Positions 1 to 43,866 of a stretch of DNA of 43,866 nucleotides are shown piece by piece. Made by a program: the position numbers and the translations under genes. How positions within the stretch are numbered: position 1 is the stretch's first letter; every line of letters starts with the position of its first letter. The notes under the pieces are model-generated. The model searched no databases and was not told the origin of the DNA. It worked only from the letters and a program-made list of their open reading frames with translations. Location: contig JACPPO010000129.1 in NCBI GenBank assembly GCA_016190945.1, positions 1 through 43,866 of the forward strand. The letters are read 5' to 3'. This DNA is from Acidobacteriota bacterium. Lineage in GTDB: Bacteria > Acidobacteriota > Vicinamibacteria > Vicinamibacterales > UBA2999.

Positions 1-2
1 GG

Positions 3-68
3 GCCGATCCGCGCGCCGAAGGGGGCATCTTCGCCCGGCTGGAGGAGCTGTTACACGCCCTGGGTTAA
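3..68 (+). CDS. C-terminal tail of an upstream gene (partial), ...ADPRAEGGIFARLEELLHALG*; possibly the C-terminus of a large upstream protein
   Basis: Open reading frame from the window edge ending in TAA at 66..68, just upstream of the SurA-like gene. Confidence 0.4.
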   Translation, partial: ADPRAEGGIFARLEELLHALG

Positions 69-72
69 GATA

Positions 73-1146
73 TTGATTTTCAAGGGATTGTCCATGATGA
101 ACCGACGCGCCGCCCTCTCCGTTGTCCTGCTGGCCGCCCTGGCGTCGGTCCCGACCGGGGCGGAAATCATCGAGCAGGTCCTGGTGAACGTGAACGGCGA
201 CATTCTGACCAAGACCGAGTTCGAGCAGCGGCAAGTCGCCGTGCTGCGTACCCGGCCGGAGCTCGGCAATGTGACCCCCGACAGCCCTGAGCTGAAACGG
301 GCGATCGGCGAGGTGACGCCACAGCTGATCCTGGACGCCGTCGACGAGTTGCTCCTGATTCAGCGTGGGCGCGAACTGGGCTTGGCGCTCGGCGACGAGC
401 AGTTCAACAGCATCGTTGAAAACATCAAGAAGTCCAACAACCTGGAGGATGAGGCGCAATTCCAGGCGGCCCTCAAACAGGAAGGCATGACCATGGCGGA
501 CCTGCGGCGGTCGCTCGAACGCCAGATGCTTGCGTCGGAAGCGCAGCGGCGGGACGTAGTCGACAAGATCAGCGTGACGGAGGCCGAAGCTCAGGCCTAT
601 TACAAGGCGCACAAACAGGAATTCACGACGCCCTCCGAGATCACGCTGCGCGAGATCCTCGTCGAGGTGCCCGTCAGCGACCGCGGCGTCAACGTTGCCG
701 AGGATGATGCGGCACGGGCAGAGACCGAGGAGATCCGCAAGCGGCTGCTGGCGGCTGAGCCGTTCGCGCGCCTGGCTGCGGAGGTGTCCGACGCGCCGTC
801 GAAAGCCAATGGCGGCCTGATTGGACCCATCAACCGCGAGGAGCTGGCGGAGGGGCTGAAGGCCCAGCTCGATCGGATGAAGGTGGGCGATCTCACCGAG
901 GTCATGCGGACGCCGCGCGGGTACCAGATCCTGAAACTGGAATCGCGGAGCGAGACAAAGATTCGCACCTTCGATGAGGCGCGCGGCGACATCAGCAACA
1001 AGGTCGGCGAGTCGAAGATGACCGGCGAGCGCCTGAAGTACCTCGAGCGGCTTCGCGCCCAGGCGACGATTACCTGGCGGAACGACGAGCTGAAGAGGGC
1101 GTACGAACAGGCGCTGGCCGCGAGACAGAAGGCGCTGGCGGGATGA
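73..1146 (+). CDS. SurA-like periplasmic peptidyl-prolyl cis-trans isomerase (SurA_N + PpiC/rotamase); true start may be 94 or 97
   Basis: Signal peptide, SurA-type N-terminus (EIIEQVLVNVNGDILTKTEFEQRQ), parvulin region (EITLREILVEVP...GGLIGPINREELAEGLKAQLDRMKVGDLTEVMRTPRGYQILKLE). Confidence 0.88.
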   Translation: MIFKGLSMMNRRAALSVVLLAALASVPTGAEIIEQVLVNVNGDILTKTEFEQRQVAVLRTRPELGNVTPDSPELKRAIGEVTPQLILDAVDELLLIQRGRELGLALGDEQFNSIVENIKKSNNLEDEAQFQAALKQEGMTMADLRRSLERQMLASEAQRRDVVDKISVTEAEAQAYYKAHKQEFTTPSEITLREILVEVPVSDRGVNVAEDDAARAETEEIRKRLLAAEPFARLAAEVSDAPSKANGGLIGPINREELAEGLKAQLDRMKVGDLTEVMRTPRGYQILKLESRSETKIRTFDEARGDISNKVGESKMTGERLKYLERLRAQATITWRNDELKRAYEQALAARQKALAG

Positions 1147-1637
1147 TCGACGCGCCGTGGTTCGCACTCTGGACGCGCTCGCGGCACGAGCAGGTTGTTC
1201 GCCAGCAGCTCGAACAGAAGCGGATTGAAGCGTTTCTGCCCACGGTCATGAAGTGGAGCCGCTGGAAGGATCGCAAGAAACAAATCGACTGGCCGCTCTT
1301 CCCCGGGTACTGCTTCGCGCGCTTCGATCCCCGCGATCGCCTGCCGGTCCTGAAGTGCACCGGCGTCGTGAACATCGTCTCGTTTGAAAGTGAGCCCGCC
1401 GCGATTCCTGAGCACGAGATCGAAAGCATCCGGCAGCTGGTCGAAAGCGATCTCGCTTACGATCCGTGCCCGATGATTCGCGAGGGGATGATGGTGGAGG
1501 TCATGCATGGTCCGCTCAAAGGCGTCGTCGGCCGCCTCGTTCGCAAGGGTGCACACGCGCGGCTCGTCCTGACGGTCGACCTGATCGGCCAGGCGGTCAG
1601 CGTGGAGGTGGACGCCGCCGACGTCCGCGCGTACTGA
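1143..1637 (+). CDS. NusG/RfaH/UpxY-like transcription elongation/antitermination factor
   Basis: NGN-type start (WFALWTRSRHEQVVRQQLEQKRIEAFLPT), LFPGYCFARFD, KOW-like HGPLKGVVGRLVRKG; overlaps previous stop. Confidence 0.85.
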   Translation: MIDAPWFALWTRSRHEQVVRQQLEQKRIEAFLPTVMKWSRWKDRKKQIDWPLFPGYCFARFDPRDRLPVLKCTGVVNIVSFESEPAAIPEHEIESIRQLVESDLAYDPCPMIREGMMVEVMHGPLKGVVGRLVRKGAHARLVLTVDLIGQAVSVEVDAADVRAY

Positions 1638-2671
1638 TGAAAATCGGCAACGTCACGCTCGCGTCTCCGTTCGTTGTCGCGCCCATGGCTGGCATGACCG
1701 ACAGCGCGTTCCGCCGCCTCGTCAAGCGCCACGGCGGATGCGGTCTCGTTGTCACGGAGATGGTGTCGTCCGAGGGCCTGGTCCGCGGCATCGATCGAAC
1801 CCTCGAGTACGCCGAGTACACCGAGGAGGAACGTCCCGTTTCCATTCAGATTTTCGGCGGCGATCCGGCCAAGATGGCTGCCGCCGCCCAGATCGTCGAG
1901 GGCATGGGCGCCGACATCGTTGACGTCAATATGGGGTGCCCCGTGCCCAAGATCGCCAAGCACAGCGCCGGGTGCAGCCTGATGCGCGAACCGGGGCACG
2001 CGGCGAGCGTCATCGACGCGATGGTGAAAGCGGTCAACATTCCTGTCACCGTCAAGATGCGCGCCGGCTGGAACGACAGCGCACGCAATGCGCCGGAACT
2101 CGCCAAGAGGGTGCAGGATTCCGGCGCCGCCGCCGTGTCGATCCACGGCCGGACCGCCGAGCAGTCCTACAGCGGTGTCGCGGACTGGGAGCTGGTCTCG
2201 CGCGTGGCGAATGCACTGACGATTCCCGTGCTCGGCAGCGGCGACTGCATCGAGCCGGAGCAGGTGGTCGACCGTATGGCGGCCGGCGTCAGCGGGGTGC
2301 TCGTGGGCCGGGGCGTGCTGCGCAATCCCTGGGTCCTCGCGCAAGCCGCGGATATCTCGGCCGACCGGCCGCCTCGCCGGGTCACGCTGCGCGAACGCGG
2401 CCGGTTCCTCTGTGATTACATCGAGCTGCTTCTGAACGAGCGGGTCGACGAGGGAAAAGGGTTCCGGCACTTCGCCCCAGGCACCGCCGCCGGCGTCGCG
2501 CGCGGGCGCGACCGATGGGTGATCAACAAGGTGCGCGCGCTGTGTGCGTGGTATTCGAAGGGCTTCGCCGGCGGGTCGTATCTTCGCACGCGCGTCAACA
2601 CCGCGGCGAGCCTCGGAGAACTGCTGGAGATCGTCGACGAGTTCTTCTTCGCGGTCCCCGTCGCGTCTTGA
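1637..2671 (+). CDS. dusB: tRNA-dihydrouridine synthase, DusB family
   Basis: APMAGMTDSAFRRL, QIFGGDP, VDVNMGCPVPKI, VTVKMRAGW, IHGRTAEQSYSG; ATG at 1637 overlaps stop of 1143..1637 (TGATG). The listed ORF start at 1466 is too far upstream. Confidence 0.92.
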   Translation: MKIGNVTLASPFVVAPMAGMTDSAFRRLVKRHGGCGLVVTEMVSSEGLVRGIDRTLEYAEYTEEERPVSIQIFGGDPAKMAAAAQIVEGMGADIVDVNMGCPVPKIAKHSAGCSLMREPGHAASVIDAMVKAVNIPVTVKMRAGWNDSARNAPELAKRVQDSGAAAVSIHGRTAEQSYSGVADWELVSRVANALTIPVLGSGDCIEPEQVVDRMAAGVSGVLVGRGVLRNPWVLAQAADISADRPPRRVTLRERGRFLCDYIELLLNERVDEGKGFRHFAPGTAAGVARGRDRWVINKVRALCAWYSKGFAGGSYLRTRVNTAASLGELLEIVDEFFFAVPVAS

Positions 2672-2706
2672 TCAGGCGGCGTTCGCGGCTTCTGTCCCCC
2701 CGCTCG

Positions 2707-2785
2707 GCCCAACATTGGCGATGACCCGCGCCGCGCGGGGCCCAGGAGAAGCCCGCGCGGCGTCGGGTCCATCGCCTTGTTGTCA
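2707..2785 (-). other. attC-like recombination site (integron cassette-type imperfect dyad)
   Basis: Minus strand: TGACAACAAGGCGATGGACCCGACGCCGCGCGGG...CCCGCGCGGCGCGGGTCATCGCCAATGTTGGGC. Right core GTTGGGC matches GTTRRRY; arms pair except for two extra bases (G, A) on the left arm. Confidence 0.55.
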
Positions 2786-2790
2786 GAACC

Positions 2791-2828
2791 GGTTTCATAA
2801 CTCACTCGGGCCCCGCGGTTATGAAACC
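2791..2828. repeat. Inverted repeat GGTTTCATAAC-(16 nt)-GTTATGAAACC
   Basis: Perfect 11-bp arms at 2791..2801 and 2818..2828 upstream of the hicB-like gene. Confidence 0.85.
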
Positions 2829-2874
2829 ACTTCTAGCTAGCTAGACAGCCGGCCCGAATGGTACAGTACGCCGC

Positions 2875-3081
2875 GTGACGTTCATGATCGAACTCGAACG
2901 TGAGGATGATGGTCGCTGGCTGGCAGAAGTGCCTACGCTCGCTGGCGTCATGTGCCACGGCCAGGACCGCGATGAAGCCGTCGCGCGCGTTCAGGCTCTC
3001 GCCCTCCGTGTGATTGCCGAGCGCCTAGAACACCGCGAGGCGCCCGCCGAGCTCCTGAATGTGTCGTTCCGCGCAGCTTGA
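2875..3081 (+). CDS. HicB-family antitoxin-like small protein
   Basis: MIELEREDDGRWLAEVPTLAGVMCHGQDRDEAVARVQALALRVIAERLE matches the short HicB domain pattern. Confidence 0.75.
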   Translation: MTFMIELEREDDGRWLAEVPTLAGVMCHGQDRDEAVARVQALALRVIAERLEHREAPAELLNVSFRAA

Positions 3082-3110
3082 GTAGACTCCCATTCAGACA
3101 ACTATCTCGG

Positions 3111-4589
3111 ATGGCCGCTCCCTCGCTGCCGCAAAAGACGTTCGATCGCTCCATCGTCGACGGTCCCCTCCGTCCAGCCGTCTGGCGCCTTGCGTGGCCG
3201 ACGATGCTGCAGAACCTGATTGCCGGGCTCCAGGGCATCATCGACCACGCGATGGTCGGCCACTTCGTCGGCTACACCGCCAATGCCGCCATCGGCGTGA
3301 GCTGGCAGATCGTTATCGTCGTTATCGTTTTTGCCGTTTCGGTGTTCACCGGCATGGCCGTCCTTGTGGCGCGGTTTGCGGGCGCGAACGAGCCCGACAA
3401 GGTCAACCGCGTCGTCTATCAGGCGTTCCTCACAGCGGCGGGTCTCTCCGTTCTGCTCGGCGCCGCGGGATGGATCGCCGCGCCCGCCCTTCTCAACCTG
3501 GTGAATGCCGCACCCGATGTGCACGCGGAGGCGCTGCCGTTCCTACGCGCGATGTTCCTCGGGTTCATCGGCATGATGATGTTCTTCATGCTGAGCGGTG
3601 CCTTCCGCGCTGCCGGCGATCCCCACACGCCACTGCGTCTGGGCGTGGCGATGACGGTGCTCACCATCGCCTTCAACGTGCTGCTCATCCCGGCATTGGG
3701 CACGGTTGGTGCGGCGTACGGAACCATCGGGAGCAGCTGTCTCGTGTCTGCGTACGGCATCTGGCGGCTGATGCGCCCGGAATCGGTGATTCATTTCGCG
3801 CGCGGCATGAATCTTGGGCCCGACTTCAGCATCATCCGCGCGCTGTTCAAGTTCGGCCTGCCGACCGGCGTGCAGGGGATCGCCATGAACGTGGGAGGCG
3901 TCCTGCTGCTGCGGTTCATCGGATCCCTCGAAGAGAGCGCGGCGGCCCAGGCAGCTTACGCGGTCGGCTACACGGAGCTGTTCTCGCTGATCACCTGGAC
4001 CTCTGTCGGCCTGATGGGCGCGGCCGCCACCGTCGCGGGCCAGAATCTTGGCGCCCGCAACCCGGAGCGCGCGATCGAAGGCGTGCGCGTCGCCTCACAC
4101 ATCGGACTTGTAGTGGCCGCGGTGGTGGGCGCCATGTTCCTGCTCATCCCACGGTACTTGCTCGCCGTGTTCGGCATGACCGACATGCTGGTGATCGATA
4201 TCGGGGAGGCCCTTCTTCGGTACCTGAGCGTCTCCGGCTTATTCATCACCGTCGCCCTCAGCTATACGGGCGGGCTTCAGGGGACCGGCGACACGCGGAG
4301 TCCCCTGTATATCTCGATCCTCTCGCAGGTGGTCGTGCCTCTCGGTCTGTGTACGATTTTTCAGGCGACCACGGGACTCGAGGCGGGATATATCTGGATG
4401 GCGATTCTCGGCGGCCACGTCACCAGGTGCATGCTGAGCGTCGCGCGGTTCAGACAGCAGAAGTGGCGCGGCATCGCGGTGGACATTGGACCAACAAAGC
4501 CACGCCTTGTGACAGTCGAAGCCGAGCTGCCTGGAGCCGAACCTCACATCCCGATGCGCGAAGCGCCCGGTCCGGCGGCCCGATCCTGA
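3111..4589 (+). CDS. MATE family efflux transporter
   Basis: Polytopic; WRLAWPTMLQNLIAGLQGIIDHAMVGHFVG..., GTVGAAYGTIGSS, LQGTGDTRSPLYISILSQ. Confidence 0.9.
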   Translation: MAAPSLPQKTFDRSIVDGPLRPAVWRLAWPTMLQNLIAGLQGIIDHAMVGHFVGYTANAAIGVSWQIVIVVIVFAVSVFTGMAVLVARFAGANEPDKVNRVVYQAFLTAAGLSVLLGAAGWIAAPALLNLVNAAPDVHAEALPFLRAMFLGFIGMMMFFMLSGAFRAAGDPHTPLRLGVAMTVLTIAFNVLLIPALGTVGAAYGTIGSSCLVSAYGIWRLMRPESVIHFARGMNLGPDFSIIRALFKFGLPTGVQGIAMNVGGVLLLRFIGSLEESAAAQAAYAVGYTELFSLITWTSVGLMGAAATVAGQNLGARNPERAIEGVRVASHIGLVVAAVVGAMFLLIPRYLLAVFGMTDMLVIDIGEALLRYLSVSGLFITVALSYTGGLQGTGDTRSPLYISILSQVVVPLGLCTIFQATTGLEAGYIWMAILGGHVTRCMLSVARFRQQKWRGIAVDIGPTKPRLVTVEAELPGAEPHIPMREAPGPAARS

Positions 4590-4604
4590 CCCGCCTCCGC
4601 GAAG

Positions 4605-4667
4605 GTCGGGTCGCTGCGCGACCCGACAAGGCAGCGCTGGCTGGGCGGTCCGCGTCAGCGGACCGCC
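4605..4667. repeat. Two tandem perfect hairpins (REP/BIME-like or terminator)
   Basis: GTCGGGTCGC-TGC-GCGACCCGAC (4605..4627) and GGCGGTCCGC-GTCA-GCGGACCGCC (4644..4667). Confidence 0.75.
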
Positions 4668-4706
4668 CCGGCGAGGCAGGCTCGATAGCGGCGATACAAT
4701 CCAGTT

Positions 4707-6332
4707 GTGTCCGCAGGAATCGTCCGCGTCCCGTTGCCGGTTAACGATGCGAACCTGACGTATCTGCCCGGATCGCCGGAGCGCGCCGCGTTGAAGGCGC
4801 GTCTTGCGGCGATGGCGTCTGAAAGAATCGATATTCCGCTCATCATCGGCGGCCGTGAAATCCGCACGGGCCGTCTGGAGCGGGCGGTGATGCCGCACGA
4901 TCACCGCCACGTGCTCGCGGACTGGCACAAGGCGGACGTACGGCACGTCGAGCAGGCGAAGGCCGCGGCTGCAGCCGCCCGGAGGGAGTGGACGAGCCGG
5001 CCGCTCGAGGATCGAGCCGCCGTCTTCCTTCGCGCCGCGGAGCTCCTGGCCACCACGTGGCGGGCCACGCTGAATGCGGCCACCATGCTGGGCCAGTCGA
5101 AGACGGTCGTTCAGGCCGAGATCGACGCCGCCTCGGAGCTCATCGACTTCTGGCGCTTCAACCCCTCCTTCGCACGGGAGCTGTACTCGGAGCAGCCGAT
5201 CAGCACCCACACCGCGTCGAATCAGATGGAATATCGCCCGCTCGAGGGCTTGGTCTACGCGGTCACGCCGTTCAACTTCACGTCGATTGGCGGAAATCTC
5301 CCGACCGCCCCGGCGCTCATGGGCAACACGGTGATCTGGAAGCCGGCTTCGAGCGCGGTCCTGAGTGGCTACTACATCATGCGTCTCCTCGAGGCGGCGG
5401 GCCTTCCGCCGGGCGTCATCAACTTCGTGCCGGGCGACTCGGTTCAGATCTCCGACATCCTGCTCGACTCGCCGGAGCTTGGAGGTATTCACTTCACCGG
5501 CAGCACGCCCGTCTTTCAGGGGATGTGGAAGAAGGTCGGCGACAACATCGGGCGCTACAGGAGCTATCCGCGGCTCGTCGGCGAAACCGGCGGCAAGGAC
5601 TTCATCATTGCGCATCCGTCGGCGGCGGTCGAGGAGCTTGCCGTTGCGATTGCGCGCGGCAGCTTCGAGTACCAGGGACAGAAGTGCTCTGCCGCAAGCC
5701 GGCTGTACGTCCCGCAGTCGCTGTGGGCCGAGGTCCGCGACCGCGTCGTGGCGATGATGCGCGAGATGAAGATGGGCGACGTTCGCGATTTCAGGAATTT
5801 CGTCGGCGCAGTGATCGACAAGAAGGCCTTCACGAAGATTAGCGGATGCCTTGAAGACGCCCGCCGCAACGCGAGGATCGTTCAAGGTGGGGCCGCGCGC
5901 GACGATCGCGGGTACTTCATCGAGCCCACGCTCGTCGAAACCGCGGATCCCGGCTACCGCCTGATGCGCGAAGAGATTTTCGGACCAGTGGTCGTGGCCT
6001 ACGTCTATGCGGACGCCGCGTGGGAGGAGACTCTGCGGATCGTCGATGAAACGTCTCCCTACGCGCTCACCGGCGCTGTGTTCAGCCGCGATCGCGCAGC
6101 CATCGGTCAGGCGACTTCCATCCTGCGCTACGCCGCCGGCAACTTCTACATCAACGATAAGCCGACCGGCGCCGTCGTCGGCCAGCAGCCGTTTGGCGGT
6201 GCGCGAGGATCGGGCACCAATGACAAGGCAGGGTCGAAAATGAACCTGCTGCGCTGGGTCAGCGCCCGCGCGATCAAGGAGACGTTTTCGCCGCCCCGCG
6301 ATTACAGGTACGGCTGCATGGCCGAGCAGTAG
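4707..6332 (+). CDS. pruA: L-glutamate gamma-semialdehyde (1-pyrroline-5-carboxylate) dehydrogenase
   Basis: Aldehyde dehydrogenase fold: EYRPLEGLVYAVTPFNFTSIGGNLP, GGIHFTGSTPVF, LVGETGGKDF, YQGQKCSAASRLYVP, QQPFGGARGSGTNDKAG. Confidence 0.92.
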   Translation: MSAGIVRVPLPVNDANLTYLPGSPERAALKARLAAMASERIDIPLIIGGREIRTGRLERAVMPHDHRHVLADWHKADVRHVEQAKAAAAAARREWTSRPLEDRAAVFLRAAELLATTWRATLNAATMLGQSKTVVQAEIDAASELIDFWRFNPSFARELYSEQPISTHTASNQMEYRPLEGLVYAVTPFNFTSIGGNLPTAPALMGNTVIWKPASSAVLSGYYIMRLLEAAGLPPGVINFVPGDSVQISDILLDSPELGGIHFTGSTPVFQGMWKKVGDNIGRYRSYPRLVGETGGKDFIIAHPSAAVEELAVAIARGSFEYQGQKCSAASRLYVPQSLWAEVRDRVVAMMREMKMGDVRDFRNFVGAVIDKKAFTKISGCLEDARRNARIVQGGAARDDRGYFIEPTLVETADPGYRLMREEIFGPVVVAYVYADAAWEETLRIVDETSPYALTGAVFSRDRAAIGQATSILRYAAGNFYINDKPTGAVVGQQPFGGARGSGTNDKAGSKMNLLRWVSARAIKETFSPPRDYRYGCMAEQ

Positions 6333-6354
6333 CACCGCGGACACGGCGGGGGTG

Positions 6355-7173
6355 CTATTCGATCTTGACGAGGTCGACGTCGAACACCAGCATGCCGCGC
6401 GGCGAGCCAGGTTCGCCCTTGTAGGCCAGGTCCTGCGGAATCCAGAAGCGCGTCCTCTCACCCTCCACCATGAGCCGCATGCCTTCGGTCCACCCCCGGA
6501 TCACGTCGCCGAGTGCAAGCGTCGCCGGCTTGCCCCGCGCGACGGAGCTGTCGAACATCTTTCCATCCGTCGTCCAACCGGTGTAATGGACGGTGACCCG
6601 GTCCGAGGAAGTCGGCTTGCGCGTTCCTGTCCCGGGTTTGAGGACCCTGTAGGCGAGCCCGGAGGCCATGCGCGTCGCGTCCGCCGGCGGCGCCGCGACA
6701 TCAGGAGGCGCCACCGTGGGAGCACGGCGGGTGTCGAGCAGCTCAATGTCGAAGACGACGGTGCCGGCGGGTCGGCCGGCCTGCCCGTTGTAGGCAAGCT
6801 TCTGAGGCAGCCAGCACCGCCGGGTTTCGCCGACCGTCATCAGCTGCACGCACTCGCGCCATCCCACGAGCGACCGGTTCAATGGAAACATCGACGGCGT
6901 GCCGCGACTCCGCGAGCTGTCGACCATCTGCCCATCAGTCGTCCATGCCGTGTAGTGAACCGTGACGACGTCGGTCGGCGCAGGTTTGTCCGGGCTTGTC
7001 CCCGGGGCGATCGTTCGCGAGGCGAGCCCAGACGCCGTCGTGACCGCATCTGGCGGCGGCGCCGAAACGTCAGCCGGCGCAGCCTGGGTCCCCGGTGTAA
7101 CTGGCGCCTGGGCCGCCAGGGCCGCAGCGGCAACGGCCACGGCAACAGCCATCGCAAGCGTTTTCTGCTTCAT
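6355..7173 (-). CDS. Secreted protein with two tandem FKBP-type PPIase domains
   Basis: Start MKQKTLAMAVAVAVAAAALAAQA (signal peptide); two FKBP repeats: DVVTVHYTAWTTDGQMVDSS... and DRVTVHYTGWTTDGKMFDSS... Confidence 0.88.
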   Translation of the reverse strand: MKQKTLAMAVAVAVAAAALAAQAPVTPGTQAAPADVSAPPPDAVTTASGLASRTIAPGTSPDKPAPTDVVTVHYTAWTTDGQMVDSSRSRGTPSMFPLNRSLVGWRECVQLMTVGETRRCWLPQKLAYNGQAGRPAGTVVFDIELLDTRRAPTVAPPDVAAPPADATRMASGLAYRVLKPGTGTRKPTSSDRVTVHYTGWTTDGKMFDSSVARGKPATLALGDVIRGWTEGMRLMVEGERTRFWIPQDLAYKGEPGSPRGMLVFDVDLVKIE

Positions 7174-7230
7174 CTCATTCCTATCGTACCCCAGCGTCCG
7201 CGGGGGCGGGGACGTCATCCACCCCTCGAC

Positions 7231-7258
7231 GGAACACCGAGGCACCGAGACACCGAGG
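7231..7258. repeat. Left inverted repeat flanking the GxxExxY gene
   Basis: GGAACACCGAGGCACCGAGACACCGAGG; reverse complement of 7633..7659 with one mismatch over 27 bp. Confidence 0.9.
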
Positions 7259-7260
7259 CT

Positions 7261-7632
7261 CTAAATGGCGAGTCTTCGAATACTGGTGCGGAGCAGGGCG
7301 CTATTGAAGTTCATCAGCAACCCAACCGGCAGCTGTAACACCCGCATGTAGGCCAGCGTTTGCGCTTGATGAACTGCGTGCAGGGCTTCCACACTCTTAA
7401 CCTCGATGAGAACGCGATCGGAGACTACAAGGTCGGGACGATACTCGCTGATCAGATGCCCTTTATACAGAACGGGTACTCTGACCTGGCGTTTGTACGC
7501 GAGTTTCGCTTCATTGAGTCCGACGCACAGCGCCTCCTCGTAAGTGGCTTCCAGTAAGCCAGGGCCGAGATGGCGATGCACCTCAATTGCGCATCCGATG
7601 ATCAATCGAGTAAGAGGATCGTGTTCGTACAT
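7261..7632 (-). CDS. GxxExxY family protein (PDDEXK-like)
   Basis: MYEHDPLTRLIIGCAIEVHRHLGPGLLEATYEEALCVGL...YRPDLVVSDRVLIEVKSVEAL; the 7686 start in the ORF track reads through the repeat. Confidence 0.9.
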   Translation of the reverse strand: MYEHDPLTRLIIGCAIEVHRHLGPGLLEATYEEALCVGLNEAKLAYKRQVRVPVLYKGHLISEYRPDLVVSDRVLIEVKSVEALHAVHQAQTLAYMRVLQLPVGLLMNFNSALLRTSIRRLAI

Positions 7633-7659
7633 CTCGGTGCCTCGGTGCCTCGGTGTTCC
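7633..7659. repeat. Right inverted repeat flanking the GxxExxY gene
   Basis: CTCGGTGCCTCGGTGCCTCGGTGTTCC, abutting the start codon (ATG at 7632..7630). Confidence 0.9.
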
Positions 7660-7663
7660 GGGA

Positions 7664-10600
7664 TCAGTGAAGGTTGCGGAATTCAAGCAATGCCCTCGCC
7701 CTCACCTCCGCCGCGATAAGCGGGAACGTCGCAAGGACATGCTCGAGGTCTCGGTCGGTCAATCCGTAGAGCTGCGCAACGAGCGCCTGAAGTACCGCGT
7801 ACTGCGGCATCTCCTCCACGGGTCCGCGGCCGCCGGCGAGCACGCGCGACAATGCCGCAAGCCTTCTGAACGCGGGGTCGTTTCCGCGGACGACGGGCAC
7901 GAGCAGTCGCGACACGAGGGTAACCGTGACGTGCGTATTCACGCGCAGGCGTATGAGGTAGTTCGCGACCAAGCTGTTGAGCAGCGCACACAGGACATGC
8001 TGCGCATCGCCAGGCAGGGGCGTCTTGAGGCAGAACAGGGTATGGGTCGTGACGGCGCGCGGAGGGATTATCGCCGCAATCAAAGTGAGACGGTTCGTCG
8101 CGCTGGCGATGTCTCGGTACGCGAGCCTGGCGCGACGCGCGATGTGCCTCGTTGTGCCACCAGGATGTAACTCGTACCTGCATCCCTCTATCGACACTCG
8201 AAATGGGTCGATCTGCTTCCCTTCGAGCACCGGCCGCGCACCCGCAGCGCCGGTGAAGGGTGCGAAGGCGCCGCTGTCGTCGGTGGCGTTCAGCTCGCGC
8301 CCAAACTGGACGTTCCATCCGTCCTCGGCCCCGAGCCAACGCAGTCGGGCGGCGATCTTCTCCAGAATCCGGAGGTCTCGTTCGGTGACCATCTCCGGAA
8401 TCCCGAGATCGTCGCCGCCGGAGAGCCGGGCAAGCAGCGGCCGCGTGACGACCAGTGGAGGATGATCGCCGTCCGGAGTGTCGAGGTCCTCGGTCCGGGT
8501 CACCCCGAAGCGGCAGGCGATGTCGCGCGTCGGCCGGCCGGCCGTGGCGGTCAACAGGACGAACCGCAGGCTCCGGTGAATCGGAAAGATTCCGCCGCGA
8601 TTATCCAGGCCGGTGACGGAGTCGACATCCGCCCTGTCGAAGAGATGCCGCCGCAGAGGCGCGGGCCCGGCGTCGGTCATGACCCCCGACGGCAGCACCA
8701 GCCCGATGCGCCCACCGGATCGCGCCAGTTGGAGCGCGCGTTCGACGAAGAGCTGGTACCGGTTGACGTGCGATCGGCTTTCGATGCGGTAGACGCCGGC
8801 CTCGCGAGCGAAGCCGGTGACGCGGCGTGCCTCGACCTTGCGGTCCGCCCGAACGTTTGCCTCGCCGCTGTCGCCACGAACCATGTCCCACGGCGGGTTG
8901 CCGAGGATCGCGTCGAACCCGGCATCCGCGAGCCGTTCGCCGCGCTCGTCGGAGAAGATCTCCGGGAACGCCAGCGGCCAGTGCATGAAACGGTAGCGCG
9001 CCGCCAGTGCAGCCGAATGTTCGAGAAAACGATCGGTCGATCGTTCGGGCAGCGTCGTGCGGCTGCTTAGGAGACGGTCGGAGAGTTCCCTGAACAGCGC
9101 GCTCCCGGGCGGCGCACCGTCCTCCCAGAACCAGCCGGCGCACCACAGATCCAGCACCGCCGACCAGCGGCCGAGTGGCGACTGCGGCGCATGGAGCGCT
9201 GCGAGCGCCTTCTCCTTTGCGCTGACTATTGCCGCGGAATCGTCCGGATCGCGGGCAAGCCGCAGACGCGTCCGCACGGCGTTCTCAAGGACCGGCGTCA
9301 CGTCAACGCCCGCGAAGAGCGGCGACGCCTCCGGTCGTCGTCGGCGAAGACCTCCGCCGGTCGGTTGCCGCAGCGCGTCGTCCAGGGTAGCGCCGATGAG
9401 ACTGTCGCCGGCCACGAGGTGATGATCGAGAAAAGTGAGCGGCTTGTCCGACGCGAGGCTGGCGAGCCAGAGCGACAGTCGCGCGAGCTGGACGGCCATC
9501 GGATTCAGGTCCACCCCGAAGAGGCACCCCTGCGCGATCTCCCGCCGTAGCGCCGCACGGTCCGCCGCCGTGACGTCGCCGTGGTGCCAGCGGCCCTCGC
9601 GGATGAGGCTTTCTTCCGTGGCTGACGCGAGATAGCGACAGGCACCGACGAGGAACGCCCCGCTACCCATCGCCGGATCCAGAATTCGCAGGCGCAGGAT
9701 CTCCTCCGCGCGGCGGCCGCGGACGAGCGGTTCGAGCGTCCGCCGCACCAGGAATGCGGTGACTGCGCGCGGTGTGTAGAAGGTGCCGCTCGACCGCCTG
9801 ACGTCGCGCGTCCGGCTCAAGCCCGACACGCTCCCGGCGGCGGCAGGCTCGTACTCCAGGACTCGCTCGTACACCGCGCCGAGCTGTTCTACGTCCAGGT
9901 CGCGGTAAGAAATTCGAACGCGTCCGGCTGCCGGCCCGCGGGTCGTGCCGACCGCCATCATCACCGCGCCCATGACCGCGTCCTCGATCCGCGTTCGATC
10001 GAAGGCGGCCGAATGCGCCGGAGCGAACAAGCGGCCATTGAACGCCGTCACTTCGAGCTCTCCCGCTGAACAGCCTGCATGGGCGAGCCGCGAGATCGCC
10101 AGAACCGCGTGCCACACGCCCCGATACCGACGCCCGGTGATTAGCGTGGCGACGATGGCCTCGATGCTGTAGCGCTCGCGGTAGACCGGATGCCACATCG
10201 GGACCAGTCCTCGTGCTTCCGCAAACAGCAGAAAGAGCACGCGATACAGCACCGTCAGCGACTGCTCGAACAAGACGAAGGGCGCTTGTTCGGGACGTGC
10301 TGATGAGAGCGCGGTGAGCAGGAATCCAAGAGCGTCGAGCACGCCGTCTCCAAGCGCTTTGCATACGGAGACGCCATGCCGGACCGACAGGACCGTCGCG
10401 CGATCCAGGAGCGGTGGGCGCGCGGCCATCGCCTCGGCCCGAATCACGCTCCAGAAGACCGTCCGGGCCGGCGCTTCCAGGGAAAGCAGCGTCAGGTCGA
10501 ACTCGAGATAGTGCCGCGACCACGTATGGTGCGCGTCGACAACGCGGAGAGCCGCGCCGTTGCAGCAGAAACACCACCGCGCATCGGCTCGGACGCCGTC

Positions 10601-10942
10601 GAGCACCAAGGCGCGCCAGCCTCGGTCGAGGGGATCGTTCCAGGGCACAATCACGACCGGCACCGAGGCGCCGGACGAAGCCACGGCCTCCAGGACGACC
10701 CGCGTACCCTCATCGGTCCGCCGACCGATTCCGAATCCAAGAATCTTCAGAAGCGGGATAACCCCGGCGTCGGCGATGGCGCGGATGCTGGAGGCGGGAC
10801 CGAGGGTCGACTCCCGTCGATCCGACCAGGCGTCGAGCGCGCGAACAACGGCCGCCGGCGGCTCCGCCGCGCCGGGCAGGGTATGGAGCGCGGTCTCCGC
10901 GAAGGTCGCGCTGATGAGACGCCCGCGAACGCCGGCGATCAT
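7664..10942 (-). CDS. Eco57I-like class I SAM-dependent DNA adenine methyltransferase / type IIG-like protein
   Basis: FYTPRAVTAFLVRRTLEPLV, ILDPAMGSGAFLVGACRYLA, FGVDLNPMAVQLARLSLWLASL, ILGNPPWDMVRGD (motif IV NPPW); TaqI-like C-terminal specificity region. ATG at 10942 lies 1 nt after the upstream stop codon. Confidence 0.88.
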   Translation of the reverse strand: MIAGVRGRLISATFAETALHTLPGAAEPPAAVVRALDAWSDRRESTLGPASSIRAIADAGVIPLLKILGFGIGRRTDEGTRVVLEAVASSGASVPVVIVPWNDPLDRGWRALVLDGVRADARWCFCCNGAALRVVDAHHTWSRHYLEFDLTLLSLEAPARTVFWSVIRAEAMAARPPLLDRATVLSVRHGVSVCKALGDGVLDALGFLLTALSSARPEQAPFVLFEQSLTVLYRVLFLLFAEARGLVPMWHPVYRERYSIEAIVATLITGRRYRGVWHAVLAISRLAHAGCSAGELEVTAFNGRLFAPAHSAAFDRTRIEDAVMGAVMMAVGTTRGPAAGRVRISYRDLDVEQLGAVYERVLEYEPAAAGSVSGLSRTRDVRRSSGTFYTPRAVTAFLVRRTLEPLVRGRRAEEILRLRILDPAMGSGAFLVGACRYLASATEESLIREGRWHHGDVTAADRAALRREIAQGCLFGVDLNPMAVQLARLSLWLASLASDKPLTFLDHHLVAGDSLIGATLDDALRQPTGGGLRRRRPEASPLFAGVDVTPVLENAVRTRLRLARDPDDSAAIVSAKEKALAALHAPQSPLGRWSAVLDLWCAGWFWEDGAPPGSALFRELSDRLLSSRTTLPERSTDRFLEHSAALAARYRFMHWPLAFPEIFSDERGERLADAGFDAILGNPPWDMVRGDSGEANVRADRKVEARRVTGFAREAGVYRIESRSHVNRYQLFVERALQLARSGGRIGLVLPSGVMTDAGPAPLRRHLFDRADVDSVTGLDNRGGIFPIHRSLRFVLLTATAGRPTRDIACRFGVTRTEDLDTPDGDHPPLVVTRPLLARLSGGDDLGIPEMVTERDLRILEKIAARLRWLGAEDGWNVQFGRELNATDDSGAFAPFTGAAGARPVLEGKQIDPFRVSIEGCRYELHPGGTTRHIARRARLAYRDIASATNRLTLIAAIIPPRAVTTHTLFCLKTPLPGDAQHVLCALLNSLVANYLIRLRVNTHVTVTLVSRLLVPVVRGNDPAFRRLAALSRVLAGGRGPVEEMPQYAVLQALVAQLYGLTDRDLEHVLATFPLIAAEVRARALLEFRNLH

Positions 10943-10943
10943 G

Positions 10944-13391
10944 TCACTCGACGACCGCGGCAAATGCCAAGTCGCACGCGTCGCAACGCACGTCCCGGTC
11001 GGCGGCAAGCTCGCGGAGGCGGAAGGCGGAGCGGGATAGCGCCTCGTCAAGCAGCGCAGCCTGTGAAGCCGCCAGCCGCTCGTTGCGTCGGTCGAACAGC
11101 GCGCCCTGCAAGAGACCGACGGACAAGCGCGCGTGACGGTCGCGCATGGCCGCCATCAGATCGCGTTCGCGGCGCATCCACAGATTCAGTGGCTGGCGAA
11201 GCGTATCGCGGAGTTCGCCTAGTGTCTCGCCCTGCGCGACGCCGATCGCATCCTCAACGGCCGGATGGTGAGGGTTCAGAACCAGGCGAATGCGGCTGCG
11301 GCATCGTCCTGGTGCCTCTGCGAGGCTCGCCACAAGAGGCACCAGCGATTCCCAGACGACGCGGCCCGATGCGTTCGTGACGGTCATCCTGAATGCCCAG
11401 AAACACTGCCGCCCGGCAACGGTGCCGCGACGAGATCGAAGCCTTGCGATGACGGGCCGGGTTTCCACGTTCCAGTTGCCGCTGGCGTCGGTACTGGCAC
11501 TGCGCCACCCTCGGCTCCTGGCGAGGCGCTTCGCCTCTTCGCAGGCTTCGCGGCGAAGGTCGGCCGGCACGGTGCCGCCGGGAGCAGCGGGCCGCGCATC
11601 ATCGATATCGGGAAGCGGGTGGTTGCCCAGCGCCGATTCGGCGACGCGCCGCTCGTCGGGAAGTGGTCCGCAGAGGCCAATCGCGTCTCGTATCCGGCTG
11701 ATGCGGCAGGCCAGCCGCGCGAGGGTCGACTCCTCGCAGGTGCCCGCCGCCACGAGATGGATCGCATGGACTTTCCGAGCCTGCCCTATACGGTCTACTC
11801 GTCCGGCCCTCTGGTCCAGGCGCAGCGGCGTCCACGGTAACTCGAGATTGATGACGAACCGGCAGCGGTGGTGGAGGTTTAATCCTTCGCTGGCGGCATC
11901 GGTGGCCAGGAGCAGGCGGGCGCCGCCCTCCGTGAAGCGACGCAGCGCGTCGGCTCGCTCGCGTGATGCCAACCCGCCGTGCAGCTGCACGGCATCGACA
12001 TCTTCGAGCGCGAGGGCGAGACGCTGAAGCGTGTCCCGATACTCCGTGAAGATGATTGCTGGTTCCGTCGTTCTCGAGATCAGGCGGCGCAGGATCGCCA
12101 GCTTGCTTTCGGCGCCGGCGGCAACGCGTGCCAGATCGAGAAGGTGGTGCAGGCGGACCCGCTCCTCGCCGGCGTCACTCAATCCCGGCGATCGAAGCGA
12201 CGCTTCCGGCTCCTCATCGTCAACAGCCGTCTCGGCAAACGGCAGGTCGATTTGCGGAGCAAGGGCCGGTCCCGCATCCGCCAATAGGCCGATTCGCCGC
12301 TCTACGGAGCGTGCCAGCGATTCGGCGCTGCTGCAGGCGCGGCGGGCCAGCACCGACATCGCGAGCCGGGCGCCCGAGGCACCCGCACCGCTCGGTTGGT
12401 TCCACGCGAGCCGCGCGTAGGCCGTCAGCGCGGCGTGCATGGCGGCTTCGGCGGGCGTCGGCCGCACGCGCAGGAGCGTCGTGCGACGGGAGGTCGCCAT
12501 GCCGACATCGGTCCGTGTGCGCCGGAATACCAGCAACGGATGGGCGCCGTTCAGGTTTCCGACATTGCACAGCCTGCCAAACGCCTCGTCATCGCCCGAA
12601 TGCGGCGTTGCCGTCAGCAGCACGAGCGCACGCGCACGGTTTCCGACGGCGGTGGCGGCGGAGGCGCGATCGGACCTCCCCGCCAGGTTATGCGCCTCAT
12701 CGAAGACAACCAGGTCCCACGTGAGGGCTTCGAGAGACCGCATGACTTCAGGCCGCTTGATGTAGTCGATCGAGGTGATGACGACCCGCTGCACGGACCA
12801 CGGGTTCACTCCCGCGGGTAAGTGCGCTGTGAGACGGGCAACGCCTGCAGCGTCGAGCACTTCCGCGTCGAGGCGAAAACGGCTTCGCAGCTCATCGCGC
12901 CATTGGTCGCGGAGGGCCGCCGGCGAGATCACCAATGCCCGCGCATCCGGCTGGCGCAGGAGGACCTCGGCGATCATGAGGCCGGCCTGTACCGTCTTGC
13001 CCAGGCCCACTGCGTCGGCGATAAGGAACCGGCAGCCGTCGCCGCGCGCCAATGAGAGCGCAGGCTCGAGCTGAAACGGGATGAGCGTCAGATCCGCGCG
13101 GGCGGCGGCGCGCAGCGACGTCCAGGACGGGGTGGCTTCCGCCAGCACGCGTCTGGCGACATGACGCCAGCGGCGCGGGCTGACGACACGCGGTGCCGAG
13201 GACGCGTTGAGACGATCGATCGCCTCGAATGGGAGGAGAAACCCGGCCTGGCTGTTTCGGTTCGTGACGTCGCAGCCAGCCGCCTCAACAAGCGCCGCAC
13301 TGCCGTAGCTGACGTGGCGGACGATTCGCCATTTCTCATCGCGGATGCGGACGATGTCTCCGGAGCGGAACGGAGTGGTATTCGCGGCCAC
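10944..13391 (-). CDS. SNF2/RapA-type DEAD/DEAH helicase
   Basis: FQLEPALSLARGDGCRFLIADAVGLGKTVQAGLMIAEVLL (Walker A variant), VVFDEAHNLAG (DEAH), LLTATPHSGDDEAF, LLLATDAASEGLNLHHRCRFVINLELPWTPLRLDQRAGRVDRIGQ. Confidence 0.9.
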   Translation of the reverse strand: MAANTTPFRSGDIVRIRDEKWRIVRHVSYGSAALVEAAGCDVTNRNSQAGFLLPFEAIDRLNASSAPRVVSPRRWRHVARRVLAEATPSWTSLRAAARADLTLIPFQLEPALSLARGDGCRFLIADAVGLGKTVQAGLMIAEVLLRQPDARALVISPAALRDQWRDELRSRFRLDAEVLDAAGVARLTAHLPAGVNPWSVQRVVITSIDYIKRPEVMRSLEALTWDLVVFDEAHNLAGRSDRASAATAVGNRARALVLLTATPHSGDDEAFGRLCNVGNLNGAHPLLVFRRTRTDVGMATSRRTTLLRVRPTPAEAAMHAALTAYARLAWNQPSGAGASGARLAMSVLARRACSSAESLARSVERRIGLLADAGPALAPQIDLPFAETAVDDEEPEASLRSPGLSDAGEERVRLHHLLDLARVAAGAESKLAILRRLISRTTEPAIIFTEYRDTLQRLALALEDVDAVQLHGGLASRERADALRRFTEGGARLLLATDAASEGLNLHHRCRFVINLELPWTPLRLDQRAGRVDRIGQARKVHAIHLVAAGTCEESTLARLACRISRIRDAIGLCGPLPDERRVAESALGNHPLPDIDDARPAAPGGTVPADLRREACEEAKRLARSRGWRSASTDASGNWNVETRPVIARLRSRRGTVAGRQCFWAFRMTVTNASGRVVWESLVPLVASLAEAPGRCRSRIRLVLNPHHPAVEDAIGVAQGETLGELRDTLRQPLNLWMRRERDLMAAMRDRHARLSVGLLQGALFDRRNERLAASQAALLDEALSRSAFRLRELAADRDVRCDACDLAFAAVVE

Positions 13392-13496
13392 TCCGGCGGC
13401 GGGTGCACGGCACGTTCCTGAGCGGTCGAGGCTGGATTTCGGGGCGTACGTTGCGAATGTGTGCGGAATTTGCCAGCCCTGGACCGGCGAGATGCG

Positions 13497-13757
13497 TCAA
13501 TTTGGACGAAGGCGCGCGACCGTGGCCCCCAGGTGGGACTCGTCGGCGTCCCAGAACTGCTCGACCAGGGGGTGGCGCTCGAGCGCCTGCTGGACGATGC
13601 CGCGCTGGATACCCTTGCCGCGGCCGTGAATGAGACGTATCTGGCGGAGGCCGGCCTCGTGTGCGGCGCTGACGTACTCGTCGACGACCGATTTGATGTC
13701 GCGGGGCGCGAATGCGTGGAGATCCAGGGAGTCTTCGATGGGAATCCGGTGGGTCAT
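13497..13757 (-). CDS. Smr domain protein
   Basis: MTHRIPIEDSLDLHAFAPRDIKSVVDEYVSAAHEAGLRQIRLIHGRGKGIQRGIVQQALERH: DLHxF and HGRGxG motifs. Confidence 0.85.
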   Translation of the reverse strand: MTHRIPIEDSLDLHAFAPRDIKSVVDEYVSAAHEAGLRQIRLIHGRGKGIQRGIVQQALERHPLVEQFWDADESHLGATVARLRPN

Positions 13758-13800
13758 GCCAAATCCCAGGTCCCAACCCTCAAATCCCAAACCTCGCGCG

Positions 13801-14154
13801 TTACCGACCGGCCTCGTAAGAGGCGGTCACAACCGTCTTGATCCCCCCGCGCACCGAGAAGTCGCCCACCACCGTCATGCGGCGGGGCTGGCACGCGGCC
13901 ACGAGGTCGTCGAGGATCTGGTTGGTCACGGCTTCGTAAAAAATGCCGCGGTTCCGGAACTCGATCATGTAGTACTTCAAGGACTTCAGCTCGATGCAGC
14001 AATCGCCGGGGACGTAGGTAATGCGAATCTCGCCGAAGTCCGGGAGACCCGTTTTGGGGCATACGGAGGTGAACTCGGGGCAGTCGATGGCAATTTCGAA
14101 GTCACGCTCGGGGCGGGGATTGGGAAACGTCTCGATCGCCGTCGCGCTTGACAT
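13801..14154 (-). CDS. queF: NADPH-dependent preQ1 (7-cyano-7-deazaguanine) reductase
   Basis: [58 protein letters not shown]. Confidence 0.95.
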
Positions 14155-14210
14155 GGGGCGAAAATTCTAGCACTTTGGCCGGAAATCAAGGTGTTGCGCC
14201 GCGTGTTTCG

Positions 14211-14239
14211 TTGACACTCACCACCACGCGAGATAGCAT
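14211..14239 (+). promoter_or_regulatory. Predicted sigma70-type promoter for the HU gene
   Basis: TTGACA (14211..14216) - 17 nt - TAGCAT (14234..14239). Confidence 0.6.
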
Positions 14240-14332
14240 TACGCGATTTTGCCGTGAGTTTCCGCCGCAGTGTGAGCGCGCGCGCAACTGCGACGCGACC
14301 GAAAGTTGGCGCGCATCAGTAAGGGGGACGTG

Positions 14333-14632
14333 ATGGCTGAGGCCCGAAGAATGGGCAAGTCCGAACTCTTTTCACACTTCGCCGCGCGCTTCGAGATGAA
14401 GCGGACGCAGGCGCGCGAGTTTTTCGACGCGCTGACCGAGTTGTCGGAGAAGGAGCTCAAGCGCGCCGGAGAATTTGTGCTTCCAGGCATGGTCAAGCTG
14501 GTCGTGCAGAAGCGCAAGGCACGGATGGGTCGTAACCCGGCAACGGGCGAGGCCATCAAGATTCCGGCCAAGACGGTCGTGAAGGCGCGTATCGCCAAGC
14601 TGCTGAAAGACGCGGTCCTGCCCAAGAAATAA
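14333..14632 (+). CDS. HU-family DNA-binding protein
   Basis: MAEARRMGKSELFSHFAARFEMKRTQAREFFDALTELSEKELKRAGEFVLPGMVKLVVQKRKARMGRNPATGEAIKIPAKTVVKAR; RBS AAGGGGG before ATG 14333. Confidence 0.9.
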   Translation: MAEARRMGKSELFSHFAARFEMKRTQAREFFDALTELSEKELKRAGEFVLPGMVKLVVQKRKARMGRNPATGEAIKIPAKTVVKARIAKLLKDAVLPKK

Positions 14633-14670
14633 TAGTCGGCGCGGCCGACCGGCCGCGCCGCATCCCCCGA

Positions 14671-14699
14671 CCCGGCGCCCCGAGGCGCCGGGTTTGTTT
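14671..14699 (+). terminator. Rho-independent terminator after the HU gene
   Basis: CCCGGCGCC-CCGA-GGCGCCGGG followed by TTTGTTT. Confidence 0.8.
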
Positions 14700-14700
14700 C

Positions 14701-16446
14701 TTAGACGGCGGCGAGCTTCGACGGGCGGGCCTTGGTGAGGGGAAAGCGGAGCGTAAAGGTGCTGCCGAGGCCGACCTGGCTCTCGACGGCGATCGTCCCA
14801 TCGAGCTGTTCCACCACGTTCTTTGAGATGGCCAGCCCGAGGCCGAGGCCGCGCCGCTTGGTCGTCACGAAGTCATCGAAGATCGTTGGGAGCCGTTCCT
14901 TCGGAATGCCGTAGCCGGTATCGGTCACCTCGACAACGGCGCGGTCGTCCTCGCGGGAGGTTCGGACGACAACATGCCCGCTCGGCGGGGTCGCCTGCAG
15001 CGAATTCGTGATCAGGTTTCGGCACACGCGATTGAGCGCGAACAGGTCGCCTTCGACGTACAACGGACCAAAGACGAACTCTGTTTCGATCGTCAGGCCC
15101 GCGGTTTCCGCGGTGGTCTGCATCGACTCGACCAGCTCCGCAAGGGCCTTGTTGAGATCGATCGGGAAGCGCTGCAGCGGGGCCGGGCGCGCCACGTTGC
15201 GCAGGTCGTCGAGCACCCGTTTCACCTGCGCCAGCTCACGTTCAATCGTGCGCTTGAACGTCTCGCGGTACTCAATGTCGTCGAACATCTTGACGATGAG
15301 CTTGCAGCTGTTGCCGATGTTCTGAATCGGGTGGGAGAGATCGTGTACCAGACTGACCGCAATGCGGCCAAAGACCGCCTGCCGCTCTTTCTTGCGAACG
15401 TTCTCCTGCAGCTCGACCAGCTTGTCCGCCATGTTGTTGAAGGCCAGGCCAAGCTGGCCGATCTCGTCGGCTGAGCCGACCTTCACGCGCTCGTTGAGCT
15501 TGCCTTCAGCCAGCGCCCGCGTGCCGCGAGTCAGCGCGAGAATGGGTTCAATGAACCGGTAGCCCCAGACGTAGCCGACGGCGAGCATGATCGTCAATGC
15601 GACGGCGATGGCGATTCCAAGCTGCCACTGAAGGCGGATCGGAATCGCAAACGCCTCGGCTTGAGGTTGCTCGACGATAACCGTCCACCTGAGCGTGGGC
15701 AGGTGCGCCGCAACCCCAAGCATGGGACCCCGCTCATTGTCGTACTGTTCAAATGCCGTCTGGCCGGCCGGCAGAGCGGTTGCCATGCGCGACACGAGGG
15801 GATGGGTTTGGAGGTTATCGCCGCGTGCGACACGCGACTTCTCATCCGGGTTGCCGTGGGCGAGCAGCTGGCCCTCGCTTGTCACAACCATGGCGTATCC
15901 CTGATCCCCAACCCGGATCCGGTCGACCATGCGCCAGAGCTCCTCGAGGTTCAGGCGACCCACGAGCCAGCCCCCCTGCTCGTCCTGCAACCGGACCGCG
16001 ACGATTGCCGTTGGCAGCAGGTCGTCGTCAACAGAGAAGCGCGACATGAGGACGCCTTCGAAATCGACGCCTTCCGAGCCCGGCACAGTGACTGTCGGCG
16101 CGCCAAGCCGACTGGAGACCGTCGGGACACCGCTGTCGTCAAGCAGCGTCAGCTCCTTGAACTCTGGAAACTGGAGCACGAAGTTCTTGAGGATGCGATC
16201 CTTCTGCCAGTGCTCAAGACCCGTTTGCTGGAGGTCGGCCGCGACCGCTTTGAGGATGTTCACGCTGCCGGTGACGTACAGCTCGATCTGTTCGGCAACC
16301 TGACGGGCCACGTTGAGGTTGCCGAGGATGACGACCTGCTGGGCGCCCGTCCGGAGGGAAAAGACCGACACGGCGCCGTAACCGAGCAGCGGAACTACCG
16401 CCGCCGCCGCGAGCAGGAGAGCGAATCGTGTGGAGATCTTGATCAC
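14701..16446 (-). CDS. Membrane sensor histidine kinase (Cache-like extracellular sensor, HAMP, HATPase)
   Basis: N-terminal TM, extracellular domain, second TM, RFIEPILALTRGTRALAEGKLNERVKVGSADEIGQLGLAFNNMADKL (HAMP), LVHDLSHPIQNIGNSCK (H-box), VTDTGYGIPKERLPTIFDDFVTTKRRGLGLGLAISKNVVEQLDG. Confidence 0.9.
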   Translation of the reverse strand: MIKISTRFALLLAAAAVVPLLGYGAVSVFSLRTGAQQVVILGNLNVARQVAEQIELYVTGSVNILKAVAADLQQTGLEHWQKDRILKNFVLQFPEFKELTLLDDSGVPTVSSRLGAPTVTVPGSEGVDFEGVLMSRFSVDDDLLPTAIVAVRLQDEQGGWLVGRLNLEELWRMVDRIRVGDQGYAMVVTSEGQLLAHGNPDEKSRVARGDNLQTHPLVSRMATALPAGQTAFEQYDNERGPMLGVAAHLPTLRWTVIVEQPQAEAFAIPIRLQWQLGIAIAVALTIMLAVGYVWGYRFIEPILALTRGTRALAEGKLNERVKVGSADEIGQLGLAFNNMADKLVELQENVRKKERQAVFGRIAVSLVHDLSHPIQNIGNSCKLIVKMFDDIEYRETFKRTIERELAQVKRVLDDLRNVARPAPLQRFPIDLNKALAELVESMQTTAETAGLTIETEFVFGPLYVEGDLFALNRVCRNLITNSLQATPPSGHVVVRTSREDDRAVVEVTDTGYGIPKERLPTIFDDFVTTKRRGLGLGLAISKNVVEQLDGTIAVESQVGLGSTFTLRFPLTKARPSKLAAV

Positions 16447-24380: not shown

Positions 24381-25051
24381 TGCGCACGCTTGAGATCCGC
24401 CGGCTAGGTGTCGTTCGGTATCAGGAGGCGCTCGCACTGCAGCGGGCGCTTGTCGAAGAGCGCCGCGCGGACCACGTGCCCGACCTGCTCCTTCTGCTTC
24501 AGCATCCCGCCGTGATCACGCTTGGCGTCAAAGGCGACGGCGGCCGCTCGAATATCGTCGCCGGGGCGTCGCGGCTGGCCCAGCTCGGCATCGACATCTC
24601 AGAGACCGGGCGCGGCGGCGACGTGACCTATCACGGGCAGGGGCAGATCGTGGGTTATCCGATCCTCGATCTGCGTCCCGATCGGTGCGACGTGCGTCGC
24701 TATGTTCGTGACATCGAGGAAGTCATGATTCGCGTGTGCGCCGACTACGGTGTACCGGCAACGCGGCTCGAAGGCCTGACCGGAACCTGGATCGGGAACG
24801 ACAAGATCGGGGCGATAGGCGTTCGGATCTCGCGGTGGATCACGAGCCACGGATTCGCATTCAACGTGAACACGAACCTGGACCATTTCGATCTCATCGT
24901 GCCGTGCGGGATATCGGGCCGAGGGGTGACGTCGCTTCAACGCGCGACGGGCCGGGAGATTTCAGTCAGCGAGGTGGACGACGCGGTGATCCGGCACTTC
25001 TGCGACGTGTTCGAACGCGAGACTACGAACGCGATGCAGAAGTCAGCGTAA
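24380..25051 (+). CDS. lipB: Octanoyltransferase (lipoate biosynthesis); GTG start
   Basis: ETGRGGDVTYHGQGQIVGYPILDL, IGAIGVRISRWITSHGFAFNVNTNLDHF, PCGISGRGVTSL. Confidence 0.95.
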   Translation: MRTLEIRRLGVVRYQEALALQRALVEERRADHVPDLLLLLQHPAVITLGVKGDGGRSNIVAGASRLAQLGIDISETGRGGDVTYHGQGQIVGYPILDLRPDRCDVRRYVRDIEEVMIRVCADYGVPATRLEGLTGTWIGNDKIGAIGVRISRWITSHGFAFNVNTNLDHFDLIVPCGISGRGVTSLQRATGREISVSEVDDAVIRHFCDVFERETTNAMQKSA

Positions 25052-26333
25052 CAACGGCCTCGGCGACGCCACGGCCGGCCGTGGCCGTGACTTCAATCCG
25101 CGCATTGCGCCAGGTGACAGCGTCGCCGGAGGCGGCCGGCCGACCCAGCAGCAACAGCACGAGGCCGCTGATTGTCGTCACTTCGGGGTGATCCAGGGTG
25201 CAGCCAAGCGCCGTTCCCGCTTCCTCCAGACGCACGGTTCCACGCACCCGTAGTCGACCCGCTGCTTCCCGCACGATCGACGTCCGGCCGTGACCTTCTT
25301 CGATGTCTCCAACGACCTCTTCGAAGAGGTCCTCCATCGTGACGAGCCCCGCGGTACCGCCATGCTGATCCATCACCACCGCCATCTGCGCGCGGTAGCG
25401 ACGCATGACGGCGAGCACCTCGTCGAGCGGGGCCGGTCCGGGCACGTAGGGCAGCGGCCTGGCGTCGCGGGCGGTGACGGGCCTGTTCGCCACCAGATGC
25501 CGCAGCGCCTCCTTGATGTGAAGGCTGCCGATGATGTTGTCCAGATCGCCGACGAAGATGGGATATCGCGTGTGAGGATTGGCCTGAACGATCGCGCTCA
25601 ACTCGTCCGGCCCCGTACCTACCGCGATCCCGGTCAGCATGACGCGCGGCACCATGGCCTCGCCGGCCGTGAGGTCGCCGAACTCAAACAGCTCCCGGAG
25701 AATCTGCCCTGACTCCCCTCGCAGCATTCCGCCTTCCTGGCTTTCCTCGATGATGTACTGGAGCTCCTCAGTCGTGTGGTACCGCTCGGCGTCGACTTCG
25801 TGCCGCCGCACGCCAACCAGCCGCAGCAGGCCGTTGCCGATCGCGTTCAAGCTGACGATCAGGGGCCGCAGCGCCGCCTCGAGCGCCAGAATCAACGGGG
25901 AGACATAGAGCACGGTGCGCGCGGCCCGCTGGAGGGCAAGCGCCTTGGGAACCATTTCTCCCATCACAATGTGCAGGTAGGTCAGCACAGACACCGCCAC
26001 AACGCTCGCCACCGCATGTGCCGCGATCCATCGGTTTTCCTCGAACGGTTCCAGTCGCACCGCGATCCACTGCGCGATTACGTGCTCCCCGTACATGCCA
26101 AGCCCGAGGCTTGCCACGGAAATTCCGACCTGGGTGGTCGCGATGTATCGGTCCTGCCGCCTGGGATCCTCGAGAATGCGCGCTACACGCTGCGCCAGTC
26201 GGTTCCCCTGGCCGGCCTGGTGCTCGATGCTCGCTCGTGGCGCGCCGACGATGGCAAACTCCGCTGCGACAAACAATCCGTTGGCAACCACCAGCAGGAG
26301 GATGATGCCAGCCGCGATCACCAGGTCGGTCAC
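25023..26333 (-). CDS. CNNM/CorC (HlyC/CorC) family transporter with CBS domains
   Basis: CNNM membrane N-terminus, GEMVPKALALQ, MVPRVMLTGI, MDQHGGTAGLVTMEDLFEEVVGDIEEGHG, CorC_HlyC C-terminus. Confidence 0.9.
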   Translation of the reverse strand: MTDLVIAAGIILLLVVANGLFVAAEFAIVGAPRASIEHQAGQGNRLAQRVARILEDPRRQDRYIATTQVGISVASLGLGMYGEHVIAQWIAVRLEPFEENRWIAAHAVASVVAVSVLTYLHIVMGEMVPKALALQRAARTVLYVSPLILALEAALRPLIVSLNAIGNGLLRLVGVRRHEVDAERYHTTEELQYIIEESQEGGMLRGESGQILRELFEFGDLTAGEAMVPRVMLTGIAVGTGPDELSAIVQANPHTRYPIFVGDLDNIIGSLHIKEALRHLVANRPVTARDARPLPYVPGPAPLDEVLAVMRRYRAQMAVVMDQHGGTAGLVTMEDLFEEVVGDIEEGHGRTSIVREAAGRLRVRGTVRLEEAGTALGCTLDHPEVTTISGLVLLLLGRPAASGDAVTWRNARIEVTATAGRGVAEAVVTLTSASRS

Positions 26334-27649
26334 TCTTCCGTCCTCGTGTCTTCCGGCACGACTCGGCGCGCCAGCACGGAATCAAGGGCTCGATCCGCGA
26401 CCCGTTCCACCTCGAACTCGTAATCGCCCACGGTGGCACGGTCGCCTGGAACCGGCAGGTGGCCAAGGGCGGCCGTCACGAGTCCGCCGATGGTGGTCGC
26501 ATCTGTTTCCCATTGGGTGTTCAGCTGCGCCGCTGCATCGTCCACCGCCATCGCCCCAGGAACCCGAAGTCCGCCGTCGGGCAGCGCCTCCACCACCGGG
26601 CCTTCGGACTTGAACTCGTCACCAACTTCGCCGAGCAGCTCCGACAGCACGTCTTCCAGGGTCAGTAGCCCCGCCGTTCCACCGAACTCGTCGACCACGA
26701 GCGCCTGGTGCGAGTGCCGCTCCCGCAGCTCGCGCAGCACGCGGTCGGCCGTCACGCTCTCGTGCACGCTGGCAATCGGCCGCAGCAGGCTCGCGAGCGT
26801 GGCGTCCGGTCCGCCGCCGACCTGCCATCGAACCAGGTCCTTCGTATGCAGCATGCCGACGACGTTGTCGACTGAGCCTCGGTACACGGGCAGTCGCGAG
26901 AAAGGGCTTTGCGCGACGATGCCGATGACATCGCCGAGCGGCGTGCCGATGTCGAGCGCCGAAATCCTTCGGCGGGGCACCATCAACTGCTTCGCCTGAC
27001 GCAGGTTCAGCCGCAGGGCGCGCTGCAGCCGGCGGTGCTCATCCGGCTCGAGGAGGCCGCCATCGCGGCTTTCGGCGATCAGCAGCTCGATTTCATCTGG
27101 TGAATGAATATGGCGGTGGGTCTGCGACGGCGATCCAAGAAGCCGGAGCAGGAGCAAGCCGGTACCGTTCAGCCATTTGATGAAAGGGCGGTACACCCAT
27201 AGCGACGGCACCATCGGCACCACCGTATAGAGCGCCGCGTGCGTCGGGTATTGCAGCGCCAGCGACTTCGGCACCAGTTCGGCAAAGATGACCTGGGCGA
27301 CGGTCAGTGCGAGGAGCACCGCCACGGCGGACGTCGACTGTGCCGCCACCTCCTGCAGGCCTCCCAGCCGGCCGAAGAGCGGCGCCAGCGACACGGCAAT
27401 GGTCCGCTGGGCGTACGCGCCCAGTACGAGGCTGGAGAGCGTGATGCCGATTTGGCATGCGGCAATGTAACGGTCGAGCGCGGCGGGCGATTCGATCAGC
27501 GGCAACAGCCAGCCGGCCAGCGGGTTCCCGTCGGAGGCCAGCTGCTGGACGCGGCTGCGCCGCACGCTCACGGCCGCGAATTCGGCGCCGACGTACACGG
27601 CGTTGACCAGGATCAACGCCACGACGATCAGGAGGGTCGGCAGGATCAC
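26330..27649 (-). CDS. CNNM/CorC (HlyC/CorC) family transporter, paralogue of the adjacent gene; GTG start near 27649
   Basis: AELVPKSLALQYPTHAALYTVVP, MVPRRRISALDI, VDEFGGTAGLLTLEDVLSELLGEVGDEF; stop overlaps next gene start. Confidence 0.88.
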   Translation of the reverse strand: MILPTLLIVVALILVNAVYVGAEFAAVSVRRSRVQQLASDGNPLAGWLLPLIESPAALDRYIAACQIGITLSSLVLGAYAQRTIAVSLAPLFGRLGGLQEVAAQSTSAVAVLLALTVAQVIFAELVPKSLALQYPTHAALYTVVPMVPSLWVYRPFIKWLNGTGLLLLRLLGSPSQTHRHIHSPDEIELLIAESRDGGLLEPDEHRRLQRALRLNLRQAKQLMVPRRRISALDIGTPLGDVIGIVAQSPFSRLPVYRGSVDNVVGMLHTKDLVRWQVGGGPDATLASLLRPIASVHESVTADRVLRELRERHSHQALVVDEFGGTAGLLTLEDVLSELLGEVGDEFKSEGPVVEALPDGGLRVPGAMAVDDAAAQLNTQWETDATTIGGLVTAALGHLPVPGDRATVGDYEFEVERVADRALDSVLARRVVPEDTRTEE

Positions 27650-27668
27650 GGAATAGATTCGCCAGAAC

Positions 27669-29198
27669 TCAGCGCGTGCTGAATTGAGGCCGATCCTGCC
27701 GCGTGGCGAGACGCGCCGCCAGCTCCAGCACGAGCGTCGCGACCCGCGCGGCGCCCGCCGCGTCGATAAGGTTCCAATCGTCGCTCGGGCGATGGTAGTC
27801 GTCGTGGAAGCCCGTGAAGAAATGCAGCGCCGGCACGCGACGGTCGAGGAACGAAGAGTCGTCGCTGCGTGCGGCACCCGGGCCGCCGCGGCGCACATCG
27901 AGACCGGCGATTCGGCCCGTCGCGTCAACGTCCGCCTTGAGAGAGGGCATTCTATCGAGGCCACCAACCTCGACACGGCCGTTGGAACGACCGATCATGT
28001 CGAGGTTCAGCATCGCGACCGTGCCTGCCAGGGGGACCACGGGAGAGCTCGCATAATGCGCCGAGCCGAGCAGGCCCCGCTCTTCGCCTGCGAACGCCAC
28101 GAAGACGAGGGACCGCGGGAAGCGCGCCCGATCGGCCGCTGCAGCACCGGCAATCTCGATCAGCGCCGCGATGCCTGAGGCGTTGTCGTCGGCGCCGTTG
28201 TGGATCTCACCGGTGCGCTCCGGAGTACTGGAAAAACGGCCGCCCAGGCCGACATGGTCGTAATGAGCACCGAGCACAACCGCCTCCTCGTTCCTCGCAC
28301 CATCCGAGCCGTCGAGAACGCCGACAACATTGCGCACGATCCGGCGTTTCACAAAGAGGCGCTGTGCGTAGTCGATTCTTCCGCCGGTGAGCGCGCGCGA
28401 CCGCGGTATCAGATCGCGATCGATCTGGACAGCGAGACCGTCAAGATCCCAGGCCCGCAGCAGCACGGCCAATGCCTCGCGACGGACGCGCAGGACGGGA
28501 ATCTCGTGATCTTCCGCATCAGATTCGATCGAGAAGAGCCGGTAGTCGGCTTGATCGACGCGATGAGTGGGGTCTGACACGACGAGCAGGGCCCGCGCGC
28601 CACGGCTGCGCGCCGCGAGCGCCTTGCTGGGCAGGGTGGTCTCGCCAAGCGGCTGGGCGCCATTCAAACGACTGCCGCGCCGGTTCTCCTGCGGCTCGTG
28701 CGAGAAAATGAGCACGGCTTTGCCGGCGACATCGAGACCGGTGTAGTCGTCGTAGTTGAGTGCCGGCGCGGAAATACCATAGCCGGCAAACACGAGAGGA
28801 AGATTCTTCAGATCGATCGCAGCCGAGGACGTTACGCCTGTCGGCGTTGCGGCGAGCGGGTAATACGACTCGCCGAGCGACAATCGGACCGACTGCGCGG
28901 CCCCACGCACCACGAGGCTGTTGCCCTCGCCAACGCTGAGGCCCGCGTCCAGCTCGAACGGCTGAAACCAGTCACCGTTCCGTCCGCCCGGCCGCAGGCC
29001 GGCCGCCTTGAATTGCGCGGCGATGTACTCGGCCGCCTGTTCGAGCCCGGCGCTTCCGTTGCCCCGTCCCTGCAGGTCATCGGAGGCCAGGAACTTGATG
29101 TGGCCGAGCAGCGCCCCCGGCTCGATCGGCGGTGTTGCCGCCCCGACACCGCCAGCCAAGAGCGCGAGGAGGGCGGCCGAGCGAAGAAGCCCGTGCAT
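27669..29198 (-). CDS. Secreted M28-family metallopeptidase (aminopeptidase-like)
   Basis: Signal peptide, PA-domain-like region, VLGAHYDHVGLGG, HNGADDNASGIAALIEIA, FVAFAGEERGLLGSAHY, HFFTGFHDDYHRPSDDWNLID. Confidence 0.92.
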   Translation of the reverse strand: MHGLLRSAALLALLAGGVGAATPPIEPGALLGHIKFLASDDLQGRGNGSAGLEQAAEYIAAQFKAAGLRPGGRNGDWFQPFELDAGLSVGEGNSLVVRGAAQSVRLSLGESYYPLAATPTGVTSSAAIDLKNLPLVFAGYGISAPALNYDDYTGLDVAGKAVLIFSHEPQENRRGSRLNGAQPLGETTLPSKALAARSRGARALLVVSDPTHRVDQADYRLFSIESDAEDHEIPVLRVRREALAVLLRAWDLDGLAVQIDRDLIPRSRALTGGRIDYAQRLFVKRRIVRNVVGVLDGSDGARNEEAVVLGAHYDHVGLGGRFSSTPERTGEIHNGADDNASGIAALIEIAGAAAADRARFPRSLVFVAFAGEERGLLGSAHYASSPVVPLAGTVAMLNLDMIGRSNGRVEVGGLDRMPSLKADVDATGRIAGLDVRRGGPGAARSDDSSFLDRRVPALHFFTGFHDDYHRPSDDWNLIDAAGAARVATLVLELAARLATRQDRPQFSTR

Positions 29199-29212
29199 CT
29201 AACGATCGTAAC

Positions 29213-30061
29213 CTACCCGCCCAGAGCGGTTTGAAGGCGCACGTGCTCGCGAGTGTTGAGCTCGGGAACGCGCGTCTGCGCGATGCCGCGCGCGGCAAGC
29301 CGGGCAGGGAGGGCGCCGGCGCGGTTTCTCACGCCGAATTCGCCCACTAGTTGCGTCAGGACGCTGAACGACCGTCTCGAGTCGCACAGGATGCCTTCAG
29401 CGACGCGTGCGGCGGCGGCCCCGAGCGTGTAAGGGCCGGGAGGCCAGAGGCGGACCGCCCGCGCCTCGATTCGCGCAAGCTGGACCTGCGACAGCATGCG
29501 CTGCAGGGCGTAACCTCCGATCGACGCTTCGCTCCACGGCACGACGAATCCGGCCGGCGGCGTGCCAAGCACCGTCAGCATGACCTCGCGCGGGGAGCAG
29601 CCGGCTTCCATCGCCACGATAGCCGTGATTGCCGATGCGAGTGCTTCGGGAGATGAACCAATAAGACGTTCGCGAGGGATTCGCGTTTCGTCAGCTGCCC
29701 TGCTGAGCAGCTCGACCTGCGAGGCGCCGGCAAACACAATCGGGGCATCGACGAGGTAGGGAAGGATCCGCGTCAGCATCGCCAGTCCTTCTTCACCCTG
29801 CCACTCGCTGAGGTGTGCGCGGAACCGATCGGCAATCACGCAGACGCTGCAGCCGGCGAGCCGGCTCTCATCGCCGGTGCCATCCAGGCGTGCGTGAAAA
29901 TCGTCGACGGCGCCCGACTGCTGAATGTCGAGCGCTTTCCCTGCGGCCGCATCGGCGACCTCATCCACGAGCAGCACACGGCTGACCCGGTCGCAAGACG
30001 CGAGCGCCTGCGCGGTCGCACCGCCAATGTCGCCCGCGCCGACGATTGCCACCGTTGTCAT
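29213..30061 (-). CDS. Lactate/malate dehydrogenase-like protein with degenerate catalytic motifs
   Basis: MTTVAIVGAGDIGGATAQALASCDRVSRVLLVDEVADAAAGKALDIQQSGAV; lacks the RKPGMSR-type loop and the catalytic GxHGD His. Confidence 0.75.
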   Translation of the reverse strand: MTTVAIVGAGDIGGATAQALASCDRVSRVLLVDEVADAAAGKALDIQQSGAVDDFHARLDGTGDESRLAGCSVCVIADRFRAHLSEWQGEEGLAMLTRILPYLVDAPIVFAGASQVELLSRAADETRIPRERLIGSSPEALASAITAIVAMEAGCSPREVMLTVLGTPPAGFVVPWSEASIGGYALQRMLSQVQLARIEARAVRLWPPGPYTLGAAAARVAEGILCDSRRSFSVLTQLVGEFGVRNRAGALPARLAARGIAQTRVPELNTREHVRLQTALGG

Positions 30062-30130
30062 ATCGCGAAACCAATCCCTCATTTCACGCATGTCGCCACG
30101 ACCGACGCCGGCCAGCGCCGCCATGTGGCT

Positions 30131-30176
30131 GCGGAAAAAGCCATAACGTAACCTTGAAGAACGGCTTTTTCTCCGC
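30131..30176. repeat. Inverted repeat GCGGAAAAAGCC ... GGCTTTTTCTCCGC between divergent genes
   Basis: Left arm 30131..30142, right arm 30163..30176 with a 2-nt bulge. Confidence 0.6.
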
Positions 30177-30257
30177 ACATGACGTCACTGGCCGTCGCCA
30201 CCGATGGCAACAGAAGCGACCTCAAGGGTTAACTCGGCGCGTGTATTGTAATAGGCG

Positions 30258-30983
30258 GTGAAGGCGTTCACAGACAAAGTCGCGATCGTGACGGGCGGTT
30301 CCCGCGGAATCGGCCTGGCGATTGCGCGCGCCCTGCTCGAGCGTGGCGCACGTGTGGCGATTACGGCCACCTCCGACGCAACGCTCGAAACCGGTGCGGC
30401 GGCACTGGAAAAAGTGTCAGGCGCCGGAGCGGTGCTGCCGATTCGCGCCGATGTGCGGCGTCACGAGGAGATGGAACAGGCGATCGATGCCGTCGCCCGG
30501 CATTTCGGCGGCCTTGATGTGCTCGTGAACAACGCCGGTGTCGGCGTGTTCCGCCCCGTCGCTGAAATGACGGTCGAGGAATGGCACCGCATCATCGACA
30601 CGAATGTGAGCGGGGTGTTCTACTGCTGCCGGGCCGCGCTGCCGCACCTACGGAAGCGTGACGGCGGTTGGATCATCAACATCAGCAGCCTTTCCGGCAT
30701 GAATCCGTTTCCTGAGGCCGCCGCGTATTGCGCCTCGAAGGCGGCCCTCAACGCATTCAGCGAGGCCCTCATGCAGGAAGTGAGACACGACGGCATCCGA
30801 GTCGCCTATGTCATGCCCGGGTCCGTGCGCACCGATTTCAGCGGTCGGTCGCCCGGATCCGACGACTGGAAGCTCGCGCCGGAAGACGTCGCGCGGGTCG
30901 TCATGGACCTGATTGCCCATCCGTCACGGAGCCTGCCGAGCCGCGTCGAGATACGCCCCGCCCGGCCGCCGAAGAAGGGCTGA
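30258..30983 (+). CDS. SDR family NAD(P)-dependent oxidoreductase; GTG start
   Basis: VAIVTGGSRGIGLAIARALLERGARV, LVNNAGVG, INISSLSGMNPFPEAAAYCASKAAL (S-Y-K). Confidence 0.92.
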   Translation: MKAFTDKVAIVTGGSRGIGLAIARALLERGARVAITATSDATLETGAAALEKVSGAGAVLPIRADVRRHEEMEQAIDAVARHFGGLDVLVNNAGVGVFRPVAEMTVEEWHRIIDTNVSGVFYCCRAALPHLRKRDGGWIINISSLSGMNPFPEAAAYCASKAALNAFSEALMQEVRHDGIRVAYVMPGSVRTDFSGRSPGSDDWKLAPEDVARVVMDLIAHPSRSLPSRVEIRPARPPKKG

Positions 30984-31243
30984 TGGACACAATGTCGGCC
31001 TTCGACAAGCACCGCGACGCGCTCGAGGTTCACGAGACGATGATGGGCTCCGTCAACGGGCGCGTCGCCGTAGCCCTGGATCTGTTGACTGACGCCCTCG
31101 CCATGGTGGGGCAGCATGGCGTCTATTGCCAGAGCACGCGGGTACCCGGGACACCCACGCTCGACATTGCTCTTGTCCTGGAGCAGATCGGCGACGCCAA
31201 GGAGCTGCTTCAGAGCGTCATCGAACTGGAGCGGTCGGGATAG
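30983..31243 (+). CDS. Conserved-looking small hypothetical protein
   Basis: MDTMSAFDKHRDALEVHETMMGSVNGRVAVALDLLTDALAMVGQHGVYCQSTRV...; ATG overlaps previous stop (TGATG). Confidence 0.6.
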   Translation: MDTMSAFDKHRDALEVHETMMGSVNGRVAVALDLLTDALAMVGQHGVYCQSTRVPGTPTLDIALVLEQIGDAKELLQSVIELERSG

Positions 31244-31272
31244 ATAGGGGATGGACAGGGGATGAACAGAGG

Positions 31273-32190
31273 ATGACCGCGTCCGCTCCGGCGCCGATCG
31301 GCGTCGTTGCCCATTACAACCTGCTCGAGCGCCTCGAACCCGCCGGCCCCGGCGAGCTCTTTCGCGCGCGCGACACCCGCCTGGGGCGTACGGTCGCGGT
31401 GCGGATCCTGCCTCATGAATTCGCGCGGGACGCTGACGCCCGGGTGTCCTTGATAGAGCAGGCTCGAGCGCTCGTCGCACTGTCACACCCGAACGTCACG
31501 ACGCTGTTCGACGTCGGCGAGCATGACGGCCGCGTCTACCTTATCTTCGAGTTCCTGAAGGGACAGTCGCTGCGCGCCGAAATGGCGTGCCGGCAAATGA
31601 AGGTGCGCCGCGCGATCGAGCTTGCGATCCAGATCGCCGACGCCGTCGCCGATGCCCACGCCGCAGGATTCGTGCACGGCGGCCTCAGTCCCGATTCAAT
31701 CGCGATCACGTCAAAGGGCCATGCCAAGATTCCGGCGTTCGAGCTGGCGGCGCGCTCCGGGTTCGACCGGAGCGCCGCCGACGTACGCCTTCGTGACTAC
31801 GAGTCGCCCGAGGAAGCGCGAGGCCAGCCGGCCGACGAACGATCCGACATCTACTCCGTGGGCGCCGTTCTGTTCGAGATGCTGACGACCCGTCGGCCGC
31901 CGCATCGGGGCACCGCGGCCCCAAGCGCGTCGAACCGGAACGTTCCGTCCGAGGTCGACGCGATTGTCCTGAAGGCGGTGGCGCCGAATGCCGCCTTGCG
32001 TTTTCAGAGCGTGGCGACGCTGGCGGCGGAGCTCAGGAGCGCGGCCGCGATTCTCGACGTTCGCGGCGGCGCCGGAGACGAACATGGCCGGCCGGAAGAA
32101 CAGGCGACGAGCGTCGGCCGGGTCCTGATCCTGACGGCTGTTATTCTGCTGGCTCTGGGGGGGTTGGCTTGGTGGATGGCGGCCCAGTGA
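31273..32190 (+). CDS. Membrane-anchored Ser/Thr kinase-like protein, probable pseudokinase
   Basis: YNLLERLEPAGPGELFRARDTRLGRTVAVRILPHEF; YLIFEFLKGQSL; HGGLSPDSI in place of HRDLKPEN; IPAFELA in place of DFG; SDIYSVGAVLFEMLTTRRP; C-terminal TM. Confidence 0.82.
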   Translation: MTASAPAPIGVVAHYNLLERLEPAGPGELFRARDTRLGRTVAVRILPHEFARDADARVSLIEQARALVALSHPNVTTLFDVGEHDGRVYLIFEFLKGQSLRAEMACRQMKVRRAIELAIQIADAVADAHAAGFVHGGLSPDSIAITSKGHAKIPAFELAARSGFDRSAADVRLRDYESPEEARGQPADERSDIYSVGAVLFEMLTTRRPPHRGTAAPSASNRNVPSEVDAIVLKAVAPNAALRFQSVATLAAELRSAAAILDVRGGAGDEHGRPEEQATSVGRVLILTAVILLALGGLAWWMAAQ

Positions 32191-32527
32191 GGATCTGGCC
32201 GAGCCGCTCCGAGAACGCGGAGCGGGCAAGGACCTCATCGATCCCCGCATTTCGGGCGGCGCCGATCACGTCCGTCTGGACGTGGGACACGTAGCCGAGC
32301 GTCCGGATGTCTCTGAGGCCGGGGTCGGCTTTCATCTGCGCGATGACCTCGAGGGGCCGCAGCTTCGCGCTGTTCAAATCGAGAATAACGAGCGAGGGCT
32401 GTGTCTCGCGGATGCGCGGCAGGATCATGTCTGGCGCGCGCTCGAAGAGCACCGGCGCCGCGAGCGCCTTGGCGGCGGTTGAGATCTTGATCGAGAAGAT
32501 CAGGTCGTCCACGACGCATAACACCAT
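32141..32527 (-). CDS. Receiver (REC)-like single-domain protein
   Basis: MVLCVVDDLIFSIKISTAAKAL, PSLVILDLNSAKLRPLEVIAQMKADPGLRDIRTLGYVSHVQ, usual Lys replaced (VLARSAF). Confidence 0.65.
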   Translation of the reverse strand: MVLCVVDDLIFSIKISTAAKALAAPVLFERAPDMILPRIRETQPSLVILDLNSAKLRPLEVIAQMKADPGLRDIRTLGYVSHVQTDVIGAARNAGIDEVLARSAFSERLGQILTGPPSTKPTPPEPAE

Positions 32528-32599
32528 TCTTGTCAACTCCCAACGCCCAACTCCCAACCTCCAAGGTTAGGAATTCTGAGTTGATACGATTGTAGTGGA

Positions 32600-33250
32600 A
32601 TGATTCTCGAAGTTCGCGCCGTTCCGCCGTTCTACAAGAACGGGTTTGTCGTCGGCTGCGAACGCACGCGTGAAGCCGTGGTGATCGACCCTGGAGATGA
32701 GGCCGATGAACTGCTCGGTGCGGTTCGCGATCACGGCCTCCATGTCGCGCACATCCTGCTGACGCATGCTCACATCGATCACATCACGGGAGTCGGCCTC
32801 GTCAAGGAGGCGGTGGATGCGCCCGTCTATCTCCACATGGAGGATCTGCCGCTATACGAACATGCGGTCCAGCAGGGGCGGATGTTCGGTTTCTCGGTCC
32901 GGCAGCCGCCACCGGTCGACCTCTTTTACGACCTGACCCCGATCTATTTCGGCGACTACGAGGTCCGGGTGCACCAGACGCCCGGCCACTGCCCTGGCGG
33001 CGTCTGTCTCCAGGTGGGGAAGAAGGGCGAAACCGGCACGCATCTCTTTGTCGGCGACACGCTCTTCGCCGGATCGATCGGGCGCACCGATCTGCCGGGT
33101 GCCGATCACGACGTCCTGATGCGATCGATTACCGGCGTCCTGTTCGCGCTTGGCGACGCGGCCACGGTGCACCCCGGCCATGGCCCGGACACGACCATTG
33201 CCCGCGAGCGCCGGACGAATCCTTTTGTGCTGGAATACCTCCGCGGCTAG
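32600..33250 (+). CDS. MBL-fold metallohydrolase (glyoxalase II-like)
   Basis: LLTHAHIDHITGVG (HxHxDH), QTPGHCPGGVCLQ, VGDTLFAGSIGRTDLPGADHDVLMRSI, VHPGHGPDTTIARER. Confidence 0.93.
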   Translation: MILEVRAVPPFYKNGFVVGCERTREAVVIDPGDEADELLGAVRDHGLHVAHILLTHAHIDHITGVGLVKEAVDAPVYLHMEDLPLYEHAVQQGRMFGFSVRQPPPVDLFYDLTPIYFGDYEVRVHQTPGHCPGGVCLQVGKKGETGTHLFVGDTLFAGSIGRTDLPGADHDVLMRSITGVLFALGDAATVHPGHGPDTTIARERRTNPFVLEYLRG

Positions 33251-33546
33251 TCGGCGTCGCGCAGCGCCACCAGCTCCACGCGTCCAACCCCCAACCGGTC
33301 TCCCGGTGCCAGTCGGCCCGTCTGGATCCGCTGGCCGTTGATGAAGGTGCCGTTGGTGCTGTCGAGATCCCGCACTTCGAGCCCGCCGTCAGGCAGCGCC
33401 GTGAGCCGGCAGTGGACGCGGGAGATCAGGGGAGCGTCGACGATAAAGTCGGCCCCGGTGGCGCGTCCGACCGTCCGCACGCCGCCCGGCAGGATGCGAA
33501 AGGTTTTTTCAGGCTCGCCCTCGGCAACGGTTCGCAGAATCCACAT
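33247..33546 (-). CDS. FHA domain protein
   Basis: VRTVGRATGADFIVDAPLISRVHCRLTALPDGGLEVRDLDSTNGTFINGQRI. Confidence 0.92.
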   Translation of the reverse strand: MWILRTVAEGEPEKTFRILPGGVRTVGRATGADFIVDAPLISRVHCRLTALPDGGLEVRDLDSTNGTFINGQRIQTGRLAPGDRLGVGRVELVALRDAD

Positions 33547-33640
33547 ACAGCACCTCTAATCGGGTTCTCAGGTTGCTCTGGTGCTCAGGTGCTTAGGTTC
33601 CGGTTCATGGGTTCAAGGTTCAAGGTGCTCGGGCCGGAGG

Positions 33641-34714
33641 TCACGCAGGTAACGCTGTCAGCGCCGCCGTGACCGCGTTCTTCATGTCGGCCGTCGTGGC
33701 CCGGCCGCCGAGGTCAGGCGTCTTCACGCGCTCGTCGCCGATGACGCGCTCGATCGCCCGCAGGACGGCGTCGTGCGCCGCGTGCTCTCCGAGATGCTCG
33801 AGCATCATCGCGCCCGCCCAGATCGCCGCAATCGGATTCGCGACGCCCTTTCCCGCGATGTCGGGCGCCGAGCCGTGGATCGGCTCGAAGGTCGAGGGCG
33901 TGGTCCGGTCCGGATTGATGTTGCCCCCGGGCGCCACGCCAAGGCTGCCGGAAATGGCGGACCCGATGTCCGTGAGAATATCGCCGAACATGTTCGACGC
34001 GACGATGACGTCGAGCGACTGGGGATGCGTGATCATGCGGGCCGCGAGCGCGTCGACGTGATACTTCCGGAGAGTCACGTCCGGAAAATCCCGCGCGACG
34101 TCGGCGACAACCTCGTCCCACAACACCATCGAGTGCTGAAGCGCGTTCGATTTCGTGGCGCTCGCCAGGAGCTTTCGAGGACGCGATCTCGCGAGGGTGA
34201 AGGCGTACCGGGCGATCCGTTCGATGCCTCGTCGTGTGAAGATCCCGGTCTGTTCGGCAAGCTCGTCCGCGGTCCCCGCGTGCTTGCGGGCCCCGACACC
34301 ACAGTACTCGCCCTCGGAGTTCTCACGGACGCAGATCATGTCGATGTCCGCCGTCGTCCGGCCGCTGAGCGGCGAGGCAATGCCCGGCAGCAGCCGCATC
34401 GGCCTCAGGTTGACGTATTGCCGGAGCCTCTTGCGGAAGGGAAGGATCAGCTCGCCCGCGGAAATGTGATCGGCGACGCGTGGATCCCCGATCGCGCCGA
34501 AATAGATGGCGTCGAACGCGCGCAGCCGATCGAGAGCGTCCCCGTCCGCCATGCGCCCGTTGCGGAGGTAGAAATCACATCCCCATGGAAACTCAGTGAA
34601 CTCGCAGGCGAAGCCTCCCCGCGCCGCCACGATCTTCATGACGTCGATGCCGGCGGGAATGACTTCCTGCCCGATGCCGTCTCCGGCAATCACTGCTATG
34701 CGATAAGTTTTCAT
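33641..34714 (-). CDS. Isocitrate/isopropylmalate/tartrate dehydrogenase family protein
   Basis: MKTYRIAVIAGDGIGQEVIPAGIDV; DMICVRENSEGEYCGVGARKHAGTADELAEQTGIFTRRGIERI; DIVASNMFGDILTDIGSAISGSLGVAPGGNINP-type C-terminus. Confidence 0.92.
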   Translation of the reverse strand: MKTYRIAVIAGDGIGQEVIPAGIDVMKIVAARGGFACEFTEFPWGCDFYLRNGRMADGDALDRLRAFDAIYFGAIGDPRVADHISAGELILPFRKRLRQYVNLRPMRLLPGIASPLSGRTTADIDMICVRENSEGEYCGVGARKHAGTADELAEQTGIFTRRGIERIARYAFTLARSRPRKLLASATKSNALQHSMVLWDEVVADVARDFPDVTLRKYHVDALAARMITHPQSLDVIVASNMFGDILTDIGSAISGSLGVAPGGNINPDRTTPSTFEPIHGSAPDIAGKGVANPIAAIWAGAMMLEHLGEHAAHDAVLRAIERVIGDERVKTPDLGGRATTADMKNAVTAALTALPA

Positions 34715-34751
34715 CTCAGTACGTAATGCTAGACCGCTTTCATCTCCACAG

Positions 34752-34783
34752 GCCACTCCGTGCCTCTGTGCCTCCGTGGCTCG
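34752..34783. repeat. Solo copy of a CACCGAG/CACGGAG-type repeat
   Basis: Plus GCCACTCCGTGCCTCTGTGCCTCCGTGGCTCG; minus-strand form CCACGGAGGCACAGAGGCACGGAGTGG resembles the repeats around the GxxExxY gene. Confidence 0.65.
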
Positions 34784-34806
34784 TGACGGCGAAGAGGGTC
34801 GCGCTT

Positions 34807-36192
34807 TCAGGTTCCGCGAAGGGCCGCAACCGTCGCGAATGCGGTTGAGGCGGCGACGAGGCCGGCAAGGGTCGGATCGAGCCACCGGTAATTGACCACG
34901 AAGCCGAGGCGGACAAAGAACATGACGATGACGCCGGCGGCGATGGCCGCGATCGCCTCACCCGACCGCGCGCGCGTGGTGTACAGACCGCCAAGGATCG
35001 GCACAAACAGCGTGACGACGAGCAACGAGTAGAAGATCGTCAGCGCACCGATGACCGTCTCCAGCACAATCGCCAGCGCGATGCCGATCGCGCCCCCGGC
35101 CACGGCCGTCAGGCGCGCCATCCGCAGCAGTTGCGCGTCGCTGGCATCGGGAACCATGAAGCGCTTGTAGAAATCGTTCGACGCGGATGTCGAAATCATG
35201 AACAGGATTGCGTCGCAGGTATCCACTTCGGTGGAAAACACGGCGGCAAGCGCGAGCGCCCCAAGCCAGGCGGGAAGCTGTTGGATCAGCACCGTGGGGA
35301 GCACTGCATCCCGGCTCTCGATGCCGGGAATGGCGACCCGAGCCACCATCCCCAGCATCACCGGCGCAAACGCAAACATCATGAGCACGCCGGCATTGAG
35401 CGCGACGCCGGTACGCAGCGCGCGCTCGCTGCGGGCGCCCCAGGACTTCTGAATAAGTCCAGGAGAGATGATGAATGCGGGCGCGAGCAGCACAAACAAC
35501 GTCCAGCCGGAACCCGGTCCGGCCGAGTACGTGAGATCGACGAATGACGAGGGCATCGCCGGCCCGCCCAGCGCGTCGATCCCGCCGATCCCTTCGAGCG
35601 CTATGGGCAGCGCGAGGGCGAATCCGGCCATCATCACGACGAGCTGAAGCATGTTCACCCTGGCGGAGCCGACCAGGCCTCCCGCTGTGAAATAAATCGT
35701 CATGATGCCGCCGCCGATTAACGCGCCCGCCCATCGTGGAATACCGGTCAGCACGTTGAGGATCGCCGCCCCGGCAATGAGCTGTCCCGCGAGCAGCGCG
35801 AGCGTGCCGAGTCCTACCAGCAGCGCGGCGACGCACCGGACGCTCGTGCCGTACCGGAATTCCAGGTAATCGCCGGTCGTATAGAAGTTGTGCTCGGTGG
35901 CGACGCGCCAGAGCCGCGGCGCGACCCAGAAGGCGAAGACGAGCGAGCCCAGGCCGGCCGACCCCACCCACCACCACGCGCTCAGGCCGTCACGATAGGC
36001 AAGGCCGGCGGCGCCGACGGTGGAGCCCGCCCCGATGTTGGCGGCAATCATGGAGGTGAAAATCAGGCCGGGCCCGAGACGGCGGCTGGCGACGAAGAAA
36101 TCGCCGCTTCCGCGAACCAGCCGCGCCGTCCACAGTCCCAGCCCCACGAGGGCGGCGGAGTAGACGATGAGCAGCCCGAGATGGATGCTCAT
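34807..36192 (-). CDS. Sodium:solute symporter (SSS) family protein
   Basis: Polytopic; IAANIGAGSTVGAAGLAYRDGLSAWWWVGSAGLGSLVFAFWVAPRLW, TGDYLEFRYG, FSTEVDTCDAILFMISTSASNDFYKRF. Confidence 0.9.
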   Translation of the reverse strand: MSIHLGLLIVYSAALVGLGLWTARLVRGSGDFFVASRRLGPGLIFTSMIAANIGAGSTVGAAGLAYRDGLSAWWWVGSAGLGSLVFAFWVAPRLWRVATEHNFYTTGDYLEFRYGTSVRCVAALLVGLGTLALLAGQLIAGAAILNVLTGIPRWAGALIGGGIMTIYFTAGGLVGSARVNMLQLVVMMAGFALALPIALEGIGGIDALGGPAMPSSFVDLTYSAGPGSGWTLFVLLAPAFIISPGLIQKSWGARSERALRTGVALNAGVLMMFAFAPVMLGMVARVAIPGIESRDAVLPTVLIQQLPAWLGALALAAVFSTEVDTCDAILFMISTSASNDFYKRFMVPDASDAQLLRMARLTAVAGGAIGIALAIVLETVIGALTIFYSLLVVTLFVPILGGLYTTRARSGEAIAAIAAGVIVMFFVRLGFVVNYRWLDPTLAGLVAASTAFATVAALRGT

Positions 36193-36237
36193 CTCAGTGT
36201 CTTGCGGGCCGTAAAGGTCCGCGCTGCATCTGCTCGA

Positions 36238-37344
36238 TCACTTGAACCGCGCCGGTACGGTGCCCAGCTCGCGCGCGGAGGGGAGGCCGCCGAGACTCTG
36301 CGCCTCGGTCGCCGCCCGCACGATCGCGTCGGCCAGCACTTCGGCGGCCAGCGCGCCAACGATGCTGGCGTCGGCCTGGCCGGACCACCGGCCGGTTGCG
36401 AGCGCAAAGACGGTGTCGCCGTCGCCGATGGTGTGAGCCGGGCCGAGCGCCCGGGCGAGCCCGTCGTCGGCCATCAGCGCAACGCGGTTGACTTCGGTCT
36501 TGGTGAGCCGCGCATTGGTCGCCACGACGGCAAGGGTGGTGTTTTCAGCCCCGCGCGGGGCGATGGCGCGGAGCAGGCTTCCGTCACGAAGGAGCTTTCG
36601 CGCATCGGCCAATGACTTGCCGTCCGCGGTACGCACGCCGGCAACGACTTGTCCGGTTGCGGGATCGATCACGTCTCCAACCGCGTTGACGGCCGCGAGT
36701 GCCGCGACCACGAGTCCGTTTGGCAGCCTGATCGCCGCCGACCCGATGCCGGCCTTCATCGATCGGTCGCGGCCGGCAACCTTGCCTACCGTGGCCCCCG
36801 CGCCGGCGCCGGCGTTCCCTTCCACAACGGCGGCCTCAGATGCGACCTGCGCGGCCCTGTACCCGCAGTCCGCTGTTGGACGAATCTTCGGATCGCCCCC
36901 GAACCCAAGGTCGAACAGAACCGCAGATGGCACAATCGGCACGACACCCGCGGCGCCGACATTCCATCCAATCTTTCGCTCCTCCAGGTACCGAACCACC
37001 CCTTGGGCCGCGTCAAGTCCGTACGCGCTCCCGCCGGAGAGCACGATCGCGTTCACTTTGTCGACCAGGTTGAGCGGATCGAGCAGATCGGTCTCGCGCG
37101 TTCCCGGGGCGGCACCACGCTGGGACACGCCGCCTGGTGCGCCTTCGCCATCGACCAGGACAACGGTGCAGCCAGTCGGCCGCTCGGTGAGCGTGTAGTG
37201 GCCGACCTTCAGCCCCTCGACTTCCGTCAGGCCCTTACTTTGCACGGGAACCGGTGATTGAGTGCGCACGGGAAGCCGTGATTGGGCGGACGCGGAGGCG
37301 GCAATCGCCAGCAAGGCCGCGACGGCACGCGAGGTCGGCTCCAT
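36238..37344 (-). CDS. P1 family peptidase (DmpA/BapA-like), secreted
   Basis: GLTEVEGLKVGHYTLTERPTGCTVVLVDGEGAPGGVSQRGAAPGTRETDLLDP, LSGGSAYGLDAAQGVVRYLEE, NTTLAVVATNARLTKTEVNRVA. Confidence 0.92.
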   Translation of the reverse strand: MEPTSRAVAALLAIAASASAQSRLPVRTQSPVPVQSKGLTEVEGLKVGHYTLTERPTGCTVVLVDGEGAPGGVSQRGAAPGTRETDLLDPLNLVDKVNAIVLSGGSAYGLDAAQGVVRYLEERKIGWNVGAAGVVPIVPSAVLFDLGFGGDPKIRPTADCGYRAAQVASEAAVVEGNAGAGAGATVGKVAGRDRSMKAGIGSAAIRLPNGLVVAALAAVNAVGDVIDPATGQVVAGVRTADGKSLADARKLLRDGSLLRAIAPRGAENTTLAVVATNARLTKTEVNRVALMADDGLARALGPAHTIGDGDTVFALATGRWSGQADASIVGALAAEVLADAIVRAATEAQSLGGLPSARELGTVPARFK

Positions 37345-37347
37345 ACG

Positions 37348-39006
37348 CTACCGGGCACTCTGGAATGTCTTGGTCAGCCATTCGTTGATCGCGTCGGTCA
37401 CGTCCTTGCTGGACGTACGGTCCTGTAGCGACGCGTATTCGTCCACCTCGCCCGTGACGGCGGACAGGAGCAGGTGATTGACGCCGCGGACCGTGACGAC
37501 CGCCACCGATCTCGAGCGGCTGCCTTTGGCGAGCTTGGCAAGGCGATCCAGGTGCGAGACAGGGACCTCCGCGTCGAGCTCACCGTGGACGAGCAGCAGC
37601 GGCTGCCGGATGTCCTTGATGACTTTCTCTGGATCGAACGTCAGAAGACTCTGAAACCAAGGAGTGTCGGCCTGCTTGCGCACGTCCGCCGGAATATCGT
37701 CCCATCCACGTCCGGTCATGACAGCCGCATTGATTCGTGCCTGCAGCTCTATCTTGGCAACCCAGTCCGTCGGCGGCGCGCTCATCTGTTCCAGGACGTG
37801 GCGCTGTTGCTCGAGCACGCGCTCAGTCCCAGTCGTCGCGGGCGAAGCAACGGTGACGATAGCGGCGATACGCCGCTCGCGCCTGGCGGCAAGCAATGCC
37901 GCCCATGCGCCTTCGTCATGTCCAAGGACGGCGATTCGATCGCCATCGATGTCGCGCCGGTTGGCGAGCCAGCGGACGACCGAGACCGCATCGTCGGCGT
38001 GATCGCCGAGCGTGGCGGATTCGGCGCGGCCGCCGCTCTGGCCATGGCCTCGCTTGTCGTAGCGAACCGCGAGGAAGCCCGCCTCGGCGAGCGCCCCTGC
38101 AAGCTGCCCGAGAATCGGGACCCCTGAGACGACGCCGTCGCGATCGTCGGCGGCGGCCGCCGCGAGCAGGATCACCGCCGGCACTCGGTCCACCGCGGTT
38201 GCCGGCCGCGTGAGCGTGGCGCCCAGGTTGAATCCCGCGGCCGGAATGTTCGCCGCCTCGTCGCCTGCGTTCGAGTAGACGAGCGTTCGCGCGGTGGCCG
38301 AGGCCAGGTCGTCGCGCCTGACGTCGAGACCCTGGGCCGGGATGTTGACGCGCAGGAGCGAGCCGTGCTCGTCGGCGTAAAGGTTCAGGACGCTTGTGCC
38401 GCGCGGATTCGTAAAGGACAGCGCATAGCGCCGCACGTTGAAGGTGGACGTTCCGATCTGCATGCGCTCGGTGCCCGCGCTCGTCAGGCGGAGCACGCCC
38501 TGAGCACCGGCACCGAGGAAGGCAGGAAATTCCCGGTCGGGCACGGCGCTTGCCAGCCGGCGCGTCAGTGCCTCGTAGGACCCGAAGAAGACGTTGGGAA
38601 GGATGAGTACCTGGGCCGGAATGACGTTGGTCTGTGCGATTCGCACTCCGCCATCCACGCCCTGGGTCACCGCCGTTTGGCCGCTGAAGGTCGTCTGCAG
38701 CACCGTATCGCCGCCGTTGACGGTAGCCTCAAGCTCGAACACCTCCGGGGTCCAGTCCGCCCGATAGCGCACTTCTACGCGTCTCATCACGATGTCAAGC
38801 GAGCCGGACAGCCGGCCTTTGCCCGTGATGGTGAACCCGTCGGCGGTCGCTTGAACGGTGACGTCCTCGCGGCCCACCACCGTGCCGCCCACAAACACCG
38901 TGTAGCCGTGGGCAGTGGACGCAGGTTGCCGTGAGGGTTGCTGTCTCGCCGCGGTGGGAACAGCGAGGAGCAGCATCACCGCCCAGGTACAATAGCGAAC
39001 GGGCAC
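37348..39006 (-). CDS. Secreted alpha/beta hydrolase
   Basis: VRYDKRGHGQSGG, IAVLGHDEGAWAALLAA, LLLVHGELDAEVPVSHLDRL, GVNHLLL. Confidence 0.85.
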   Translation of the reverse strand: MPVRYCTWAVMLLLAVPTAARQQPSRQPASTAHGYTVFVGGTVVGREDVTVQATADGFTITGKGRLSGSLDIVMRRVEVRYRADWTPEVFELEATVNGGDTVLQTTFSGQTAVTQGVDGGVRIAQTNVIPAQVLILPNVFFGSYEALTRRLASAVPDREFPAFLGAGAQGVLRLTSAGTERMQIGTSTFNVRRYALSFTNPRGTSVLNLYADEHGSLLRVNIPAQGLDVRRDDLASATARTLVYSNAGDEAANIPAAGFNLGATLTRPATAVDRVPAVILLAAAAADDRDGVVSGVPILGQLAGALAEAGFLAVRYDKRGHGQSGGRAESATLGDHADDAVSVVRWLANRRDIDGDRIAVLGHDEGAWAALLAARRERRIAAIVTVASPATTGTERVLEQQRHVLEQMSAPPTDWVAKIELQARINAAVMTGRGWDDIPADVRKQADTPWFQSLLTFDPEKVIKDIRQPLLLVHGELDAEVPVSHLDRLAKLAKGSRSRSVAVVTVRGVNHLLLSAVTGEVDEYASLQDRTSSKDVTDAINEWLTKTFQSAR

Positions 39007-39035
39007 TCCCCGAATCGTATCAGGTGTCCCTTCTT

Positions 39036-40055
39036 ATGACCTCCCCGGAGCAGTACCGCGCTCTCAAGGACCGCGCCGCCATCGGCGCGATTGCGCCGCG
39101 AAAGACCATTGGCGTGGCCGGCAAGGACCGGGCCGGGTACCTGCAAGGCTTGCTGACCAACGACATCCAGGCGCTGACGCCGGGGACCGGCTGCTACGCT
39201 GCATGGCTGACGCCGCAGGGCCGGATGCTCACGGACATGCACGTCTTTGAGTCCGGCGACATGATTCTGCTGGATGTCCCTGCCGATGCCCTGCCTGCCA
39301 CGCTGCAACGCCTGGATCAATTCCTTTTCAGTGAAGACGTTCAGTTTGCGGATCTGTCGGAGACATTGGACGCGGTGTGGGTCCACGGGCCGGCTGCCTC
39401 GTCGATGCTCGAACAGGTGGTGACAGGCGCGTCGGGACTAGCGCTGGGATTCGCGGCGTGGTCCGAGTATCACAACACCCGGGCTGAATTCGGCGGGTTA
39501 CCGGTCGTGGTTGCACGCGTCAGCCAATTGGGCGTTCCCGGCTTCGTTATCTACATCGAGCCGGCGCGCCGGTCCGACCTCCGGCGTGCGCTCGTCGAAA
39601 GAGGCGCGATTGCCGCGGAGCACGCTGCCATCGAGGCGGCACGGGTTGAAGCCGGCTATCCGCTGTTCGGTCTTGATATGACCGAGGAGACGATCCCGCT
39701 CGAAGCAGGGATTGAGGACCGCGCCATCTCGCTGAGCAAGGGATGCTACGTGGGGCAGGAGGTCATTATCCGAGTCCTTCACCGCGGACATGGACGGGTT
39801 GCGAAGCGGCTGGTGGCGCTGCGCATGCAAGAGGGGCAGCCGCAGAACGTGCCCGCCAGAGGCGCGAGAATCTTCTCCGAAGCCCGTGAGGTCGGTGGGG
39901 TGACAAGCGCGGCGAGCTCGCCGCGGCTTGGACCGATTGCGCTCGGGTACGTCCACCGCGACTTTGTTACCCCGGGCACGCGTGTCGAGGTGGAAACACG
40001 TTCGGGCCGCGCGGCGGCGATCGTCAGCGAGCTCGGGAAGGTTGAATCGTGCTAG
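39036..40055 (+). CDS. ygfZ: Folate-binding YgfZ/GcvT-like protein
   Basis: GKDRAGYLQGLLTNDIQALTPGTGCYAAWLTPQGRMLTDMHVF; LSKGCYVGQEVIIRVLHRGHGRVAKRLVAL (K-G-C-Y-x-G-Q-E motif). Confidence 0.92.
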   Translation: MTSPEQYRALKDRAAIGAIAPRKTIGVAGKDRAGYLQGLLTNDIQALTPGTGCYAAWLTPQGRMLTDMHVFESGDMILLDVPADALPATLQRLDQFLFSEDVQFADLSETLDAVWVHGPAASSMLEQVVTGASGLALGFAAWSEYHNTRAEFGGLPVVVARVSQLGVPGFVIYIEPARRSDLRRALVERGAIAAEHAAIEAARVEAGYPLFGLDMTEETIPLEAGIEDRAISLSKGCYVGQEVIIRVLHRGHGRVAKRLVALRMQEGQPQNVPARGARIFSEAREVGGVTSAASSPRLGPIALGYVHRDFVTPGTRVEVETRSGRAAAIVSELGKVESC

Positions 40056-40080
40056 GCGGTCTTCCGGGGCCGGCCTCCCA
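39699..40080 (+). repeat. Upstream copy of a ~380-bp direct duplication (3' end of ygfZ)
   Basis: Aligns to 40617..40998; includes an 85-bp identical tract (39952..40036 = 40869..40953). Confidence 0.92.
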
Positions 40081-40378
40081 GTCGGCCATTCACTTGAGAC
40101 GCGCGCGCCTTGCGCCGGCTCCGACCCGCGCCAAGCAGGGCGCCTACACCAACGATGCGCACCTTCGACCGCTGACGGTCGGACACACGGGCGACCCGAA
40201 CCTGGCTCGTCGGCACGCTGTCGGGATGCGCCTCGAGATACGCGGCCAGCGTCCCACGAATCGCCCGCTCAGCCTTCGTCCGCGTGTCAGCGGCCGCGAA
40301 CACCGGCAACCCCGGCACGTAGGCGCTCACGGCGCCACTCGCCTCGGTTTCCATCACAATGGGGTAGTAGGTTGTCAT
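40052..40378 (-). CDS. hicB: HicB-family antitoxin
   Basis: YYPIVMETEASGAVSAYVPGLPVFAAADTRTKAERAIRGTLAAYLEAH; overlaps hicA stop and the 3' end of ygfZ. Confidence 0.85.
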   Translation of the reverse strand: MTTYYPIVMETEASGAVSAYVPGLPVFAAADTRTKAERAIRGTLAAYLEAHPDSVPTSQVRVARVSDRQRSKVRIVGVGALLGAGRSRRKARASQVNGRLGGRPRKTA

Positions 40379-40560
40379 TGAATCCCTGCCTCCCGAAGAA
40401 TCCGGTTACCCAACTGGCCGGCATCCTTCTTCGTGTGGACGGCAATCCAGATCTCCTTACCTGTCGTGGCGTGCTTGAAGAGCCGGTGACTGCCCTTCCC
40501 GCTCCGTGTTTCAGCATAGCCGGCTGCCTCGAGCTTCCGGATCACCTCGCCCCACGTCAC
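40375..40560 (-). CDS. hicA: HicA-family toxin (mRNA interferase); GTG start
   Basis: VTWGEVIRKLEAAGYAETRSGKGSHRLFKHATTGKEIWIAVHTKKDAGQLGNRILREAGI: GSHxxF and G-x-L-x-x-I-L-R-x-A-G. Confidence 0.88.
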   Translation of the reverse strand: MTWGEVIRKLEAAGYAETRSGKGSHRLFKHATTGKEIWIAVHTKKDAGQLGNRILREAGIQ

Positions 40561-40571
40561 GAAGGGAGAAT

Positions 40572-40587
40572 AACCTATCGATAGGTT
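40572..40587. promoter_or_regulatory. Perfect palindrome AACCTATCGATAGGTT upstream of hicA, candidate operator
   Basis: 16-bp perfect palindrome 11 bp upstream of the hicA GTG. Confidence 0.55.
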
Positions 40588-40616
40588 CTCGGCAAAACGA
40601 GCCGGCGCGGACCCGC

Positions 40617-40998
40617 TCGAAGCCGGGATTGAGGACCGCGCCATCTCGTTGAGCAAGGGATGCTACGTGGGGCAGGAGGTCATCATCCGAGTTCTTCACC
40701 GCGGGCATGGACGCGTTGTCAAGAAGCTGGTGGGGCTACGTCTGCGAGGCGAGCAGGCCCAGGAGCTACCCGAAAAAGGCGCGAAGATTTATTCGGAACA
40801 CCGTGATGTCGGTGGGGTGACGAGCGCGGCCAGCTCGCCGCGGCTTGGACCGATCGCGCTCGGGTACATCCACCGCGACTTTGTTACCCCGGGCACGCGT
40901 GTCGAGGTGGAAACACGTTCGGGCCGCGCGGCGGCGATCGTCAGCGAGCTCGGAAAGATTGAATCGTGCTAATCGGTCTTCCAGGGCCGGCCTTCCTC
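40617..40998 (+). pseudogene. Partial second copy of ygfZ (C-terminal part only)
   Basis: Encodes LSKGCYVGQEVIIRVLHRGHGRVVKKLVGLRLRGEQAQELPEKGAKIYSEHRDVGGVTSAASSPRLGPIALGYIHRDFVTPGTRVEVETRSGRAAAIVSELGKIESC with no GcvT-type N-terminus. Confidence 0.85.
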
Positions 40999-41000
40999 GG

Positions 41001-41612
41001 TTACCTCGTGGCTCCGCTTTTGACAAGAGCAGCGACTTCCGCGACACGCTTGCCCAAGGCGCGCGCTTCTGCCGCTTCCTTCTCATCGACACCCGGCGAG
41101 TCAGGTCCCGTTGTCGCGCTCGCGCCGAATCCTCCGCCGCCGCTGACGACGATCATCTCGTTGATGAGCATGGCGCCGAGGATCGTGACGATTGTGAATT
41201 CCTTTCCATTGGAGAACGCTGCGCCAGTCGCAAACGCCGCCCCGACCTTGTTCCGCATTCGGCGGTCCGGGAACACACCGAACTTCGTCGTCCAGTCCTC
41301 AAAAAACGTCTTCACCTCTCCCGCCATGGAGCCAAAATAGACCGGTGATCCGACGATCACGGCGTCGGATATCAGGAGATCATTGGTGGTTACGTCACCG
41401 ACTCGCTTCAGAACGACCTTCGTTCCTGACACGGCCTGAGCGCCCGCTGTCACTTCCTGGGCCATCTTCTCGGTGTTGCCCGTTCCGGAGTGGTAAGTGA
41501 CCAGCACCGTAATTGGCTGGGCTTCTGCCGCGGCGACGGCGGTCCCAACGAGCATCAGCACCACAAGCACTGACAGGACTCCAGCTTCTTTCGGACACGC
41601 TCGCCTGCTCAT
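41001..41612 (-). CDS. Flavodoxin/WrbA-like protein with N-terminal signal peptide
   Basis: GVLSVLVVLMLVGTAVAAAEAQPITVLVTYHSGTGNTEKMAQEVTAGA...VGSPVYFGSMAGEVKTFFEDW. Confidence 0.85.
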   Translation of the reverse strand: MSRRACPKEAGVLSVLVVLMLVGTAVAAAEAQPITVLVTYHSGTGNTEKMAQEVTAGAQAVSGTKVVLKRVGDVTTNDLLISDAVIVGSPVYFGSMAGEVKTFFEDWTTKFGVFPDRRMRNKVGAAFATGAAFSNGKEFTIVTILGAMLINEMIVVSGGGGFGASATTGPDSPGVDEKEAAEARALGKRVAEVAALVKSGATR

Positions 41613-41918
41613 GATTTCTCCTTCTTCCTCGATGATGAGGACTCGCGAGTTTTGACGACCTCAGGACCACGCGGCGAGAAACTTTGCCGTCGCTCGTCCG
41701 TCAACGAAATGGCAAGTTCGCATCCGTCGCGCCAGACGCGCACGTGAGCCCACGGGCACCCCGCCGGTGGCTAGCTGACGCGATTGTGCGGTTGCCGATC
41801 CTTTCGCCGGCCAAGCCAATCAAGCAGAGTCACAATGCCCACAAAGAGGTGATACCGCCGAGGATGATGACGACAATCGCCGCGTCGATCGGTGGCTCCT
41901 ATTTTGTGAGGGCAGATC

Positions 41919-42506
41919 TCAGGTTGCTGCCAATGGAAAATGAGAGTCCAAATCTTGGCTTGCTACCCTCGCCAACACTGACGGCCATGCCAAGCCCGAC
42001 AGCTGAATGCGCAGCATCTTGAAACTGCCTTCGACTGCTGCCCCGATGTCGCTTTCCAGCCCCGGAAGCCCGATCTGCGCTGGAATCTCCTGCCCTCCGT
42101 CAAACCCGCGCGAGTCGAACGTGACGTCATTCCTCTGGGGGATGCCGCCCTCGTGGAGGGTGACTAACGTGCAAGTCTCTTCAATGCGGGTACCGTCTCG
42201 ATATTGCGCCAGAAGCACAACGATCTCATCAGAATCACGCACATCCAACACTCGATTCTGGTAGTACGTGCCGGACAAAGCGAAGGCGGCGCAGACCTGT
42301 TTCCCGCGATCCCCGTCGAGGGTGAGCTTCTCCCAGGTGACGTCCGTAATCTTGGCGATTTCGTCCTTCAGGCCACTTTTCAGGCCGGCAAGCACGAGGT
42401 AGCGGTACTGGCCGCCGCCTGTCTGAGATTGCGCTTCAGCGTGAGACGTGAGAGCAAGGAATCCGGCGAGCAAGACGACGAACTTGAACAAGATCGGCCG
42501 CAGCAT
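41919..42506 (-). CDS. Secreted hypothetical protein
   Basis: MLRPILFKFVVLLAGFLALTSHAEAQSQTGGG signal peptide; no recognised domain. Confidence 0.5.
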   Translation of the reverse strand: MLRPILFKFVVLLAGFLALTSHAEAQSQTGGGQYRYLVLAGLKSGLKDEIAKITDVTWEKLTLDGDRGKQVCAAFALSGTYYQNRVLDVRDSDEIVVLLAQYRDGTRIEETCTLVTLHEGGIPQRNDVTFDSRGFDGGQEIPAQIGLPGLESDIGAAVEGSFKMLRIQLSGLAWPSVLARVASQDLDSHFPLAAT

Positions 42507-42818
42507 TGGTCACCTCGCGTGTGGAGCGACGGACGGCAGACATATCATGCTTGACGCGATCTCACTGTCGTAAGTGTTTCTGTCTGTCTCTGGGCGTCAG
42601 TCCGCGCTGTCTGGCGGGCGCCTAATGGCTTCCGTTAACTCGGGAGGCCTCTAATATTTCCTATCGTCTTTGTAGGCATGCTCATCGTGTCCACGATGGC
42701 TGTAGTGAACCTGCTTGGTGCGCTTTGAGTTTGAGACCTCTTGGCGGTGTCGTTAAGCGAATGGTGTGGCAGCCAAGAAGTGAAGTCGCACCCATAGACG
42801 AGGCGTAGAATCGTTGGC

Positions 42819-43866: not shown

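Follow-up and report, generated by a model that had tools for sequence, protein, structure and literature searches.

The window analysed here, a stretch of 43,866 nucleotides, carries on its minus strand a gene for a 123-amino-acid GxxExxY (PDDEXK_3) protein (7261..7632; ATG start codon at 7632-7630, stop codon at 7263-7261), recognized by its TIGR04256 and PF13366 matches and its conserved catalytic residues. The gene is enclosed by a pair of inverted arms. On its 5' side an arm of three CACCGAG units (7633..7660, minus strand, letters CGGAACACCGAGGCACCGAGGCACCGAG) directly abuts the start codon, and on its 3' side, 3 nt beyond the stop codon, lies the counterpart (7230..7257, plus strand, CGGAACACCGAGGCACCGAGACACCGAG). 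The arms are 28 nt long, 96% complementary and 375 nt apart, with 3+3 exact CACCGAG units, bearing out the preliminary description of a GxxExxY gene held between tandem-unit CACCGAG arms with little else inside. CACCGAG occurs 22 times in the whole window against 10 expected, a count reached in 0 of 100 shuffles, and a gene-less half copy of the repeat family is present at 34748..34790 (minus strand, CACTCCGTGCCTCTGTGCCTCCGTGGCTCGTG; outer limits approximate). When the transcript was folded the arms paired as a single long stem around the gene (z −6.8). An Rfam search of 6800-8000 returned no match.

In other members of the repeat family, conservation extends past the CAC array into CACGGGCCAC or CGGAACAC. 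Together with the stop codon of the neighbouring methyltransferase, which lies within the right end, this indicates that the window unit probably spans about 7218-7672, slightly beyond the arms. The repeats had been named correctly as the ends, but the outer limits proposed for them, giving about 429 bp, probably fall short. The probable outer end beyond the 5'-side arm (7661..7672, minus strand, TTCACTGATCC), whose boundary was placed by comparison, holds the methyltransferase stop codon; the putative end beyond the 3'-side arm (7218..7229, plus strand, TCCACCCCTCGA) is a weaker match to the TTCAC... end of other copies. The unit is intergenic, with no 23S rRNA gene, and is flanked on the minus strand by genes for an Eco57I-type DNA methyltransferase (DrmMI/type IIG-like; 7664..11050) and an FKBP-type peptidyl-prolyl isomerase (6355..7173), the latter our anchor for comparing occupied and empty sites. 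The best PADLOC match of the methyltransferase is DrmMI (DISARM) or type IIG, and it is found upstream of FKBP in several genera; in genomes G000, G010 and G022 its stop codon falls within the repeat-unit end.

In profile searches the window protein matched TIGR04256 (E 1.8e-40) and PF13366 (E 4.4e-40), passing both curated cut-offs (138 bits versus 35 and 137 bits versus 22). Conservation among 135 sequences is 97-100% at H23, E32, Y35, D71, E81-x-K83, Q95 and Y99 (the numbering starts at the RGTEMYEHD encoded in the arm), and the D, ExK and QxxxY residues are all present in the window protein. The PF13366 match and the near-invariant PD-(D/E)XK residues agree with the PDDEXK-like fold ascribed to it beforehand. 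An AlphaFold model (pLDDT 93.6) had as its nearest PDB folds lambda exonuclease entries and other QxxxY-type PD-(D/E)XK enzymes (E 0.003, TM about 0.5); judged by its E-value this is a weak match, based chiefly on the common active-site pattern. A sequence search of the PDB detected no relative. The conserved D, ExK and QxxxY residues are held in common with lambda exonuclease, RecB and Cas4-type nucleases, but the GxxExxY protein is about half their size and is enclosed in its own repeat unit. With its predicted nuclease site intact, the protein looks active. A phage origin was unsupported: 50,697 phage records gave 0 matches, and matches in plasmids were limited to 8, all below 60% identity. 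In the algal virus CpV-BQ1 (Chrysochromulina parva virus) a protein annotated as GxxExxY occurs among replication and repair genes (PMC12085832).

For a wider view of this architecture, each gene was given the score of the strongest local inverted repeat pairing its 200-nt upstream flank with its 200-nt downstream flank, with a threshold of at least 14. The threshold was reached at 80 of 135 GxxExxY loci (59%) from many phyla, compared with 4 of 736 displaced windows (0.5%) of the same spacing shifted along the same loci. One of the scan patterns, GTEMYEHD, covers arm codons and could favour arm-bearing loci, but relatives' loci taken from the HMM search only gave the same rate (38/60 versus 1/324 displaced). 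Other genes within the same loci reached the threshold in 4 of 252 cases (1.6%), and one of those four is a second GxxExxY gene and another a TIGR02436 gene. About 40% of GxxExxY loci have no recognizable arms. The majority of well-formed arms consist of CACNGAG or CACGAAG in tandem, with an end consensus of cACggGCCAC.GAG or aACCACGAAG, and at 38 of 82 loci a start codon and the last unit are no more than 12 nt apart. One locus, L059 (G046, a relative of the same order), is identical to L094 in the gene region. Swapping arms between loci lowered the median score from 16 to 8, so the two arms of one element resemble each other more than the common motif alone would make them. Consistent with this, the variable fourth base of CACNGAG agreed from arm to arm at 0.80 compared with 0.47 when shuffled or swapped (p 5e-5).

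As a control family we had chosen TIGR02436, whose small four-helix proteins are encoded in 23S rRNA intervening sequences (IVS). Its loci proved to be enclosed too (25/31 scoring at least 14 versus 1/177 displaced), but by a different kind of array: the TIGR02436 arms are tandem 7-nt units (AGGGAAC, CGGGAGT, AGTAGGC and others; a 7-nt period in 16 of 23), and CACNRAG-type units make up 59 of 70 well-formed GxxExxY arm pairs and 0 of 23 TIGR02436 pairs. At L195-L224 and L052 the inverted 7-nt arrays around TIGR02436 genes differ from genome to genome, a system parallel to the GxxExxY units. Genomes with more copies of one family tend to have more of the other (Spearman 0.59 for copy number). 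The Coxiella IVS, 428 nt long, is closed by a 28-bp terminal stem and contains heptamers in tandem and a single small ORF; RNase III excises it (PMC4990558). The GxxExxY unit resembles such IVSs in its length of ~430 nt, terminal inverted repeats of ~28 bp, tandem short units and single small ORF. However, IVSs sit in 23S rRNA and encode S23p (TIGR02436), whereas the GxxExxY unit is intergenic and encodes a PD-(D/E)XK nuclease-family protein; the window gene is not a member of S23p.

Comparison of orthologous sites showed that the unit comes and goes. The unit lies between methyltransferase and FKBP in three genera (G000, G010 and G022). In G003 the same methyltransferase (68% identity) stops about 10-15 nt short of FKBP and the unit is absent, and in many relatives FKBP is directly preceded by a gene that we take from its sequence to be odhB (E2 acyltransferase). 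Occupied and empty orthologous sites therefore exist, as for mobile elements. Among the three genera that hold the unit its letters vary, with mixtures of CACCGAG, CACAGAG and CACGGAG, and the arms largely still match.

A second informative site is a gap in Verrucomicrobia between what we presume, from sequence, to be recN and a convergent transporter gene. Five genomes carry the unit there in forward orientation (L225, L228 and L240; degraded in L235 and L241) and three in inverted orientation (L227 and L244; partial in L243). Two others (L237 and L250) have inverted remnants beside another palindrome, and in the remaining genomes the gap holds nothing but palindromes of other families, or hardly anything. 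In L237 and L250 the scar is a single arm with the opening codons of a GxxExxY gene in inverted orientation, adjoining a different palindrome. L227 and L240 (genomes G100 and G116), which are sisters in a recN tree (support 100/99), carry opposite orientations, and the tree forces at least two changes of the orientation label. Elsewhere, L109 and L120 have collinear flanks with the unit alone reversed and the breakpoints within the arms, L099 and L142 show an apparent second in-place inversion, and the elements of the pairs L118/L126 and L122/L148 are 85-87% identical in unrelated surroundings. The unit is thus present, absent or flipped as a block, including inversion in place, which could be ordinary recombination between the arms. 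We observed no excess of direct repeats indicating a target-site duplication at the ends of 57 elements (3.56 versus 3.39 ± 0.12), whose boundaries are fuzzy enough that a short duplication may have escaped notice. Near-identical copies were sought within genomes holding 7-8 copies and none was found, so no recent jump is documented. The recN-transporter gap (L226, L233-L254) is itself a hot spot, where unrelated palindrome families (CGCGAATCACGCGAATGAACGCGAATG, GTAGAGGCAGCCGTGCCGGCTGC, GGTAGGGGCGGTTC and CCCACGAAACACACGAAT) seemingly replace each other among related genomes.

The enclosed architecture, the specificity of the unit type, the matching of the arms, the block behaviour and the conserved active site are all direct observations. 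At the same locus we saw no GxxExxY orthologue that lacks the repeats, and the tie between the repeats and GxxExxY genes is strong. The occupied, empty and inverted orthologous sites and the association across phyla support the view of a cassette bounded by repeats. The word 'nonautonomous' in the preliminary description is probably wrong where the copy holds the gene; it is the many palindromes lacking a gene that look like the non-autonomous class.

Around a dozen such palindromes, of ~50-75 bp, with two to three units facing two to three across a short loop, were found in the window's genome (1.96 Mb, 78% complete), which has a single GxxExxY gene. Outside the units they end in CACGGGCCAC, or in CGGAACAC with CACCGAG units. 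The CTTCACTGAGCCGGAACACCGAGG end of the gene-less palindrome on C154 matches the 7661..7672 end in the window, and this gene-less copy and the gene-bearing copy have the CTTCACTGA..CGGAACACCGAGG end in common. The single array CACNGAGNCACNGAG had 37 matches in this genome versus 26 for the reversed control, only mildly above it; the pairing of arrays is what stands out. Among 99 relatives, strict palindromes of CACNGAG type occurred in 14 genomes and of CACGAAG type in 23, with 0 for the reversed control. A GxxExxY gene was present in 23 of the 31 relatives carrying palindromes and in 17 of the 68 non-carriers (Fisher p 6e-6); the genomes are related and partly draft MAGs, so these counts are not independent, but collapsing them to genus level still gave p 2e-4. 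Palindromes were borne by 8 genomes without GxxExxY; in G075, 37 CACGAAG palindrome matches accompanied a GxxExxY search without a hit. TIGR02436 genes were present in 30 of the 31 carriers, so the co-occurrence is not specific to GxxExxY, and palindrome carriage correlates more with TIGR02436 (30/31) than with GxxExxY (23/31). Y1_Tnp genes were found in 26 of the 31, a weak association (p 0.036; genus level 0.15), and PF01797 (Y1_Tnp) had no hit in the window's genome at its 78% completeness. CACGAAG arms lay in genomes with CACGAAG palindromes in 8 of 10 cases (background 23/99) and CACNGAG arms in genomes with CACNGAG palindromes in 4 of 8 (background 14/99), a per-genome match of arm type to palindrome type that is mildly supportive only.

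The closest known counterpart is the RAYT/REP/REPIN system. RAYTs are Y1 enzymes (PF01797) associated with REPs that have a GT(A/G)G head (PMC2817692, PMC3116915), and orthologous RAYTs keep their site, whereas the repeats on their flanks change but stay paired (PMC2817692). The GxxExxY unit resembles this system in having one small gene, two inverted ends, many gene-less palindromes and co-changing repeats, and its gene likewise lies between inverted repeats that are also found alone in the genome. It differs in that the only gene in the window unit is PF13366, not PF01797, and encodes a PD-(D/E)XK nuclease and not a Y1/HUH enzyme; its arms are tandem arrays of 8-9-nt units, each arm being half a palindrome where a REP is a whole one, and the GT(A/G)G head is absent from its ends. 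MITEs and other IS-derived non-autonomous elements resemble the unit in short length, terminal inverted repeats and intergenic position, but the unit has no identified parental IS and no detected target-site duplication, and the window copy codes for a conserved enzyme. The multicopy sequences of Geobacter metallireducens (PMC2700814), with CCYTC-based class-4 sites and GGACCGG heptamer elements, were compared as well and belong to a different family.

The RAYT-like anatomy, combined with an enzyme that is not Y1/HUH, the missing head motif and the lack of a PF01797 hit, led us to propose a minimal mobile unit in the REP/RAYT style in which a resident PD-(D/E)XK nuclease takes the place of the Y1 transposase and the gene-less palindromes are non-autonomous partners. 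We give this reading an even chance. Under such a scheme the unit ends, as inverted arrays of 8-9-nt units, could form hairpins in single-stranded DNA or RNA. A nuclease of lambda-exonuclease/RecB-like character might recognize the hairpin ends and trim or nick them, for example on the lagging-strand template, and this action would lead to excision, re-insertion or inversion of the unit, while the nuclease would act in trans on gene-less palindromes that have these ends. That the protein moves or maintains the repeats, the chemistry involved and the service in trans are all inferred. A broader version is possible but more doubtful: a widespread class, found in many bacterial phyla, in which no known transposase but a stand-alone lambda-exonuclease-like PD-(D/E)XK nuclease both spreads and maintains, in cis and in trans, the short-tandem-array palindromes that belong to it, with the S23p/IVS heptamer elements as a parallel branch using a different protein.

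The palindromes could instead be an independent REP-like family spread by some other activity, such as a Y1/RAYT transposase, replication slippage or recombination, with GxxExxY riding along. The 8 of 31 carrier genomes without GxxExxY, the fact that units of one kind house both GxxExxY and TIGR02436, which are unrelated protein families, and the Y1_Tnp genes in 26 of 31 carriers fit such a passenger. We nevertheless consider it rather unlikely: the window's genome (78% complete) has a dozen or more palindromes without a Y1_Tnp hit, Y1_Tnp is weakly associated with carriage (p 0.036; 0.15 at genus level), and unit type tracks protein family (59/70 versus 0/23), unexpected for a neutral passenger. 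A role at the RNA level, in which the arms form a stem for RNase III excision or a bidirectional terminator that renders insertion harmless, the protein having a separate role, would suit the long stem that encloses the ORF (z −6.8), the position of insertions at the ends of genes or between convergent ones, and the same plan with RNase III excision in the Coxiella IVS (PMC4990558). It accounts for tolerance of the unit, but not for its spread, its flipping or the retention of a nuclease with an intact active site, and we judge it improbable.

The in-place inversions at the recN site, and apparently in L099/L142, are what an invertible switch would produce, with the arms as recombination sites and gene orientation setting an on or off state. 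The inversions, however, lie between species and not within a population, the unit holds no invertase gene, and whole units are also lost and replaced by other palindromes, making a switch very unlikely. Short palindromes beside genes are common, so that chance or an ordinary terminator hairpin unrelated to the gene might come to mind; the 59% enclosure rate against 0.5-1.6% in controls and the matched letters of the arms exclude this reading for practical purposes.

GxxExxY proteins are common in bacterial genomes, and CACNGAG-type repeats occur in many genomes with no explanation found; linking the two gives both a testable role. In the open-access literature searched we found no paper on the CACCGAG-type repeat or its link to GxxExxY: matches to the repeat letters were two unrelated animal studies only, and 'GxxExxY' appeared in two papers, in each as a passing annotation. 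One-gene palindromic mobile units are already known, and we rate the PD-(D/E)XK-bearing variant as new. The recurrence of the repeat-enclosed nuclease gene in many phyla, and the gain, loss and flipping of the whole unit in related genomes, suggest a little-noticed kind of minimal mobile element. If the proposal of a unit with a resident nuclease is true, this nuclease family would join the enzymes able to spread palindromic repeats, and the S23p/IVS puzzle would be placed in a wider class of array-ended, one-gene units.

At L097 (about 1068-1536) inverted arrays of CACAGAG type surround an ORF that reads like, and is presumably, the NADH dehydrogenase 24-kDa (NuoE) subunit; palindromes can thus bracket an ordinary gene too.
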